DNA of 64,000 nucleotides, taken from contig NZ_KE386885.1 in NCBI RefSeq assembly GCF_000429325.1, positions 1-64,000 of the forward strand, given 5' to 3'. Below are positions 1-64,000 of this stretch, piece by piece. The stretch is from Fundidesulfovibrio putealis DSM 16056 (GTDB lineage Bacteria > Desulfobacterota > Desulfovibrionia > Desulfovibrionales > Desulfovibrionaceae). Within the stretch, counting starts at the first letter, position 1. Each line of letters opens with the position of its first letter. The translations under genes and the position numbers were made by a program. Under the pieces are notes generated by a model. The model was not told the DNA's origin. It made no database searches and worked only from the letters and a program-made list of their open reading frames with translations.

Positions 1-733
1 GCCACCGCCCGCACCGCCCCGTCGCGGCTCTCCAACTACTGCCAGATCCTTGAGGACTCCTTCAAGATCTCCGGCACCCTGGACGCCGTGACCCCCATGG
101 GTCGCCAGCGCATCAAGCGCTACGAGTCCGACAAGAGCCTCAAGTACCTGAACACCGAACTGGAATACGCGGCCCTGAACAACGCCACCGCCAGCGCCGG
201 TGACGCCGGGACCGCCCGGCAGATGAAGGGCATGGAAGGTTTCATCTCCACCAACGACAAGTCCTACGCCTCCTACGCCGCCGGCAACGACTTCTCCGAG
301 GCCAAGCTCCTGGAGATGTCCCAGGCTTGCTACGAGGCGGGCGGCGAACCCAGCATGATCCTGGTGGGACCGGTGCAGGCCCGCAAGATCGCCAACTGGA
401 ACCAGGCCGGGCGCATCACCGTGAACACCTGATCCTCCGAGCAGATCGCCAGAGCTCTGGGCTATGGCCGTCATGGTGCTGGAGCCCCTCTTCGGGCACA
501 TGAGGGTCATCATCGACCGCTACCTGGCCAAGGACGACGACGCCGGGACCAAGTACGACCGCGTGTACGTCTACGACCCCAGCCGCTGCTCCATGGCAAC
601 CTCACTCACCTTCACGTTTGTGGAACAGGCCCAGACCGGCGACTCCATCACGTTTCAGTCCATCGTGGAGGCCACCTTCGTGAGCTTAGGCGAGAAGTCC
701 GCCGCCAAGTGCAAGAAGTGCGCGACCGACTAA
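1..733 (+). pseudogene. Phage major capsid protein remnant (DUF5309/SU10-like), broken
   Basis: The frame open at the window edge encodes RTAPSRLSNYCQIL and continues through an HK97-fold-like body to GRITVNT, where TGA (430-432) stops it. The same frame would continue SSEQIARALG, but the matching C-terminal part (GHMRVIIDRYL, then a YVYDPS segment) is one frame over, about 464-733. So there are two lesions: a stop, and a frameshift near 463-475. I recognise the N-terminal pattern and the late 'R-V-I-L-x-R-Y-L ... Y-x-Y-D-P' pattern as belonging to DUF5309 capsid proteins of SU10-like phages. The 5' end lies outside the window. A recoding signal is an alternative, but none is visible. Family call is from memory and moderately sure; the breakage is directly visible. 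Confidence 0.62.
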
Positions 734-801
734 CGGACTGATCAACACCTAACCCCAACGGGGCGGGCCGCATGGCCCGCCCCCCTCCCATAGGATGAGC
801 G

Positions 802-1017
802 ATGATAGAACACCGCATAACGTTTACCGAAGAAGAGTTGGTGGCCTCCGCCACTCAGGACAACCTGTCCATCCTGGCCCTGACCAAATTTCTGCGCAGC
901 CTGCCCAGCGACCAGCGAGGGTTCTTCAAGGACTGCCGCATCGAGGCCGTGATCCCCATCTACATGCCGCGCACATCTGCGGAGCGAGTTCAGGCCTGTC
1001 TCTTCCATGGAAAGTGA
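802..1017 (+). CDS. Small hypothetical protein, prophage-associated
   Basis: Encodes 71 residues starting MIEHRITFTEEELVASATQ, with a Shine-Dalgarno-like AGGATGAG just before the ATG. It lies 68 bp after the broken capsid gene on the same strand, so it is probably the next gene of the phage structural module. It is soluble and mixed-charge, with no membrane segment or motif I can name. The in-frame start at 802 is preferred to the overlapping frame from 795, which is arginine/histidine-rich low-complexity shadow. Function unknown; it may be non-functional together with the capsid remnant. Confidence 0.5.
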   Translation: MIEHRITFTEEELVASATQDNLSILALTKFLRSLPSDQRGFFKDCRIEAVIPIYMPRTSAERVQACLFHGK

Positions 1018-1165
1018 GAGCGTGTGAGGGGAGGGCAACGAATACTCAAATGAGAGCGCAAAAAGAGAGAACGGGAGCGCCGAAGCGGCACTCCTTCCAG
1101 GGGTAAGACCTCTATCGAAATCCCGACCGACCGGATGAACCGACCGGGATCGACGGCGAGACCAA

Positions 1166-1495
1166 TCAGCCGCGACGGCTTGAATAGTAGCCGAGAGCAC
1201 CGGTGTGCTCATCCAACGGTGGCTGGAAGGATATGCCCATTTCGTTGAATTGGCTCCACATCACCATGTAGCTGACGCCTTTAAGGTACTTGTAATCGTA
1301 ATGGTCGTCCTTCACGACACCCTGTTTTCCCGTGAGACTGCTCTCCGGGAAGCTGAGCAGCCTGAAGTTGGCCCCTCCCCGGCTGATGTCCATCAGCTGT
1401 GCGTTGTACAGTTGACCATCGATCTCAATGTCGTAGTCATAGCCGTTGGCGTGTCGTTGCGCGAAAGTGCGAGCATAAACCCTGCGTTCATTCAT
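1166..1495 (-). CDS. PilZ-domain c-di-GMP-binding protein
   Basis: A 109-residue protein that is essentially one PilZ domain. The start MNERRVYAR is chosen because AGGAGG sits 6 nt before this ATG; the upstream extension of the frame has no ribosome site. It carries the arginine motif ERRVYAR near residues 3-9 and the second motif DISRGGANF near residues 37-45, the two elements that hold c-di-GMP in PilZ proteins. No other domain is present, so it probably acts as a small adaptor whose partner is not encoded beside it. It borders the phage remnant but has ordinary host-like composition. Two diguanylate cyclases are encoded elsewhere in the window. Confidence 0.72.
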   Translation of the reverse strand: MNERRVYARTFAQRHANGYDYDIEIDGQLYNAQLMDISRGGANFRLLSFPESSLTGKQGVVKDDHYDYKYLKGVSYMVMWSQFNEMGISFQPPLDEHTGALGYYSSRRG

Positions 1496-1908
1496 AGCGC
1501 CTCCTGTGCGCCGAGTGTGTCCGCCGTACAATCCTCTTTGCCCGTCGGTATCCACCCCAGAGCAAAGCCCATTGAAACGCAGCAAAATGCGAACCAATAT
1601 CGCATAGAATTTTCACACACTATTTCAGCCGCATACTTAACATCGTACTGGAAACATGTCGCCATCTCCGACCTGACCGTCGAAGAATTTTACACTCTTT
1701 TGAATCATCTCCCAAACAGCCGCCTTGCCACAAAGTGGACCATCAGGATTTACCGAATGAATTATCCGCGATTCAACCTCCCTCCTTCTACATGCCTGGA
1801 ACTCTGAGCCGACGACCTCCAGGCGTATTGCTCATTTTCCGCATTCCCTCTGGCAACGCCGCACGAAATCCCGTAAGGTAAGCGCAGAACCCCCTTAAGG
1901 AGACCATT
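1496..1908. other. 413-bp intergenic region, no gene recognised
   Basis: Lies between the divergent PilZ and gnd genes and is more AT-rich than its surroundings (especially 1590-1780). It must hold promoters for both. A plus-strand frame is open across 1205-1807, but its first half is antisense to PilZ and it has no convincing start or ribosome site. I see no clear hairpin or repeat. Confidence 0.5.
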
Positions 1909-2817
1909 ATGCGAATCGGTTTGGCTGGCCTTGGCCGAATGGGAATGAACATGGTCCGCCGCCTGCTCCAGGGCGGCCACGAAGTCGTGGCCTACAACCG
2001 CACGCCCGCGAAAGTGGACGAGATCGCCTCCGAGGGGGCCATCGCCTCCTACTCGCTGGCCGAGATGGTCTCAAAGCTGGACGCGCCGCGCGTGGTCTGG
2101 CTGATGCTGCCCGCAGGGGCCGTCACCGAGGAGCACATCGAGGAATTGAAGCCCCTGCTCTCTCCCGGCGACATCGTGATCGAAGGCGGCAACTCCCGTT
2201 TCACCGACGACGTGCGCCGCGCTCCCGAGTTCGCCAAGCTCGGCGTCACCTACCTGGACGCTGGCGTGTCCGGCGGCGTCTGGGGCCTCAAGGTGGGCTA
2301 CTGCACCATGGTGGGCGGCCCGCTCCCGGCCTTCACGCACATCGAGCCGATCTTGAAGACCCTGGCTCCGCCCGAAGGCTACATGCACTGCGGCGAGACC
2401 GGGTCCGGCCACTATGTGAAGATGATCCACAACGCCATCGAATACGGCATGATGCAGGCCTACGCCGAAGGCTTCGCCCTGCTGGACGCCTCGCGCTATT
2501 CCGAAGGGCTCGACTTCGCCAAGCTCTCGCACCTGTGGAACCAGGGCAGCGTGGTGCGCTCCTGGCTGCTGGAACTGTGCGAGGACATGTTCGCCAAGGA
2601 CGCCCGCCTCTCCGGCCTCAAGGCCTACGTGGACGACTCGGGCGAGGGCCGTTGGAGCGTGCAGGAGGCCGTGGACAACGCCGTTCCCGCACCGGTGCTG
2701 ACCCTGGCCCTGATGGAGCGGTTCCGATCCCGCAAGGAGAACGACTTCGGCGACCGGGTGCTGGCAGGCCTTCGCAACGAATTCGGCGGACACGCCGTAG
2801 TCAGGAAGGAGAAATAG
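1909..2817 (+). CDS. gnd: 6-phosphogluconate dehydrogenase, decarboxylating (short NAD-type)
   Basis: 302 residues. It converts 6-phosphogluconate to ribulose 5-phosphate and CO2 with reduction of NAD(P), in the cytoplasm. The N-terminal Rossmann motif is GLAGLGRMGMN (residues 4-14), and the substrate-loop region includes VSGGVWGL and GSGHYVKMIHN, where the lysine and histidine-asparagine of the catalytic site are expected. Its length matches the roughly 300-residue GndA/YqeC-type enzymes, which are usually NAD-dependent, not the 470-residue classical form. TTAAGGAGA precedes the start. It is the first gene of a three-gene operon: zwf begins 2 nt after it and pgl follows, so the whole oxidative pentose-phosphate branch is co-expressed. 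Coenzyme preference is inferred from family only. Confidence 0.9.
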   Translation: MRIGLAGLGRMGMNMVRRLLQGGHEVVAYNRTPAKVDEIASEGAIASYSLAEMVSKLDAPRVVWLMLPAGAVTEEHIEELKPLLSPGDIVIEGGNSRFTDDVRRAPEFAKLGVTYLDAGVSGGVWGLKVGYCTMVGGPLPAFTHIEPILKTLAPPEGYMHCGETGSGHYVKMIHNAIEYGMMQAYAEGFALLDASRYSEGLDFAKLSHLWNQGSVVRSWLLELCEDMFAKDARLSGLKAYVDDSGEGRWSVQEAVDNAVPAPVLTLALMERFRSRKENDFGDRVLAGLRNEFGGHAVVRKEK

Positions 2818-2819
2818 CC

Positions 2820-4370
2820 GTGGCGTTCGATCTGAAGAGAGCCGACGACGCGCCGGGATGCCGGATGACCGAGCGCCCCGAAGACTGCACCATTGTCATC
2901 TTCGGCGCTTCCGGAGACCTCTCCTCGCGCAAGCTCTTCCCGGCGTTGTCTCGGCTCTTCGAGGTGGGCGGCCTGCCCGGCAACTTCGCCATAGTCGGCA
3001 CGGCGCGCACCCAAATGAGTACGGACGAATTCCGCGAGAAGGTGCGCAGCTGGCTGGAAGCCAGCGGCAACCTGGCCTCCATGGACTGGAACGTCTTCGC
3101 CCCCAGGCTGTCCTACCAAGCCCTGGAATACGACGCCCCAGCCAGCTACCAGGAGCTGCGCGGCGCCATAGAGTCGGCGGAGACGCAGCTGGGCCTTCCC
3201 GGCAACCGCATGTTTTACCTGGCCATCCCGCCCACGCTCTACGAGAGCGTTTCCGGCATGCTGGGCGTCGCCGGACTTGCCAGGAAAAAATCCAAGGAAC
3301 TCTGGACGCGCATCGTGGTGGAGAAGCCCTTCGGGCGCGACCTGGACTCCTCGCGCGTGCTGGATGCGGCCATGCACGAACACTTCGAGGAAGAGCAGAT
3401 CTTCCGCATCGACCACTACCTGGCCAAGGAGACCGTCCAGAACGTCCTGCTGTTCCGCTTCGCCAACTCCGTGTTTGAGCCGGTCTGGAACCGCAACTTC
3501 GTGGACTACGTGTCCATCCTGGCCGCCGAGGAGCTGGGCGTAGAGCACCGCGCCGGATACTACGAAGAGGCCGGGGTGCTCCGGGACATGTTCCAGAACC
3601 ACATGATGCAGCTTCTGGCCATGGCCGCCATGGAACCTCCCTCGGTGTTCAGGGCCAGGGAAGTGCTGGACGAAAAGACCAAGCTCTACAGGAGCCTGCG
3701 TCCGTTCGATCCGGCCAAGGGCTTCGGACAGCTTGTGCTGGGCCAGTACGCGGCGAGCGAGGACGGGTCCAAGATCGGCTACCGGCAGGAGCCGGGCGTC
3801 TCGCCCAAATCCAACACTCCGACTTTCGCCATGCTGAAGACTTACGTGGACAACTGGCGCTGGCAGGGAGTGCCGTTCTACATCTGCTCCGGCAAGCGCA
3901 TGGAGCGCAAGATCACGCGCATCGTGGTGCAGTTCAAGGAAGTGCCCCACTCCATCTACCGCGACATCGTGGGCGAGCACGTCCAGGCCAACCGGCTGCT
4001 CATGGAGGTCTACCCCAACGAGACCATCAACCTGACGCTCCAGGCCAAGAAATCCGGCGAAGGCTTCTGCCTGCGCACGGCAACCATGAGCTTCAACTTC
4101 AAGGACGGCTACGAAGGCCCGCCGCTGGACTCCTATGAGAAGGTCATCCTGGACTGCATGCTGGGCGACCACATGCTCTTCTGGCGCCAGGACGGCGTGG
4201 AGCTCTCCTGGACCTACCTCACCCCCATCCTCCAGATGTGCGAGCAGTGCGAAACCATGGACGAGAACCTCAAGTTCTACCCGGCTGGCAGCTGGGGTCC
4301 CAGGGACGCCAACATGATCCACCTCAACTACCTGAAGGACCTGCTGATCAATGAACGCCGCAGAGCTTGA
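2820..4370 (+). CDS. zwf: Glucose-6-phosphate 1-dehydrogenase
   Basis: About 516 residues. It oxidises glucose 6-phosphate to 6-phosphogluconolactone and is the entry enzyme of the oxidative pentose-phosphate pathway. The nucleotide motif GASGDLSSRKLFPAL lies near residues 27-41, and the active-site motif RIDHYLAKE includes the catalytic histidine region. The GTG at 2820 is chosen because AAGGAG precedes it inside the end of gnd; ATG at 2865 (MTERPEDC) is the alternative and would remove 15 residues. The much longer frame starting at 2535 overlaps gnd and is not real. It overlaps the downstream pgl gene by 20 bp, which suggests translational coupling. Confidence 0.93.
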   Translation: MAFDLKRADDAPGCRMTERPEDCTIVIFGASGDLSSRKLFPALSRLFEVGGLPGNFAIVGTARTQMSTDEFREKVRSWLEASGNLASMDWNVFAPRLSYQALEYDAPASYQELRGAIESAETQLGLPGNRMFYLAIPPTLYESVSGMLGVAGLARKKSKELWTRIVVEKPFGRDLDSSRVLDAAMHEHFEEEQIFRIDHYLAKETVQNVLLFRFANSVFEPVWNRNFVDYVSILAAEELGVEHRAGYYEEAGVLRDMFQNHMMQLLAMAAMEPPSVFRAREVLDEKTKLYRSLRPFDPAKGFGQLVLGQYAASEDGSKIGYRQEPGVSPKSNTPTFAMLKTYVDNWRWQGVPFYICSGKRMERKITRIVVQFKEVPHSIYRDIVGEHVQANRLLMEVYPNETINLTLQAKKSGEGFCLRTATMSFNFKDGYEGPPLDSYEKVILDCMLGDHMLFWRQDGVELSWTYLTPILQMCEQCETMDENLKFYPAGSWGPRDANMIHLNYLKDLLINERRRA

Positions 4371-5061
4371 GCTGTTCCCGGACCTGGAATCCGCCTGCGC
4401 CCGCGCGTCGTCGCTTACGGCCCGCGCGGCCAGGGATGCGGTCGCAGCGCGAGGCCGCTTCACCCTGGCCCTGTCCGGCGGCTCCACCCCGGCCCGCTAC
4501 TTCGAGCGTCTGGGCGCGCAGGACCTGCCCTGGCAGGCCGTTCACGTGTTCTGGGCGGACGAGCGGCTTGTGGCGCACGACGACCCGGCCAGCAACTACG
4601 CCCTGGCGCGCGCGCATCTGTTCACGCGCGCCCCCATCCCGGCGGAAAATATTCACCCCATGGCCGACCCCGCCCTGCCGCTCGAAGCACTGGAGGCCCA
4701 GGCGCAGGCCTGCGAGGCCATGTTGCGGAGCTTCTTCGGCGCAGGCGGCTTCCCGGCGTTCGACGCCGTCCATCTGGGAGTCGGCGATGACGGCCACACC
4801 GCATCGCTCTTTCCGGGACAACCCGCCCTGGACGAGAGCACGCGCTGGGTCCTGCCCGTGGTCTACGACAAGTCCAAGCCGCCTGTCCCGCGCCTGACGT
4901 TGACCCTGCCGGTGCTCAACGCGGCTCGGCTGGCCTTCTTCCTGGTGTCCGGGCAGGGCAAGACGGCGCTTGCCAGGGATATCCTCGAGGGACGCGGCGC
5001 GGGATATCCGGCGTCGCATGTGCGCCCGGCTGGGGAGCTTTTCTGGCTGGCAGGGGAATAA
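4351..5061 (+). CDS. pgl: 6-phosphogluconolactonase
   Basis: 236 residues. It hydrolyses 6-phosphogluconolactone to 6-phosphogluconate, between the steps of the two upstream enzymes. Family features are LALSGGSTPARYF near residues 39-51 (the phosphate-binding loop of the NagB/6PGL fold), the FWADERLV segment near residue 70, and GVGDDGHTASLFPG near residue 150. The start ATGAACGCC lies inside the last 20 bp of zwf. Length matches DevB-type lactonases. With gnd and zwf it completes a self-contained NAD(P)H and pentose-generating unit. Confidence 0.92.
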   Translation: MNAAELELFPDLESACARASSLTARAARDAVAARGRFTLALSGGSTPARYFERLGAQDLPWQAVHVFWADERLVAHDDPASNYALARAHLFTRAPIPAENIHPMADPALPLEALEAQAQACEAMLRSFFGAGGFPAFDAVHLGVGDDGHTASLFPGQPALDESTRWVLPVVYDKSKPPVPRLTLTLPVLNAARLAFFLVSGQGKTALARDILEGRGAGYPASHVRPAGELFWLAGE

Positions 5062-5124
5062 GACGAGCGGGCTGAACGTGATTCCTGCAGGGCGTGACGC
5101 CAACGGCGCCGGAATCATCAGGGA

Positions 5125-5733
5125 CTATTGGACCGCCTTTGCGGCGATGGCAGGGCCGAGATGCGGCAGCACGGTTTCGCGCATGTCGTCGGGCGTGTTG
5201 GGCTTGCCGTCCGGACCGGCGGAGCCGATGGTGTCTTCGGGGCACCATGAACCGTATTTCCCGCAGCTCTGTTCGGACAGGTTCAGCATAAGCGGGGAAT
5301 TCCACGGATCCCGAAGATTGGCCTCATCCAGCTTCGAGCCGCCTTCGCCGCTGGACAAGGTCCAGACCCTCTCCATGGCGCTCCGCAGGGTGGCGGCGCA
5401 GGGTGAATCCGCAGGAAGGGACCGAAGGTCCTCCAGACCGAGGCATTTGTCTTCAGTCCCGGTTATCCCAGGGATATCCGCGAGAAGTGCGTTTTGAGTC
5501 ACCTTGGTCAGATAAAGAGCCAGTGACAACTGCTTGAGCCGCAGCCGGGCATCCATGACGGCGTCCGCATTCGCCTCAGCCCTGGTGGCGGCAGGCAGTC
5601 CCGCCAGGCGCGTCTCGCGCCAGCCAAGCCACCCCGCAGCGACCAGCAGCGCGCCGCACAGGCACAGCGCGTACAGGCGCACGCCGCGCAGGGCCGCGCG
5701 CTCCCGGCCGGATATCCACGCCGACAGCTCCAT
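5125..5733 (-). CDS. Membrane-anchored pseudopilin-like protein
   Basis: 202 residues with one N-terminal membrane segment (about residues 19-36, YALCLCGALLVAAGWLG), then a periplasmic domain. Near the C-terminus DPWNSPLML and IGSAGPDGKPNTPDD resemble the end of type II secretion GspG-like major pseudopilins (DPWG-x-P ... GADG-x-PGT-x-DD), including the acidic calcium-site region. No prepilin peptidase motif is visible at the N-terminus, so this is a GspG-C-domain protein on a plain anchor, not a classical pseudopilin. It starts 3 nt after the TtuA-like gene, probably the last cistron of that operon, although a functional link is not obvious. Confidence 0.55.
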   Translation of the reverse strand: MELSAWISGRERAALRGVRLYALCLCGALLVAAGWLGWRETRLAGLPAATRAEANADAVMDARLRLKQLSLALYLTKVTQNALLADIPGITGTEDKCLGLEDLRSLPADSPCAATLRSAMERVWTLSSGEGGSKLDEANLRDPWNSPLMLNLSEQSCGKYGSWCPEDTIGSAGPDGKPNTPDDMRETVLPHLGPAIAAKAVQ

Positions 5734-5736
5734 GAC

Positions 5737-6633
5737 CTAGCTCTCCAGAACCTGCTTGATCCGGCACACCCCGCACATTTCCTGCGAGGACGGGAACCCG
5801 CAGTGCGAGCATTCGTTCAGCGGCGGGGCGCTCTCCTGGATGGCCTCGAAGGCGGGCTTTCCGCGCTCCAGGAAGTGGCCGTAGAACTGCATCTTCATGC
5901 CCGGGCTGTTCTCCTCCAGGCTGGCCAGCAGCTTCTTGTGCCCGGTGAAACTCGCGCCCCCGGAGTAGGGGCAGGCGGCCAGCACGTGCTCGATGCCCTT
6001 CAGGAAGCACCACACGGCGGTCTCGTATTCGGTCAGGCGGCACAGAGGCTTGACCTTCTTGACGAATTTCCCCTCGGCTGGCTTCACCGGTCCCTGCCCG
6101 GCCAGATAGGCCCGGTCCCAGCGCAGGGTGTTGGCGAACAGGCGGGCCACCTCGTCGTCCAGGTTGTGTCCCGTGGCCAGCACGTTGAACCCGTTCTCGT
6201 AGGCGAAGCGGTTGAACCAGTGGCGCTTTATCTTGCCGCACACCGAACAGATGGGGCGGTTAATGTGCTTCTTCACCAGGGGGATGGGCAGGCCTTTGCT
6301 GGCCGTCTCCAGGATGTGATACTCGATGCCGTGCTTTTGGCAGAACGCTTCCACGGTGGCGCGGGCGCACTCTGAGGACACGGGGATGCCCAGGTCGATG
6401 TGCAGGGCGGTGATGGAATAGCCCAGCTCCGTGAGCGCCAGCAGCAGGCCCAGGGAATCCTTGCCCCCGGACACGGCCAGCAGCACGCGGTCTTCCGTGG
6501 TGAACTGTTTGTGGTCGTGGATGCCGCGCTCCACCTGCTTCAGGAAATAGGTCTCGAAACAGGGCGCGCAAAATCCGGTGTGATGGCTGGGGAGGGCCAC
6601 CTGGGCGACTTCCCCGCAACGGCGGCACTTCAT
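5737..6633 (-). CDS. TtuA/TtcA-family tRNA 2-thiolation protein
   Basis: 298 residues. Members of this family adenylate a tRNA base and insert sulfur, usually using a bound [4Fe-4S] cluster. Visible features: an N-terminal zinc-finger pair CRRCG and CAPC (residues 3-24), the ATP-pyrophosphatase P-loop SGGKDS (about residues 57-62), a central CSVCG (near residue 130) with a later CPYSGG as the expected cluster ligands, and a C-terminal zinc-finger pair CSHCG and CGVC. This double zinc-finger layout is the TtuA (thermophile U54 thiolase) subtype rather than plain TtcA. The start MKCRRCG at 6633 follows a GGGGGTAGG ribosome site; the longer frame is rejected. A MoaD/ThiS-like gene sits 4 nt upstream, which supports a sulfur-carrier mechanism. 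Confidence 0.82.
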   Translation of the reverse strand: MKCRRCGEVAQVALPSHHTGFCAPCFETYFLKQVERGIHDHKQFTTEDRVLLAVSGGKDSLGLLLALTELGYSITALHIDLGIPVSSECARATVEAFCQKHGIEYHILETASKGLPIPLVKKHINRPICSVCGKIKRHWFNRFAYENGFNVLATGHNLDDEVARLFANTLRWDRAYLAGQGPVKPAEGKFVKKVKPLCRLTEYETAVWCFLKGIEHVLAACPYSGGASFTGHKKLLASLEENSPGMKMQFYGHFLERGKPAFEAIQESAPPLNECSHCGFPSSQEMCGVCRIKQVLES

Positions 6634-6637
6634 GGAC

Positions 6638-6835
6638 CTACCCCCTGGACACGACGTGGCGCACGCGGATCTCGCCCTCGTGTCCAATGGTGCGGTCCGG
6701 CGTGAGCAGTTCCCTGCCCCGGATGACCAGCACTTCGCCCGGCTTGAGTTTCAATTTGTTGAGCAGCTGCGTGACGGTGTTCAGACGGCGGAATTCCAGC
6801 CGTTCGCCCGTGGTTTCTATGAAGACGCTTACCAT
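6638..6835 (-). CDS. MoaD/ThiS-like sulfur carrier, probable partner of the TtuA-like enzyme
   Basis: 65 residues beginning MVSVFIETTGERLEFRR, with LKPGEVLVIRGRELL in the middle and ending RHVVSRG. Size, the beta-grasp pattern and position before the thiolase gene match TtuB-type carriers, which take sulfur as a C-terminal thiocarboxylate and deliver it to TtuA. TAGGAGCC lies 8 nt before the start, and the stop is 4 nt before the next start. Odd: the C-terminus is Ser-Arg-Gly rather than the canonical Gly-Gly. A single terminal glycine could still be adenylated, but this is unusual. The gene lies at the 3' end of a longer open frame whose upstream part is antisense to the response regulator. 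Confidence 0.7.
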   Translation of the reverse strand: MVSVFIETTGERLEFRRLNTVTQLLNKLKLKPGEVLVIRGRELLTPDRTIGHEGEIRVRHVVSRG

Positions 6836-6970
6836 ACGTCTGGCTCCTATCCCGACCGTCTCCGGAGGGCAAGCCTCCAGGAGGCCCGGAAACGTGTTGA
6901 CCGCATCGGGGTTTTTGAGCATACCCTCAACATGTAAGAGCGCGATACGCGCCAAGCTTTGGAGGTTTCC

Positions 6971-7348
6971 ATGACAGCGAAGAAGGTCCTTGTGGTGGAC
7001 GACGAAAAGCACATCCGCATGCTCTACCAGGAGGAACTGGAGGGTGAGGGATATGTCGTGGCCACCTCTGACGGCGAGGAAGCCATATTGTCCGTGCTGG
7101 AGCGCGAGAAACCCGCAGTGGTTGTCCTTGACATCAAGCTCGGGCCTAACCGGTCGGGCCTGGACCTGCTCCAGGAGATTCGCGGCAAGGATCAGGCCAT
7201 CCCGGTCATCCTGTCCACGGCCTACGACTCCTTCCAGCACGACCTCAAGTCCATCGCCGCGGACTATTATGTGGTCAAATCGGTGGACCTGACCGAACTC
7301 AAGGCCAAGGTGACCCTGGCCCTGGAAAAAGCAGCAGCCGGAGCCTAG
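6971..7348 (+). CDS. Single-domain response regulator
   Basis: 125 residues, essentially one CheY-like receiver domain. Visible are the acidic pair in VLVVDDEKHIR (residues 5-15), the phospho-acceptor aspartate in VVVLDIKLGPNRSG (about residue 53), the conserved threonine in ILSTAYD and the lysine in YYVVKSVD. No output domain follows, so it should act by protein contact or in a phosphorelay. The ATG at 6971 is chosen over 6959 because GGAGG sits 5 nt before it. No histidine kinase is adjacent, so its partner cannot be named. Confidence 0.88.
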   Translation: MTAKKVLVVDDEKHIRMLYQEELEGEGYVVATSDGEEAILSVLEREKPAVVVLDIKLGPNRSGLDLLQEIRGKDQAIPVILSTAYDSFQHDLKSIAADYYVVKSVDLTELKAKVTLALEKAAAGA

Positions 7349-7384
7349 CGTTGCCCCCTCAAGGCAAACACCGTTTATTTTGAG

Positions 7385-7394
7385 GATAATTATC
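7385..7394. promoter_or_regulatory. GATAATTATC palindrome upstream of the M50 protease gene
   Basis: A perfect 10-bp AT-rich palindrome in the 292-bp gap 7349-7640. It looks like the core of a Fur-family box but is shorter than a full 19-bp site, so regulator identity is speculative. The rest of this gap is very GC-rich, with overlapping short hairpins near 7505-7550 and no T-run. Confidence 0.2.
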
Positions 7395-7640
7395 TAGTTT
7401 TATTTCTCTTGTCCCAGAACGACAGTTCCAGATTGTTCCGGGACGCGACACGAGAGCCCGCCATGCACCGTCGGCCTGCCCCTGCGACCGCGCAGGCCGA
7501 CCGGAACAGGCCGGGGCCGGCCCCAGGCCATCCGGGCCCCGGTCGCCGGGTCTGAAACATTTTGAGGTGCGCCTGCCGCACGCGTCGCGACGCGCCCTGC
7601 TCCCCTTGCCCTCACCTGGGCTTCGTGCTAGCCCCCCACC

Positions 7641-8288
7641 ATGAATTTCGACGACCTGAGCCAGTTTCTCCTGAAGTTGGCCATCCTCGCTCCTCCCATG
7701 CTCATGGCCGTCACCTTCCACGAGGTCGCCCACGGCGCCGTGGCCGCCCTGCTGGGCGACCCCACCGCCAGGCTGGCCGGGAGGCTGACGCTCAACCCCA
7801 TCAAGCACCTGGACCCCATGGGCCTTCTGGCCTTCGTGCTCACCCAGATGATCGGCTGGGCCAAGCCTGTTCCTGTGGACGGTCGCTATTTCAAGAACCC
7901 CCGCGTGGGCATGATCCTGGTCTCCGCCGCAGGCCCCGCCTCCAACTTCGTGCTGGCTGTGCTCTCCGCGCTGTTCCTGGGCGTCCTGGCCTTCATGCTG
8001 AAGTTGTGGCCCGGCGGGTTCTTCCAGGCCTACCTGCTGGCCCCGCTCTGGTTCATGACCAAGGCCAGCGTACAGGTGAACCTGGCCCTGGGCGTGTTCA
8101 ACCTGCTGCCCATCCCGCCGCTCGACGGCGGCCATCTGCTCATGGGATTGCTCCCCAGGCGCTGGGCGTATGAACTCTCGCGCCTGGAGCGCTGGGGATT
8201 CGTCATCGTCATCCTGCTGGCCCTCACCGGGGTGCTCGGGCGTCTGCTCGGCCCCGTGGTGTCGTCACTGTACAACCTTCTGATCTAG
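7641..8288 (+). CDS. Site-2-protease family (M50) membrane metalloprotease
   Basis: 215 residues, strongly hydrophobic, with about five membrane segments. The zinc-binding HEVAHG motif lies near residues 28-33 inside the first segments, and the second metal-ligand motif NLLPIPPLDGG near residues 154-164. These define M50/S2P intramembrane zinc proteases. It is the short form without PDZ or CBS domains, common in Deltaproteobacteria; substrates are unknown. There is no good ribosome site before the ATG (CCCCCCACC precedes it), so the start is less certain than the family. trpS follows after 9 bp, suggesting cotranscription. Confidence 0.87.
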   Translation: MNFDDLSQFLLKLAILAPPMLMAVTFHEVAHGAVAALLGDPTARLAGRLTLNPIKHLDPMGLLAFVLTQMIGWAKPVPVDGRYFKNPRVGMILVSAAGPASNFVLAVLSALFLGVLAFMLKLWPGGFFQAYLLAPLWFMTKASVQVNLALGVFNLLPIPPLDGGHLLMGLLPRRWAYELSRLERWGFVIVILLALTGVLGRLLGPVVSSLYNLLI

Positions 8289-8297
8289 CGAGCCTCC

Positions 8298-9293
8298 ATG
8301 AAAGCCCTGAACCGCATCGTTTCCGGCATGCGCCCCACCGGCCCCCTGCACCTTGGACACTATTTCGGCGTCCTGGACAGCTGGGTGGAGTTGCACCAGG
8401 ACCACCAGTGCTTCTTCTTCGTGGCCGACTGGCACGCCCTGACCACCGAATACGCCGAGCCCCAGAAGATCAAGGGCTTCGTTCCCGACCTGGTGAAGGA
8501 CTGGGTGGCCGCAGGCCTGGACCCGGCCAAGTGCGTCATGTTCCAGCAGTCGCAGGTGAAGGAGCACGCGGAGCTGCACCTGCTGCTCTCCATGATCACC
8601 CCCGTGAGCTGGCTTGAGCGCAACCCCACCTACAAGGACGTGCGCGACCAGCTCGACGGCACCAAGGATCTCTCTACCTACGGCTTCCTGGGCTACCCGG
8701 TGCTCATGGGCTCGGACATCCTGATCTACAAGCCCAACCGCGTGCCCGTGGGACACGACCAGCTGCCCCACCTGGAGCTCACGCGTGAGATTGCCCGGCG
8801 CGCCAACTACCTCTGGGGCGACACCTTCCCCGAGCCCGAGGCCAAGCTCACCCAGGCCTCCAAGCTGCAGGGCCTGGACGGGCGCAAGATGTCCAAGAGC
8901 TACGGCAACGCCATCTCGCTTGGCGAAAATCTGGACGAGGTGCGCAAGAAGGTCTCCACCATGCTCACCTGCGCCAAGCGCATGCGCCTGAAAGACCCCG
9001 GCGAGCCCGACGAGTGCAACCTCTATCCGTACCACCTGCTGTTCACCCCCGCCGAGCAGAACGTGCAGATCGCCAAGGACTGCCGCACCGCCGCCATGGG
9101 CTGCGGGGACTGCAAGAAGATCATGGCCGACAACCTGATCAAATTCCTGGAGCCCTTCCAGGTGCGCCGCGCCGAGTTCGACCGCAACCCGGACCTGGCC
9201 TGGGATATCCTGCGCGACGGCAACGAAAAGGCCAGGGAAGCCGCCAGGGCCACCATGGATGAGCTGCGCTGCAAGCTGAATTTCAACTTCTAG
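8298..9293 (+). CDS. trpS: Tryptophanyl-tRNA synthetase
   Basis: 331 residues, the usual bacterial TrpRS length. It charges tRNA-Trp with tryptophan in the cytoplasm. Class I signatures are visible: a HIGH-type motif in GMRPTGPLHLGHYFG (residues 10-24) and the KMSKS loop in GRKMSKSYGN (about residues 195-204). The substrate-pocket region VPVGHDQLPHLELTREIARR is well conserved. It begins 9 bp after the M50 protease gene with a ribosome-site-like GCGAGCC. A strong terminator-like hairpin follows at 9421-9452. Confidence 0.95.
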   Translation: MKALNRIVSGMRPTGPLHLGHYFGVLDSWVELHQDHQCFFFVADWHALTTEYAEPQKIKGFVPDLVKDWVAAGLDPAKCVMFQQSQVKEHAELHLLLSMITPVSWLERNPTYKDVRDQLDGTKDLSTYGFLGYPVLMGSDILIYKPNRVPVGHDQLPHLELTREIARRANYLWGDTFPEPEAKLTQASKLQGLDGRKMSKSYGNAISLGENLDEVRKKVSTMLTCAKRMRLKDPGEPDECNLYPYHLLFTPAEQNVQIAKDCRTAAMGCGDCKKIMADNLIKFLEPFQVRRAEFDRNPDLAWDILRDGNEKAREAARATMDELRCKLNFNF

Positions 9294-9323
9294 CTTTTAT
9301 GCGCCGGGGTGGTCGGGGGAATA

Positions 9324-9363
9324 GCCTCCGGCGGCCAAAGGGACGAGTCCCTTTGGAATCCCC
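9324..9363 (+). repeat. Dispersed GCCTCCGGCGGCCA hairpin repeat, copy A
   Basis: Contains the 14-bp block GCCTCCGGCGGCCA (9324-9337) followed by a 9-bp perfect stem (CCAAAGGGA / TCCCTTTGG, 9335-9356). The same block recurs at 32719, 55827 and, inverted, at 56494, always outside genes and always fused to a hairpin whose sequence varies by compensatory change. Confidence 0.8.
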
Positions 9364-9420
9364 TATTGGGCTCTGACGATGTGAGGCCGCTCCGAAGTGG
9401 CCAGGACGAAATAAAATGCA

Positions 9421-9452
9421 AAAGGCCGGGGAGACGTTCCCGGCCTTTTTTC
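9421..9452 (+). terminator. Intrinsic terminator after trpS
   Basis: A 10-bp stem AAAGGCCGGG / CCCGGCCTTT with an 8-nt loop, followed by a run of T. It ends the M50-trpS transcription unit. It also marks the last GC-rich sequence before the AT-rich island. Confidence 0.85.
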
Positions 9453-9527
9453 ATGCTTGCGTCAGCCCAGCTTTAACTTAGAAATAGCGTTTCAGTCCCA
9501 CAGTCAATGTACATGCTACAAAGGACA

Positions 9528-9644
9528 TTACTTTGAATTGATCGGCTTAGGCGGAACTGGTTTCGGAATTTGGGATCCACCCTTAATTCGCTCAAGCGGT
9601 GGAGGAGAGGGTGGAGGAGAGGGTTTACCCCCAAGATGTCTCAT
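9528..9644 (-). CDS. Proline-rich microprotein 2
   Basis: 38 residues beginning MRHLGGKPSPPPSPPPLERI and ending in KPVPPKPINSK; about 14 are proline. GCAGGAGCC sits 3 nt before the ATG, a good ribosome site. It parallels microprotein 1: both share PPSPP-x-L, then I-[RK]-x-G, then PVPP-[RK]-P. It is last in a three-gene run with the membrane protein at 9866-10396. No membrane segment or cysteine; it looks intrinsically disordered. Expression is unproven, but two paralogues with their own ribosome sites argue against chance. Confidence 0.5.
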   Translation of the reverse strand: MRHLGGKPSPPPSPPPLERIKGGSQIPKPVPPKPINSK

Positions 9645-9709
9645 ATTGGCTCCTGCTGTTTGCTTTTGATAGCTGAGAAGACACAAATAAAACGCACTTC
9701 CCTTAGAAG

Positions 9710-9856
9710 TTAACGCCCTCTCGGCGGAACAGGCCGTGGCCTAGGTGGCACTGGTCGTTCTATTCCCTCTCGTATGTGCTGCAGATCGGGAGGACTTGGC
9801 GGCGGCGGTGGCGTTGGTGGATTTGGGTTCTGAGCCACCCGAGAATGTACATACAT
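9710..9856 (-). CDS. Proline-rich microprotein 1
   Basis: 48 residues, MYVHSRVAQNPNPPT, then a run of five prolines, PSPPDLQHIREGIERPVPP and a basic proline-rich tail ending RGR. The start is 9 nt after the stop of the membrane-protein gene; TAGGGGT across that stop can serve as ribosome site, so translation is probably coupled. It is a paralogue of microprotein 2, about 66 bp further on. Proline-rich, positively charged and short, it could be a partner, inhibitor or SH3-like ligand, but nothing in the sequence fixes which. Confidence 0.52.
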   Translation of the reverse strand: MYVHSRVAQNPNPPTPPPPPSPPDLQHIREGIERPVPPRPRPVPPRGR

Positions 9857-9865
9857 GACATACCC

Positions 9866-10396
9866 CTATTGTAATTTTGCTGCCAACTGTGACAAAACAA
9901 AGCTACACATCAAACACAAAACAGACCCAATTGACCACTTATTAAAGTTATGCAACATATATGTTCTTTCTTTGTTCATAAACCCGTTATCTGTTGACGC
10001 AGTCACCATCCACTGGAAAATTTCCCCTTTGAGCTTATCTTCAACATATCGCTGACTACAAGCAATATCCTTATAGTACTCCACCATGTCTGCACGGTAC
10101 TTTTCAATATGCGTCGGATATGGCAATACATAGTAAGAATTACTCACGTACGACCTTACAAAATAATAACAGCTGACAAGTATGCCGCCATTTCCAATAA
10201 TAAACAGGATGGTCGACAGTGCAAACAAATTGTCAAATGCCCATTTATTAATCCCTGAAAAGATATACCCACTGAATGACAATAAACTTACGATAACAAC
10301 AAGTGGAAACTGAAGCCGAGAATTATATTTCTCCTTTGTTTCAAGCTCATGAAAATACAACTTACTATAAAAATCAAACAGTTCATTTTTATCCAT
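9866..10396 (-). CDS. Small three-helix membrane protein of unknown function, foreign-looking
   Basis: 176 residues. A charged N-terminal stretch (MDKNELFDFYSKLYFHELETK) leads into membrane segment 1 (about residues 33-51), segment 2 (about 66-88, ending SCYYFV), a soluble region of about 60 residues rich in Tyr, Glu and Lys, and segment 3 (about 153-172). The layout resembles small SLATT/DUF4231-like proteins proposed as pore-forming effectors, but I cannot confirm homology. The ATG at 10396 follows GGGGGTG; the frame can extend six codons to a TTG. Base composition is strikingly AT-rich compared with all neighbours, indicating horizontal acquisition. It heads a run with two proline-rich microproteins. 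Confidence 0.68.
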   Translation of the reverse strand: MDKNELFDFYSKLYFHELETKEKYNSRLQFPLVVIVSLLSFSGYIFSGINKWAFDNLFALSTILFIIGNGGILVSCYYFVRSYVSNSYYVLPYPTHIEKYRADMVEYYKDIACSQRYVEDKLKGEIFQWMVTASTDNGFMNKERTYMLHNFNKWSIGSVLCLMCSFVLSQLAAKLQ

Positions 10397-10412
10397 ATAC
10401 ACCCCCGAAAAC

Positions 10413-10442
10413 AAAGTACCCCCCTACGCAAAACGACGTCAA
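10413..10442 (-). promoter_or_regulatory. Candidate promoter of the AT-rich island operon
   Basis: On the minus strand TTGACG (10437-10442) and TACTTT (10413-10418) are 18 bp apart, 17-22 bp before the membrane-protein start. Such a short leader would barely include the ribosome site. Several G-runs lie in the same stretch. Confidence 0.35.
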
Positions 10443-10577
10443 CAAAAATCAAAAACCTCCCCCAAAATACTCAAAACAAATATAATAAGTCGAAACAACT
10501 ACCACACCACTAGCAATGGTACGCAATCTCGAACAGCCAGTCGTGTTGCGACATGATTTGTTTAACCTCACAAATAA

Positions 10578-10613
10578 GCTGTGTGCGGCTACGCATGCGT
10601 AGCCGCACACAGC
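10578..10613. terminator. Perfect 36-bp palindrome, probable terminator at the island edge
   Basis: GCTGTGTGCGGCTACGCA is followed at once by its exact reverse complement, giving an 18-bp arm with no spacer (as RNA, 15-16 bp with a small loop). On the minus strand it is followed by TTATTTGT, so it can end transcription from the AraC-side genes. It also marks the change from GC-rich host sequence to the AT-rich island. Confidence 0.65.
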
Positions 10614-10663
10614 GACAGACTCTTATTTCGTTTCTCTTGCGCTCTCCGTTGGTTTCCAGGCCA

Positions 10664-10915
10664 TCAACCCGGCAGAAGGCAGGCGGCGTAGCCCATGCGC
10701 AGGGCCGTGTTGCGGCGCTCCGTGGGCGTCAGGGTTGTCATTGCGACGTTTTCCCGCAGGCCGAGGGCCGTTTCCTGGCCGGGCGCGCGCGTCGTGGCCC
10801 GGACAAGGCCGAGCACTTTGGCCGAGCCGACCTCGTCGTCGTCATCCGCCGCAGCCTTCTGCTTCAAGTGCTCAGGCGCGGCCACGCGAATTCTCATCAC
10901 ATTCACTGCGAGCAT
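10664..10915 (-). CDS. Hypothetical protein downstream of the AraC-type regulator
   Basis: 83 residues, MLAVNVMRIRVAAPEHLK, an acidic DDDDE run in the middle, and a C-terminus LTPTERRNTALRMGYAACLLPG. AGAAGGAACC lies before the ATG at 10915, better than the longer open frame from 10969. It begins 32 bp after the regulator gene stop, so it is probably cotranscribed with it. No domain recognised. It could be a small effector of the regulator or a fortuitous frame; the ribosome site is the main support. Confidence 0.42.
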   Translation of the reverse strand: MLAVNVMRIRVAAPEHLKQKAAADDDDEVGSAKVLGLVRATTRAPGQETALGLRENVAMTTLTPTERRNTALRMGYAACLLPG

Positions 10916-10946
10916 TGCAGGTTCCTTCTCAAACAATCGCGCCGGG

Positions 10947-11846
10947 CTATTTCTCCGCCAGCGGCACATTGATCTCGGTCAGCAGTTCTTCGGGCGGCGT
11001 GGTCTGGGGGGAGTTCAGGTACACCTCGTAGCACGGCTTCGGGGAGGCCTCCCGCCCGGACTTGGGCAGCCATTCGCCGTACAGCCACATGTACGTCCGT
11101 TCCAGCTGCTCGTAAGGCCCCTTGTGGACCACCGTGGCGTATTCGCCGCCGGGAATTTCCGTAACGAAGCTTTCCGTGTCGTCCGTGCCAGGCTGGAAAT
11201 CCGGCCCCACGGTGATGCAGGCGTCATAGCGGATGAGGTCCGGCGTGGTTGCGCCCGGATCGTCGTGCCCCACGCCGATGAAGCGCGTCTGCGGCCCGAA
11301 AAGCCCCTTGGGTCCGGCCCAGGCCATCATCTTGCCCCAGGCTTCCATGGACGACTCCCTGTACGGCCCGGTGGCCCGGATACACGCGACACGAACGGCT
11401 TGTTTGCGGCCTATGATCACATCCACGGCGATGGCTCCTGTCTGGTTGTGGTTGAGAAAGTCCTCGGGAAAGGGGAACAGCGCGGCCACCCGCTCCTTGC
11501 GGCGCAGGCGCGACAGTTCCCGGAAGTGGCTGGGCGATTCGCCGTAGTGGGCCTTGAAGGCCCGGCTGAAGGCCTCGGGGGCCTCGTACCCGGCTTCCAT
11601 CCCGGCATCGGTCACGGACATGTCCGTGAATTCCATACGATACGCGGCGCGCGTCAGGCGCAGGCGGCGGATGTGCGCCCCGATGGTCTCCCCGGTCATG
11701 CCCAGGAAGATGCGGTGGAAATGGTAGGGCGAAAATCCGGCGATGCGCGCCAGGCCTTCCAGCGTCAGTTCCGCGTCCAGGTTGTCCTGGATGTGGGCCA
11801 GCACGGTGAGCATGCGGCGGCGGTAGCTTTTCCCGTTATCGATCAT
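10947..11846 (-). CDS. AraC-family regulator with GyrI-like ligand domain
   Basis: 299 residues. Residues about 5-105 form the double helix-turn-helix of AraC/XylS proteins (LARIAGFSPYHFHRIFLGMTGETIG and the second helix ending FSRAFKAHYGESPS). Residues about 140-299 form a GyrI-like/effector-binding domain (RATGPYRES, GVGHDDPG, YDACITVGPDF, GGEYATVVHKGPYEQL). This order is that of Rob-like and BmrR-fold sensors that respond to amphipathic drugs or stress. The adjacent divergent gene is a CDF cation transporter, a possible target, but the ligand is unknown. Confidence 0.85.
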   Translation of the reverse strand: MIDNGKSYRRRMLTVLAHIQDNLDAELTLEGLARIAGFSPYHFHRIFLGMTGETIGAHIRRLRLTRAAYRMEFTDMSVTDAGMEAGYEAPEAFSRAFKAHYGESPSHFRELSRLRRKERVAALFPFPEDFLNHNQTGAIAVDVIIGRKQAVRVACIRATGPYRESSMEAWGKMMAWAGPKGLFGPQTRFIGVGHDDPGATTPDLIRYDACITVGPDFQPGTDDTESFVTEIPGGEYATVVHKGPYEQLERTYMWLYGEWLPKSGREASPKPCYEVYLNSPQTTPPEELLTEINVPLAEK

Positions 11847-11979
11847 GGGGGGCTTCTATCGCATTCTGTTCGCGAATGCCTGACATTTTTTGCCCTTTCG
11901 CACCCGCGTTGCTGCGTCCAATTCTGAAAATCATCATCACGACTTCCCCATAAAGCCCGCAATGGTATACAGGCGCGCC

Positions 11980-13434
11980 ATGAATCCCCAATCCGACGCC
12001 CACGGCGAAAAATCCGGCGCTGCGCTGAACTCCCTGTTCGCGGCGGTCTTCCTGACCGGCCTCAAGCTCGCGGTCGGGCTCTCCACCAACTCCCTGGGCA
12101 TCCTCTCCGAGGCGGCCCACTCGGGGCTGGACCTCCTGGCCGCCGCAGTCACCTTTTTCGCCATCCGCTATTCGTCGCGTCCCGCTGACACGCGCCACCC
12201 CTACGGCCACGGCAAGATGGAGAACCTCTCGGCGCTGATCGAGACGCTCCTTTTGCTGGTCACCTGCGTGTACATCGTGCACGAGGCCCTGGACCGGCTC
12301 CTCTATCACCCCGAAGCCGTGGACGTGACCTGGTGGAGCTTCGGCGTGATGGCCGTGTCCATCGTCATCGACATCTCGCGCTCCCGCATGCTCAAACGCA
12401 TGGCCGAGAAGCACAACAGCCAGGCCCTGGAGGCTGACGCCCTGCACTTCTCCACGGACATCTGGTCCTCGGCGGTGGTCATCCTGGGCCTTGGCTGCGT
12501 GTGGCTGGGGCGGACCATGCCCGAGGGCTCGGCCCTGCGGGGTGTCCTGGAGCGCGCCGACGCTGTGGCCGCGCTTGGCGTGTGCGTGATCGTGGTCTGG
12601 GTGAGCGTGCAGCTCGGGCGCAGGGCCATCGACGTGCTGCTGGACGGCGGCTCCGAAAACCTGACCGAGGACATCCGCGCGGCGCTGGCCGACATTCCCG
12701 GCGTTCGCGGCGCGGAGCAGGTGCGGGCCAGATTGTCCGGCCCTTCGGCCTTCGTGGACCTGACCCTGGACATCGACCGTCAGGCCAGCTTCGAGCAGGC
12801 CCACCAGATCGGGGCCAGGGCCGAGGAGGCCGTGAAGAGCGTCACCCCGGAAGCGGACGTGGTGGTGCACTTGAAGCCCGTGGCCTCCCAGGAGCGCGAC
12901 CTGTTCGAGCTGGTGCGCGGGCTGGCCGCGCGCCACGCCTTGGGCGTGCATGGCCTGCGCGCCCATCAGACCCCCAAGGGGCTGCACTTGGAGATGCATG
13001 TGGAGGTGCCCGACGGGCTGAGTCTGGCCGTGGCCCACGAGAAGGTGACGGAGCTCGAGAACGCCGTGCGGGCTGCGCTTAACGAACCCGTAAGCATCGT
13101 CAGCCACATCGAGCCCGTGGGCGAGGCCGACCTGGGCAGGCTGCCGGAGGCGGACCTGTCCGAGTCCATCACCCTCCATGTGGAGCAGCTGGTGGGCAAG
13201 GCGGGCGGCGTCAGCGACTGCCACGGCGTGGCCGTGCACCGCGCGGACGGCAAATATTCGGTCAGCTTCCACTGCCGCATGGACCCGGCCATCCCCATCG
13301 GTGAAGCCCACGAGATGACCGCCCGCCTGGAGGACATGATCCGGGCCAACGTGGGGAACGTGGGCCGGGTGGTGATCCATGTGGAGCCGGAGTCCGGCAG
13401 CTCCGTGAAGGGCTACCCGGCCAAGGGGCCGTAA
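11980..13434 (+). CDS. Cation diffusion facilitator transporter with three C-terminal dimerisation-like repeats
   Basis: About 484 residues. The N-terminal half holds roughly six membrane segments with the metal-site motifs AHSGLD (about residues 46-51) and HFSTD (about 155), the paired Asp/His sites of CDF (Zn/Fe/Mn/Co efflux) pumps. The C-terminal half contains three successive ferredoxin-like cytoplasmic repeats, each ending V-x-x-H-[LI]-[EK]-P (HLKPV, HIEPV, HVEPE). One such domain is usual, so three is expanded and may reflect extra metal sensing. The start MNPQSDAHG lacks a strong ribosome site; an ATG at 11962 is possible. Divergent from the AraC/GyrI regulator, separated by about 130 bp. 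Confidence 0.88.
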   Translation: MNPQSDAHGEKSGAALNSLFAAVFLTGLKLAVGLSTNSLGILSEAAHSGLDLLAAAVTFFAIRYSSRPADTRHPYGHGKMENLSALIETLLLLVTCVYIVHEALDRLLYHPEAVDVTWWSFGVMAVSIVIDISRSRMLKRMAEKHNSQALEADALHFSTDIWSSAVVILGLGCVWLGRTMPEGSALRGVLERADAVAALGVCVIVVWVSVQLGRRAIDVLLDGGSENLTEDIRAALADIPGVRGAEQVRARLSGPSAFVDLTLDIDRQASFEQAHQIGARAEEAVKSVTPEADVVVHLKPVASQERDLFELVRGLAARHALGVHGLRAHQTPKGLHLEMHVEVPDGLSLAVAHEKVTELENAVRAALNEPVSIVSHIEPVGEADLGRLPEADLSESITLHVEQLVGKAGGVSDCHGVAVHRADGKYSVSFHCRMDPAIPIGEAHEMTARLEDMIRANVGNVGRVVIHVEPESGSSVKGYPAKGP

Positions 13435-13445
13435 GCACGTAAGAT

Positions 13446-15875
13446 TCAGCGCCTGGACGTGACGCGCGGACCGGTATCCGGGCTGTCCCACTCGGCGGTT
13501 ATCGCCCCCTGATAGGCCGTGGAAAGCGGCTGCGCGCCGGACTGCTCCAGCGCCTGGACAATTTGCGGCGCGGGGAAGCCGAAGGTGTTACCGCGCCCGC
13601 AGCTGATGAGCGCCCATTTTGCCCCCACACGTGAGTAGAACCCTGGCGACAGGGCGCTGGCGCTGCCGTGATGCGCCGCCACCAGAACGTCTGCGGCCAG
13701 GGAGTCATCCGGCGAAGTCCCCGTCGCCAGCAAGTCCAGCACGGACTGGCCCGCGTCGCCGGGCAGCACGGCCAGCCCCCTGCCCTTCCAGACCAGGCGC
13801 AGCACCAGGGACGCGTCGTTGCCCCGCCTGGGATAGCCCGCCGACGGGTGGAACACCTCCAGGGCCAGATCGTCCCCCAGGTCAACGCGCTGTCCGGCCC
13901 GCCAGGTTTGCGGCGTCAGGCCGCTCTCGGCCAGGGCGGCCTGGAAATCCCCGGCCTGGGGCACCTCGCCGTTGCCCGCCAGAAATCCCACCCGGAACGA
14001 AGCCAGCAAGTACACCAGCCCCCCGGTGTGGTCGCGGTCCGCGTGGGACATCACCATGCCATCAAGATGCGGCAGCCGCCCCCAGGTCAGGGCCGGGGCC
14101 ACCACGGCGCGCCCGATGTCGAATGTGCCCGACGTCGTCCCGCCGCCGTCCACCAGCCAGCGCCTGCCGCCGCGCGCCTCGATCAGCACGGCCTGGCCCT
14201 GCCCCACGTCCAGCACGGTCAGGCGCACCCGGTCCCGGCTCTGGTCCCAGACCCGGAACAGGCCCGGCCCGGTCAACAGCATAAGACACAGGAACAGCCA
14301 GCAGGCTCGCCGCCGCGCGTCGAAACTGCGAGCCCAGACCAGCCCGCCAAGCAGCACCACGTAACCCAGCACCTCGGGCTGCCAGGGCCGAAGCACCGGG
14401 TACACGGTCAGGAGGCCGCGCGCGTCCATGTCCCGCAGGCTTTCAAGCATCAGCGAGCAGACCCAGCCCGCCCCGGCCAGCAGTGCATTCCCAAGGCCAG
14501 GCAGCCACAGCACGGTCAGCGCCCCCAGGTAGGCCAGCGGTTGCGCCGCCCACTCCACCACCGGCACCCAGAGCAGGTTCAGGTACAGGTGCGGGCTGGC
14601 CTCGCCGAACACCGAGAACTGGATGGGCAGCACGGCCAGTTGCGCGGCCAAGGTCACCAGGAGCCAGCCCAGCGGGATGACCCCCAGCCAGCGCCACACG
14701 CTACGCTTCGGAAACAGGCCGAAGAGGGGGCGCGCCAAGGGCATGAGGAGAATCAGCCCTGCCACGGCGGCAGCCGAGAGTTGCAGGCCCACTTCGAAAA
14801 CGCATAGCGGGTCCCAGACGAACATCAGGAGCAGCGCCGCGAACAGGCCGTCCAGCAGCACGCGCTCGCGCCCCATGAGCAAAAGCACCCCCCAGCAGGC
14901 GAACATCAGCCCGGCCCGGGTAAGCGACGGCTCGAAGCGCCCCAGCCACAGATAGCCAAGCGCCAACGGGAACCCGATGAGCGCCGCGAGCTTCGGCCTG
15001 GGCAGGCGCAGGTACGCGCCCGGCCAGACAATCCCGACCAGCCAGGCCGCTGCCCAGCCCATGGCCAAGACGGCGGCCAGGTTCATGCCGGACACTGCCA
15101 GGAGGTGCGAGAGCGACGCCCGGCGCACCCGGTCCAGATCACTGGTGCTGATGGCGAAGCGCTCGCCCGTGACCAGCCCCAGCGCCATCCCGGCTGCGGA
15201 TGCGTTTTCGCCCCCCGCGCCCGCCAGCACGGCCTCGCGAAGGCGCACCCTCCAGGCTTCAATAGGCGACAGGGGAGCCTCGGATTCCACCCGTACGTTC
15301 TTGGCCCCCATGGTGAAGGTCCGCAGGAACACCCCCCGCGTGCGCCAGCGCCAGCCCCAGTCCGTTGTGCCGGGGTTGTCGAACCCGCCGGTGGCGTGCG
15401 GACGCGCGGCCAGGGCCACCCGGCTGCCCGGCGTCGGCCGCGAGGCCGGGTCCTGCCAGGTCCAGACCAGTGTGCCGGGAAGGGGAATGGGCTCCGGCGA
15501 CAGACCGGATGGGCGGGCCGAGTCCTCGAAACGAAACCGCGCACCTTCCAGCATGATCTCCAGGCGGTTTCCCGGCTTCTCCTCCACGGAGGAGGCGGTG
15601 CCGGACAGCACGCCCTTGGGGCGCTGGTCTATCCACTCGGGCCACTCCAGCAACTCGGGCACAGCGGACAGACGCGCGAAAGCGTACCCCAGCCCCAGCA
15701 GGAAGGCTGCGGGGAAATAAAAAACGCGGGGCGTCGAACGCCCCGCGATCAGATTGCAGATGGCCACCACGGCCAGGGCCAGCCCCCCGGTCAGGGGGTC
15801 GTGCACGGCCCAGGCTCCGCAGGAGCAGGCAAGGAAAAGCGCCTGCCAGGGAAGGAGCCCCGGAACGGCTTTCAC
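13446..15875 (-). CDS. comEC: ComEC/Rec2-type DNA-uptake channel protein
   Basis: 809 residues. The N-terminal region includes membrane segments and a soluble OB-like domain, followed by the multi-helix Competence domain (core LLAVSGMNLAAVLAMGW near residue 265). Residues about 555-809 form a metallo-beta-lactamase-like domain with VLDVGQGQAVLIE, MSHADRDHTGGL (the metal HxDxDH-type motif) and AAHHGS. Complete ComEC proteins carry this order, and the length is typical, so it appears intact. It moves single-stranded DNA through the inner membrane during natural transformation. The GTG start overlaps the stop of a short upstream frame. No other competence genes lie near it. Confidence 0.93.
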   Translation of the reverse strand: MKAVPGLLPWQALFLACSCGAWAVHDPLTGGLALAVVAICNLIAGRSTPRVFYFPAAFLLGLGYAFARLSAVPELLEWPEWIDQRPKGVLSGTASSVEEKPGNRLEIMLEGARFRFEDSARPSGLSPEPIPLPGTLVWTWQDPASRPTPGSRVALAARPHATGGFDNPGTTDWGWRWRTRGVFLRTFTMGAKNVRVESEAPLSPIEAWRVRLREAVLAGAGGENASAAGMALGLVTGERFAISTSDLDRVRRASLSHLLAVSGMNLAAVLAMGWAAAWLVGIVWPGAYLRLPRPKLAALIGFPLALGYLWLGRFEPSLTRAGLMFACWGVLLLMGRERVLLDGLFAALLLMFVWDPLCVFEVGLQLSAAAVAGLILLMPLARPLFGLFPKRSVWRWLGVIPLGWLLVTLAAQLAVLPIQFSVFGEASPHLYLNLLWVPVVEWAAQPLAYLGALTVLWLPGLGNALLAGAGWVCSLMLESLRDMDARGLLTVYPVLRPWQPEVLGYVVLLGGLVWARSFDARRRACWLFLCLMLLTGPGLFRVWDQSRDRVRLTVLDVGQGQAVLIEARGGRRWLVDGGGTTSGTFDIGRAVVAPALTWGRLPHLDGMVMSHADRDHTGGLVYLLASFRVGFLAGNGEVPQAGDFQAALAESGLTPQTWRAGQRVDLGDDLALEVFHPSAGYPRRGNDASLVLRLVWKGRGLAVLPGDAGQSVLDLLATGTSPDDSLAADVLVAAHHGSASALSPGFYSRVGAKWALISCGRGNTFGFPAPQIVQALEQSGAQPLSTAYQGAITAEWDSPDTGPRVTSRR

Positions 15876-16006
15876 GGCGCGACACCGCCAGCGTCCCCGA
15901 GCGCATCGGCGACAATCCGTGCGGTAGTGCCGCTCGTGACGGATTCACGCTCCACGCTCCGTCTTGCGGCCCCGGAGGCGCTCATGCCCACGCAAACGGC
16001 CCCCAT
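15872..16006 (-). CDS. Possible 44-residue ORF between murA and comEC
   Basis: MGAVCVGMSASGAARR onward to GGVAP, with the TGA overlapping the comEC GTG start (GTGA). The geometry would allow coupled translation of comEC. The ribosome site is weak and no family is recognised; it may simply be an open frame in GC-rich DNA. Confidence 0.25.
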   Translation of the reverse strand: MGAVCVGMSASGAARRSVERESVTSGTTARIVADALGDAGGVAP

Positions 16007-16032
16007 GGACGCGCCCAGCCAGTCCGGCCCGG

Positions 16033-17286
16033 CTATTCCTTGGCCCGCTTGATGCGCGCCCCCACGGACTGGAGCTTCACTTCCATGGCCTCGTAGCCCC
16101 GGTCCAGGTGGTAGATACGCTGCACTTCCGTCGTGCCGTGGGCGGCCAGACCGGCCACCACCAGCGAGGCGCTGGCCCGCAGGTCAGAAGCCATCACCGG
16201 CGCTCCGGTCAGGCGCGGCACGCCGTGCACGAAGGCGTTGCGGGAGCTCACCTGGATCTTCGCGCCCATGCGCACCAGCTCCGACACGTGCATGAAGCGG
16301 TTCTCGAAAATGGTCTCGCGGATGGTCCCCGCCCCGGAGGACACGCACATGAGCGCCATCACCTGGGCCTGCATGTCCGTGGGGAAGCCCGGATAGGGCA
16401 TGGTGGTCACGTCCACGCAGGTCAGCTCGCCGCCCCGGCGCACGGAAAGGCCGTCGGCGCGCTCGTCGATGACAAGGCCCATCTCGCGCAGCTTGGAGAA
16501 CACCGCGTCCATGGCGTCGCAGGGGCAGTTGTCCAGGATCAGCTCGCCCCCGGTCATGGCGGCGGCCACCAGATAGGTGCCTGCCTCGATGCGGTCGGAC
16601 ATGATGGAGTAGTCGCAGCCGTGCAGCGAGGTCACGCCCTCGATCTTGATGACGGGCGTGCCGTGGCCGGTAATTTTTGCACCGCAGGCGATGAGGAAGT
16701 TGGCCAGGTCGACCACCTCGGGCTCGCGCGCGGCGTTCTCAAGGATGGTCTCGCCCTCGGCCAGGGCGGCGGCCATGAGCAGGTTCTCGGTGCCGCCCAC
16801 GGTGACCTGGTCGAACACGATCTTGGCCCCGTGCAGGCCGCTGGTCTTGCCCGCGATGTAGCCCGAGTCCAGGTCGAAGCGCGCGCCCATCTTTTCCAGG
16901 GCGGTCAGGTGCAGGTTCACGGGCCGGGCTCCGATGGCGCAGCCGCCGGGGAGCGCCACGCGGCCCTCGCCCAGGCGCGCCAAGAGCGGCCCGAGGCACA
17001 GCACCGAGGCACGCATGGTCTTCACCAGGTCGTAGGGGGCCTCCGGGTTCAGGGTCTGGCCGGGGCTGACCGTGGCCTGCCCGTTCTCGAAGGAGGTCTC
17101 AAGCCCCAGGATGTTCAGGAGCTTCAGGGTGGTGTGGATGTCGCGCAGGTTGGGCACGTTGGAATAGGTGACGGGCGTGTCCAGCAGGATGGACGCGAAC
17201 AGGATGGGCAGGGCCGCGTTCTTGGAGCCGGAGACGCGCACGCGCCCGCGCAGGGGCAGTCCGCCTTCGATGATCAGTTTGTCCAT
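16033..17286 (-). CDS. murA: UDP-N-acetylglucosamine 1-carboxyvinyltransferase
   Basis: 417 residues, the normal MurA size. It transfers enolpyruvate from PEP to UDP-GlcNAc, the first committed step of peptidoglycan synthesis, and is the fosfomycin target. [27 protein letters not shown] gives the conserved N-terminus with the Lys-Asn pair. The catalytic-loop motif [15 protein letters not shown] carries the reactive cysteine near residue 117, so the enzyme should be fosfomycin-sensitive in principle. The start at 17286 follows GAGGCGACCC; the 12-residue upstream extension is not needed. The next gene on this strand is comEC. Confidence 0.95.
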
Positions 17287-17414
17287 GGGTCGCCTCGGAA
17301 TGTGTAGGATGGCAAGGCGCATCTCTAGCCCGAAGCGGCCCCAGGCTCAAGAGCTCAGGGGCGTAAAAAGGTGTTGACCTGCCCATCCGGCTCCTGTACT
17401 GACCTCAGTTCGAC

Positions 17415-17491
17415 GGTGGGTGTAGCTCAGTTGGCAGAGCACCAGGTTGTGGCCCTGGGGGCCGTGGGTTCAAGCCCCATCACTCACCCCA
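17415..17491 (+). tRNA. tRNA-His (GTG)
   Basis: A full cloverleaf can be drawn. Acceptor arm GTGGGTG (17416-17422) pairs with CACTCAC (17481-17487). There is a D-arm, an anticodon arm CCAGG-TTGTGGC-CCTGG with anticodon GTG, and a T-arm with TTCAAGC. The extra 5' G (17415) opposite the C discriminator is the histidine identity base, and CCA is encoded. Confidence 0.96.
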
Positions 17492-17505
17492 TCGAAAACG
17501 ACGAG

Positions 17506-17536
17506 ATCCCGGACAGGCAACTGTCCGGGATTTTTT
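17506..17536 (+). terminator. Terminator of the tRNA-His gene
   Basis: An 11-bp perfect stem ATCCCGGACAG / CTGTCCGGGAT with GCAA loop, followed by a T-run, 15 bp after the tRNA. Confidence 0.9.
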
Positions 17537-17571
17537 CGTTTCAACCGGTTTCAGCCCCGTTTCAGCCAGCT

Positions 17572-20112
17572 TCAGGGCATCAGCCGCTCAAGCCTTCTGC
17601 CGAGCGCGCCGGACAGGGGCAGGGGCACGACCTCCTCCCCCCGGCGGTCCATGGCCGAATCCACCAGCGCCTGTGCTTCCAAGCGCGAGAGCGCGCCTTC
17701 CCGCCGTGCGGCCACCCGCCGGGCGAGCAGCATGCGCGCATCGGCATTGGTTCCTTCTCTGGCCACTTCTCCCGAGAGAAGCTCCCGCGCCGCGACCCGC
17801 TCCCCCATGAAATAGCTCTTGCCAGCCAGATAATGCAGCACCGGCATATCCAGGGTCTGCACCGGACCGCGCAGAGGCGGCGGCGCGATCTCGCGCGCCA
17901 GCAGGCTCTCAAGCGACCCCAGGCCGATCTCCTCAAGCGAGCGGGCCACGGCAGCGTTGGAGGCAAGCGTCGCGGCGGCAGCCTCCAGGCGTGCGTCCGC
18001 GATATCCGCAGACGAGGCCAGCAGGATGAGGTCGTTGGCCTGGCTCATGAAAACGCGCACATGCGCGAACTCGGTCTTGAGCGTCTCCAGGACCGAGCCC
18101 AGCACCGTGGCCGAGGCGTCGTAGATGTGGATCCACTGCACGAAAAGACCATCCGGCGCGAGGCGTCCCCTGGCCAGACGGTAGAACTCCCTGGTGAACA
18201 GCGCGTCCACCCCCTGCACCCAGGGGTTGCTGGGCTCGGACACGATCAGGTCCCAGCGCTCAGCGGACCGGGCCAGGATGCGGAACGCGTCCCCGTGCAG
18301 GACCGCGTGCCTGGGGTCTTGGTGCACGTTCCCGGTGAAGGCCCCGAACAGGGGCAGCGCCTTGATCACCGACGACGAGATCTCCGCCGTGCCGATTCGG
18401 GCCACGTCCGGGTACAGGGCCAGCTGCCCGGAGGTGACCCCGGTGCCCATGCCGATCACCAGGGTCCGGGCGCGTCCAGGGGACAGGAGCGCGGGCAAAT
18501 GCGCCAAAAGCCGCAAGGTGGCCATGTCGGCCACCGTGGAGGAATCGGACTTGCCGTTCACCATGATGGCCAGGGGCGCTTCGGGGTGCCAGGGCTGGCG
18601 TGGGGCGCGCACCACGGCGGCGGAGCACTCGGGGCCGTCCTCCAGGAACAGGCCCTGCGCGCCGTCCAGGAACTCCCGGTAGAACGCTCCGGGCGGCAGC
18701 TGCGAATAGATCAGGGGCGTCTGCACACGGAAGGTGCCCACCATGAAACGCTGCGGGTCGTAGGCCGGATTGGACGGTATCAGGGCCACGGCGCATGCTG
18801 CCGCCAGGGCCGTGCCCCAGCGGGCCGCGCGCGAAAGCTCCCAGGCGGCAAGCCAGGCCCCGAACAGGGCCAGCACCGCGCACAGAAGATATATCTGCCC
18901 ATTGTTCAGAAACGGATGGAGCATGAGCCCGGCAATCAGGCTGCCGGAAAGGTTGCCTATGGTGTTGGCGCAGAGAATCCGGCCGCTCAGGGCTCCCACA
19001 GTGGCCAAGTCGCTGCGCAGACGGTTGAAGATGAGAGGCACGGCAGCGCCGATGAGCATGGCCGGAAGCCCCGCGACAAGGGCCAGCGCTGCGAACTCGG
19101 CAGCCTGGAAGCCCCAGAACCCGGCCAACGTCGGCGCGAACACGAGGCGCAGCCTGTGGGTCCAGTAGGGCCAGGTGTCCAGGGCGGGATACAGCAGCAG
19201 GAGCAGGGCCGCGATAAGAAGCTGGTTCACCCACATGGCCGAAAGACCCAGGCGGGAGAATCTCCCGGCCAGCAGCGCACCTGCGGCGATGGCCAGCACG
19301 AACATGCCCACCACCATGGTGAAGGCGTAGGTGGAGCCGCCCACGGACAGGGCCACGAACCGCACCAGCACGTTCTCCAGGCCCATGGCCTGGAAGCCGT
19401 TCAGCAGGGCCAGGGCCAGAAGCGCCGCCACGGGGGAGCGCCCTGCGGACATCTGCGGACGGGACTGCACCGGTACGGAGGTGAACGAGTGCGCGGGCGC
19501 GAGCCAGAACCAGCAGGCGGCCAGCAGGTTGAAGGCCGCCGCGAGCCTGAGGCTCCCGGGCAGGCCCAGCTCAGGCACGGCCACGTAGCCCGCCGCCACC
19601 GCCCCCAGGAAGGCCCCGGCGGTGTTCACGCCGTAGAGAACGGCATGGACCCGGCCCGAGGATTCCAGGTCCCGGCTCAGGGCCTGGGTCAGCAGAGGCA
19701 CTGTCGCGCCCATGCACACCGCAGGCGGCCCGATGAGCACGGCGGCCAGCCCGAACCCCTGGAAGGCCAGCCCCAGGGGCGGCTCCAGGGCCAGCCCCGC
19801 GCTGGCTGACTCCACCAGGGAAAAAATGACGGGGAAGGCCAGTCCCCACAGCCCGATGAAGGCCTCGGCCAGGGCGTAGGCCCGAAAGGGCCTGGACACG
19901 CGACGGGCCAGGCGGCCAAAGGCCCAGTAGCCAAGCGACAGCCCGCCCAGGAACGCGGCCAGCACCACCGCGGTGGCGGCCGCGTCGCCGCCCAGGAGCC
20001 GGGCCAGATAGCGCTGCCAGACCACCTCGTCCATCATGGCGGACGCGCCGGTGAGAAACACCAGCGACGCAGTGGCCGCAGACGCCGGGAAAGACCGGGC
20101 GAGCGCCTTCAT
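17572..20112 (-). CDS. Fused membrane transporter/spermidine-synthase-like protein
   Basis: 846 residues. The N-terminal ~480 residues are a many-helix MFS-like membrane domain (early MMDEVVWQRYLARLLGG, a hallmark of this fusion family). The next part carries a Rossmann SAM-type domain with VIGMGTGVTSG near residue 547 and the acidic end AEIS, then VSEPSNPWVQGVDALFT and FVQWIHIYD. These match fused MFS/spermidine synthases, widespread in Deltaproteobacteria. True polyamine synthesis is doubtful without testing, because the family includes many members of unknown substrate. The C-terminal ~150 residues are helical and may be TPR-like. It is a single-gene unit facing the tRNA. Confidence 0.8.
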   Translation of the reverse strand: MKALARSFPASAATASLVFLTGASAMMDEVVWQRYLARLLGGDAAATAVVLAAFLGGLSLGYWAFGRLARRVSRPFRAYALAEAFIGLWGLAFPVIFSLVESASAGLALEPPLGLAFQGFGLAAVLIGPPAVCMGATVPLLTQALSRDLESSGRVHAVLYGVNTAGAFLGAVAAGYVAVPELGLPGSLRLAAAFNLLAACWFWLAPAHSFTSVPVQSRPQMSAGRSPVAALLALALLNGFQAMGLENVLVRFVALSVGGSTYAFTMVVGMFVLAIAAGALLAGRFSRLGLSAMWVNQLLIAALLLLLYPALDTWPYWTHRLRLVFAPTLAGFWGFQAAEFAALALVAGLPAMLIGAAVPLIFNRLRSDLATVGALSGRILCANTIGNLSGSLIAGLMLHPFLNNGQIYLLCAVLALFGAWLAAWELSRAARWGTALAAACAVALIPSNPAYDPQRFMVGTFRVQTPLIYSQLPPGAFYREFLDGAQGLFLEDGPECSAAVVRAPRQPWHPEAPLAIMVNGKSDSSTVADMATLRLLAHLPALLSPGRARTLVIGMGTGVTSGQLALYPDVARIGTAEISSSVIKALPLFGAFTGNVHQDPRHAVLHGDAFRILARSAERWDLIVSEPSNPWVQGVDALFTREFYRLARGRLAPDGLFVQWIHIYDASATVLGSVLETLKTEFAHVRVFMSQANDLILLASSADIADARLEAAAATLASNAAVARSLEEIGLGSLESLLAREIAPPPLRGPVQTLDMPVLHYLAGKSYFMGERVAARELLSGEVAREGTNADARMLLARRVAARREGALSRLEAQALVDSAMDRRGEEVVPLPLSGALGRRLERLMP

Positions 20113-20445
20113 GGGCGCGTCCTTGCCCGGAGCAGGGCTGTGGCCAGCCGCATCGAAGCAACCATTCTGTATCCTTGCGAAAGTGGCCCCGCTTTTGCTC
20201 TACCGGGCATCCTTGCCCCGGGTCAAGGCCGAAACCTGCGGCATGATCCTGAATACAGGCAGGCTCCCTCCGGTCTCTCCCGGCCTGCGGGGGAGGCTCC
20301 GAATCCAGCGGCCCCCTGCAGAAGACTCAATGCCGGACGAATCGCTTTCTCGCATTTTCGTTTGACACAATCCCCGCCTCCGGTTGAGAGAATGGACGCA
20401 AACGGGCTTCACGCCCTGGCGATGCTCCAAGCAAAGGAGGTCCAC
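20113..20445. other. 333-bp intergenic region with a candidate promoter for the SAP-motif gene
   Basis: Between divergent genes. TTGACA at 20362-20367 with TGAGAG 17 bp downstream could be the plus-strand promoter; the -10 is poor. I see no gene or strong terminator in the remainder. Confidence 0.35.
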
Positions 20446-20691
20446 GTGGACAGGTTGGAAATTCTCGCGCGCGCCTGGACGGTCGGGACCAACGTCGAAG
20501 GCCTGGACAAGGTGGACGCCATCCGCGCCATCCAGACCGCCGAAGGGTACGAAGCCTGCTTCGGGTGCGGCTGTTTCGCCACCTGCGGCCAACCCCACTG
20601 CGCCTTCCGGGCGGACTGCGAGCAGATCACGCTCATTGAGGACCCCTGTGAGGTGGTGGCCTGCGACATCGTCCCCCCCGGCAAGAAATAG
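20446..20691 (+). CDS. Small cysteine-rich SAP-motif protein
   Basis: 81 residues from a GTG start with an excellent AAAGGAGGT ribosome site 4 nt upstream. The ATG-containing frame further upstream is not needed. Residues about 18-40 (VEGLDKVDAIRAIQTAEGYEACFG) fit the SAP helix-extension-helix as found in small Desulfovibrio proteins with the ending R-x-I-Q-x-x-E-G-x-x-x-C-F-G. It then has a cysteine-rich tail (CGCFATCGQPHC, CEQITLIEDPCEVVAC), nine cysteines in all, which could bind zinc or iron-sulfur. SAP domains often bind DNA. No operon partner. Confidence 0.6.
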   Translation: MDRLEILARAWTVGTNVEGLDKVDAIRAIQTAEGYEACFGCGCFATCGQPHCAFRADCEQITLIEDPCEVVACDIVPPGKK

Positions 20692-20733
20692 TCCGACAAC
20701 AGTCCGGGCGGATTGATTTTTCCCAAACAAGAC

Positions 20734-20762
20734 TTGACCGGTCGTGTTTTTCTCCCTATATA
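20734..20762 (+). promoter_or_regulatory. Strong sigma70-type promoter of the chemoreceptor gene
   Basis: TTGACC (20734-20739) and TATATA (20757-20762) are separated by exactly 17 bp. The leader to the ATG at 20924 would be about 155 nt. It contains a small hairpin near 20795-20810 and an imperfect GCTCGT / ACGAGC pairing that ends just before the ribosome site. Confidence 0.65.
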
Positions 20763-20923
20763 TTGAAAGCATTGTGGGCCGAGTGCCTGATTCAAGGGCT
20801 TATGCCCTTCATTCTGCAGCGCTCTCCCGTCCTGGACAATGTTGATTGAGTGCATATTTTCTATTGCGCTCGTTGTAGTAGTTTTGTTTTTTGCCAAACA
20901 CGAGCGACAACCCGGAGATTTGC

Positions 20924-22822
20924 ATGAACAACATTCGCGTCGGAGTCCGTCTTGTAACCGCATTCCTGCTCGTCGCCCTGCTGACAACTCTGATCGGCGT
21001 GCTGGGTTACACGGGTCTTAACTCCACCAAAGCCTACCTGGACAGCAGCAACAAGGACTCCATTCCGGGGATAACCTATCTGGCGACCATGCGCTTCCAG
21101 TTGCGCAACCTCGTAGTGGTGCAACGCACCCTGCTGAACGACAAGCTCCCCCCCCAGGAGCGCCAGCGCCAGCGCGACAACTTCGACGAATCCCGCAAGG
21201 CGTACCGTGAAGCCATGGAAGCCTATGAAAAGCTCCCGCTGAGCGCCGAGGAAGCGGTCGAATTCAGGGTTTTCAAGCAGAGCATCGAAGCCGGGCGCGT
21301 GATAAACGACCAGATCATGAAGCTCATCGGGGAGTGGGAAAAGGACCCCAAGAACGAAGCTCTCTTCTCTGCGCTCTCTGACCAGGTGATGGACAAGGGC
21401 GTCGCAGCCAACCGAGCCATCAATGACTCGGTGGGCAAACTCATGGCCATCAGCGTGAAGAACGCGCAGGCCGACACGGCCAAGGCGGACAAGGAGGTCG
21501 ACTTCCTGTCTGCGGTGATGCTGGCCCTGGCCGTAGGCGCGCCCGTGGCCTCCATCCTGCTGGGCCTCTACATCACCCGCACCATCTCCCGGCCCCTGAA
21601 GCAGAACCTGGATTTCGCCGACTCCGTGGCCCAGGGGAACCTGAACGCGACGCTCAACGTGACCGGCTCGGACGAGACCGGCAAGCTGGCCGACGGCCTG
21701 CGCACCATGGTAGACACCCTCAAGAAGAAGATCGCCGAAGCCGAAGCCGCCAGCGCCCAGGCCCTGCGCGAAACCGAGAACGCCCGTCTGGCCACTGCCG
21801 AGGCCGAAAAAGCCAAGGAGATGGCCGAGCGCGCCAAGCAGGAGGGCATGCTCCAGGCCGCAGGGCGCATCGAAGGCGTGGTGGAGGTTGTCACATCGGC
21901 TTCCGAACAGCTTTCCGCGCAGATCGAACAGTCCAGCCGAGGCGCCGAGAATCAGGCCCAGCGAGTCGGCGAGACCGCAACCGCCATGGAAGAGATGAAC
22001 GCCACGGTGCTGGAGGTTGCCCGCAGCGCTTCCCAGGCCGCCGAAACATCAGCAACCGCCAGGGAAAAGGCCGAGGAAGGCTCCAAAACCGTGGACCGGG
22101 CGATGCAGGGCATCGGCGAAGCGCAGCGGCAGGCTCTGGCCCTCAGAGACGGCATGACCGCCCTTGGCAAACAGGCTCAGGGCATCGGCCAAGTGATGAA
22201 CGTCATCTCCGACATCGCCGACCAGACCAACCTCCTGGCCCTGAACGCGGCCATTGAAGCCGCCCGCGCGGGTGACGCCGGTCGCGGATTCGCCGTGGTG
22301 GCCGACGAGGTGCGAAAGCTCGCCGAAAAGACCATGACCGCCACCAAGGAAGTGGGTGACTCCATCGGCGCGGTTCAAGAGGGCACGCGAAACAACATCG
22401 CCAACGTTGACCGGGCCGTCAGCAAGATAGACGAAGCCACAGTGCTGGCCGGGGAATCCGGCGAGGCCCTGCGCGAGATCGTCTCCCTGGTGGAAGCGGC
22501 CTCGGACCAGGTGCGCTCCATCGCCACGGCCAGCGAGCAGCAGTCAGCCGCGAGCGAGGAGATCAACCGCGCCATCGAGGAGATCAGCCAGATCTCCTCC
22601 GAAACCTCGGAAGGCATGCGCCAGTCCGCCTTGGCCGTGTCCGAACTGGCCGATCAGGCCCAGGAACTCAAAGGTCTGGTGGACGAGATGAAGTCCGGCG
22701 ACGATCACCATCATACGGCGCTGTCATCGGCGCGCGCCCACACTCGTCAGGCCTCCCTGCCTGCATCGCGCGTTCAACCGCGCCTGACAGGGAGCGCAAG
22801 CCCGCGCAGGCTCGGCTCATAG
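20924..22822 (+). CDS. Methyl-accepting chemotaxis protein
   Basis: 632 residues. Membrane segment 1 is about residues 9-28, a periplasmic four-helix-bundle-type sensor follows (about 30-185), and segment 2 is about 192-215. A HAMP domain ([25 protein letters not shown]) and a long coiled coil come next. The signalling hairpin tip is [39 protein letters not shown], the most conserved part of all MCPs. The ATG at 20924 follows GGAGA; the upstream extension is not used. The C-terminus ends in a disordered His/Arg/Ser tail with no NWETF-like CheR tether. Ligand unknown. A CheZ-like gene is encoded at 50029. Confidence 0.93.
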
Positions 22823-22845
22823 GAGCCGCTGTCCGCTTCTTTCAG

Positions 22846-22878
22846 AGGCCCGTCCGGAGTTGTCCGGGCGGGCCTTTT
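22846..22878 (+). terminator. Terminator after the chemoreceptor gene
   Basis: A long GC-rich hairpin (GGCCCGTCCGGA / TCCGGGCGGGCC, one G-T pair) followed by TTTT. Confidence 0.8.
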
Positions 22879-23055
22879 GCGTTTCAAGGAATGTTTCACG
22901 TTAAGTTTCAAGCTACGTCCCGGCTGCCTGCATGTGCCTCCTGGACTCGCGAAAGTCGGTTTTCCGCCCCCAAAAACGGATTTTCTACGCCTCCCGAGGG
23001 CCACGAGCCCCGCAAACCGTGGCAATTTCCCCACCAATACGATAGACATTCCCCC

Positions 23056-24423
23056 ATGAGCCCAATCAGCACATCAGTCTTCGAACTGTTCAAGATCGGC
23101 CCCGGCCCTTCCAGCTCGCACACCATCGGCCCCATGCTGGCCGCCCATGATTTCCTGGAGGACGCCCGCAGCCTGCCGCCGGACCTCCTGGCGCGCGTGG
23201 CCTCGCTGGAGGTCCGCCTGTACGGTTCGCTGGCGGCAACGGGGCGCGGGCACGGGACGGTGCGGGCCGTGCTGGCCGGGCTCCTGGGCCATCGCCCGGA
23301 GACCTGCCCGCCGGACATCCTGGACGCCATGAGCCGCTTCGACTCCGGCGCGGTCAGCCTGGACGGACGCCAGATCGTCATCTCCGAAGACACCGTGGTG
23401 TTCGACTACCTCACCGTGCCCGACCACCATCCCAATACCATCCGACTGCGCCTCAAGGACGACTCCGGCGCGGTGCTGCATGAGCGCGAAGCCTACTCCG
23501 TGGGGGGAGGCTTCATCGAGTGGCAGGGCCAAGCCCCGCCGGAACGCCCTGAAGTGCCGCACCACTATTCCAACATGACCGAGTTGCTGGAGATCATCGC
23601 GAAAACAGGCCTCTCCCTGCCTGAGGTGCTCATGGCCAACGAGATGGCCCTCACCGGGCTTTCGCGCCAGGACATAGCAGGCAAGCTCGAGCACGTGATG
23701 CGCGTCATGGAGGACGCTGTGGAGCGCGGCCTGGAGGAGGAAGGCCCCCTGCCCGGCCCGCTCGGCCTGCACCGCAAGGCCAAGGCCCTGTTCGAGCGCT
23801 ACCGCCAGGACCCCCAGATGCAGGACCGGCCCATCCTGGCCCTGTGCGCCTGCGCCTTCGCCGCCTCCGAGGAGAACGCCGCCGGGCACACCATCGTCAC
23901 CGCGCCCACGGCGGGAGGCTCCGGTGTTCTGCCCGCCGTGCTGTACGTTACCAAGAACCTGCGCCCCACGGCGGGCGTATTCCGGAAGGACCTGCGCGAG
24001 GCCCTGCTGGCCGCTGCCGTGGTGGGCATGCTGGCCAAGCACAACGCCTCGGTGAGCGGCGCTGAAGTGGGCTGCCAGGGCGAAGTGGGCGTGGCCTCGG
24101 CCATGGCCGCAGCGTTTCTGGGACAGGTGTACGGCAATCCCGCCCACGTGATCGAGAACGCTGCCGAGACCGCGCTCGAGCACCACCTGGGCCTGACCTG
24201 CGACCCGGTGCAGGGCTACGTGCAGATCCCATGCATCGAGCGAAACGCCATGGGCGCGGTGAAAGCCTTCGCCGCCTACCAGATCGCCGCCGCAGAAGTG
24301 CCTGGGCACCACATGGTGGGCCTGGACCAGGCCATCAAGGCCATGGCCGAAACCGGGCGCGACATGTGCGCCAAATACAAGGAGACCGCCCAGGGCGGGC
24401 TGGCCGCCAGCGTCCGCTGCTGA
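23056..24423 (+). CDS. sdaA: L-serine ammonia-lyase, single-chain iron-sulfur type
   Basis: 455 residues. It deaminates L-serine to pyruvate and ammonia using an oxygen-sensitive [4Fe-4S] cluster. The N-terminal beta domain begins VFELFKIGPGPSSSHTIGPM, and the C-terminal alpha domain contains TAPTAGGSGVLPAVL, the VGCQGEVGVASAMAAAFL segment and CDPVQGYVQIPCIERN, with the cysteines expected as cluster ligands. Both domains in one chain is the E. coli SdaA-like layout. The ATG at 23056 gives the right N-terminus, but no good ribosome site precedes it (CATTCCCCC). The upstream 230 bp hold the previous terminator and no gene. Confidence 0.93.
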   Translation: MSPISTSVFELFKIGPGPSSSHTIGPMLAAHDFLEDARSLPPDLLARVASLEVRLYGSLAATGRGHGTVRAVLAGLLGHRPETCPPDILDAMSRFDSGAVSLDGRQIVISEDTVVFDYLTVPDHHPNTIRLRLKDDSGAVLHEREAYSVGGGFIEWQGQAPPERPEVPHHYSNMTELLEIIAKTGLSLPEVLMANEMALTGLSRQDIAGKLEHVMRVMEDAVERGLEEEGPLPGPLGLHRKAKALFERYRQDPQMQDRPILALCACAFAASEENAAGHTIVTAPTAGGSGVLPAVLYVTKNLRPTAGVFRKDLREALLAAAVVGMLAKHNASVSGAEVGCQGEVGVASAMAAAFLGQVYGNPAHVIENAAETALEHHLGLTCDPVQGYVQIPCIERNAMGAVKAFAAYQIAAAEVPGHHMVGLDQAIKAMAETGRDMCAKYKETAQGGLAASVRC

Positions 24424-24440
24424 TTACGCAATCACGCCCG

Positions 24441-24468
24441 TGCCGGTTCCCCTGTGAACCGGCAATTT
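24441..24468 (+). terminator. Probable terminator after sdaA
   Basis: A 9-bp stem TGCCGGTTC / GAACCGGCA, then AATTTCATTTG; the T-run is weak. Confidence 0.5.
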
Positions 24469-24543
24469 CATTTGTTCGACGCCTAAGCTTCACAGGGCCA
24501 TGCTGGATAGGGAGATCACTTCACCCTATCCGGAGGTCCCCTC

Positions 24544-25674
24544 ATGAACTTTTCCCCTGACCGCAGGCGCGTGCTGGCCCTCGGAGCCGCTGCCGGAGCC
24601 GTCCTGGCCGCCGGGGCGGTCCTGCCCGGCCACGTCCACGCCAAAACCACCCAGGCCACGCTGGATGAATGCCTGTCGCTCACTCCCGAGCAGATGGCCC
24701 GTAAATCCCCCCACGTGACCCACTCCTGGGATTACATCAAGAAGTCCGTGGGCGCCGTGAAGGACGCCGGGCTGCGCGCCAAGACCATGGCCATCCTGGA
24801 CAACCCCGCGCCCTCCCTGGCCGCCCGCCTGGACGCCAAGTCCCGCGCCGAGGTCTTCGCTGAGCTTACGGCCAAGGGCTACCTGAAGGACTCCTCGGAA
24901 CAAACCTTCCTGCCCGCCACCAAGGACCCGGCCAAGTCCTCCCAGCCGTTCCTGTCCGCCCCGGGCAGCGGCTACCAGAGCCACCACTCCTACCCCGGCG
25001 GCCTGGCCACCCACACCGCCGCCAACCTGATCATCGCCCTGGCCATCCACGACGCCTACAAGGACATCTACGGCTTCAGCCTGGACCGCGACGCCGTCGT
25101 TGTGTCCCAGGCCCTGCACGACCTGCACAAGCCCTGGGTGTTCCAGTGGGAGGCATCGGGCGAGTCGCGCAAGGAGAACCCCCTGGCCGGAACCGGCGAG
25201 CACCACGTGCTGGGCGTGGCCGAGAGCATCGTGCGCGGCCTGCCCGCCCAGGTGATCATGGCCCAGGCCTGCGCACACAACCATCCGGGCACGGATAAGG
25301 ACGAGGCTGAAGTGGTCGGCTGGCTGAACGCCGCAGCCATCATCGCGGGCGTGGACCCGGTGAAGGCCGGGCTTCTGGCTCCCGGCGGCAAGACCCTGCC
25401 CGAACCCAGACGCATGGAAGGCTTCGTCACCCACCTGGGCGACCACGACTTCGTGCTCACCGTGCCTGCGGCCAAGTGGACCATCACGGCCATGCAGGAC
25501 GTGGCGCGCAAGCAGTACGGCATGTCCGAAGCCGACCTCACGGGCGCGAAGTTCAACGCCCTGCGTAACTACGCCTTCTCCCAGGTGACCGTGGAAGCGC
25601 TGTACCGGGCCTACTCCACCAAGGGAGCAGACGGTCTGGCCGCCGCCGTGGGCAGCGCGGTCAAACCCGCGTAG
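24544..25674 (+). CDS. Tat-exported HD-domain hydrolase-like protein
   Basis: 376 residues. The N-terminus PDRRRVLALGAAAGAVLAAGAVLPG with cleavage after HVHA is a twin-arginine signal, so the folded, probably metal-loaded protein should be in the periplasm. The core has an HD-type set of metal ligands: HHSYPGGLATHT (about residues 144-155), AIHD (about 168), ALHDLHK (about 190) and HNHPG (about 243). HD proteins are phosphohydrolases or related hydrolases. A periplasmic member is unusual and no substrate can be inferred. ATCCGGAGGTCCCCTC gives a clear ribosome site. It is a single-gene unit. Confidence 0.72.
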   Translation: MNFSPDRRRVLALGAAAGAVLAAGAVLPGHVHAKTTQATLDECLSLTPEQMARKSPHVTHSWDYIKKSVGAVKDAGLRAKTMAILDNPAPSLAARLDAKSRAEVFAELTAKGYLKDSSEQTFLPATKDPAKSSQPFLSAPGSGYQSHHSYPGGLATHTAANLIIALAIHDAYKDIYGFSLDRDAVVVSQALHDLHKPWVFQWEASGESRKENPLAGTGEHHVLGVAESIVRGLPAQVIMAQACAHNHPGTDKDEAEVVGWLNAAAIIAGVDPVKAGLLAPGGKTLPEPRRMEGFVTHLGDHDFVLTVPAAKWTITAMQDVARKQYGMSEADLTGAKFNALRNYAFSQVTVEALYRAYSTKGADGLAAAVGSAVKPA

Positions 25675-25734
25675 TATTTCCGAAAGACGCGAGAGCCTGG
25701 GCGATCGCGCGCCGCATCCGGCGCACGTTTCCAT

Positions 25735-25785
25735 AAAAACGCCGCCGGCCTCCCCGGAACTTCCGGGGCGGCGCGGCGGCGCGCT
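25735..25785 (-). terminator. Terminator of the acyltransferase gene
   Basis: Read on the minus strand, a nested GC-rich hairpin centred on CCCCGGAAGTTCCGGGG runs into GCGTTTTTATGG. Confidence 0.6.
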
Positions 25786-25803
25786 CTTTCCCAATATTCC
25801 CGG

Positions 25804-26880
25804 CTATCTTTTCTTGGGCGACAGCTTCGCGGAAATCCAGGCCGCATTGTCGTCCACGTAGGCGGCCACCTTCACGCTGAAATACCAGCCCAGCGCGCCC
25901 AGCACCACGAACTTGAGCCAGGGCGAGAACGAGGCCACGGGCACGTCCAGGTAGCTGAGTATCGGCTGGTGCAGGAGATAAATGGCGTAGGACGCGCCCG
26001 AGAGCCACAGCACCTTGGGGTGCGCCCCCAGGCGGGTGGCGAGCGGCAGGGCGAACAGCACCACGAACACGGCCAGGGTCCAGGCCACGTTGGCGAACCA
26101 GGGGCGCGGCACGCCAAGCATCCACAGGACAAGGCTCACGCCGCAGGCTCCGAAGATCAGCCCGCCGAGCTTGGCGTCAATGGGCCAGACCCGTTCGGGG
26201 CGTTCCTTCCAGAGCTCGGCCATCCACATGCCGATGAGAAACTCCGGCAGGCGCGACGGCAGGTTGAAGCTGGAGAGAAAGGCCAGGGTGTCGCCGATGC
26301 CGCCGGGAGCCGTGCGGCCCCAGATTTTCAGCGCCTCGGTGAGGGGCCAGACGACGAGCGTGACGGCGATGGTCAGTTTTGCCGCGCCGAATTTGCGGTA
26401 CTGCTTGAGGAGCCACGGATAGGCCAGGGTGAACTGGATGAGCAGGCCCAGCCACCAGTAGGCTGCCGTGTTGGACATGAAGGACTGGGGCCTCAGCGGG
26501 TCCAGGAAGAAGATGTGCGACAGGGTCGAGGGCAGCCAGGCCGACAGGTCGATGACCCGGTAGACCACGGCGTTGCCCAGCACCACCAGCGCCACGGCGA
26601 TGTAGTAGTGCGGGCACAGGCGCGCCAGGCGCTTGGGCAGGAAATCGCGCAGCGTGGGGATGGGGGCGGGGTTTGCGCCCACGTAGGGCATGGCCAGCAG
26701 GAAGCTGGTCATCACGTTGAAGACCACCACCCCAAGGGCCATGTCCAGGAAGGCCTCGCCGATGAGGGTCCCGGCCTGGGCGTCGCGCAGGGGGCCTATT
26801 CCTTGAAACAGATGGTGCAGGAAGATGCCCACCATGGCCACGGCACGGATGAAATGCAGTTGGGGAATGTCTCTCTTCAC
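25804..26880 (-). CDS. Membrane acyltransferase, OafA/YrhL type (acyltransferase 3)
   Basis: About 358 residues with roughly ten membrane segments. The N-terminus LHFIRAVAMVGIFLHHLF matches the acyltransferase-3 motif with the catalytic-type His in the first helix; R-x-x-R-L-x-P-x-Y appears as RLARLCPHYYI. Near the end SYAIYLLHQPIL is the conserved late-helix motif. Such proteins add acetyl or other acyl groups to surface polysaccharide, lipid or glycan; the acceptor here is unknown. The GTG at 26880 is chosen because AGGAGG lies 8-13 nt upstream. It is divergent from the hydrogenase operon. Confidence 0.85.
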   Translation of the reverse strand: MKRDIPQLHFIRAVAMVGIFLHHLFQGIGPLRDAQAGTLIGEAFLDMALGVVVFNVMTSFLLAMPYVGANPAPIPTLRDFLPKRLARLCPHYYIAVALVVLGNAVVYRVIDLSAWLPSTLSHIFFLDPLRPQSFMSNTAAYWWLGLLIQFTLAYPWLLKQYRKFGAAKLTIAVTLVVWPLTEALKIWGRTAPGGIGDTLAFLSSFNLPSRLPEFLIGMWMAELWKERPERVWPIDAKLGGLIFGACGVSLVLWMLGVPRPWFANVAWTLAVFVVLFALPLATRLGAHPKVLWLSGASYAIYLLHQPILSYLDVPVASFSPWLKFVVLGALGWYFSVKVAAYVDDNAAWISAKLSPKKR

Positions 26881-27216
26881 TGGGAACGCCTCCTGATGGT
26901 CTCCAGGGACGATACCCGAGCCCCCATACCCCTGCAAGGGCGACCTCCCGCAATGACGCTGGATTGTGAAATTTACAACAATGTAAGAATTATTCTTGCC
27001 ATCGGTTTGTTCCCCGGATAAATCCGCCTACCATTGAGAAGTGGCGTTCCGGTCCGGCTGGGCAGCACGGACCTTGCCTTCACGGCAACGTCAGCGACAG
27101 GCAGCACGAGACACATTGCGACACCAGGTCACCCGGACGCGTCCCAACAGCGCGAACGGGCGAGTTTTGCCAAACGAAAATCCGCCCGAGGGCGGCTGGG
27201 AAGAGGTGCGTCCAGA
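26881..27216. other. 336-bp divergent control region before the hydrogenase operon
   Basis: The AT-rich part 26960-27025 stands out. It contains an interrupted inverted repeat TTGTGAAATTTACAA (26964-26978), a perfect one AAGAAT-T-ATTCTT (26985-26997), and TTGCCA with TAAATC 17 bp downstream as a possible plus-strand promoter. The remainder (27030-27216) is a frame open into the small subunit but without a ribosome site. Confidence 0.4.
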
Positions 27217-28149
27217 GTGGTCACCATTGCGGAAGAATGGCTCAATTCGTGTTCGGGCTGCGAAATCGCCCTGCTGAACCTTGGCGAGACCCTGCTTGAT
27301 CTCCTGCCGGACCTGTCCTTCGTGCACATCCCCGTGCTCGCAGACAACAAATACTACGGCCAGACCGGCGAGCGAAGCGCCCTGGAGATCCCCAAGGCCC
27401 AGGTGGGCATCATCTCCGGGGGCGTGCGCAACGAAGAGCACCTGGAAGTGCTGCACGTCATGCGCAAACAGACCGACATCCTGGTGGCCCTGGGAACCTG
27501 CGCCACCGAGGGCGGCATCCCGGCCCTGGCCAACCTGACCTCCACGGCCTCCATGCGCGAGATGGTCTATCGCGGCCAGCCCTCCACCGTGCCCGGCCCC
27601 GATCCGGACACCGAAGCCCACCACCTGCCGCGCATGCTGGAGCGCTGCGACGCCCTGCACCAGCACGTGGCCGTGGACCTGTCCATCCCCGGATGCCCGC
27701 CGCATCCCGACTGGATCGCCGAGGCCATCGGGGCGCTCCTGGCCGGACGCGCGCCGAAGTTGCCCAGCCGCTCGGTCTGCGACGGGTGCCCCACGTATCG
27801 CACCGGCAAAAGCAGCTCCCCCGCCCTGCACCGCCTGCTGGACCAGCCCGCTTACGACGCCGACCAGGGCCTGGACGCCATGCAGTGCCTGCTGGAGCAG
27901 GGCTTCATGTGCCTTGGCCCGGTGACCCGGCGCGGCTGCGGAGGCCGCACGGGCTCGCCGCGCTGCATAAGCGCGCGCGTGCCCTGCCGGGGCTGCTACG
28001 GGCGCATCTCCGCGCACACCATGCCCATGGTGGACTACGTGGGCGCGCTCACCTCGGTGGGCCAGAATTTCGCCGCCATGCCCGACAAGCAGGGGTATCT
28101 CTCCCGCTTCGACGGGTCCGAGGCCATCCTCAAGAAGTTGGAGGACTAG
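27217..28149 (+). CDS. Cytoplasmic NiFe-hydrogenase small subunit (MvhG-like)
   Basis: About 310 residues. The small subunit holds the iron-sulfur clusters that pass electrons from the NiFe site. EEWLNSCSGCE (cysteines at about 12 and 15) is the proximal-cluster motif, followed by LGTCATEGGIPAL and IPGCPPHPDWI; later cysteines (CDGCPT, CLGPVTRRGCGG, CRGCYG) suit further clusters. There is no Tat signal, so it is cytoplasmic, as in group 3 (F420-non-reducing/Mvh) enzymes. I favour GTG at 27217 (VVTIAEEW) after GGAAGAGGTG; the open frame extends to 27034 with unconserved sequence. The large subunit starts 6 bp after it. Confidence 0.88.
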   Translation: MVTIAEEWLNSCSGCEIALLNLGETLLDLLPDLSFVHIPVLADNKYYGQTGERSALEIPKAQVGIISGGVRNEEHLEVLHVMRKQTDILVALGTCATEGGIPALANLTSTASMREMVYRGQPSTVPGPDPDTEAHHLPRMLERCDALHQHVAVDLSIPGCPPHPDWIAEAIGALLAGRAPKLPSRSVCDGCPTYRTGKSSSPALHRLLDQPAYDADQGLDAMQCLLEQGFMCLGPVTRRGCGGRTGSPRCISARVPCRGCYGRISAHTMPMVDYVGALTSVGQNFAAMPDKQGYLSRFDGSEAILKKLED

Positions 28150-28155
28150 ACCGAC

Positions 28156-29607
28156 ATGTCACAGACCATCCGCATCGCGCCGCTCACGCGCATAGAGGGC
28201 CACGCCGCCCTGGACATCCACCTGGACCAGGACGGCGACGTGTCCGAGGCCCGCATGACGGTCATGAGCCTGCGCGGGTTCGAGAAATTCGTGGTGGGAC
28301 GCCCCGTGGAGGAGGTGCCGCGCATCGTCACCCGCATCTGCGGCATCTGCCCCTGGCAGCACCATCTGGCCTCCACCAAGGCCGCCGAGGCCTGCCTGGG
28401 GGTCACCCCCACGCCCACGGCCACCAAGCTGCGCGAGCTCTGCCAGATGCTGGCCACCATCCCCGACAAGATCCTGCACTTCTACTTTCTGGCCGCCCCG
28501 GACTTCGTGCTCGGCCCCGACTCCGACCCGGCGGGCCGCAACGTGGTCGGGCTGGTGGGCGCCGCGCCGGAGCTGGCCCGCAAGGCCGCGCTCATGCGCT
28601 ACAAGACCCAGATGGGGCTCGAAAAGTTCGCGGGCAAGGTCATCCATCCGGTGGCCGTGCTGGTGGGCGGCTTCTCCAAGCCGCTCATGGAGGAAGACCG
28701 CCGAGAGCTGACCGCCCTGGCCCAGGAAGCCCTGGCCTTCAGCCTGGAGAGCGTGAAGCTGGCGCGCGAGCAGATTTTCCCCAAATACCTGAAGCTCTTC
28801 CAGGAGCTCGGCGAATACCCCAGCGCTTACCTGGGGCTCGTGAACCCAGACGACGGGGCCATGGCCCTCTACGACGGCATATTCCGCCTCATGGATCAGG
28901 ACGGCTCCTACGACGAGTTCCCGGCTTCGGACTATCTGGCACACCTGGCCGAGAAGGTCGAACCCTGGAGCTACCTGAAATTCCCGTACATGCGAAAGTC
29001 CGGCAGGCTGGTCATGGACGAGAAAGCGCCCGTCGGCGTGTACCGCACCAACTGCCTGGCCCGCGTGAACGTGTGTGAGGGCATCTCCACCCCCCAGGCC
29101 CACGGCGAGCTGGAAATCTTCCGGCGCGAGTTCGGACGCCCCGCGCACCAGGCCTTCCTGTACCACTGGGCGCGGCTCATCGAGCTGGTGCACTGCTGCG
29201 AGCGGGCCCTGGAACTGTTGGCCGACCCGGAAATCATGGGCCGCGACATCCGCACCCAGCCCATCGCGCCCCGCGCGGGCGAAGGCGTCGGCTGCGTGGA
29301 GGCCCCGCGCGGCAGCCTGATCTATCATCTGAAGACCGACCACGAGGGCATGGTCACTGCCGCAAACCTGCTGGCCGGAACCACCCACAACAACGCGGGC
29401 ATGAACCTCTCGCTCAAGCAGGCGGCCAAGACGGCCATCCGTGGCGGCGTGTACGACCAGGGCCTGTTGAACACCGTGGAGATGTGCGTGCGCGCCTACG
29501 ACCCGTGAATGAGCTGCGCCACGCACCGCCTGGACGGCGGTGTCGACATGACCGTGCGGCTTCTGGATACCAAGGGCGAGGTGCTCGACGTGCTGAGGCG
29601 TTCCTGA
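28156..29607 (+). CDS. [NiFeSe]-hydrogenase large subunit with in-frame TGA (selenocysteine)
   Basis: 483 residues if TGA at 29506-29508 (codon 451) is read as selenocysteine. The first metal motif RICGICPWQHH carries Cys62 and Cys65. The frame up to the TGA ends AYDP, and the frame after it reads MSCATH, giving DP-U451-MSC454-ATH457, the C-terminal motif with Sec in place of its first Cys. Translation continues for 26 residues after His457, a usual cleaved tail, to TGA at 29605-29607, which overlaps the ATG of the maturation protease. A SECIS-like stem-loop follows the first TGA. Stopping at 29508 would delete half of the active site. Known family: Sec-containing Mvh/Vhu-type hydrogenases. 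Inference: the host has SelABCD, which is not in this window. Confidence 0.9.
29523..29543 (+). promoter_or_regulatory. Candidate bacterial SECIS stem-loop
   Basis: GCACCGCC pairs with GGCGGTGT (7 Watson-Crick pairs plus one G-U) around the loop TGGAC. The loop starts 22 nt after the TGA codon and has G in its second position; both fit the published general bSECIS pattern. It lies inside the coding sequence, as bacterial SECIS elements do. Confidence 0.6.
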
Positions 29608-30113
29608 TGGACTGGTCCGCCATGTTCAGCGCGCCGGTCGTGGTGCTGGGCTGCGGCAACACCCTGTTCGGCGACGATGGCATCGGGCCGAGGGCCGTTG
29701 CCGAGCTGGCCGACGAATGCCATCCAGACAGTGGAGCCGTATTCCTGGACGCGGGCACCTCGGTGCGCACGCTGCTGGCCGACCTGCTGCTCTCGGGCGC
29801 GTCGCCCAGGCGGCTGATCGTGGTGGACGCGGTGATGGAGCCGGACCGCGAGCCGGGGAGCATCCTCGAGTGGCCCCTGCGCGACAGTTCAGACCCCGGC
29901 AAGCGCCCCGCCAGCCTGCATCAGGCCCCCACGCCGATGCTGCTGGAGGCGGTGCGCAGCCGCCTGGGCTGCGAGGTGCGGGTGCTGACCGTGCAAGCCG
30001 CGCGCATCCCCGAAGAGATGGACGAAACCATGAGCCCCGAGGCCCTGGCCGCTCTCCCAGAACTCAAGGCCGCCATCAGGCGGCTGTGCAGCGCTTCAAG
30101 GAGTGACGCATGA
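29607..30113 (+). CDS. Hydrogenase maturation endopeptidase (HyaD/HycI family)
   Basis: 168 residues. It removes the C-terminal peptide of the large subunit after nickel insertion. VVLGCGNTLFGDDGIGPRAV (about residues 11-30) is the family signature with the first metal-sensing acidic residue. FLDAGTS and the VVDAVMEP segment provide the next acidic site, and LHQAPTP the His-containing motif. The ATG overlaps by 1 nt the true stop of the large subunit (TGATG), a strong sign of coupling and that the large subunit is translated past the internal TGA. Its last 4 nt overlap the next gene. Confidence 0.88.
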   Translation: MDWSAMFSAPVVVLGCGNTLFGDDGIGPRAVAELADECHPDSGAVFLDAGTSVRTLLADLLLSGASPRRLIVVDAVMEPDREPGSILEWPLRDSSDPGKRPASLHQAPTPMLLEAVRSRLGCEVRVLTVQAARIPEEMDETMSPEALAALPELKAAIRRLCSASRSDA

Positions 30114-30865
30114 ACCGCATCGACCATCCGTCCCTGTCCATGGACATGGACCGCCTGATTCACGACTTCTCCCTCTGCCACGGCTGCGGCCTGTGCGGAG
30201 AGGTCTGCCCGCGCGGGGCCATCACCGTGGACAGCGTGCGCGAGCCCTCCGGGGGCCTGGGCAAGCACCCCCACCTGGACGAGAGCGCCTGCATCCACTG
30301 CGGACGTTGCGGCTCGGTCTGCGCCAGCGGCGCAATCGGCCAGGAGAAGTTCACGGAGCTGGTGGAGCAGATGCAGGCCGGGAACGAGGATCATCTGGTG
30401 TTCTTCTGCCGCGCGCTCAACCTTGCCCAGCCAAGCATCCTGGAATCCGGCGAGTTCGGCCTGAACACGCCCCTGGTGAACGTGCGCAAGGTGCCCCAGC
30501 TCTCGCGGGTCGCGCTCCCTGACGGCGTCAAACTGGTGGACGTGCGCTGCACGGGACGCATCGGGGCGCGCACGCTGCTGTCGCTGTTGCTGGCCGGGGT
30601 GAAGGGCGTTTTGATCTTCGCCTGCCCACCCCACGACTGCGAATACGGCAGGGACACCTGTCTGGCCGCGCTGCACGTGGATGGTCTGCGCTCTCTGCTG
30701 AAGGCCTACGGCATGGGGGATTCGCGGGTGGAGATACTCTTCGAGCAGCCCGCCAGCCCGGCGGAGGTGGAAGCCGTGATCGAGCGATTCCGCCAGGGAC
30801 GCCTGAAGGTGACCGGGCAGGCCCTCCGCAAGGACTCTTCAAACAACCGGGTCAGCGGCTTCTGA
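30110..30865 (+). CDS. Ferredoxin-MvhD fusion, electron-transfer subunit of the hydrogenase
   Basis: 251 residues. Residues 20-80 hold two [4Fe-4S] motifs (C23-x2-C26-x2-C29-x3-C33 and C61-x2-C64-x2-C67-x3-C71). The remaining part is an MvhD/FlpD-like domain with VDVRCTGRIGARTLLSLLLAGVKGVLIFACPPHDC and ALHVDGLRSLLKAYG, including paired cysteines for a [2Fe-2S] cluster. In methanogens MvhD links the hydrogenase to heterodisulfide reductase HdrA. Here it is fused to a dicluster ferredoxin and no HdrA is adjacent, so the partner may be encoded elsewhere or replaced. AAGGAGTGACGC precedes the ATG, which overlaps the protease stop (ATGA). Confidence 0.83.
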   Translation: MNRIDHPSLSMDMDRLIHDFSLCHGCGLCGEVCPRGAITVDSVREPSGGLGKHPHLDESACIHCGRCGSVCASGAIGQEKFTELVEQMQAGNEDHLVFFCRALNLAQPSILESGEFGLNTPLVNVRKVPQLSRVALPDGVKLVDVRCTGRIGARTLLSLLLAGVKGVLIFACPPHDCEYGRDTCLAALHVDGLRSLLKAYGMGDSRVEILFEQPASPAEVEAVIERFRQGRLKVTGQALRKDSSNNRVSGF

Positions 30866-30889
30866 GCCCGACTTCGACGCACTGAAACC

Positions 30890-30932
30890 CGAAGCCCCTT
30901 TCCGGTCCGCCGGGCAGGGGCTTCGCTCTTTT
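30890..30932 (+). terminator. Terminator of the hydrogenase operon
   Basis: A 10-bp perfect stem CGAAGCCCCT / AGGGGCTTCG with a 16-nt loop, followed by CTCTTTTG. Confidence 0.75.
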
Positions 30933-30937
30933 GCGGC

Positions 30938-32410
30938 TTATTCGAACCGGATGACCACCAGGGTGACGTCGTCTTCCTGCGCGCCGCCGTCCAGGAACTC
31001 GCGCCAGTCTTCCGTGATGGCGTCCAGGATTTCCTGGGCGGACTTCCCAGCATCCTGAGCGGCGCTGCGCCTGATGACCTCGCGCAGGCGGTCCTTGCCG
31101 TACATCACCGAGCCGTCGGGGCTGAAGCTCTCCCACAGGCCGTCCGTGCCGAGCACCAGCACCTTGCCCTGGGGCCATTCCCCCAGGCGGCGGGCCATGT
31201 AGGAGCTCTCCTGGTCCACGGCCAGGGGCAGGCCGCGCCCCATCAGTTCAGAGAACTCGTCCGTGGCCGGGTCGTAGATCATGGCAGGGTCGTGCCCCGC
31301 GCGCACCCACTCCAGGCGCTTGTTCACCGGGTCCAGCACCAGCATGAACATGGTGATGAAGTGGCTGCTGGAGGCCACGTCGCGGGACAGGTGGCGGTTC
31401 AGGGTGGTCACGATGCGCGAGGTGTCCGACAGGCACAGCGCGGCCTGACGCAGGAATCCCCTGGCAGAGGCCATGAGCAGGGCCGAATCCACGCCGTGGC
31501 CGGATACGTCCGCCACCACCACGGCCAGATTGTCCCCGGCCAGCTCCAGAAAATCGTAGTAGTCGCCCCCGGTCTGGCCGGAATAGATGGCCGTGGCGGC
31601 CATCTCCATGCCGGGGCGCAGGGGGATCTTGCCCGGCAGCAGGCTTTGCTGCACGGCCTGGGCCTGATCCAGGGCCTTCATCAGCTCGGTGCGGTGCCGT
31701 AGCCCCTCGATCATGGCGTTGGTGCGCGCGGCGATCACCCCGAACTCGTCCGCCGTGGCCACGGGGATGAACTTGCTGAGGTCTCCCCGGCTGACGGCCT
31801 CCAGCACTGTGGTCTGCTCACCCAGGAGGCGACGCAGGTTCTCGGAGTAGCGCATCACCAGAAGGGCCACCGCCACCAGCAGAATCACCGTGACGTACAC
31901 CACTTCCAAGGTCACGGCGCGCTTGGCCTCGGCCAGGGCCGCCGGGCTGCCGGTCTGCCCGGCCAGCCAGTCCACGCCGTTGGTCAGGATGACGGTCAGG
32001 AGCGCCGAAACCACCACGGCCGACCCCAGGCCCGCCACGGCGAACTTGCGGGCCATGGGGCGGATGCGCTCCGGCGGGATGCGCCAGTTCTTGGTGCAGG
32101 CCCGGTCGATTATGCGCCGCTGGCGCGACAGGGTGGAATCCATTGCCAGGAAAAAGGCCAGGGCGGCCATGCCGATCCACAGCTTCACCCCGCTGAACAG
32201 GGGGAAGTCCAGCACGATGGCCTCAAAGCTGAGGGCGAACGCCCCGCCCAGGAATCCAAGGCTGAAGTCCAGCACGAACTGCCAGCGGGGTTGATCGAAA
32301 ATGTCGCGGCTCTCCACCAGGGCCTTTTCCAAAGGCGACCGGAAGAGCAGCGGCAGCGAGAAGCCGCCCAGGATGATCGCCCCCAGTTCCACGGGGGGCA
32401 GGGCATCCAT
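30938..32410 (-). CDS. SpoIIE/RsbU-type PP2C serine phosphatase, membrane-bound
   Basis: 490 residues. There are about four membrane segments in the N-terminal 190 residues, then a HAMP-like linker (LRRLLGEQTTVLEAVSRGDLSKFIPVATADEFG) and a PP2C/SpoIIE domain. The latter begins AVQQSLLPG, contains GGDYYDFLEL, VVVADVSGHGVDSALLM and LGTDGLWES, and ends EDDVTLVVIR; the aspartates of these motifs bind the two Mn/Mg ions. Such proteins dephosphorylate anti-sigma-factor antagonists in partner-switching pathways. No STAS or anti-sigma gene is nearby. A 27-residue membrane peptide frame ends 6 nt before its start, and the ATG lacks its own ribosome site, so translation is probably coupled. Confidence 0.88.
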   Translation of the reverse strand: MDALPPVELGAIILGGFSLPLLFRSPLEKALVESRDIFDQPRWQFVLDFSLGFLGGAFALSFEAIVLDFPLFSGVKLWIGMAALAFFLAMDSTLSRQRRIIDRACTKNWRIPPERIRPMARKFAVAGLGSAVVVSALLTVILTNGVDWLAGQTGSPAALAEAKRAVTLEVVYVTVILLVAVALLVMRYSENLRRLLGEQTTVLEAVSRGDLSKFIPVATADEFGVIAARTNAMIEGLRHRTELMKALDQAQAVQQSLLPGKIPLRPGMEMAATAIYSGQTGGDYYDFLELAGDNLAVVVADVSGHGVDSALLMASARGFLRQAALCLSDTSRIVTTLNRHLSRDVASSSHFITMFMLVLDPVNKRLEWVRAGHDPAMIYDPATDEFSELMGRGLPLAVDQESSYMARRLGEWPQGKVLVLGTDGLWESFSPDGSVMYGKDRLREVIRRSAAQDAGKSAQEILDAITEDWREFLDGGAQEDDVTLVVIRFE

Positions 32411-32416
32411 GAAGGG

Positions 32417-32500
32417 TCAGACCCGGCCTCCGTAGATGGCCAGAAGAACCGACCCCAGCAGGTAGCCAAGCCAGAGGCGAAGCGTCGGAGACATTTTCAT
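32417..32500 (-). CDS. 27-residue single-span membrane peptide upstream of the phosphatase
   Basis: Begins MKMSPTLRLWLGYLLGS and ends LLAIYGGRV: a short basic N-terminus and one hydrophobic helix. AAAGGGC lies just before the ATG. Its stop is 6 nt from the phosphatase ATG, which has no ribosome site of its own, so it may act as a leader cistron or as a small subunit. Confidence 0.45.
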   Translation of the reverse strand: MKMSPTLRLWLGYLLGSVLLAIYGGRV

Positions 32501-32600
32501 GCCCTTTCAGATACCCCAGAGCGCTGCGGTAGGGAATATCAAAATCATCCAGCCCCGCTCGTCTCAAGCCGTTCGCATGCCCCGCGAAGCCCACTGAGGG

Positions 32601-32662
32601 TCCAGGGGGATCATCCCCCTGGCGGGTCCAGGGCAGCGCCCTGGCGGGTCCGGGCGGAGCCC
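32601..32662 (+). repeat. Cluster of three GC-rich hairpins joined by CGGGTCC
   Basis: TCCAGGGGGATCATCCCCCTGG, CCAGGGCAGCGCCCTGG and CCGGGCGGAGCCCGG follow one another with a shared CGGGTCC linker. The first hairpin recurs almost unchanged at 55872-55892, so this is part of the same dispersed repeat family. Confidence 0.75.
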
Positions 32663-32718
32663 GGTGTGAATGAATCCGGCTTCTATCTGAAATTCTTGCT
32701 CTTTATATCGTCAAGAAA

Positions 32719-32757
32719 GCCTCCGGCGGCCAAAGGGCTTCGCCCTCTGGACACCCA
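32719..32757 (+). repeat. Dispersed GCCTCCGGCGGCCA hairpin repeat, copy B
   Basis: The 14-bp block (32719-32732) followed by an AAAGGG-CTTC-GCCCTCT hairpin, matching copies A, C and D. Confidence 0.8.
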
Positions 32758-32764
32758 TATAGGA

Positions 32765-32802
32765 AGGCCGGGTTCTCTGCTGGTGTGCAAAGAACCCGGC
32801 CT
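32765..32802 (-). terminator. Hairpin after htpX
   Basis: A 12-bp perfect stem AGGCCGGGTTCT / AGAACCCGGCCT, 40 bp after the htpX stop; the T-tract is poor (TCCTATAT). Confidence 0.5.
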
Positions 32803-32841
32803 GAACCGATACGTCAAGACGAGAAGCGTTTATGCGTGCGG

Positions 32842-33699
32842 TTAGCGTCCGGCCATGGCGCGCAGCCTGCGGATGCGCTCCTCGGTGGGCGGGTGGGTGG
32901 AGAACAGCCCGGCCACTCCGCCGCCGCTCAGGGGGCTTATGATGAACATGTTCTCCGTGGCCGGGTTCGCGCCATGCATGGGGATGGCGTGGGCGTAGTC
33001 GTCCAGCTTCTGGAGCGCTCCTGCCAGGGGCAGCGGGTTTCCGGCCAGCTTCGCGCCGGTCTCGTCGGCCAGGTACTCGCGCGAGCGCGAGATGGCCATC
33101 TGGATGAGCATGGCCGCGATGGGGGCCACGATGGCCATGAGGATGGCTCCGAAGGCTCCGCCTCCGCCGCCCTCCTCGTCGCTCGAGCGGCCCATGCCGA
33201 AGATCGCGCCCCACTGGAGCATGGTGGCCACGCTGGTGATGGCTCCGCCCACCACGGCGGCGATGGTCTGCACCAGAATGTCGCGGTTCTTGATGTGAGC
33301 CATCTCGTGGGCCAGGATGCCTGAGAGTTCCTCGGGCGACACCAGGCGCAGGAGCCCTTCGGTCACGGCCACGGCTGCGTTGGCGGGGTTTCGCCCGGTG
33401 GCGAAGGCGTTGGGCTGTTCCTGGGGAACAAGATAGAGCTTGGGCATGGGCAGGCCCGCGTTGGCCGCGAGCTGTCGCGTCAGGTCGAAGAGGCCCGGCG
33501 CGTCTTCCTCGGAGAGTTCCTGGGCGCGGTACATGGACAGGACGATCCTGTCCGAGAACCAATAGCTGCCCACGTTCATCACAACGGCCATCACCAGGGC
33601 TATCACCAGCCCGGTCTTGCCGCCCATGGCAGAGCCCATGAGCACCAGCACGGCGGTCAAAAGGCCGAGCAGAAGGCCCGTCTTCAACTGACTGGTCAT
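32842..33699 (-). CDS. htpX: Membrane zinc metalloprotease HtpX
   Basis: 285 residues, the standard HtpX size. It degrades misfolded inner-membrane proteins as part of envelope and heat stress. Two N-terminal membrane segments (about residues 7-45) are followed by the cytosolic catalytic domain with [10 protein letters not shown] (about residues 139-148, zinc-binding) and more hydrophobic segments; the downstream glutamate ligand lies in [18 protein letters not shown] immediately precedes the ATG at 33699, so the longer open frame is not used. The neighbouring Hsp20 gene on the same strand suggests a small proteostasis cluster. Confidence 0.93.
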
Positions 33700-33810
33700 C
33701 GTCTCCTCCCGATCCGGAAGCGGTCTTTCCTGAGTTTTTCGATACGGTCCGTCGCGCAGCGGGCCGCCCCGCCGCGTGGCGGACGGGGCGTCGCCCGAGG
33801 CGATCAAAGC

Positions 33811-34269
33811 CTAGAGAATCTGGATGCGCCGACAGCGGGCCTCGTGGCATTCCTTGGGCAGGGATATCTCCAGCAGGCCGTTCTTGAACACGGCTCCCAC
33901 GGAGCTGCGGTCCACGCCCTTGGGCAGCACGAAGCGCCGGGCAAAGGGGCCGTAGGACCGCTCCAGCGAATGGTACACGGCTTCGGCCTCGCCCTCGCAC
34001 CCTTTGGCGAAGCGGCGCTCCCCGTAGACCCACAAGGTGCGGGTCTTGACCTCCACGGCCACGTCCTCGCGCTCAACGCCGGGCAGTTCAACGGTGATGA
34101 CGTAGGCGTCTGCGGTCTCCAGAACATCGGCGGCTGGCGCCCAGAAATACGCCTTCTCGCTCACGCCGCTTGGGGCGCGGCCCCTGCGGGCGGCCTCGGA
34201 CATGACCCGTTCCACTTCGGCCTTCATGTCCGCCAGCCCCATCCAGGGATTCCAGTTCAGCTTGGCCAT
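33811..34269 (-). CDS. Small heat-shock protein, Hsp20/alpha-crystallin family
   Basis: 152 residues. A variable N-terminus (MAKLNWNPWMGLADMKAEVERVM) is followed by an alpha-crystallin domain from about residue 45 to 145: ADVLETADAYVITVELPGVEREDVAVEV and the late GAVFKNGLLEISLPKE, the conserved G-x-L and I/V motifs that assemble oligomers. It holds unfolded proteins without ATP. GAGGTGGTGACGC is the ribosome site. A sigma70-like promoter lies at 34314-34341; no CIRCE element was found. It is followed on the same strand by htpX. Confidence 0.92.
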   Translation of the reverse strand: MAKLNWNPWMGLADMKAEVERVMSEAARRGRAPSGVSEKAYFWAPAADVLETADAYVITVELPGVEREDVAVEVKTRTLWVYGERRFAKGCEGEAEAVYHSLERSYGPFARRFVLPKGVDRSSVGAVFKNGLLEISLPKECHEARCRRIQIL

Positions 34270-34313
34270 GCGTCACCACCTCGATCCATATGGGGATTCA
34301 TCAGCATTCAGGG

Positions 34314-34341
34314 TATTTAACCAGAGCGCGCCCCATGTCAA
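34314..34341 (-). promoter_or_regulatory. Promoter candidate for hsp20
   Basis: On the minus strand TTGACA (34336-34341) and TAAATA (34314-34319) are 16 bp apart, giving a leader of roughly 35-40 nt. Confidence 0.55.
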
Positions 34342-34344
34342 GCA

Positions 34345-34548
34345 TCAGGATTTGGCCTGGCGCTCTCCGGCCTGCCAGCGGGAAAGCTCCACGGCTTCCT
34401 CGATGAGCATGATGGGGATGTCTTCCCGGATGGGATAGACCACGGCGCACTTGGCGCAGACCAGGCCGTCGCCTTCGGGGGTGAGGGCGATGTCCGACTT
34501 GCATTTGGGACAGGCCAGGATTTCCAGCAGTTCAGGGGCGATTGGCAT
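34345..34548 (-). CDS. Trm112-like zinc-ribbon protein
   Basis: 67 residues, MPIAPELLEILACPKCKSDI, then GDGLVCAKCAVVYPIREDIPIMLIEEA. Two CPxC/CxxC pairs (about residues 13-16 and 32-35) form a zinc ribbon, and the I-R-E-D-I-P-I-M-L-x-E-E-A ending is typical of bacterial YcaR/Trm112 proteins. Eukaryotic and archaeal Trm112 activates methyltransferases; the role in bacteria is less certain. ACGGAGGCTCGC precedes the ATG at 34548, so the upstream 18 codons are excluded. Confidence 0.88.
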   Translation of the reverse strand: MPIAPELLEILACPKCKSDIALTPEGDGLVCAKCAVVYPIREDIPIMLIEEAVELSRWQAGERQAKS

Positions 34549-34648
34549 GCGAGCCTCCGTTTCGTTTGTGGATGTCATACGCGAGCTTGGCCCGCGCCTC
34601 AAGGCTTGCGTTGACGCTCGCGCCGATTGCCCCTACCCTTCCTGAACA

Positions 34649-35506
34649 ATGACAATCATCGACCTGCACACCCATTCCAACGCGTCAGACGGCGAAATGG
34701 CCCCCGCCGAGGTCGTCCGGCTGGCCGCGAAGGCCGGTCTGGCCGCCGTGGCCCTCACCGACCACGACACCCTGGACGGCCTGGAACCGGCCCTGGCCGC
34801 CGGGGTGGAACATGGCATCGAGGTGATCCCCGGCTGCGAGCTCTCCGTGGTGGACGGCTCGCGCGAATTGCACATCCTGGGGCTGTGGGTCCGCCCCGGC
34901 GACGGGGAGCTTGAGAACATCCTGGAGTATCTGCGCGACGGCCGCGAGGAGCGCAACCGCATCATCGTGGACAAGCTGACCAAACAGGGCATCGCCATCG
35001 AGTACGAGCAGGTGCTGGATCTGGCCCAGGGCACGGTGGGCAGGCCGCACATCGCGAAAATCCTGGTGGAGCGCGGCATCGTGCGCACCTACGACGCGGC
35101 GTTCAAGCGCTTCCTCGGCCGCCAGGGCAGCGCCTTCGCGCCCAAGCGCGAGCTGGAACTGGGCACGGCGGTGGCAGCGCTGCGGGCAGTTGGAGCCACG
35201 GTGGCCCTGGCCCACCCGTACCTGCTGGGCGAGAACGGCAAGAAGCTGGAAGACCTGGTGCGCGGCTACAAGGAGCTCGGCGTGGACGCCATTGAGGCGC
35301 ACTACACCGAGCACTCCGACCAGAAGACCAGGGAGTTCCTGGAACTGGCCCGCCGCCTGGACATGGGCGTGTGCGGCGGCTCGGACTACCACGGGGCCAT
35401 CAAGCCCGGCATCAAGCTGGGCGTGGGCAAGGGCAGGCTGGCCGTGCCCGTGGCCGTGCTGGACGCCCTGAAGGACAGACGCCGGTCGCAGGGGCTGTGG
35501 GCCTGA
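34649..35506 (+). CDS. PHP-domain phosphoesterase (RNase AM/YciV-like)
   Basis: 285 residues. The PHP metal motifs are visible: DLHTHSNASDG (residues 5-15), ALTDHDTLDGL (about 37-47), IPGCELSV with the metal-binding glutamate (about 60), and later AHPYLL and GGSDYHG near the C-terminus. This pattern and length match RnpM/YciV-type proteins, which act on nucleoside 3',5'-bisphosphates or as 5'-3' exoribonucleases; the substrate is not decided by sequence. It starts 100 bp after the divergent Trm112-like gene, without a strong ribosome site. It is followed by an RNA-binding protein gene. Confidence 0.87.
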   Translation: MTIIDLHTHSNASDGEMAPAEVVRLAAKAGLAAVALTDHDTLDGLEPALAAGVEHGIEVIPGCELSVVDGSRELHILGLWVRPGDGELENILEYLRDGREERNRIIVDKLTKQGIAIEYEQVLDLAQGTVGRPHIAKILVERGIVRTYDAAFKRFLGRQGSAFAPKRELELGTAVAALRAVGATVALAHPYLLGENGKKLEDLVRGYKELGVDAIEAHYTEHSDQKTREFLELARRLDMGVCGGSDYHGAIKPGIKLGVGKGRLAVPVAVLDALKDRRRSQGLWA

Positions 35507-35599
35507 ACCGCGCAGGGCGCTCCCGAATCGTCAAACATCCTTCACTGCATCTCAATATCCGCGAGCTACCAAACCTCCCTACACTCTGAGGGAGGCGTC

Positions 35600-35869
35600 A
35601 TGCTGCACACGTTTTTCCTGGGCAACCTGCCCTACCAGACCGACGAGGACATGATCCGCGAACTGTTTCGCCCTTACGGGACCGTGGACGCCGTCAACCT
35701 GGTGGGCGACCGCAAGAACGGCGTGTTCCGGGGCTTCGGGTTCCTGAAGATCGACACCCCCGACCCACAAGCCATCATCGCCAACCTGGACAACATGCCC
35801 CTGGGGCAGCAGCGGCTCATCGTGCAGGAGCTGCACAACACCGACGTGACCAGACCCGCCGCCGAGTAA
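35600..35869 (+). CDS. Single-RRM RNA-binding protein
   Basis: 89 residues forming one RRM domain. RNP2 is FFLGNLP (residues 5-11) and RNP1 is FRGFGFLKI (about residues 45-53), with the aromatic residues that stack on RNA. Small glycine-poor RRM proteins of this kind occur in cyanobacteria and Deltaproteobacteria, where they bind single-stranded RNA; their targets are mostly unknown. GAGGGAGGCGTC gives a strong ribosome site. A clear terminator follows, so it is a short unit on its own or with the PHP gene. Confidence 0.9.
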   Translation: MLHTFFLGNLPYQTDEDMIRELFRPYGTVDAVNLVGDRKNGVFRGFGFLKIDTPDPQAIIANLDNMPLGQQRLIVQELHNTDVTRPAAE

Positions 35870-35886
35870 CGCAGCCCCGGAATGCA

Positions 35887-35918
35887 AAAGGGCGCGGACC
35901 TGCGCCCGCGCCCTTTTT
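35887..35918 (+). terminator. Terminator after the RRM gene
   Basis: An 11-bp perfect stem AAAGGGCGCGG / CCGCGCCCTTT with an 8-nt loop and a T-run. Confidence 0.88.
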
Positions 35919-35968
35919 GCGTTGTAATTGCCGCCCTAGCTGCCCGTTGAAGAAGTCGATTCTTGCCG

Positions 35969-36085
35969 CCTGTTCAAAAACCTCGCTGGCAAGGCGCAGG
36001 AAAAAGTCAAGCCCGATGCGTATTTGGCATACGTGAGGGTTTGGCTTTTTCCATGCAACGCAGCCAGCGAGGATTTTTCAACAGG
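35969..36085. repeat. 117-nt long imperfect palindrome
   Basis: The left arm (CCTGTTCAAAAACCTCGCTGGC at its outer end, given here as its first 20-odd bases) is mirrored by GCCAGCGAGG-ATTTTTCAACAGG on the right. The arms stay paired almost throughout, via GGAAAAAG / CTTTTTCC, to a centre GCGTATTTGGCATACG. It ends 3 nt before the stop of the flavo-iron-sulfur gene. It could be a terminator, but is far longer than needed; a mobile palindromic repeat is likelier. Confidence 0.75.
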
Positions 36086-36088
36086 CTG

Positions 36089-39055
36089 CTAGCGCAGCAG
36101 GTTGGCCACGAACTTCACCCCGCGCTGCTTGTGCGCGCAGGACGGGCAGAGCTCCTGGTCCATGCGCGCGCTCGAGGCCAGCTGCTCGCCCATGCGCTGG
36201 CGCAGGTGCTCCAGGTACTGTTCGGCGGGCAGGGGTTCGCCGCACTCCGCGCAATGCGGCGTATGGATCTCGCTGATGGCGTGGCCGGTGAAGGCGATGG
36301 CCGTCTCGCCCTTTTCCAGCACGAGGCGCATGGCCCCGGTGGGGCAGATGCGGGTGCAGGCCCCGCAGCCCACGCACTTCTCCGTGGGGCGGTCGAAATC
36401 CTCGAAAACAAGACGTCCGCCCACATCCTTGAAGCGCAGGGCGTCGCCCCCCGCCTCCGAACACACCAGCTGGCACAGGCCGCAGCCGATGCACACGTCG
36501 CAGCGCAGGCAACGCCGGGCCTCGGTCTCGGCCATGTCCTGGGTCAGGCCCAGCTCCACCTGGTCGAAGTTCAGGGCGCGCGCCGCCACCGTCATCATGG
36601 GGATTTCCGGTCGCACGTGCTCGGACCAGCCGCACCCGTGGGAGGAGCACAACAGTTCCTGCTCCCAGCGGGGTTTGGGCTCCACGCTGGCCGGGTCGAA
36701 AGGCTGGCCGGTCAGGAAGGCGTCGATGGCGTAGGCGGCACGCTTGCCATCGCGGATGGCCTCCACCACTGTGGCCGGTCCCTGGGCCGCGTCGCCGCCC
36801 GCGAACACGCCGGGGCGGTCCGTGGCCAGGGTGGCGGGGTCGATCTGGATGGTCTTCCACTTGGTCAGGCAGACGTCGCCCAGGGTGCCGTCGCTGCCCT
36901 GGCTGAAGGATTCGTCGCAGAACTGGCCGATGGCGGAGATGATCATGTCGCAGGCGATCACCCGCTCGGACCCGGCCTTGGGCTCCGGGCGGCGGCGGCC
37001 AGAGGAGTCGGGTTCTCCCAGGGCCATGGTGACCACCTCCATGCCGGTGAGCTTGCCGCCCTCGCCTTCCAGGCGCGTGGGCGCGGCCAGGAAGGTGAAG
37101 TGCACGCCCTCGTGTTCGGCCTCCTCCACTTCCTCTGGCGCGGCGGGCATCTCGGTGCGCGAGCGCCGATAGACCACGCGCACTTCCTCGGCCCCCAGTC
37201 GGATGGCCGTGCGGGCGCAGTCCATGGCGGTGTTGCCGCCGCCGACCACCACCACCTTGCGGCCCACGGCGGGCTTGCGGCCAAGGCCCAGCTCCACCAG
37301 GAACTCCGTGCCGGAGACCACCCCGGCCAGGATGCGCTCGCCCTCCAGGCCCAAGGCCCGGCTGGTCCACGCGCCAAGGCCCAGGAACACCGCCTCGAAA
37401 CCCTGCGCGGCCAGGTCGTCCAGGGTGTAGTCGCGCCCCAGGGCCTTGTTCAGCACTACCTCCACGCCGTTGCCGGTCACGGTGGCGATCTCGGCGTCCA
37501 GGATGGCCTTGGGCAGGCGGTACTCGGGGATGCCGTAGCGCATCATGCCGCCGAGCGCGGGCATGGCCTCGAAGAGCGTCACTCCGTGCCCCTGCATGCC
37601 CAGGTACGACGCGCAGGCCAATCCGGCCGGGCCGCCGCCCACCACGGCTACGCGTTTCCCCGAGGCCGGAGCCTTCTGGCACACCGGGGGATAGCCGCCG
37701 GTGGCCTCCATCACGGCCCTGGTGGACACGGCCTTCATGGCCCGGATGTGGATGGGCTTGTCCACCTTGCCGCGCAGGCAGACCTTCTCGCAGGGGGCCG
37801 GGCAGATCAGGCCGCAGGCGTAGGGCAGCGGGTTGTCGCGCACCATGATGGACACGGCCTTGGAGTGCTCGCCCCGCCCCGTGAGGGACAAAAAGTTGGG
37901 GATGTCGATGCCTGCGGGGCAGCGTTCCTGACAGGGGGCCACGCGCCTGCCCCGGCAGGCTCCGGGGGTGCAGTTGCCCGCCGCGTGGTCGATCCATTGG
38001 GCGGAAAAGGACGCAAGCGAGCTGCGAAGCGTCCTGGCCGCCGCGAGCCCCGCCTCTTCCAGCAGATGCGCCGCCTGTTCCAGCTCGATCAGCTGTTCGG
38101 GGCCGCCGCGCCCCAGGGCAAGCTCCGTGGCCAGCCGGGCTGCGCGCGCCAGAAGCCCGCGATGGGGATGGCCTTCGCGCACCGCCGCCATGCGCCAGTG
38201 CTGGTACAGGGCCTGGCGGGCGAGATCCACCGGGCACTCCTTCGCGCCGATGGCCCGCACGCGGCTCACGCCCGGATTAAGCCCCAGCCCGTCCATGAGC
38301 TCCGGGTCCAGGGGCAAGGGGGCTCCTGCAGCCGAGAAACCGGAAAGTCCTTCGTCCAACGCAAGATCGCCGGTCTCTCCCAGAGCCTGGGCCAGATCGG
38401 CCCCCAGGGGGACCTCCACGGGCTTCTGGCCGTGCAGCAGAAATCCGGCGCGCGCGGCGTCCGCGCCGCAGGCTGCCGCCGAGGGCATCCGGCACCAGGC
38501 CCGAAGCCCCAGCCGCAGCTCAGAGGGGTCCAGGCAGGGGACGCCATACTCCGGCGATCCCGGCTCCGAGGCCACGATGAGCACGAGCCCGGAGCGTGAT
38601 ACGCCCGGCAGGCTGCGCGCCTGCTCCAGCCGCTCGGACAGTTCGCGGCCAAGGGCCTCGCGCCCCGGCGAGACCAGGATGCGCACCTGGCGTCTGCCCA
38701 GGGCCAGCCCGGCCAGGGTAAGAGCTTCCAGCAGCGCGAAGGGGACCGAGCGCAGCAGGTATTCCGGAAGCGGGTCTCCCTGGCAGGCATCGCGCGCGTC
38801 CACGACCAACATTCCCGAGCCCGCCTTCTGGACGCCAAGCGCCATGAACACGGGCCAGCAGGGCGCGCGGTCGTCCCGAAGGCCGCTTGCGCGCAGGGCC
38901 ACGGCCAGCGCAGTGCGCGACAGTGCCTCGGAGCCGGACAGCGCGGAGAACCCTCCGGCGTCGAGGTAAACCTGGAGATCGGCTCCGGCGCGCGACTCGC
39001 ACATGGTCAGAAAGGATGCCTGCGCGCAGGCGGAAGTGTTCCGTATATCGGACAT
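36089..39055 (-). CDS. Large FAD/iron-sulfur oxidoreductase: NuoF-like region + GltD-like core + ferredoxin domain
   Basis: About 988 residues. Residues ~25-340 look like a degenerate NuoF (NADH/FMN) module: EYLLRSVPFALLEALTLAGLALG aligns in pattern, but the glycine-rich FMN loop and the cluster cysteines are missing. Residues ~360-830 are a GltD-like (glutamate synthase small subunit) core with CTPGACRGRRVAPCQERCPAG, the FAD motif VAVVGGGPAGLACA, the NADPH motif VVVVGGGNTAMDCA, and GVFAGGDAAQGPATVVEAI. Residues ~870-950 carry two [4Fe-4S] motifs (CDVCIGCGLCQLVC, CVGCGACTRICP), then a CxxC-rich tail. It could shuttle electrons between NAD(P)H and ferredoxin; no GltB partner is adjacent. The ATG at 39055 follows GGGGGG; 39088 is an alternative. 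Confidence 0.8.
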   Translation of the reverse strand: MSDIRNTSACAQASFLTMCESRAGADLQVYLDAGGFSALSGSEALSRTALAVALRASGLRDDRAPCWPVFMALGVQKAGSGMLVVDARDACQGDPLPEYLLRSVPFALLEALTLAGLALGRRQVRILVSPGREALGRELSERLEQARSLPGVSRSGLVLIVASEPGSPEYGVPCLDPSELRLGLRAWCRMPSAAACGADAARAGFLLHGQKPVEVPLGADLAQALGETGDLALDEGLSGFSAAGAPLPLDPELMDGLGLNPGVSRVRAIGAKECPVDLARQALYQHWRMAAVREGHPHRGLLARAARLATELALGRGGPEQLIELEQAAHLLEEAGLAAARTLRSSLASFSAQWIDHAAGNCTPGACRGRRVAPCQERCPAGIDIPNFLSLTGRGEHSKAVSIMVRDNPLPYACGLICPAPCEKVCLRGKVDKPIHIRAMKAVSTRAVMEATGGYPPVCQKAPASGKRVAVVGGGPAGLACASYLGMQGHGVTLFEAMPALGGMMRYGIPEYRLPKAILDAEIATVTGNGVEVVLNKALGRDYTLDDLAAQGFEAVFLGLGAWTSRALGLEGERILAGVVSGTEFLVELGLGRKPAVGRKVVVVGGGNTAMDCARTAIRLGAEEVRVVYRRSRTEMPAAPEEVEEAEHEGVHFTFLAAPTRLEGEGGKLTGMEVVTMALGEPDSSGRRRPEPKAGSERVIACDMIISAIGQFCDESFSQGSDGTLGDVCLTKWKTIQIDPATLATDRPGVFAGGDAAQGPATVVEAIRDGKRAAYAIDAFLTGQPFDPASVEPKPRWEQELLCSSHGCGWSEHVRPEIPMMTVAARALNFDQVELGLTQDMAETEARRCLRCDVCIGCGLCQLVCSEAGGDALRFKDVGGRLVFEDFDRPTEKCVGCGACTRICPTGAMRLVLEKGETAIAFTGHAISEIHTPHCAECGEPLPAEQYLEHLRQRMGEQLASSARMDQELCPSCAHKQRGVKFVANLLR

Positions 39056-39243
39056 GAAACCCCCCGGGGATGGTAGTTCTTTCGACATGTCAAGCGGATG
39101 CTGCTCCGGGAGCGGTCGGCGTCAATCGGGGGAGGACCGATCGGCGTCGCCGTTTCCGGGCATGGCGGCTGGCTGGCAATCAAGGCGGTATCGGCAGGCC
39201 TGCGCGCGTCGCGCCCGGGCCGGTCCTTTCCATCTGTCCGGTT

Positions 39244-40275
39244 TCAGCGCTTGTGGAACGCCACCCGGTTTCTTCCACCCTGCTTGGCCTGGTACAGGGC
39301 CTCGTCAGCGGCGTTGACCAGCCGCTGCTCCAGCATGTCGCTCCATTCGTCTTCCAGGCAGGCCACGCCCAGGCTGATGGTCAGCTTGACGCCGGATTCG
39401 AGAATCTCTCCGTCCACGTCGCGGATGACGAAGTCGTAGTTCTCCACGCGCATGCGGATATGCTCGGCCAGGGACATGGCCTGCTTGAGGGCCATGCCCT
39501 GGGCGATGACGGTGAACTCCTCGCCGCCGTAGCGGGCCGAGAAGATCTGGCCGCCCCGCTCCACCACCTGGCGCTGGCATTCGCGGATGACCGAGCCCAC
39601 GGCGCTCAGGGCCTGGTCGCCCACCAGATGGCCGTGGCGGTCATTGAAAATCTTGAAGTGGTCCACGTCGGCCATGATGACGCACATGGGCCTTCCCGAC
39701 CCGCGCGCCTGCCCCACGGCCTTGGCCAGCGCGTCCTCGAAGGCCCGGCGGTTGGAGAGGCCGGTCAGGGAGTCGGTGTAGCTCAGCTGTTCCAGCTTCT
39801 CGGCGTCCTGCTCCATCAGGCGGATGACGTCGTGAAAGCCCTGGCGGATCTCGCTCAGCATGGCCTCAAGGTCCTTGCCGCCCTGCACTGTGGCCACGGT
39901 GGTCGTTTCCAGCTGCTGGATGTCGCCCTTGCGCTTGCGCAGGATGCCCCGCGACTCGGAGATGGCGTGGGACAGGTCGTCCAGCGCGTTCTTGAGCTTG
40001 TCGCGCCACGGCCCGGAGAGGATCTCCTCGTTTCGCTGCGACATCTCGGAGAAACGCTCCTCGCTCAGGTCGCGGTCCTTCAACACCTCCACGACCAGCT
40101 CCTGCACCTGGCGCTTCTGCTCCGGGGTGTAGATGTCGTAGTCCCTGATGGAGCGCATGAACAGGATGAGCGCGCGCCACTTGGAGTTGCGCGGCACTCC
40201 CAGCTTGTTCATGGTCTCGCAGATGCCGTCGAAACAGTGCTGGGACGCGCCGGATCCGTGAGGGTGCTGATTCAT
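39244..40275 (-). CDS. Diguanylate cyclase with helical N-terminal domain
   Basis: 343 residues. The N-terminal ~180 residues are soluble and helical with coiled-coil character (LKNALDDLSHAISESRGILRKRKGDIQQLE), similar to HemeDGC/TackOD1-less sensor regions that I cannot name. The GGDEF domain begins YTDSLTGLSNRRAFEDAL, carries VDHFKIFNDRHGHLVGDQAL and the active site as RYGGEEF, a fully active form. There is no R-x-x-D I-site before GGEEF, so product inhibition is not expected at that site. It makes c-di-GMP in the cytoplasm. ATG at 40275 rather than TTG at 40281. Confidence 0.9.
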   Translation of the reverse strand: MNQHPHGSGASQHCFDGICETMNKLGVPRNSKWRALILFMRSIRDYDIYTPEQKRQVQELVVEVLKDRDLSEERFSEMSQRNEEILSGPWRDKLKNALDDLSHAISESRGILRKRKGDIQQLETTTVATVQGGKDLEAMLSEIRQGFHDVIRLMEQDAEKLEQLSYTDSLTGLSNRRAFEDALAKAVGQARGSGRPMCVIMADVDHFKIFNDRHGHLVGDQALSAVGSVIRECQRQVVERGGQIFSARYGGEEFTVIAQGMALKQAMSLAEHIRMRVENYDFVIRDVDGEILESGVKLTISLGVACLEDEWSDMLEQRLVNAADEALYQAKQGGRNRVAFHKR

Positions 40276-40328
40276 GCGCAATCAAGTACCGGATACCAGC
40301 TTTGTTGCCAAGCCCTCCGCAGCAATCC

Positions 40329-40898
40329 TCAGCGCCATCCCAGGCGAATTCTGGCCGGGCCGCCCAGGGCCGCCACCACCACATTGCCGGGAGACTCGAT
40401 GCGGGCGGCCTGACCGGCGCGCAACTGCACGTCCCTGCCCTCGGCCGGGCAGGTTATCCAGGCCGCTCCGGCCAGGCATTCCACCGTGGCCGGGAGGGCG
40501 CCGTCCAGGGCCAGGCACTGCCCCTTTTCCAGGGTGGCGCTCATCCGGCCTCCTTCGGTTCCAGGAGAAGCGGAGCCCTGGCCCCACATCGCAGCCAGGA
40601 ACCTGCCAAGCCGCCCGAACAATCCGGCGCGCCGCACCGCGTCCGCCACGTCGTCCAACAATCCCCGGGGCTCCGACGGCCACCGGGAGGGTGTGCTGTC
40701 CTTGGACATGATGTCCTCCTTCTGTTCATTTGCCGACGCTTTTGCCTGCTGCCGGACATTCTCGAGGGTTTCCGGGCTTAAGCCGATATCGCGCATCAGC
40801 CGTTCGCAAAGGCTCCCCCCCAGCGCTTCCAGGTCCATCCTGCGTTCCATGCGGGCCCTGGGTCCGGGCCTTCCCGTGCGTGTCTTCTCCGGAGCCAT
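40329..40898 (-). CDS. DUF2917-like protein with DUF1127-like N-terminal motif
   Basis: 189 residues. The N-terminal part has LGGSLCERLMRDIGLSPETL, similar to the short DUF1127 helix motif. A linker follows, then a C-terminal DUF2917-type beta domain: LEKGQCLALDGALPATVECLAGAAWITCPAEGRDVQLRAGQAARIESPGNVVVAALGG. The two parts are usually found in separate small proteins, so this may be a fusion. Function unknown. AGGAGGCTCCC is a strong ribosome site directly before the ATG. It is divergent from the MocR gene across 94 bp that carry a repeated operator candidate, so the two are probably coregulated. Confidence 0.65.
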   Translation of the reverse strand: MAPEKTRTGRPGPRARMERRMDLEALGGSLCERLMRDIGLSPETLENVRQQAKASANEQKEDIMSKDSTPSRWPSEPRGLLDDVADAVRRAGLFGRLGRFLAAMWGQGSASPGTEGGRMSATLEKGQCLALDGALPATVECLAGAAWITCPAEGRDVQLRAGQAARIESPGNVVVAALGGPARIRLGWR

Positions 40899-40945
40899 GG
40901 GAGCCTCCTCGCTTTTTCCTGCTTCTCTTCAACCACTTGATCTGT

Positions 40946-40991
40946 TACCGGTACAGACACAGATTGCATAAAAATCAACCGGAACAGATAC
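40946..40991 (+). promoter_or_regulatory. Direct-repeat operator candidate for the MocR regulator
   Basis: ACCGGTACAGACAC (40947-40960) is repeated as ACCGGAACAGATAC (40978-40991), 12 of 14 identical with a 31-bp period, three helical turns. The first copy also lies in the inverted repeat TCTGT-N7-ACAGA (40941-40957). The second copy abuts the ATG at 40993 where a ribosome site should be. MocR-family proteins are known to bind direct repeats. Confidence 0.6.
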
Positions 40992-40992
40992 C

Positions 40993-42498
40993 ATGCCATC
41001 CGAATCCTTCCGCTACGAGGCCGTGCGCCAGAGCGTCGTGGACCTGATCGAATCCGGCGCGCTGGGACCGGGCGACAAGGCCCCCTCCCTGAGAAACCTC
41101 GCCGCGCGCATGCGGGTGAGCCTGTCCACCGCGTCCCTGGCCTACGGCCAGCTGGAGAGCGAAGGCGTGCTGGAGGCGCGCCCCAAGTCGGGCTTCTTCG
41201 TGCGGGCCGCCCGCGCGGGCCTGCCGCCGCCCAGCGCCCCGGACTGCGAGGCCAAGACGCCCGAACCCCTCAACCGGGCCATGATCATCCACAAGGTGCT
41301 CGCGGACATGTCCCGCCAGGACATGGTGCCGCTTGGCGTTGCGCGCACCGCCGAGAGCCTTTTGCCCCTGGCCCAGCTGAACCGGATTCTGGCCCAGGTG
41401 CTGCGCGACGAGGGCGAAAAAGTGGGCTTTTACGGCTCCGTGCAGGGCCATGAGCCGCTGCGGCGCCAGATCGTGCTGCGCGCCCTGGAGGCCGGCATCG
41501 AGTGCGCCCTGCCCGAGACGCTCATCACCAGCGGGGCCATGGAGGCGCTCTACATCGCGCTGCGCTGCGTGGTGCGCACCGGGGACACGGTGGCCATCGC
41601 CTCGCCCACCTACTATTGCTTCCTGCAACTGCTGGAGAACCTGGGGCTTCGGGTCATCGAGATCCCCTCCCGCCCCGGCGAGGGCGTTCGCCCGGCGGAT
41701 CTGGCCCAGGTGGTGGACCGCTTCCGGGTTTCGGCCTGCGTGCTGACCCCCAACTTCAACAATCCCGACGGCACGCTCATCCCGGACGGGGCCAAGGCCG
41801 AGATCGTGAGCCTCCTGGCCCGCCACGACATCCCCCTCATCGAGGACGACGTGTACGGGGACATCCACTTCGGCCCGGAGCGCCCCAAGTGCAGCAAGGC
41901 CTTCGACCGCAAGGGGCTGGTGCTCACCTGCGCGTCCTTCTCCAAGACCCTCGCGCCGGGCTACCGAGTGGGCTGGCTCCTGCCGGGGCGCTTCATGGAC
42001 AAGGCCCTGGAGGTGAAGGCCACCACCAGCGTGTGCACGGCCACGCCCACCCAGATGGCCATCGCCGAGTACCTGGGGGCCGGGCACTACCACCGCCACC
42101 TGAAGCGCCTGCGCCCTGCGGCCAAGGCCCTGATGCTCTCCATGCACGACCTGGTGGGCCGCCACTTCCCGCCGGGAACCAGGGCCAGCAAGCCGGGCGG
42201 CGGCACGGTGATGTGGGTGGAGCTGCCCGGCAGGGGCGACGGCGTGGAGTTCATGCAGCGCGCCCTGGCCAAGGGCATCACGGCGGCTCCGGGCGCGATC
42301 TTCTCCTCGCAGGGGTGCTTCCGCCATTTCGTGCGCCTGAGCTCCTGCGTGCCCCAAGGCCCGGAGCTGACGCACGCCGTGCAGACGCTTGGGGCCATCG
42401 CCCAGGATTTGCTGGTCAAGGGACATGAGGACCGGATACCAGACCCCTGGGCGGACGATCCAATCGCAATGCCTGAAGTCTCACCCAAGGATTCGTGA
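40993..42498 (+). CDS. MocR-type regulator (GntR helix-turn-helix fused to aminotransferase)
   Basis: 501 residues. Residues 1-75 are a GntR winged helix (LIESGALGPGDKAPSLRNLAARMRVSLSTASLAYGQLESEGVLEARPKSGFFV). Residues ~100-480 are a fold-type I PLP-dependent aminotransferase with TSGAMEALY, NFNNPDG, the aspartate of IEDDVYGD and the PLP-binding lysine in SFSKTLAPGYRVGW. MocR proteins sense PLP or amino-acid derivatives. Start next to a direct repeat that is a good autoregulatory operator. The downstream LysR and CobD-CobQ genes overlap end-to-start, so all three form one operon. Confidence 0.9.
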   Translation: MPSESFRYEAVRQSVVDLIESGALGPGDKAPSLRNLAARMRVSLSTASLAYGQLESEGVLEARPKSGFFVRAARAGLPPPSAPDCEAKTPEPLNRAMIIHKVLADMSRQDMVPLGVARTAESLLPLAQLNRILAQVLRDEGEKVGFYGSVQGHEPLRRQIVLRALEAGIECALPETLITSGAMEALYIALRCVVRTGDTVAIASPTYYCFLQLLENLGLRVIEIPSRPGEGVRPADLAQVVDRFRVSACVLTPNFNNPDGTLIPDGAKAEIVSLLARHDIPLIEDDVYGDIHFGPERPKCSKAFDRKGLVLTCASFSKTLAPGYRVGWLLPGRFMDKALEVKATTSVCTATPTQMAIAEYLGAGHYHRHLKRLRPAAKALMLSMHDLVGRHFPPGTRASKPGGGTVMWVELPGRGDGVEFMQRALAKGITAAPGAIFSSQGCFRHFVRLSSCVPQGPELTHAVQTLGAIAQDLLVKGHEDRIPDPWADDPIAMPEVSPKDS

Positions 42499-43430
42499 AG
42501 ACCATGGAACTCTACCACCTGCGCACCTTCGTCACCGTGGCCGAGGAGGGCAACCTGTCGCGCGCGGCCGAGCGCCTGCATCTGTCGCAGCCCGCCGTGA
42601 GCGCCCACGTGAAGTCGTTGGAAGAGGAGCTTGGCGTGAGCCTTTTCAGCCGCACCGCCAGGGGCATGGCGCTTACCGACAGCGGCAGGCGGCTGACCCT
42701 CACCGCCCGCGAGGCCCTGGGCTGCGCGCGCGACCTGATGGAGCAGGCCAGGGCCATGCGCCAGGGCATCTGCGGCGAGATAATCCTGACCCGCAACACC
42801 GACGCGGATTACCTGCGCCTGCCCCAGGTGCTGGACCATCTGTCCGGCGCGCACCCGGACTCGGTGGCCCGCGTGGACTGCCGCGACTCCTATGAAGTGG
42901 CGCGGGCGCTCAAGGACGGAGCCATGCACGCGGGCTTCGCCTACGGGGATTTCTCCGGCGACCCCCAGGTTACGGCCCTGCCCCTGGGCATGGCCTCGGT
43001 GCGGGTGGTCGGCCCGGCAGAGTGGGCGGACAGACTGCAAACCGCCACGGTGCGCGACCTGGCTGCGCTCCCCTGGGTGTGGTTCCACGAGAGCTGCCCC
43101 TTCGTGACCATGGCCGAGAAGCTGCTGGCCGAAGAGGGCGGCAAGCCCAAGACCGCCGCCGTGATAAACGACGAGCACACCATCCGCGCCCTGGTGGCCT
43201 CCGGGCGCGGCCTGTCGCTTCTGCGCGAGGACTTCGCCCGCGCCGACGTGCTGGGCTGCGAGCTGGCCGTGTGGCCGGGCGGCGCGCTGCCCATCGCCAT
43301 CAGCCTGGTGGCCCTGACCAGCCGCCTGGGCGAGCCCGAGGTCAAGGCGGCCATGGACGCCGCCGCGTCGGCCTGGGGCCTGGGCCGGACCTTGGACGGC
43401 ATCGTGAATGAAGGAGCCGCCCGGGCATGA
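42495..43430 (+). CDS. LysR-family transcriptional regulator
   Basis: 311 residues from a GTG that overlaps the MocR stop by 4 nt (ATG at 42504 is an alternative). The N-terminal winged helix reads [56 protein letters not shown]; residues ~95-300 are a periplasmic-binding-protein-like effector domain. Ligand unknown. It overlaps the CobD-CobQ gene by 4 nt (ATGA). Two regulators of different families in one operon with a cobalamin enzyme is unusual; LysR genes are more often divergent from their targets. Confidence 0.9.
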
Positions 43431-46042
43431 CGACCTTCCCCCACGGCGGCGACGTTCGCGGGCTGGCTCGCGCCCTGGGGTGCGACCCCGGCGACATCCT
43501 GGACTTTTCGGCCAGCATAAATCCCCTGGGGCCGCCCGAATGGCTCCGCCCGGCGATCTCGGCGGCGGTGTCGGAGCTGGTGCACTACCCGGACCCCCAC
43601 TGCCGGGAGCTTCTGGAAGCGGCCAGCGTCCGACACGGGATCCCCACGGGCCAATTGCTGGCGGGCAACGGCACCAGCGAGCTGCTCTTCGCCCTGGCCC
43701 AGGCCTGCGGACACACGCGGGCCGTCATCCCCGTCCCGTCATACTGCGACTACCGCACCGCTGCCGAGCGCGCCGGGATGGCGGTAGAGCTCTTCCCCAT
43801 GCGCGAGGCCGACGATTTCGTTCTGGACGTTCAGGCCCTGTCGCGCCGCCTGCACGAACTGCCCGGCCCGGCGGCGGTGTTTCTGGCCAGCCCCAACAAC
43901 CCCACGGGGCGCACCGTTCCGGCTGTGGCCATCCGGGAACTCGCCGGGAACCATCCGGACTGCCTGCTGGTGGTGGACGAAGCCTTCGGCTCCTTCGTGG
44001 AGGGCTACCAGAGCCTGCTCGGAAACCGCCCGGCCAACACGGCCCTGCTCCTGTCGCTCACCAAGATGTTCGCCATCCCGGGGCTTCGCCTGGGGCTTAG
44101 CTGCGCGGACGAGACACTGGTGGAAGCCACGCGCCAGCGCATCGCGCCCTGGTCCGTGAACACGCTGGCCCAGGCCGTGGGGCTTCGCGCCGTGGCCGAT
44201 GCGGACTTCGAGGCCCGCACCCGTCTGGCCGTGACCGGCCTGCGCGCCGGGATGGCCACGGAACTGGCGCAGATGCCGGGAGTCACGGTGTATCCGGGCG
44301 CGGCCAACTACCTGCTGTGCCGCCTGGACGAGCCCCGCGTGCCCGAACTGCGGGCGAAACTTCTGGAAAAACGCATGGCCATCCGGGACTGCTCCAACTT
44401 CGCGGGCCTGGACGGGCGCTTCTTCCGGCTGGCCGTGCGCGCAGAGGCGGACAACCAGCGTTTGCTGGACGCCATGCCCCAGGCTCTGGCCGGGGTGATG
44501 CCCGGATTCGGAAATGTGCCCCCGCGCGCGCCCAAAAAACGCCGCACCCCGGCCCTCATGATGCAGGGCACGTCCTCCAACGCGGGGAAATCCGTGCTCA
44601 CGGCGGCGCTGTGCCGGATTCTGCGCCAGGACGGCGTGCGCGTGGCCCCGTTCAAGTCCCAGAACATGTCGCTCAACTCCTTCGTCACCGCCTGGGGCGA
44701 GGAGATGGGCCGCGCCCAGGTGCTCCAGGCCCAGGCCGCCGGGCTCACCCCCCAGGCGCGCATGAACCCCGTGCTCCTGAAACCCTGCTCGGACACCGGC
44801 TCCCAGGTGATCGTCATGGGAAAGCCTGTGGGCACCATGCGCGTGCGCGAGTACGTGGCCTACAAGCCCACGGCCTTCGAGGCGGCCAAACAGGCCTACG
44901 ACTCCCTGGCCGATGAATTCGACGCCGTGATCCTGGAGGGCGCGGGCAGCCCGGCCGAGGTGAACCTCAAGTCCCACGACATGGTGAACATGGCCATGGC
45001 GGCCTACGCGCGCTCGCGGGTGCTGCTGGTGGGCGACATCGACCGGGGCGGCGTGTTCGCAGCCCTGGCCGGGACCATGGAGCTTTTGCCCGAGTCCGAG
45101 CGCGCCTTGGTGGGCGGCTACGTGCTGAACAGATTTCGAGGCGACCCCACGCTTCTGGACCCGGCGCTCTCCTTCATGCGCGAGCTTACCGGCAAGCCCG
45201 TGCTGGGCGTGATCCCCAACCTGAGCGACCTGGGCCTGCCCGAGGAGGATTCCGTCAGCTTCAAGGCGGGCGGCTTCGGCGCGGGCAAGCCCGGCTTCGC
45301 GCAATGCGACCTGGACATCGCGGTCCTCGACCTGCCCCACATCTCCAACTTCACGGACTTCGACGCCCTGGCCGCCGAGCCGGACGCGGGCCTTCGCGTG
45401 GTACGCCGCGCGGACGAACTGGGCCGCCCGGACGCTGTGCTGCTCCCCGGCAGCAAGAACACCCTGGCCGACCTGGCCGCGCTGCGCGAAGCGGGGCTTG
45501 ACCGGGCGCTTGCGGCCCTGGCCGACACTGCGTGCGAGATCGTGGGCATCTGCGCCGGGCTCCAGATGCTGGGCGAGACGCTGCTGGACCCGCTGAAGCT
45601 CGAATCCGGCCTGGGTGCGGTTCCGGGCCTCGGGTTCCTGGCCCTGGAGACGGAGCTTTTGCAGGAAAAGACCCTGTTGCAGTCCACGGCCACGCATCTG
45701 CCGTCGGGCCTTGGCCTCACCGGCTACGAGATCCACCACGGCGTCACCCGCACGCTCCGTGACAACGCGGCGGCGCTGGCCGTCCGCCCGGACGGGCAAA
45801 GTGTCGCCTGGGGCCGTGCGGGGCGCGTCTGGGGGACCTATCTGCACGGGGTCTTCGACTCCGGGGAGTTCCGGCGCTGGTGGCTGAACGGCCTTCGCGA
45901 ACGAAAAGGCCTGCCGCCGCTTCCCGCGTCCGGACCGGGCGTGGGCCTGGACGCAGCGTTGGAATCGGCCCTGGACCGACTGGCGGCCACGGTGCGCTCC
46001 AGCCTGGACATGGGCGCGGTGTATGCGCTTTTGGGCCTGTAG
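43427..46042 (+). CDS. CobD-CobQ fusion: threonine-phosphate decarboxylase + cobyric acid synthase
   Basis: 871 residues. Residues 1-350 are a fold-type I aminotransferase/decarboxylase: [44 protein letters not shown] and [14 protein letters not shown] with the PLP lysine, matching CobD (L-threonine-O-3-phosphate decarboxylase). Residues 375-871 are CobQ/Cbi[22 protein letters not shown] (ATP loop), [44 protein letters not shown], and the class I glutaminase cysteine in [10 protein letters not shown] with GYEIHHG. The protein would make aminopropanol phosphate and amidate the corrin ring. No cobalamin riboswitch was seen before the operon. The joint is at about residues 350-375, without a frameshift. 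Confidence 0.92.
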
Positions 46043-46135
46043 CCGCATCGACCGGGGCACGTGACGCTTGAACCCGGTCAGGGAAGAGTCTAAGGGAGTG
46101 TACAGGTCGAGCCTTGCTCGGCCCGCAACCACACC

Positions 46136-49100
46136 ATGAACACCCAGACGCCGCGATCCACCCCGAGCCTTCTTTCGCGCCTCCCCGTGAGGCGGCTCCT
46201 GGCAGCAGCAGTGGTGCTGGTCGCGCTGGCCTACGCCCTGCCCCCGGCGGCCACGCGCGTCATCGGGCAGGAGGTCCTGCGCGCCCACGCCCAGGCCGCC
46301 CTGTCCGCCGCCCTGGACCGCAAGGTGGACGTCTCGGGTGACGTAAGCCTGACCATGGCGCCCTGGTTCGGGCTGCGCACCGGCCCGGTGACCATCCCCA
46401 ACGATCCGGGCTTCGGGCCGAAACCGCTCCTGAGCGTCGACTCGATCACCATCGGGCTGGACCTGTCCGCCCTGATCACGCGCCGCATACTGGTGGACTC
46501 CATCTCACTGGCCCAGGCGGAGCTGAACCTGGGACGCGACGAGACAGGCCGGGAAAACTGGCGCATCCCCCCTCCCGAACCGGGCAGCCTGCCCCAGGCC
46601 CCCAGCGGTTGGAAGGTCGAAACCCTGCCCACTGGCCTTCGCCTCTGGAACGCCTCGCTCTCCTTCACCGACCGCATCACCGGACACACCGTGGAGGTGC
46701 GCCGCCTCAACCTGAACACAAGTCAGTCGCGCCCGTTCGATTTCTCCGTGTCCTGCGAAATCTCCGTGGATTCGCTGGGCGTCGCCGGGGAACTCCACGC
46801 CCAGGGCGTGGGCAGCTACGGCTCAGGCGGCGGCCACGTGCATGTTCACTCCTCCGACGCCGCCGGGTGGCTGACCCTGCCTCCAATGGACGGCATGCCC
46901 GCACAGCGCCTGGACATGTCCGCCAAGGTGATGGTGCACGGCGAGGCCGGGGCCTTCGAACTGGGAAATCTGGTGCTGGACGGTCTTGGCGTGCACCTGA
47001 CCGGGCAGGTGAACGCGGCCGGCCTGTACGAAGCCCAGCCTTACGTCCACCTGAATCTGGCGGCCATGGGCGAACGGCTCGGGGCCTGGGCAAGGCTCCT
47101 GGGCGTGGCCCCCGCGCCGCCCGTGCGCCGACCCGTTTCGGGCGCAACTCCCTCCATCACTCTGCCGACCACGGCAGACCCCGTGCAGGCGGAGCTGGTG
47201 CTCTCTTCCACTCCCAGCGGCTGGCTGGCCAGCAAGGCCGTGCTGCGCGACGGCGCGGGGAGGCTCGAAGGTACGGCCAGGAACATCGGCGGACACCTCT
47301 CCTTCGACGTGACCGCCTCCGGCCTGGACATAAGCTCCTGGGTGCCAGGCCGGAACCTGCTGCAATTCGACAAGGCCACCGGCGTTTCAAGCGTCCGGGG
47401 CCGCTTCACCGGAAACTCCCTCAAGCTGGGCGAACTGGACATCCTGGACATGGAGGTCTCCACAAGCGGCGACAAGGGCGCGCTGCGCCTGTATCCCTTC
47501 ACGGCCCGCAGCCATCTGGCGCTTTTGACCAGCGACATCCGGTTCAGGCCTTCGGGCGCGGCCACCGCGTTCTCCGGCACGGCCCGCGTGCAGGCCCTGC
47601 CCCCAGACGCGGCCCCGACAGCCGGACACACGCCGCCCGTGACCGTTCTGGAAGCCAGCCTGTCCGGCGAGGCCGGAGCCCGGGGCATTTCCGGCAAGGC
47701 CTCTGCCAAGGTTGCGGATTATTCCAGGCATTTCAAACCGGCCTGGCTCTCCGAGGACACCCTGAAAGCCTGGGAGCTTCTGGGCGGCGGCAGCGCCGGG
47801 GCTTCCTTCGCGGTGCAGGGCGGCGCGGACTCTTCCGGAGGGGCGGCCAGAGACCTGGCTTGGGAGATCACCGACCTGGACCTGAAGACCTCCGCCTCCC
47901 ACATCACCGGCCGGGTTTCCGACGCCGGGAAGAGCGGGGACAAGCCCCGCAAGACCACCTTGGACCTCCAGGCAGACCGGCTGGAGCTTGCGCGCCTGCG
48001 CCAGTTCGCGGCCATCTTCGGGTATCAGGATACCGACGGCGGTTTCGCTCCCTGGCCCATCGACGCCAAAATCGCGGCCAAGCGCTTCGTGGCCCAGAAC
48101 AACATCGCCATAGACGACCTCCAGGCAGCCGTGCAGGTGTCGCCGGACGCCATCAAGGTGTCGTCGCTGTCCGGCTCGACCCTGGGGGGCAAATTCACCG
48201 GCGGGGCGGACCTGGAGAACGCCGCCGGGCGCAGGACGCTCACGGCCACCCTGGCCCTGGCCGGAGTGCAGAGCGCCCACCTGCACCAGTTCTGGCCGGA
48301 TCTCCCCAAGTCCAGCGGCCCGCTGGAGTGCCGCCTGGGTCTGGACGCCACTGTCCAGAACGACACGCCTCTGTGGCAGGCCATGCGCGGACAGGCTGAG
48401 CTCCAACTGGGCCAGGGGACCGTCACCTTCTCTCCGGATCAGGGCGATTCGCGGCCCTGGCCGGTGACCCGGAGCTCGGCCAGCCTGAAATTCTCCACCA
48501 AGCCTGTGCCCCCAAATCCCCAAGGCCAGGACAAACCGCGCGAAGCGGTGCTGGCCGACGTGGCCGGAACGCTGCGGGTGGATTCGCCCGGCGTGGTGCG
48601 CTCTTCACAGCTGGAGATCAAGGGCCAGGCCGGGCTGGACGGGACCGGAAAGCCCCTGTGGTACCGCCAGCCCCGCGTCGAGGGCGCGCACACACTGGCC
48701 CTGCCCTTCCTCCCGGCGGGCAGGTCCACGCGCGCAAGCTGGGCCGGACGCTTCGAGGCCGACATCGAGCGGGGAAGCTTCACCCTGGCCGGGTTGGAGC
48801 TGAACGTGGGGGGCGTTCCGGGCCGGGCCAGCCTGAACGGGCAGCCCGTGCAGGGCGCGACCGCGCTGACCGGCTCCCTGGACATCCCCGAGTTCAACCC
48901 GCGCGATGCGGCCCCCCGCCTGGGCCTGACCGTGCCCGAGCGCTCCGACCCCGCCCTGTGGCGGCGCGCGCGATTGTCCGCAGAATTCGGCGGCACCCTG
49001 AAGGAGGTGCGCGTGAACCATCTCCAGGCCGCCCTGGACGACATGACCATCACCGGACTGGCCGCAGTCAGCGGCCCCAGAACGCGCCTGGACCTGGCGG

Positions 49101-49993
49101 TCAACGCCCTGGACCTGGACCGCCTGGCTCCTGCCGCGCCCCAGAGCCCCAACCCGGCCAAACGTCCGGAGACGCCGCTGCCCCTGGCGGAGCTGCGCGA
49201 GCTGTCCCTGGACGCCAAGGTGCGCTTCGGGCGGCTGGTGAAGGACAAGCTGACCTGGGAGAACGCGCTAACCGAGTTTTCGGCGCAGGGTGGGCGCTTC
49301 CAGCTGCGCCAGACTTCGCCGCAGTTCTACGGCGGGCCGTACTCGCTGGACATCAGGGGGGACGCGCGCGGGCAGGAGATGAAGGCGCACATGGAACTCA
49401 AGCTGTCCGGGTTCTCGGCCACGAACCTCCTGCGCGATCTGGCCGGGGGCACCAGCCTCCAGCAGGGGCTGACCAACTTCTACGTGAACGTGGAGACCCA
49501 CGGAGCCACGGACCGGGCGCTTCGCCGCCACGCTGACGGCAAGGCCGGATTCGAGGTGCTGGGCGGCAGGCTGTCGGTGCGCGAAGCCGGCGGCAGGAAG
49601 CAGAGCACGACCCCCGCGCCGGGCGTGATCAGCAACCGGGACGACGCCCCGCCTCCGTCTCCTCCCACGGACGGCCTGCCCTTCACGCGCATGGGCGCGG
49701 ACTTCACCGTGCGCGGCGGACTGGCCATAACGCGGGACTTCGTGCTTGCGGGAACGGGAATCACCGCCAAGGGCGACGGCTGGGTGAACCTGGACGACGA
49801 GCGCATCGACCTGTACCTGAGCGCCACCGTGCCCGACGTGGGGGACATCCCGGTGCGCATCAGCGGCAACCTCTACGATCCCCACATGGACATCGACAAG
49901 TCCAAGATCCTCGGGGACACCATCGTGAACATATTCAAGGGCGTGTTCAGCATCCCCGGCGATGTGATGAATCAGCTGCGCAGCATTTTCTAA
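46136..49993 (+). CDS. AsmA-family large envelope protein
   Basis: 1285 residues. One N-terminal membrane anchor (RRLLAAAVVLVALAYALPPAA, about residues 19-40) is followed by a very long periplasmic beta-rich part. It begins with the AsmA signature (residues 55-90, ALDRKVDVSGDVSLTMAPWFGLRTGPVTI) and ends with an AsmA-like C-terminal repeat (GWVNLDDERIDLYLSATVPDVGDIPVRISGNLYDPHMDID). Such proteins belong to the bridge-like lipid-transfer group (AsmA, YhdP, TamB) thought to carry phospholipid between membranes. Its length is close to YhdP. It starts about 94 bp after CobD-CobQ with no clear ribosome site; an unrelated unit. Confidence 0.85.
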   Translation: MNTQTPRSTPSLLSRLPVRRLLAAAVVLVALAYALPPAATRVIGQEVLRAHAQAALSAALDRKVDVSGDVSLTMAPWFGLRTGPVTIPNDPGFGPKPLLSVDSITIGLDLSALITRRILVDSISLAQAELNLGRDETGRENWRIPPPEPGSLPQAPSGWKVETLPTGLRLWNASLSFTDRITGHTVEVRRLNLNTSQSRPFDFSVSCEISVDSLGVAGELHAQGVGSYGSGGGHVHVHSSDAAGWLTLPPMDGMPAQRLDMSAKVMVHGEAGAFELGNLVLDGLGVHLTGQVNAAGLYEAQPYVHLNLAAMGERLGAWARLLGVAPAPPVRRPVSGATPSITLPTTADPVQAELVLSSTPSGWLASKAVLRDGAGRLEGTARNIGGHLSFDVTASGLDISSWVPGRNLLQFDKATGVSSVRGRFTGNSLKLGELDILDMEVSTSGDKGALRLYPFTARSHLALLTSDIRFRPSGAATAFSGTARVQALPPDAAPTAGHTPPVTVLEASLSGEAGARGISGKASAKVADYSRHFKPAWLSEDTLKAWELLGGGSAGASFAVQGGADSSGGAARDLAWEITDLDLKTSASHITGRVSDAGKSGDKPRKTTLDLQADRLELARLRQFAAIFGYQDTDGGFAPWPIDAKIAAKRFVAQNNIAIDDLQAAVQVSPDAIKVSSLSGSTLGGKFTGGADLENAAGRRTLTATLALAGVQSAHLHQFWPDLPKSSGPLECRLGLDATVQNDTPLWQAMRGQAELQLGQGTVTFSPDQGDSRPWPVTRSSASLKFSTKPVPPNPQGQDKPREAVLADVAGTLRVDSPGVVRSSQLEIKGQAGLDGTGKPLWYRQPRVEGAHTLALPFLPAGRSTRASWAGRFEADIERGSFTLAGLELNVGGVPGRASLNGQPVQGATALTGSLDIPEFNPRDAAPRLGLTVPERSDPALWRRARLSAEFGGTLKEVRVNHLQAALDDMTITGLAAVSGPRTRLDLAVNALDLDRLAPAAPQSPNPAKRPETPLPLAELRELSLDAKVRFGRLVKDKLTWENALTEFSAQGGRFQLRQTSPQFYGGPYSLDIRGDARGQEMKAHMELKLSGFSATNLLRDLAGGTSLQQGLTNFYVNVETHGATDRALRRHADGKAGFEVLGGRLSVREAGGRKQSTTPAPGVISNRDDAPPPSPPTDGLPFTRMGADFTVRGGLAITRDFVLAGTGITAKGDGWVNLDDERIDLYLSATVPDVGDIPVRISGNLYDPHMDIDKSKILGDTIVNIFKGVFSIPGDVMNQLRSIF

Positions 49994-50028
49994 CTCCCCG
50001 GTTTTATAACACGGGGAAAACCCGCCCC

Positions 50029-50742
50029 CTACATGTTCAGCTGGGCCAGCAGGTCGTCCACCTCTGACTGCGACACCTTGGCCTTGGCTTCCTTCTTCAA
50101 CTCTTCCAGGGGCTGGGCCGGAGCCTTCTCCTTGGCCTTCATCAGGATGCCCGTGGACACGTAGAGCTCGGCCACCATGTCGCGCACCTTGCCCAGCATG
50201 TCGATGACCCGCTTGATGCGCTGGCCGGTGAGGTCCTGGAAGGACAGGCAGGTCATGATGCCCACCATGTCCTCGGAGAGCCTGCGGCACAGGGCGTCCG
50301 CCTTTTCACGCGCGGCGGGGTCGGCCACGTGTTGCTGGACCAGGGCCTGAAGCTCGTCGGGAGCGCCCATGTTGCGCTCCACCAGCTCGATGATTTCGAA
50401 AGTGGCCTTTTCCGTGGCCTGGATCACCTGGTCCAGCCGCTGGGAGGCCTCCACCATGAGCCCCTGGGCCTGGGCCACGTTCTCGGGGTTGCCCTGGACC
50501 CCGTTCGGGGTCTGGAAGGTGGATATCTCGCGGTAGATGTCCCCGAGGCTCCCCATGATCTCCTCGTTCAGGCGGCGGAAGAAGTCCTCGCCCGCGACCT
50601 CCTTCCCGGCGATCTGGGCGATCTCGGCGCGTACGGCCTCGCGCACGCCGGTCTGCACCACGTCGCACACCGTTTCCCGGATGAGGGGTTTCAGGGCCTG
50701 GGCCAGCTGCGCCGCCAGGGCGTCGAAAGATGCCGTGTCCAT
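50029..50742 (-). CDS. CheZ-like chemotaxis phosphatase
   Basis: 237 residues, all helical. It has the CheZ hallmark MTCLSFQDLTGQRIKRVIDML (about residues 162-182), with the catalytic Asp and Gln acting on phospho-CheY, and the C-terminal peptide SQSEVDDLLAQLNM, which matches the CheY-binding tail. The start MDTASFD at 50742 follows GGGGGAGAGC. The open frame extends to 50775, overlapping the upstream diguanylate cyclase stop region, so the shorter form is chosen. It is encoded directly after a diguanylate cyclase (10-bp gap), linking chemotaxis and c-di-GMP. The orphan single-domain response regulator at 6971 is a possible substrate. Confidence 0.85.
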   Translation of the reverse strand: MDTASFDALAAQLAQALKPLIRETVCDVVQTGVREAVRAEIAQIAGKEVAGEDFFRRLNEEIMGSLGDIYREISTFQTPNGVQGNPENVAQAQGLMVEASQRLDQVIQATEKATFEIIELVERNMGAPDELQALVQQHVADPAAREKADALCRRLSEDMVGIMTCLSFQDLTGQRIKRVIDMLGKVRDMVAELYVSTGILMKAKEKAPAQPLEELKKEAKAKVSQSEVDDLLAQLNM

Positions 50743-50752
50743 GCTCTCCCCC

Positions 50753-51610
50753 TCACTCGAAATAGTTGGATTCATTGTAGAAGGAGTAGCCGTTCTTGCC
50801 GGATTTCTTGGCCACGTACATGGCCTCGTCAGCCTTTTTCAGCAGGGTTTCCGGGTCGGAGCCGTCGGTGGGGGCAACGCTTATGCCAAGGCTCGCGCTC
50901 ACGCTCACGGTCCTGCCTTCCCAGGCGATGGGCTGGGTGATGGCCTTTATGGTGCGGGTTCCGGTCAGGCCCGCGTGCAGGCCGTTCTTCAACTCCCCCA
51001 GCACCATGACGAACTCGTCGCCGCCGATGCGCGCGGCGGTGTCGTCGCTGCGCAGCACCGCCTGAAGCCGCCGTGCCGTGACCCGCAGCACCTCGTCGCC
51101 GCACTCGTGGCCGAAGGTGTCGTTTATGGGCTTGAAGCCGTCCAGGTCGATGAACATCACGGCGGCGAAATCCTGATGGCGCTTCACCCTGGCCAGGGTC
51201 TGGCTCAGGCGGTCCAGCAGCAGCACCCGGTTGGGCAGGCCGGTCAGGGCGTCGTGCAGGGCCATGTGCTCCACGCCCTCGGCCGGGATGAACGCCGCCG
51301 TGGGGCGCAGCACCAGCGCCAGGCGGCCGCTGTCCTCCAGGCGAAGACAGCGGGCCTCCATGGGCATGAAGACGCCGTCCCTGCCGCGCATTTTGAAACG
51401 CTTGAGCAGCGATTGCCCGCTCCCGGCGTTGCGCGATATCTCCAGGAAGCCGGATTGCCCGATGAGCCCCGGCAGGGTGACCCCGGCCAGATCGCCCGGC
51501 GAGAGGCCGAAAGCGTCCTGGAACGCCTCGTTCACAAAGAGCAGATGGCCGTTGGAATCGGCCAGACAGGCGGGATCAAAACTCAGGTTGAGGATTTCGC
51601 GAATAACCAT
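50753..51610 (-). CDS. PAS-GGDEF diguanylate cyclase with I-site
   Basis: 285 residues. A PAS domain (about residues 5-115, starting EILNLSFDPACLADSNGHLLFVNEAF) is followed by a GGDEF domain: HDALTGLPNRVLLLDRL, DLDGFKPINDTFGHECGDEVL and the active site RIGGDEF. RSDD lies exactly five residues before GGDEF, so the allosteric product-inhibition site (RxxD) is present, unlike the cyclase at 39244. No membrane segment; the PAS domain may bind a cofactor or ligand. ATG at 51610 follows CGGAG. Probably cotranscribed with cheZ. Confidence 0.9.
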   Translation of the reverse strand: MVIREILNLSFDPACLADSNGHLLFVNEAFQDAFGLSPGDLAGVTLPGLIGQSGFLEISRNAGSGQSLLKRFKMRGRDGVFMPMEARCLRLEDSGRLALVLRPTAAFIPAEGVEHMALHDALTGLPNRVLLLDRLSQTLARVKRHQDFAAVMFIDLDGFKPINDTFGHECGDEVLRVTARRLQAVLRSDDTAARIGGDEFVMVLGELKNGLHAGLTGTRTIKAITQPIAWEGRTVSVSASLGISVAPTDGSDPETLLKKADEAMYVAKKSGKNGYSFYNESNYFE

Positions 51611-51733
51611 GGCGGAACTCCGGCGGACAGATCGGACCGCGTGATGATGGCCGATTTTACAAGTCCTCGCAATGTCGGAATTGTTACGGTCACTCGCCAA
51701 CGCTTCGGGAATGCGAGAAAACCCCGGCCCGCC

Positions 51734-53347
51734 TCAATCGCGACACGCGGCGACAGCCGCCTGCTTGCGAGCCACATCCTCAAGCAGGGTCTTTTCCAAG
51801 GCCTCGCGCATGGCAAGACGCGCCTGCTGCGGATGCTTGGCCGCCAATTTTCCCAGGTTTCCCCGGCTGTTGCCCGTGGCCTGCGCGTTCTGGTTGAGGA
51901 GCGCCCCCGAAAGCCGGGCGTGGCGCACCCCGCAGTGCCCCTGGCAGACCGCCGTAAGCCCGAGCGCGGCCATGCGCAGGTCGTGGTCCAGGTCGTCATA
52001 CTGGGTGGGGGAGAAGCGGATGTCGAAATCGCCGCAGCGGCGCAGCATGTCTGCCCGAAACAGATGGAAGCACCCCGTGACCGACAGGCAGGGGCGCAGG
52101 GCGTCGAACTGACCGAAATCCAGGTCCTGCGAGCACAGCGTGGCAAAGGTCGGCTCCGGGCCGTCGTCGCCGTAGAGGTTGACCTCGGCGTGCTGGATGC
52201 GGCCCGGCGCGGCCAGGTCCACCACCTTGCAGCCCCAGACCCCGGCCTGGGGATACGCGCGCACAGCCTGGGCCAGACGCGCCTGCCAGTCCGGCGGGAC
52301 CAGGGCGTCGTCGTCCAGGTAGGCCACGAAGTCGCGCCCGGCCACAGCCTCGTGGCGCATGAGCCAGTTGCGGGCGGCGGGCGCGCCGATGTTCACGGGA
52401 AGCGTGATGGCCGTGAGGGCCTCCCCCATGCGGTCCTTCCAGGCGGAGAGCACCTGGGGCGTGGCGTCGGGGCTTGCGTTATCCAGCACCACCACTACCG
52501 CGCCGCCCAAATCCGAGGCGAACAGGGCCGCAAGCGTGGCGTCCAGCTCCGAAGCCTTGCCGCTGGTGTACAGGCAGATGGCCGCGCTGCCGGGCAGGAC
52601 GTCCCCGCCCGGCGCGTCCAGTCCGGCCAGCCGGTCATGCAGGCGCAGGAGCAGGTTCACGTTCCAGGGAGCCTGGGCCAGGGCCATGCGCCACTGCCCG
52701 GCAGCCTCGTCCGGACGTCCCATCCTGAAGAGGCTCTGGCCGCGCCGGAACAGGGCCGGTCGCAAAGGGCGCGCCGCAGCGTAGCGCCTCTCGGCTCCGG
52801 CGAAATCCCCCTGCTGGAACAGGACGTCGCCCCGGAAAGCCTCGCGCACTGCGGCCAGGGCTTCGGGCCAGGGGTCTGCCAGCGCGCTTTCGGCCCGCAC
52901 CCAGTCGCAGAGCAGATAGGCCGTATCCAGCAGGTGTTGACGCCAGTACAGATTCTGCGGCTGCGCGCGCATGTTCACGTCCAACCAGTCCAGCAGGGCG
53001 GCGTGCTCGCGCCGGACCGCGTGGTCGGCCAGCACCGCGCCCGCCTGGGGCGGTTCGCTCCAGCTGGCTGCGGCGGCCTCGACCATGGCCCGCGCCCTCG
53101 GCGGCAGAAATCGCGCCCGCTGATCCATGGCGGCGAGCGCCCCGGCCAGCCCGCCGTCCAGCGGTCCGGCCTCCCAGGCGGCCAGCAGCAGGTCCAGGCC
53201 CAATCCCAGCGTGGCTGCATCGCCCAGGGCAGCCTGGGCCAACCCGGTCAGATGCGGCTTGCCCACGCCGCCAAGAAGCAGCCCGTAGCGCAGACTCTCC
53301 GGCAGCCCCTGCGCCCTTGTGCCCCAGTCGAAATCATTTCCCCGCAC
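51734..53347 (-). CDS. Two-part glycosyltransferase: helical N-terminal half + GT2 domain
   Basis: 537 residues. The N-terminal ~240 residues are helical and TPR-like (FRGDVLFQQGDFAGAERRYAAARP). The C-terminal ~290 are a GT-A family 2 domain: ICLYTSGKASELDATLAALFAS, the nucleotide-sugar segment VVLDNASPDAT, the metal-binding DDDALVPPDW (DxD type) and FRADMLRRCGDFDI. It transfers a sugar from a nucleotide donor to an unknown acceptor, possibly a flagellin or surface polysaccharide. Its ATG overlaps the upstream glycosyltransferase stop by 14 bp, so the two act as one unit. GT2 after TPR is common in deltaproteobacterial protein glycosylation. Confidence 0.82.
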   Translation of the reverse strand: MRGNDFDWGTRAQGLPESLRYGLLLGGVGKPHLTGLAQAALGDAATLGLGLDLLLAAWEAGPLDGGLAGALAAMDQRARFLPPRARAMVEAAAASWSEPPQAGAVLADHAVRREHAALLDWLDVNMRAQPQNLYWRQHLLDTAYLLCDWVRAESALADPWPEALAAVREAFRGDVLFQQGDFAGAERRYAAARPLRPALFRRGQSLFRMGRPDEAAGQWRMALAQAPWNVNLLLRLHDRLAGLDAPGGDVLPGSAAICLYTSGKASELDATLAALFASDLGGAVVVVLDNASPDATPQVLSAWKDRMGEALTAITLPVNIGAPAARNWLMRHEAVAGRDFVAYLDDDALVPPDWQARLAQAVRAYPQAGVWGCKVVDLAAPGRIQHAEVNLYGDDGPEPTFATLCSQDLDFGQFDALRPCLSVTGCFHLFRADMLRRCGDFDIRFSPTQYDDLDHDLRMAALGLTAVCQGHCGVRHARLSGALLNQNAQATGNSRGNLGKLAAKHPQQARLAMREALEKTLLEDVARKQAAVAACRD

Positions 53348-54365
53348 GCGCCGCCTCCTGCCAGACCTTGAAATATCCTTCGGCTCCGGCCCGCAGCCCC
53401 CAGTGGGCCAGCACCTCGGCCCTGGCGCGCTCTCCCATTTCCTGGCGCAGGGTTTTGTCCTCCACCAGCCGCATCAGGGCCTCCTCCCACAGGTCAGGAT
53501 CAGCCCCGGCCTTGAGTCCGGTCTCCCCGTGGCGCACCGGGTCGTACGGCGCGAGGTCCGCGTACACGCCCGCCGCGCCAAGCGCCGAATACTCCAGCCA
53601 CTTCACGGCGCTCTTGCAGCGGTTGAAGGGGGTGTTCTCCAAAGGGGCCAGGCCGATGTCCGGGGCCAGATTCTTCAGGTCGCGGGCGTAGGCGGCGTAG
53701 TCCTCGCTGAAGGGCAGCTCGCGGGCTTCCAGGCCTTCTGGCGGAGGGCACCCCAGGAACACCAGCTCCACCCCGCTGCCGCAGCGCTCCTTCACGCGGC
53801 GAAGCGCCGGAGCGATGCTCCTCACGTCGCCCGCGTGCGAGGGCGTGCCCGCGAACACCACGCGCACCGGCGCACCGGCTGCCGCCTCTTCGCGCTCGCG
53901 CGGCGCGCAAAGCCACAGCCGTTCCTCCAGGTAATTGGGCAGCACCGCCACGCGTTTCGCCAGCCCGGACACGGCCCGGGCCAGCTCCGCGCAGCTGACC
54001 GTGACCAGCGAGGCGCGCGACAGAAGCTCCCTGGCGTAAGGCTCCACCGGGTCCAGCCGCGCCTTCATGGGATGTTCGGACGGCACGGCCAGGAAGTTGT
54101 CGTCCACTTCGTAGATCACGGGGATTCCCGAGCCCAGGACCTGTTCCACCAGCGGCCAGGTTTCTTTCATGGGAAAATAGCGCTGGAACACCGCCGCGTC
54201 CGCGCCGTTCATGACCGAGGGATCGATGGCGTAGTCGCGGCCATTGCTGGCCGCGCCCCAGCGCAGGTCGATGCGCCCCCGCAGGGTCAGTGCCGGGGCG
54301 ATCAGGCGCAGTCGTGCGCAGGCATAGGAGGGAAGGTCCAGGGAATAAGCGGCCAGTGTGAGCAT
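53334..54365 (-). CDS. Glycosyltransferase, GT4-like
   Basis: 343 residues. Rossmann-type GT-B fold: VIYEVDDNFLAVPSEHP, TVSCAELARAV, VFAGTPSHAGDV (donor-domain loop), PLENTPFNRCKSAVKWLEYSALG, with the acidic E-x7-E motif as EYSALGAAGVYAD, and HGETGLKAGADPDLWEEAL. Family 4 or a related group. No N-terminal signal. The upstream neighbour is AMMECR1, divergent; the downstream gene overlaps by 14 bp. The acceptor is unknown. Confidence 0.82.
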   Translation of the reverse strand: MLTLAAYSLDLPSYACARLRLIAPALTLRGRIDLRWGAASNGRDYAIDPSVMNGADAAVFQRYFPMKETWPLVEQVLGSGIPVIYEVDDNFLAVPSEHPMKARLDPVEPYARELLSRASLVTVSCAELARAVSGLAKRVAVLPNYLEERLWLCAPREREEAAAGAPVRVVFAGTPSHAGDVRSIAPALRRVKERCGSGVELVFLGCPPPEGLEARELPFSEDYAAYARDLKNLAPDIGLAPLENTPFNRCKSAVKWLEYSALGAAGVYADLAPYDPVRHGETGLKAGADPDLWEEALMRLVEDKTLRQEMGERARAEVLAHWGLRAGAEGYFKVWQEAARAGK

Positions 54366-54490
54366 ATGCGTGGTCCCAGCTTGGATTCAATCTGTTTGCC
54401 TCCCTGGTACTCCCGCCCGCCCGCGAACGCCAGCGCCGCATGTGACAAGTCTCGCCCAAGCGTGTTAGAAGCTTGCTCAAAGGAGACGCC

Positions 54491-55045
54491 ATGCACGCGT
54501 TCCGCTTCGAACTGAGCGACACGGAAAAAGAGTTCCTCAAGCGTCTGGTGCGCGAGAGCATCGCGGCAAAGCTGTCCGGCGACTCCGTCTGGCAGCCGCC
54601 CGAACCGCCCACGGACACCCTGCGACAGAACTACGGGGCCTTCGTCACCCTGACCCTGGACGAAAACCTGCGCGGCTGCATCGGCCATCTCGTCGGCGAC
54701 CAGCCCCTGTACCTGACCATCGCCGGGATGGCCCAGGCGGCCGCCTTCGAGGACCCGCGCTTCCCGCCTCTGACCAGCGACGAGTTCAAGCGCATCCACA
54801 TCGAGATTTCCATCCTCGGCCCCATCACCCCCTGCCCGGACCCGGAGCTGGTGGAAGTGGGACGCCACGGGCTCATCATGCGCCAGGGCCACCGGCAGGG
54901 CCTCCTGCTGCCGCAAGTGCCTGTGGAGTGGCGCTGGGACCGGGAGACCTTCCTGTCCCAGACCTGCCGCAAGGCGGGGCTGCCGCCCGACGCATGGAAA
55001 ATGGACGCGACAGACATCTACTGGTTCGAGGCGGAGGTCTTTTGA
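54491..55045 (+). CDS. AMMECR1-domain protein
   Basis: 184 residues. RGCIGHL (about residues 59-65) is the invariant AMMECR1 motif, with FEDPRFPPLTSDE and the ISIL segment following. The domain occurs in all three domains of life and is linked to radical-SAM and MEMO proteins, but its reaction is unknown. AAGGAGACGCC precedes the ATG at 54491; the upstream ATG at 54473 is not used. Only 2 bp separate it from the acetolactate decarboxylase-like gene, so both are cotranscribed. No MEMO or radical-SAM gene is adjacent. Confidence 0.88.
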   Translation: MHAFRFELSDTEKEFLKRLVRESIAAKLSGDSVWQPPEPPTDTLRQNYGAFVTLTLDENLRGCIGHLVGDQPLYLTIAGMAQAAAFEDPRFPPLTSDEFKRIHIEISILGPITPCPDPELVEVGRHGLIMRQGHRQGLLLPQVPVEWRWDRETFLSQTCRKAGLPPDAWKMDATDIYWFEAEVF

Positions 55046-55047
55046 AC

Positions 55048-55818
55048 ATGCCCGTGTTTTCCCGGCTGCTCCTGCTGCTCGCCGCGTCGCTCTTCCTGGC
55101 CGCCTGCCAGCACGGCCCCCGGAAACCGGCCCTGTATCAGTATTCCACCCTGGCCGCGCTCATGGCCGGAAACTACGAAGGCCAGGCCACGGTTGGCGAT
55201 CTGGCCTCCAAAGGCGATTTCGGCCTGGGCACCTTCAACGGCCTGGACGGCGAGATGGTCGTGCTGGACGGGACCGTCCGGCGCGCCGACTCCGGCCTGC
55301 GCCTGAACACCGCCGCCGCAAACACGCTCGTCCCCTTCGCCAGCCTGGTGTTTTTTGCTCCACAAGGCCAAGCCCAACTTCCCGGCCTACCCGACCTGCC
55401 CGGCCTCTCCTCCTGGCTGGACACACAGATCGCCTCGTCGCGCCTGTTCGCCGCCGCCAAGGTCCAGGGCACATTCGCGCGCCTGACCATCCGCAGCGTG
55501 CCCGCCTTTTCACCGCCCTATCCGGGGTTAATGGAAGCCCTCAAAAGCCAGACCGTGCGCGAACTGTCGGACGCCTCCGGCACCCTGGTGGGCATCCGCG
55601 CACCAGCCGAAACATCCGGCACCGCCGTGCCCGGCTGGCATTTCCATTTCGTAAGCGCCGACGGAACCACCGGCGGACACGTGCTGGCCGCCACCCCCGC
55701 CGCCGTTCAGGCAGCCTGGATGAGCATGGACCGGATGGTGCTGGACATGCCGACCACCGGCAAGGCCGGGACGGCAGCCGAGATCCCCGGCGAGACCGTG
55801 GGCGGCGCTACGAAATAA
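55048..55818 (+). CDS. Lipoprotein-type alpha-acetolactate decarboxylase
   Basis: 256 residues. The N-terminus MPVFSRLLLLLAASLFLAACQ is a lipoprotein signal, with LAAC as lipobox. The mature part has ALDC hallmarks: YQYSTLAALMAGNYEGQATVGDL, GDFGLGTFNGLDGEMVVLDG, TPFA-like TLVPFASLVFF, and HFHFVSADGTTGGHVL, where the paired histidines and the later histidine are the zinc ligands. ALDC converts 2-acetolactate to acetoin. Known enzymes are cytoplasmic or secreted (Bacillus); a lipid-anchored form is unusual. GGAGGT lies within the end of AMMECR1, just upstream. No acetolactate synthase gene is near. Confidence 0.82.
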   Translation: MPVFSRLLLLLAASLFLAACQHGPRKPALYQYSTLAALMAGNYEGQATVGDLASKGDFGLGTFNGLDGEMVVLDGTVRRADSGLRLNTAAANTLVPFASLVFFAPQGQAQLPGLPDLPGLSSWLDTQIASSRLFAAAKVQGTFARLTIRSVPAFSPPYPGLMEALKSQTVRELSDASGTLVGIRAPAETSGTAVPGWHFHFVSADGTTGGHVLAATPAAVQAAWMSMDRMVLDMPTTGKAGTAAEIPGETVGGATK

Positions 55819-55826
55819 CTGGGAAG

Positions 55827-55892
55827 GCCTCCGGCGGCCAGAGAGGGCTCTGCCCTCTCTGGACTCTCCCGCCAGGGGGATGATCCCCCTGG
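55827..55892 (+). repeat. Dispersed GCCTCCGGCGGCCA repeat, copy C, with a second hairpin
   Basis: The block (55827-55840) leads into CCAGAGAGGG-CTC-TGCCCTCTCTGG, then CCAGGGGGATGATCCCCCTGG (55872-55892), which nearly repeats the hairpin at 32602-32622. Confidence 0.8.
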
Positions 55893-55908
55893 ACCCTCAA
55901 GTAGCTTC

Positions 55909-55944
55909 GCGCCGCATATCGTCCCTGCGGACGATATGCGGCGC
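55909..55944. terminator. Perfect 16-bp hairpin between convergent genes
   Basis: GCGCCGCATATCGTCC, loop CTGC, then its exact complement. It is followed by GATGAATTTTAATC. It lies between the convergent acetolactate decarboxylase and small lipoprotein genes and can serve as a bidirectional terminator. Confidence 0.7.
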
Positions 55945-55977
55945 GATGAATTTTAATCGTTCAACCCTGCCGAGTGC

Positions 55978-56304
55978 CTACTTGCCGTACTTCCTGTGGC
56001 AATACTGTTCGCACAGGTCGGTCGCGCCTTGGATGGTAGCGCGGCACTCCTCGCCAAGATACTGATTGTATTCCTGAAGCTGCAGCTTGTTGCAGGCGTC
56101 GGTGCATTCCTTCAGGCTCGCCTGCGTTCCCGTAATAATGGGCAGATAGTCGCTGCACACGGCCTGATCGTTGTCGCACTGATCGCGGCCTCCGGGGAAT
56201 ATGCACTCGCCCATGAAGCCTTCGGGAGTCATGGGTTTTGGCTGAACGCATCCTGAGACCAGCATCAACGCGACCAGGGCCATCCCAAGGGACGTAAATT
56301 TCAT
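55978..56304 (-). CDS. Small cysteine-rich lipoprotein
   Basis: 108 residues. MKFTSLGMALVALMLVSGCVQ is a lipoprotein signal with LVSGC lipobox. The mature part has eight further cysteines in a spaced pattern (GECIF, DQCDNDQAVC, KECTDACN, EECRA, DLCEQYC), likely disulfide-bonded in the periplasm. No family recognised. GGGAGCAGGC precedes the ATG at 56304, so the long N-terminal extension of the open frame is excluded. It is downstream of nothing on its strand and convergent with the ALDC gene. Confidence 0.68.
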   Translation of the reverse strand: MKFTSLGMALVALMLVSGCVQPKPMTPEGFMGECIFPGGRDQCDNDQAVCSDYLPIITGTQASLKECTDACNKLQLQEYNQYLGEECRATIQGATDLCEQYCHRKYGK

Positions 56305-56458
56305 GCCTGCTCCCATATCCGTGGTGACCGCCGCTGCGTCACCAGCCTGAGGTTGACCGCCTCCACCGGGATACTTCAGCCCAAGCACACCAGTCTTCTT
56401 CCCCGGCAATACAAACGGTTTCCGACGCGAAGCTACTTAAAAGTTTTTGAAGGAGAGT

Positions 56459-56507
56459 CCAGAGAGGAAACTTTTTTCAAAAAGTTTCCTCTCTGGCCGC
56501 CGGAGGC
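56459..56507 (-). repeat. Dispersed repeat copy D (inverted) with an 18-bp hairpin
   Basis: CCAGAGAGGAAACTTTTT pairs perfectly with AAAAAGTTTCCTCTCTGG, and TGGCCGCCGGAGGC (56494-56507) is the reverse complement of the shared block. It follows the AOR gene stop by 33 bp on the minus strand, so it may terminate that operon. Confidence 0.8.
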
Positions 56508-56539
56508 ATCTTAAACTCTTACTCTCCTACTCCCTCGTC

Positions 56540-58285
56540 CTACTGGGCCATCTTCCGAATCTCCACGGCGTACGCTTCTTTCAAATCACGCACGTACTGC
56601 GCGTCGATGGGCCCCTTCCAGGTGACGACTTCCAGATAGCGTTTGGGAATCGTCACCTGATCGGGGTCGAAGCCTGTGGCGAACTTGGTCTTCCAGCGCA
56701 GCTTCTGCACGGTGGACGACGCCGTGGACAGGTTGGCTGCCACCTCGGGATAGCCCATGACGTCCAGGGCCTTGCCGAGCGATTCCTCGGTGTAGGCGGA
56801 GCGCGCGAACAGACAGGAGACCATGCTGGTCAACACGCAGCGCTGGCGCTCGTCTTCCAGCATGAAGGCCACTGCCTTGGCCACGTCCTTGTCCGTGGCC
56901 TTCTGGTCGTAGGAGTAGCCTGCGCTGTCCAGGTGGGAGTGGCGCATGCCCATGGCCTGGGACACGAAGAAGACCTCGCCCGTGGCGTACCCGGCCATCT
57001 CCTGCCCCAGCACGCAGGCGTAGTCCTGGCCCTTGTAGCGCTCGGCGGCCACCAGGGTTCCCTGGGCCAACAGGGTGTAGAACTCATTGGGGGGCGTGCC
57101 CAGATGCTCCAGCGCCCTGCGATAGTTGGCGGAGTCCCCGAACTTGAGGGGCACCAGGGTCTCCGCCTCGGTGACCGCCCCCTTCTCCAGGGCCTCGGTG
57201 GCCCAGGCCAGGGCCACGCCGCCGGAGATGGCGTCCAGCCCCTGGCGCTCGATCTCGTCCAGCACGCCGAGCACGTCTGAGGCGCTGGTCATGCCGAGCA
57301 TGGAGCCGGTGGCGAACACGGGCTCGTGGTCATAGGCCACCTGCCGGTAGAGCACGTCGTTCTGCTTGGCGAACTGCTCGCGCAAAAGGCCCACGTGGAT
57401 GCAGCCCACGGGGCAGCCGGTGCAGGCGGTCTTTCGCAGGAGCAGCTCGCGGGCGAAGGTCTCGCCGGAGATGCGGTCGATGTTCTCGTCGTCGTGGGTG
57501 GTCTGCATGTTGCGCCAGGGCAGTGCGTGCAGCTTGTTCATCACGGCCATGTTGGAGGCGGTGCCCAGATCGTGGTACTTGGTCATCATCTGGGTGGTGG
57601 TGAGCTGCATGTGGATTTCCTTGTACAGGGCGGGGAAATCCTTGCCCTCGGGGGCGGGCATGGCCGAGCCGCCTTCCACCAGCACGGCCTTCAGGTTCTT
57701 GGAGCCCATCACCGCGCCCGCGCCCAGGCGTCCGAAGTGGCGGTAGGAGTCCACGTTGATGCAGGCGTAGGCCGAGAGGTTCTCGCCTGCAGGGCCGATG
57801 CGGATGATGCTGCGGTTTCCGGCCCCGCTCTTGTGCATCTTGCGCAGCATCTTGCCCGTGGTGAACACGTCCATGCCCTTAAGGTAGTGCACGTCGGAGA
57901 TCTCGAACTGGCGAAGCCCTGCGGCCAGACTGGACAGCGTGGCCGCGCGGCCCTTGATGACCAGGGCGTCGATGTGCGCAAAACGCATGGACAGCGCCAG
58001 GCGGCCGCCCGCGTGGGACTCGGCGAAGCGTTCGTTGTAGGGCGACTTGAAGCCGCAGACCACCTTGCTCATCATGGGGAAGCAGCCGGTAAGCGGCCCG
58101 ATGGCGAAAATGAGGGGCTGCTCCGGGGCCAGGGCGGGCAGGTCGGGCCTGCCGTACTCGGCGTACAGGGCAGCGGCCAGTCCGGAGCCGCCAAGCACCT
58201 CGCGCTTGTCTCCGAAGCGGCGGTATTCGCCCTTGCCTGCGGTCAGATCGGCCAGGAGGATGCGGAAGGAGTAATCAATCTGCAT
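56540..58285 (-). CDS. Aldehyde ferredoxin oxidoreductase (tungsten-type)
   Basis: 581 residues. It oxidises aldehydes to carboxylic acids with ferredoxin, using a bis-tungstopterin and a [4Fe-4S] cluster, in the cytoplasm. The N-terminal LLADLTAGKGEYRRF and LGGSGLAAALYAEYG segments, the pterin-binding FGRLGAGAVMGSKNLKAVLV and the cluster cysteines in TACTGCPVGCIHV (about residues 286-298), with a distal cysteine in the SCLFAR segment, fit the AOR family. Family size is about 580-610, so it is complete. Its start overlaps by 11 bp the end of the ferredoxin gene, a probable electron partner. No MoaD-like or tungstate transporter gene is adjacent. Confidence 0.9.
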   Translation of the reverse strand: MQIDYSFRILLADLTAGKGEYRRFGDKREVLGGSGLAAALYAEYGRPDLPALAPEQPLIFAIGPLTGCFPMMSKVVCGFKSPYNERFAESHAGGRLALSMRFAHIDALVIKGRAATLSSLAAGLRQFEISDVHYLKGMDVFTTGKMLRKMHKSGAGNRSIIRIGPAGENLSAYACINVDSYRHFGRLGAGAVMGSKNLKAVLVEGGSAMPAPEGKDFPALYKEIHMQLTTTQMMTKYHDLGTASNMAVMNKLHALPWRNMQTTHDDENIDRISGETFARELLLRKTACTGCPVGCIHVGLLREQFAKQNDVLYRQVAYDHEPVFATGSMLGMTSASDVLGVLDEIERQGLDAISGGVALAWATEALEKGAVTEAETLVPLKFGDSANYRRALEHLGTPPNEFYTLLAQGTLVAAERYKGQDYACVLGQEMAGYATGEVFFVSQAMGMRHSHLDSAGYSYDQKATDKDVAKAVAFMLEDERQRCVLTSMVSCLFARSAYTEESLGKALDVMGYPEVAANLSTASSTVQKLRWKTKFATGFDPDQVTIPKRYLEVVTWKGPIDAQYVRDLKEAYAVEIRKMAQ

Positions 58286-58745
58286 GGCTGGCCTCCTGCG
58301 CGGTCGCCTTGGGCGCGGGGTCCCGCTCGTCTTTATCTTCGTGGGGGGAGTTCACCATCTCCAGGCAGTTGAGGGGGCAGAAGGGCACACAGCGCCCGCA
58401 GTGGATGCACACGTAGGGCAGGTTTGTTTCCGGCTCCATGTAGATGGCGTCCACGGGGCAGGCCTTGGCGCACTCGCCGCAGCGGATGCACAGGGATTTA
58501 TCCACCTTGACGCCGCCGGACTTGCGCTGGCTGTAGGACCCGGTGGGGCACGCCTTGACGCAGGGCGCGGGGTCGCAGGCCAGGCAGAGCTTGGCTTCGA
58601 AGCCGGTGGACAGCCCGCCGGACGATACGATGCGAATGCCCGCCGTGGACCAGGAAACCCGTTGATGCACCAGACGCGCGCAGGCCAGCGAACAGGACTG
58701 GCAGCCGATGCAGCGCTCGATGCGTGTTGGCCGCAGGATTTTCAT
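58275..58745 (-). CDS. Four-cluster polyferredoxin, partner of AOR
   Basis: 156 residues with four cysteine motifs for [4Fe-4S] clusters: CIGCQSCSLAC, CLACDPAPCVKAC, CIRCGECAKAC and CIHCGRCVPFC. This is the layout of AorB/HycB-like electron-transfer subunits. The C-terminus is a short acidic tail (PHEDKDERDPA). The ATG at 58745 follows CCGGAGAAG; the long upstream frame is not used. It is the first gene of the AOR pair, and the two overlap by 11 bp. On the minus strand TATATA just upstream (about 58763) could be a -10 box, without a clear -35. Confidence 0.88.
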   Translation of the reverse strand: MKILRPTRIERCIGCQSCSLACARLVHQRVSWSTAGIRIVSSGGLSTGFEAKLCLACDPAPCVKACPTGSYSQRKSGGVKVDKSLCIRCGECAKACPVDAIYMEPETNLPYVCIHCGRCVPFCPLNCLEMVNSPHEDKDERDPAPKATAQEASHAD

Positions 58746-58889
58746 GTTCTTCTCCGGTTTGGTATATATACGCGTGTAGGCTGGTTGCGCACGGCGGTCA
58801 ACGGTTAGGGGGCCGATTCGTTGACGCATCGGGGCACGTTGGCCTAATGAATACGCAGAATCCGCCCAGAACTCGTTAAGGAGACTCCC

Positions 58890-59132
58890 ATGACGACGCT
58901 TCGAGCCGCCCTTCTGCTGGCTTTGGTATTTGCCTTGGGCGCATGCGCCAGCCCCCCCTACTCCAAATCGGGCGTCTCCAGGGACGTCGCCATGGCCGAC
59001 TACCAGGACTGCTACTCCATGGGAGCCCTGGAACACTTCACCCCCGAAATCCATGCAAGCATCAACAAGTCCACGCGCGCCTGCATGAAGGCCCGGGGCT
59101 ACAGCGGCAGCCTGGACTTCCCCTGCTGGTAG
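58890..59132 (+). CDS. Small lipoprotein
   Basis: 80 residues. MTTLRAALLLALVFALGACAS is a lipoprotein signal (LGAC lipobox); the remaining ~60 residues include DYQDCYSMGALEHFTPEIHASINKSTRACMKARGY and one C-terminal cysteine. No family recognised. TTAAGGAGACTCCC is a strong ribosome site. It stands alone; a bidirectional terminator follows. Confidence 0.72.
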   Translation: MTTLRAALLLALVFALGACASPPYSKSGVSRDVAMADYQDCYSMGALEHFTPEIHASINKSTRACMKARGYSGSLDFPCW

Positions 59133-59166
59133 CCGCCAGCGCGCATGCCACGCGACAACGAATGAA

Positions 59167-59201
59167 AAAACCCCGCCAGGATACGATCCCGGCGGGGTTT
59201 T
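59167..59201. terminator. Bidirectional terminator between the lipoprotein and phoU
   Basis: AAAACCCCGCC pairs with GGCGGGGTTTT. There is a T-run on the plus side and, read on the minus strand, a longer run of six. Confidence 0.85.
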
Positions 59202-59220
59202 GCCGTTGTTGCGGGCCGGA

Positions 59221-59889
59221 TCAGAACGGCTGGCAGTGGTGCTTGATGGACACGCCCTTGACCACGAAGATGGCTCCCTCGGCGATGTTGGTGGAGAGGT
59301 CGCCCACGCGCTCCAGGGAGCGGGCCACCATGACCGTGCGGATGGCGCGGTCCAGGTTGGCCAGGCCGCAATCCTGGGATTCGGCCTCCATGGCGTCCTT
59401 GAGCACGCACATGTTGAGGTCGTCGGCGGCGGAGTCCATGGCGCAGACCTTGCGGGCCAGCTCGGCGTCCTGTTCGCGGAAGGAGCGAAGCGCCATGCGG
59501 TACATCTCCGTGACCTGCCCGCCCAGGGCGGCCACGTCGGGCACCAGCGCCTTCTGGGAGGCCTGGGAGAGCAGGATGGCCTGCTCGGCGATGTTCACGG
59601 CCTCGTCGCCGATGCGCTCCAGGTCCACCACCATGCGCATGCAGGACACGATGAAGCGAAGGTCCATGGCCACGGGCTGGTCCAGGGCCAGAAGCCGCAG
59701 GGACAGGGTGTCCACCTCGCACTCCATGGCGTTTATCTCGCGATCGGCGTCGATCACCTGGCGGGCCAGGTCCACGTCGCGGTTCAGGAGCGCGCCGAGC
59801 GCCTTTTCCAGTGCCCGGTCGGTGTAGGCCGCCATTTGCAGCACCTTGACCTTGAGCTGCTCCAGTTCTTTTTGAAATCTCGGGTCCAT
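59221..59889 (-). CDS. phoU: Phosphate uptake regulator PhoU
   Basis: 222 residues, helical, with two PhoU repeats. Each carries the metal-site pattern E/D-x-x-x-D-x3-E, visible as INAMECEVDTL and the DLERIGDEAVNIAEQA segment (about residues 89-104), then in the second half ARSLERVGDLSTNIAEGA. PhoU restrains PhoR signalling when phosphate is plentiful and interacts with PstB. It is last of phoB-phoR-pstB-phoU on the minus strand, about 110 bp after pstB. Confidence 0.93.
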   Translation of the reverse strand: MDPRFQKELEQLKVKVLQMAAYTDRALEKALGALLNRDVDLARQVIDADREINAMECEVDTLSLRLLALDQPVAMDLRFIVSCMRMVVDLERIGDEAVNIAEQAILLSQASQKALVPDVAALGGQVTEMYRMALRSFREQDAELARKVCAMDSAADDLNMCVLKDAMEAESQDCGLANLDRAIRTVMVARSLERVGDLSTNIAEGAIFVVKGVSIKHHCQPF

Positions 59890-59999
59890 ATGTTCCTCCC
59901 GCAGGCGCGCCCGCGCCGGGCGTGCGTCTTCTTCCTGTGCGTGCGCGCCAGGAGCATGCCGTCAGTTGTGGGTGAAGCCTCGTTGCGTGCCGGTGTCCA

Positions 60000-60761
60000 T
60001 CAGCCGAAACGGCCGGTGATGTAGTCTTCCGTCTGCTTGTTGCTGGGACGGGTGAATATGGTTTCGGTCTGGTCCATCTCGATCAGCTTGCCCATGTAGA
60101 AGAAGCCGGTCATGTCCGAGACGCGGGCGGCCTGCTGCATGGAGTGGGTGACGATGATGATGGTCAGGTCCTTCTTGAGTTCGTGGATGAGCTCCTCGAT
60201 CTTCTGGGTGGCGATGGGGTCCAGCGCCGAGGCCGGTTCGTCCATGAGCAGCACCTCCGGGTCCACGGCCAGGGCGCGCGCGATGCACAAGCGCTGCTGC
60301 TGGCCGCCGGAGAGGCCCAGGGCGTTGGTGTGCAGCCGGTCCTTCACCTCGTTCCACAGGGCGGCCTGCTTGAGGCTCTTTTCCACCTGGCGGGCGATCA
60401 TGGCGTTGTCGCTCACGCCGTTGACGCGCAGTCCGTAGGCCACGTTCTCGAAGATGGTCTTGGGGAAGGGGTTGGGCTTCTGGAAGACCATGCCCACCCG
60501 GCGGCGCAGCTCCACCACGTCGATTTCGCCGCTGTAGATGTCCTGCTCGTCCAGGGTCAGCTCGCCCTGCACCCGCGCGATGTCGATCAGGTCATTCATG
60601 CGGTTCAGGCAGCGCAGGAAGGTGGACTTGCCGCATCCTGACGGGCCGATGAGCGCCGTGACCTGATTCATGAGGATGTCCATGGACACCGCATGCAGGG
60701 CTTGGAATTCGCCGTAGAAAAAATCCAGGTTCCTGGAGGTCATCTTCACTGGGGTCGTCAT
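60000..60761 (-). CDS. pstB: Phosphate ABC transporter ATP-binding protein
   Basis: 253 residues. Walker [10 protein letters not shown] (about residues 38-46), ABC signature [15 protein letters not shown] (about 150-164), Walker [14 protein letters not shown] and the switch histidine in [12 protein letters not shown]. It powers phosphate uptake through the PstSCA complex. The other pst genes are not in this window; only pstB and phoU are linked to the two-component genes. The start is 30 bp after phoR. Confidence 0.95.
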
Positions 60762-60791
60762 AAACCGATCCTTGTCTGATCCTTGCGAACT

Positions 60792-62159
60792 TTAAGACGC
60801 CTCTGGGAGGCTGAAGCAGAACGCCGCGCCGCTGGGGCCTTCCTGGGCCTGGTCCACCCAGATCCTGCCGCCGTGCCTTTCCACGATATGCTTGGCGATG
60901 GCCAGCCCGAGGCCGGTTCCGCCCTCGCCCTTGTTGCGCGGCCTGTCCACCCGGTAGAACCGTTCGAACACGCGCTGACGCTCGGCCTCAGGCACCCCGG
61001 GACCGGTATCTTCCACGCAAAAGGTGACATCCGCGTGTCCGGGATGGTGCGACACGATGACTCTGGAGCCTTCCGGGCCATATTTTATGGCGTTCTCCAG
61101 AAGATTGCGGAACACCTGGGTCAACTGCCCGGCATCGGCCAGGACCAGCGGCCCCGCGTCGGGCAGGCGGTTGTCCACGGTCACGTTGCGTTCTGCGGCC
61201 AGGGTGGCACACTCGCGCATGGCCCCGCGCAGGCTCTCGGAGGCCTTCACGCGGGACTTGCCGGGCGGCTGGCGGTCGTTCTCGATGCGCGCCAGGCTCA
61301 GGAGCTCGTCCACCATCCGGGACATGTGGTTGGCATTTTTTATGATGACGTCCAGGAAGCGCCGTTCCTGGCCGTCGCGAAACTTTTTCTCGCCCAGAAG
61401 CGTCTCGGCGTAGCCCTTGATGGAGGTCAGGGGCGTGCGCAGCTCGTGGGACACGTTGGCCACGAAGTCGCGCCGGACCTTGTCCAGGCGGCGGAACTCC
61501 GTCAGGTCGTGGAACACCAGCACCGCCCCAAGCCCCGAGGAGCGCTGCACCGGGCGCACCAGGCTCACGTCGAAGTAGCGGTCCTGGCCGGGTTCGATCT
61601 GCACGCTGACCACGGCCGGGCGCGAGTCGTCCTTCCAGTTGAGCACTGTGTCGGCGGCGTTCTGGAGTTCCGGGCAGGGCACGGCCTCGATGGGCAGCCT
61701 GCCCGCGCTGTCGGACGCCGTCGGAAATATTTCCTCGAAGGCCTTGTTCACCAGCATGATGCGCCCGTCCTCGCCGAGCACCATCAGGCCCTCGCGCATG
61801 CCGCCAAGCACGGTCTCCATGCGCATCTTCTCGGCCTCCAGGGAGGTGATCTGCGCCTCGATGCCGCTGGCCATGGCGTTGACGCTCTGGGCCAGCTCCT
61901 CCAGGGCCATGCCGGACTGCGGCCAGAGCCTGCGCCCGTAGTCGCCGTCGCCCACGGATTTGAGGACCTCGGCGCACTTGCGGATGAACCGGGCGTGCCT
62001 GACCGAGAGCGCGTAGCTGGACAGGGCGGAGCAGGCCAGCAGCACCCCGAAGGCCAGGGCCAGCTTCGAACCGTCGGCCTCGCCCCGGCCAAGCGCCAGG
62101 ATGCCCAGGCTCCCCGCAACGAGGTGGGAGAGGAATATGCGAAGCCCCAGACCTATCAT
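60792..62159 (-). CDS. phoR: Phosphate-sensing histidine kinase PhoR
   Basis: About 455 residues. A hydrophobic N-terminus (two short membrane segments, about residues 1-55), a HAMP-like linker (ALSSYALSVRHARFIRKCAEVLKSVGDGDYGRRLWPQSGM), a PAS domain (about 110-215), the H-box VSHELRTPLTSIKGYAETLL with the phospho-histidine near residue 240, and the ATP-binding domain (N box NLLENAIKYGPEG, G boxes DTGPGVP and GGTGLGLAIAKHI). No large periplasmic sensor, typical of PhoR. The start 62159 follows AGGATGGACGA. It is between phoB and pstB. Confidence 0.92.
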   Translation of the reverse strand: MIGLGLRIFLSHLVAGSLGILALGRGEADGSKLALAFGVLLACSALSSYALSVRHARFIRKCAEVLKSVGDGDYGRRLWPQSGMALEELAQSVNAMASGIEAQITSLEAEKMRMETVLGGMREGLMVLGEDGRIMLVNKAFEEIFPTASDSAGRLPIEAVPCPELQNAADTVLNWKDDSRPAVVSVQIEPGQDRYFDVSLVRPVQRSSGLGAVLVFHDLTEFRRLDKVRRDFVANVSHELRTPLTSIKGYAETLLGEKKFRDGQERRFLDVIIKNANHMSRMVDELLSLARIENDRQPPGKSRVKASESLRGAMRECATLAAERNVTVDNRLPDAGPLVLADAGQLTQVFRNLLENAIKYGPEGSRVIVSHHPGHADVTFCVEDTGPGVPEAERQRVFERFYRVDRPRNKGEGGTGLGLAIAKHIVERHGGRIWVDQAQEGPSGAAFCFSLPEAS

Positions 62160-62246
62160 TCGTCCATCCTGGTGTTGAGTGCCCGGAATGCGTCCATCCA
62201 CGCTGCGCGTCAGGCCGGGACGGAGCCTGACGGCTACAGGCCGGAG

Positions 62247-62930
62247 TTAGTCCTTGAAACGATAGCCCACGCCGCGCACGGTTTCCACCAGGGCGGCGTG
62301 GGAGCCGAGCTTCTGGCGCAAGCGGCGCACGTGGGTGTCCACGGTGCGGGCGTATCCCTCGAACTCGTAGCCCCAGACGGTGTTCAGGAGCTGGTCGCGG
62401 GTCTGCACCCGGCCAGGGCTCTTGAACAGCTCCGCGAGCAGCTTGAACTCGGTCGCGGTCAGGGGGATCTCTTCGCCGCCGGACTCGGCCTTGTGGGCGT
62501 CCATGTCCACGCTCAGGCCGTCGCGGCGCAGCACCTGCTTGGGTACGGCGTCCGGGTTCAGGCGCTTGAGCACCGCCCTGGCTCGCAGGATAAGCTCGCG
62601 CGGGCTGAAGGGCTTCACCACGTAGTCGTCCGCGCCAAGCTCCAGGCCCACTATGCGGTCCACTTCCTCGCCGCGAGCCGTGAGCATGATCACGGGCACC
62701 TGGGCTGTCTTGGGATCGCGCTTGATGCTCTTGCACACCTCGAAGCCGTCGGCTCCGGGCAGCATGATGTCCAGGAGCACCAGGTCGGGGCGCTGGCGGC
62801 GCAGCTTGGCCAGGGCGTCCAACCCGTCGCTGGCGGTGGTCACGTCGAAGCCCGCGTTCTGGAAATTATATTCGAGTAGCTGGAGGATGTCTTCGTCATC
62901 CTCGACAATAAGCACGCTCTCCTTGGTCAT
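62247..62930 (-). CDS. phoB: Phosphate response regulator PhoB
   Basis: About 227 residues. A receiver domain (VLIVEDDEDILQLLEYN, phospho-Asp in LVLLDIMLPG, Lys in YVVKPFSPREL) is joined to an OmpR-type winged helix (IPLTATEFKLLAELFKSPGRVQTRDQLLNTVWG, TVDTHVRRLRQKLG, VRGVGYRF). It binds Pho boxes under phosphate limitation. GGAGG lies 8 nt before the ATG at 62930; ATG at 62936 is too close to it. A Pho box is centred about 70 bp upstream, so it is autoregulated. Confidence 0.93.
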   Translation of the reverse strand: MTKESVLIVEDDEDILQLLEYNFQNAGFDVTTASDGLDALAKLRRQRPDLVLLDIMLPGADGFEVCKSIKRDPKTAQVPVIMLTARGEEVDRIVGLELGADDYVVKPFSPRELILRARAVLKRLNPDAVPKQVLRRDGLSVDMDAHKAESGGEEIPLTATEFKLLAELFKSPGRVQTRDQLLNTVWGYEFEGYARTVDTHVRRLRQKLGSHAALVETVRGVGYRFKD

Positions 62931-62989
62931 GGCCATATCCTCCGATGTGCCCAAAGATCACGGCCCGGTGACGAGGGCGTGATTGCTAT

Positions 62990-63007
62990 GTTACAGTTCG
63001 GTGACAT
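62990..63007 (-). promoter_or_regulatory. Pho box upstream of phoB
   Basis: On the minus strand ATGTCAC-CGAA-CTGTAAC: two 7-bp direct repeats with 4-bp spacer, the PhoB-binding layout (consensus CTGTCAT repeats). It lies about 60 bp before the phoB start. Confidence 0.75.
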
Positions 63008-63155
63008 TTCCCCCGGCAAAGCGCAAGAACCCCCGCGCGTCCAGCCCGCCCATTGTGACAGCCCGCCCGGGGTCGCCTGTAACATGGCGAAATCCTCAAT
63101 TGCCGTGTATGCTCCCGGCAACGCCTCATCACGACAACCGCTAACGGAGGACCTC

Positions 63156-63731
63156 ATGCCCGAGCTCAAAGGAACCGAAACCGAAAAGAACCTTCTGGCC
63201 GCCTTCGCCGGAGAATGCCAGGCTCACGTCCGCTACGCCTTTTTCGCCAAGCAGGCAAAAAAGGACGGTTATGAACAGATCGCCCACATTTTCCTGGAGA
63301 CGGCGGAACAGGAACGCGTCCACGCCCGCAGGTTCCACAAGCTCATGGACGGCCTGGATGCCGAGGTGACCCTGTCTTTGCGCTCTGCCGGAGTCGGGAC
63401 CACGCTCGAGAACCTGAAGCGCTCAGCCGACGACGAGCAACGAGAGAGCGGACGCGACTACCCGACGGCAGCCGCCACGGCGCGGGAGGAAGGGTTCACC
63501 GAGGCGGCGCTGGTGTTCGAGAACATCGCCCTGGCCGAAGAGCGCCACCGCTCCCGCTTCCAGGCGCTGGCGGACAACATCGAGGCTGACAGGGTGTTCG
63601 TGCGGGACTCCCCGGTGCTGTGGCGCTGCCGCCACTGCGGCTGGGCGCGCGAAGCCAAGGGCGCGCCGGAGAGATGCCCGGCCTGCGCGCATCCCAAGGC
63701 GCATTTCGAGGTCAGCTCCGAGGACTGGTAG
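63156..63731 (+). CDS. rbr: Rubrerythrin
   Basis: 191 residues. The N-terminal four-helix diiron domain has FAGECQAHVRY (first E/H) and AEQERVHARRFH, then a repeat of the pattern in ATAREEGFTEAALVFENIALAEERHRSRF. The C-terminal rubredoxin domain is CRHCGW ... CPACAHP (about residues 158-178). It reduces hydrogen peroxide, protecting anaerobes. AACGGAGGACCTC is a strong ribosome site before the ATG at 63156; the earlier open frame is not used. It is divergent from phoB and shares a 225-bp region with it. Confidence 0.95.
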   Translation: MPELKGTETEKNLLAAFAGECQAHVRYAFFAKQAKKDGYEQIAHIFLETAEQERVHARRFHKLMDGLDAEVTLSLRSAGVGTTLENLKRSADDEQRESGRDYPTAAATAREEGFTEAALVFENIALAEERHRSRFQALADNIEADRVFVRDSPVLWRCRHCGWAREAKGAPERCPACAHPKAHFEVSSEDW

Positions 63732-63883
63732 GCCTGCGGGGAGGGGGCTTGAGGCTTTGAAGGTGCCCGGCTGTAGGGGAACATTTGTCTTCAATCCAAA
63801 AGCCCCGGAGCAAAGCCATGAAAACGCTTGTAGGTTCTGCTCACGAGGCGGGAATCATTGTACCTGAAGCTCTTGAGGAATTT

Positions 63884-64000
63884 TCAAATCTCTGGGGGTT
63901 TTTGAAATATGATCGTTATCGTAGTAGCTCCAGGCTCTGAGAAGTCAGCAAGGATATCCCCATTCTGAGCTTTCGCCATGAGCATGGCTGAATATGTCCC
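63884..64000 (-). CDS. Histidine kinase, C-terminal end only (cut by window)
   Basis: The 38 residues in the frame open to the window edge read GTYSAMLMAKAQNGDILADFSE, then PGATTITIIFQKPPEI and a stop at 63884-63886. GTYSA and the P-G-x-T-T-[IV]-T-[IV]-x-[FL] ending are the last G-box and final strand of a GHKL (HATPase_c) domain. The rest lies beyond base 64000. A plus-strand frame at 63818-63940 overlaps this and is rejected. The 152 bp between it and rubrerythrin hold no recognised feature. Confidence 0.75.
   Translation of the reverse strand, partial: GTYSAMLMAKAQNGDILADFSEPGATTITIIFQKPPEI

Follow-up and report, generated by a model that had tools for sequence, protein, structure and literature searches.

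Does the gene for a nickel-dependent hydrogenase in Fundidesulfovibrio putealis DSM 16056 end where the standard code ends it, or is its in-frame TGA read as selenocysteine (Sec)? The gene lies in the 64,000-nucleotide stretch that we analysed as a whole (positions 1 to 64,000 of contig NZ_KE386885.1, assembly GCF_000429325.1; hereafter the window). Read directly from the ATG at 28156, the frame stays open up to a TGA at 29506–29508, which is codon 451, and beyond it continues as MSCATHRLDGGVDMTVRLLDTKGEVLDVLRRS to a second TGA at 29605–29607. The truncated frame of the standard code has 450 residues and the read-through frame 483. The first-pass annotation of this DNA gave the coordinates and the residue number exactly, and re-reading the frame also confirmed its account of the surroundings: the TGA replaces the first Cys of the C-terminal NiFe motif, with DPUMSCATH continuing in frame; the second TGA overlaps the ATG of the following maturation protease gene (29607–29609) by 1 base; and the first TGA is separated from that ATG by 98 bases. 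It had further held that a stop at the first TGA would remove half of the nickel ligands, as is indeed the case, with Sec451 and Cys454 lost and Cys62 and Cys65 of the N-terminal motif RICGIC kept. The large subunit contains both nickel motifs of group 3c hydrogenases, RxCGxC and DP(C/U)xxCxxH.

Our main reading, to which we assign a probability of about 96%, is that the gene product serves as large subunit in a soluble [NiFeSe] hydrogenase of the MvhA/Vhu type, located in the cytoplasm, and that hairpin-guided SelB and tRNA-Sec decode UGA 451 as Sec. The features of the locus are collected in Table 1.

Table 1. Predicted features of the hydrogenase locus, in window coordinates.
Feature	Coordinates	Strand	Evidence
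mvhG-like small subunit; start GTG 27217 set by eye from relatives that start near ...VAEEWLNS/ACS/AGCE	27217–28149	+	NF045875 VhuG, 208 bits (cut-off 450); Pfam Oxidored_q6 on 27226–28146
MvhA/Vhu-type large subunit with predicted Sec451	28156–29607	+	Frame, profile matches, alignment of relatives
In-frame TGA, predicted to be read as Sec	29506–29508	+	Conserved codon, hairpin, sel genes
SECIS-like hairpin of 5 pairs (29526–29530 with 29536–29540), loop UGGAC at 29531–29535	29526–29540	+	Folds, comparison
C-terminal extension after His457, 26 residues, expected propeptide	29527–29604	+	Frame, tails of relatives
Hydrogenase maturation protease	29607–30113	+	TIGR00072, 95.6 bits (cut-off 47.45); Pfam HycI
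Ferredoxin (two 4Fe-4S motifs) fused to MvhD/FlpD-like domain	30110–30865	+	Pfam FlpD, 61.4 bits, and Fer4; NF040770 HdrA2 positions 575–770, 79 bits, below cut-off

The TGA is conserved among relatives

We compared the gene with homologues from a first set of 59 genomes, the window's own included. All 12 matches with at least 55% identity (window excluded) contain one TGA inside the match, with L031 having in addition a TAG that is its end; in all 12, the TGA falls at the same codon and the downstream tail is conserved. Homologues at 42–46% identity (L035–L037) have Cys at the Sec codon. To these were added the best 80 of 577 confirmed stretches from a scan of named genomes, in which one of the two search patterns requires Cys at the site. 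A further draw of 395 genomes from the phylum gave, among the matches listed, hits at E 1e-90 in 122 genomes, and from these the 29 new loci (L158–L186) were read; rows missed by the motif patterns were read by tblastn. Across the resulting 125 MvhA-type rows, near-copies among them (L024 duplicates L078), the aligned site is TGA in 61 and Cys in 64 (38 TGC, 26 TGT).

Among the 50 best matches of the phylum draw (49–100% identity), 46 have one TGA and four have none, namely G211, G304 and G062, which lack both TGA and TAG, and G245, which has two TAG. The last of these, a close MvhA match (52%; G245:C32:161-1513), carries both TAG codons in frame, and these could be damage or TAG decoding. One TGA somewhere in frame was also seen in distant MvhA matches at 39–44% identity (G249:C74, G086:C1:1335651, G122:C1:4476, G352:C161 and G199:C347); Sec may also have emerged, or survived, beyond the clade analysed here.

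Three of the 61 Sec rows were identical to others or shorter than 400 residues; the remaining 58 were combined with the 30 of the 64 Cys rows nearest to the window in a tree of 88 rows. We used a quick method with midpoint rooting, kept the Sec-codon columns with Sec written as Cys, and flagged long Cys branches. The 58 Sec rows form one side of a branch with support 96, a result for the sampled rows only, as sampling was by similarity to the window and the TGA-less G211, G304, G062 and G245 lie outside it. With G001, G009 and G024, the window forms a clade of four (support 100, stem 0.30).

A SECIS-like hairpin accompanies the TGA

In bacteria, a SECIS element is a hairpin just downstream of the UGA, with a G at the start of its loop. 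The hairpin of the window begins 17 bases past the TGA and covers codons 457–462, which encode the place where the protease is expected to cut and the start of the tail. Counting distinct 36-base stretches, all 52 Sec sequences have five standard pairs and a G at loop position 1 or 2; full pairing occurs in none of the 64 Cys sequences, and 28 of them have the loop G. Among the Sec sequences, both-sided changes are found at three of the five pairs: the lowest pair changes from C-G to U-A in 12 sequences, and the others are a G-C to A-U change and a C-G to U-A change in one sequence each. The change at the lowest pair also alters the protein, with the Gly after LDG becoming Asp in 11 sequences and Glu in one. 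The protein is altered in L089 too, where it reads H-C-L-D-G-S. Eight Cys rows at 49–55% identity encode a mostly similar peptide (LDG, MDG or FDG in seven of them), and the pairing is not kept.

Folding the window's own sequence gave z values of −0.92, −0.26, −2.52 and −0.68 for 40, 50, 60 and 91 bases, respectively. When HRLDGG was encoded with random synonymous codons, the five pairs arose in 17% of cases with equal codons and in 55% with the gene's own usage. Given these z values and the 55% chance pairing in a GC-rich gene, the case for the hairpin is carried by the sequence set. RNAalifold on 13 rows returned a covariation term of only −0.2, with one both-sided change, and Rfam at gathering thresholds reported no family at the hairpin and only a tRNA in the window. 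Judged by the comparison of sequences, the hairpin of the TGA genes is SECIS-like, conserved and covarying.

The genome encodes the selenocysteine machinery

The first-pass annotation had proposed a search for selA, selB, selC and selD in the genome, and all were found above curated cut-offs. Profile searches of the genome detected selA (533 bits, cut-off 22.8), selB (366 bits, cut-off 242) and selD (335 bits, cut-off 125). The tRNA-Sec model matched two places over its cut-off; ARAGORN calls the best of them tRNA-Sec (anticodon tca) and the second tRNA-Ser. In the same searches of 14 control genomes, selA, selB and selD each passed in two and the tRNA-Sec model in five; for the tRNA, the ARAGORN call settles the identity.

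Other genes of this genome also have in-frame TGA codons. The selD gene (G000:C4:15480-16400, L018) has one, read as AGUAAK, and two formate dehydrogenase alpha genes (G000:C1:374419-377436 and G000:C6:126350-129367) have one each, somewhere within the gene. All three are probably selenoprotein genes too.

Two other readings of the TGA have to be weighed against decoding as Sec. If translation really ended there, or if the codon were the lesion of a pseudogene, the product would be truncated or a dead hydrogenase; the standard code does end there and leaves a frame of 450 residues, but the frame and its C-terminal motif go on, the tail is conserved, 61 rows from many genomes share the TGA at this codon and the second TGA is where the following gene begins, all of which makes this reading highly improbable. 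Alternatively, the TGA could be a sequencing error for TGC or TGT, the first-pass annotation having raised resequencing to one of these codons at 29506 as a refutation. One substitution would turn the codon into one for Cys, the residue of the 64 Cys rows; however, many other genomes have TGA at the same codon together with the hairpin, and the Cys genes lack the hairpin. An error of this kind is therefore improbable in the extreme. We thus return to decoding as Sec: the annotation's central claim, that the large subunit is a selenoprotein, is supported by the sel genes, the conserved TGA and the covarying hairpin, and on this sequence evidence the gene is a real and well-supported case within a family of selenoproteins that is already known.

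The large subunit is probably of the MvhA/Vhu family

The large subunit matched the Pfam nickel-dependent hydrogenase domain. Its best NCBIfam match was VhuA, at 407 bits (curated cut-off 800), and a match to the VhuU profile (37 bits, cut-off 70) spans the Sec site. The best solved relative was MvhA of the Mvh–Hdr complex (5odc, 376 bits), followed by 9sfi (368 bits), the NAD-reducing 5xf9 (366 bits), and 9sw2 and 7t2r (362 bits each). The operon has the arrangement expected of group 3c, with mvhG before the large subunit and a ferredoxin–MvhD fusion after the protease. We accordingly place the large subunit in group 3c, an assignment that draws on the profile and structure matches and on the adjoining genes of mvhG and mvhD type rather than on phylogeny relative to other groups. 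The UxxC motif with its Sec is common to the window's gene and the MvhA/VhuA/VhuU family (NF041785, NF041786); the gene differs in encoding a single chain, whereas NCBIfam models VhuA (418 positions) and VhuU (45 positions) separately.

The periplasmic HysA [NiFeSe] hydrogenase was considered as a candidate and rejected, as the match to its model NF045518 reached 139 bits, far below the cut-off of 780. Sec occupies the same motif position in both, but the sequence after the TGA differs. Among the relatives, we also found Sec genes with the motif DPULGCAVH (L047, L048, L049 and L051), which by our reading are HysA-like.

Selenoproteins of this kind are already in print, as Sec-MvhA/VhuU and in the hdrA-frhD-frhG-frhA operons of Deltaproteobacteria (parts of PMC13188914 and PMC1794560). 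The available text of PMC13188914 tabulates MvhA/VhuA/VhuU as a Sec family and describes clustering of frhA, hdrA and frhD in some bacteria, particularly Deltaproteobacteria; that of PMC9312934 lists the same Sec family, and the available sections of PMC4287179 and PMC6687939 contain nothing on Sec-MvhA.

The operon lacks an adjacent hdrA

Within the operon, there is a gap of 6 bases between mvhG and the large subunit, followed by the 1-base overlap with the protease and a 4-base overlap between the ATG of the fusion gene and the protease stop. At or near their starts, the window's protease and most of its relatives' read M-D/E-W-S. The ferredoxin–MvhD fusion has Cys where the relatives' MvhD has Sec, and 12 Cys are invariant in all three sequences compared (window, L052 and L061). 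A promoter scan found none, and a terminator scan gave one site, not above shuffles.

Between window positions 18001 and 42000, no HdrA match above 35 bits was found except for the ferredoxin part of the fusion; the adjacent hdrA that marks a bifurcating Mvh–Hdr locus is absent here. We compared 35 Sec loci, or 34 without the duplicate L078. An HdrA match lies upstream in 26 of the 34 distinct loci (weak in L102, at 171 bits). Upstream HdrA is lacking in the window, L052, L053 and L061, which are the window's four-member subclade, and mvhD does not adjoin the gene in this subclade either; in L052 and L053, about 4.6 kb of upstream sequence is filled by other genes. L092, L097 and L099 have less than 2 kb upstream and are uninformative on hdrA, and L089 has neither HdrA nor MvhD within its 4.3 kb. 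All eight hdrA genes of relatives that were read contain Sec, as do all three readable mvhD genes. The fusion lies downstream of the protease in three of the four subclade members (window, L052 and L061); the L053 contig ends inside mvhA.

One of the related loci, L079, is the gene of Candidatus Desulfobulbus rimicarensis. In this organism, Mvh is reported beside Hdr, and the available part of the paper mentions Sec for formate dehydrogenase only (PMC7117923). Operons of the form hdrA-frhD-frhG-frhA with Sec are described in Syntrophobacter fumaroxidans and Desulfotalea psychrophila (PMC1794560, in part). Most of the compared Sec loci (26 of 34) share their upstream HdrA; the window's gene differs in having no adjacent hdrA or mvhD and a Cys-type ferredoxin–MvhD fusion after the protease. 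MvhA2DG of Desulfobacterium autotrophicum is, according to the available portion of PMC2702500, a cytoplasmic selenocysteine-containing hydrogenase, like the one predicted here, in a sulfate reducer. Unlike the window's operon, it is clustered with hdrA1 and hysAB, and the list in that portion of the paper puts Sec in mvhD genes. We recognised no description of an hdrA-less form of the Sec-mvhA operon in a non-exhaustive literature search. The hdrA-less operon is the less usual part of this locus and worth following.

Two accounts of this arrangement can be given. In the first, which we hold tentatively and at slightly less than even odds, a subclade of Desulfovibrionaceae would have detached Sec-MvhA from HdrA-based bifurcation: hdrA and the Sec-type mvhD would have been lost, a Cys-type ferredoxin–MvhD fusion would stand in their place and make up a small H2:ferredoxin-type module, and within the operon Sec would be kept only at the nickel. 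In the other, the Sec enzyme would still work within an electron-bifurcating Mvh–Hdr complex whose HdrA is encoded elsewhere in the genome. HdrA2-like matches are present on other contigs, the best covering profile positions 1–775 of 777 and the next 1–644, none of them over the curated cut-off, and the fusion retains MvhD-type cysteines. Against a remote HdrA, the two best HdrA2-like matches each adjoin an MvhD match of their own (both of these MvhD genes have Cys), and the locus and its three closest kin are without hdrA in the sequence available; we regard this account as possible, its chances falling a little short of one in two.

Proposed mechanism and significance

In our model, SelB would bring tRNA-Sec to UGA 451, guided by the hairpin downstream, and Sec451 would serve as a terminal nickel ligand alongside Cys62, Cys65 and Cys454. 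In the hydrogenase family, maturation involves cleavage after the His; here, after nickel insertion, the neighbouring protease would trim the 26 residues that follow His457. Electrons from H2 would pass through MvhG to the ferredoxin–MvhD fusion and on to an acceptor, which would be encoded elsewhere, as there is no hdrA at the locus.

Sec genes of this type can be annotated as truncated, which would hide functional hydrogenases. In our sample, the clean split between Sec and Cys genes is matched by presence or absence of the hairpin, and this should be useful for finding such genes. The expected propeptide starts with codons that also form the hairpin, and the RNA signal would thus constrain residues that the mature protein probably lacks. 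With its missing hdrA, the operon for its part lets one ask, in a natural setting, if a Sec-containing Mvh hydrogenase is able to work without a local bifurcating partner.

Neighbouring genes

In two sister genomes, the proposed H2:ferredoxin-type module adjoins a molybdenum oxidoreductase (thiosulfate reductase-like or formate dehydrogenase-like), encoded upstream of mvhG in L061 (11455–14045) and L053 (358–2463); PhsA is its best NCBIfam match, followed by formate dehydrogenase, both below cut-off. L061 also has a DmsB-like iron–sulfur protein (below the curated cut-off) encoded between the molybdenum oxidoreductase and the hydrogenase genes. Upstream of the window's operon, a gene on the minus strand (25804–26937) had no NCBIfam match at 1e-10; in G001, its homologue occupies the corresponding position. 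On the other side, the operon is adjoined by a minus-strand gene (30938–32410) for a SpoIIE-type phosphatase with a MASE10 domain, a homologue of which also adjoins the operon in G001.
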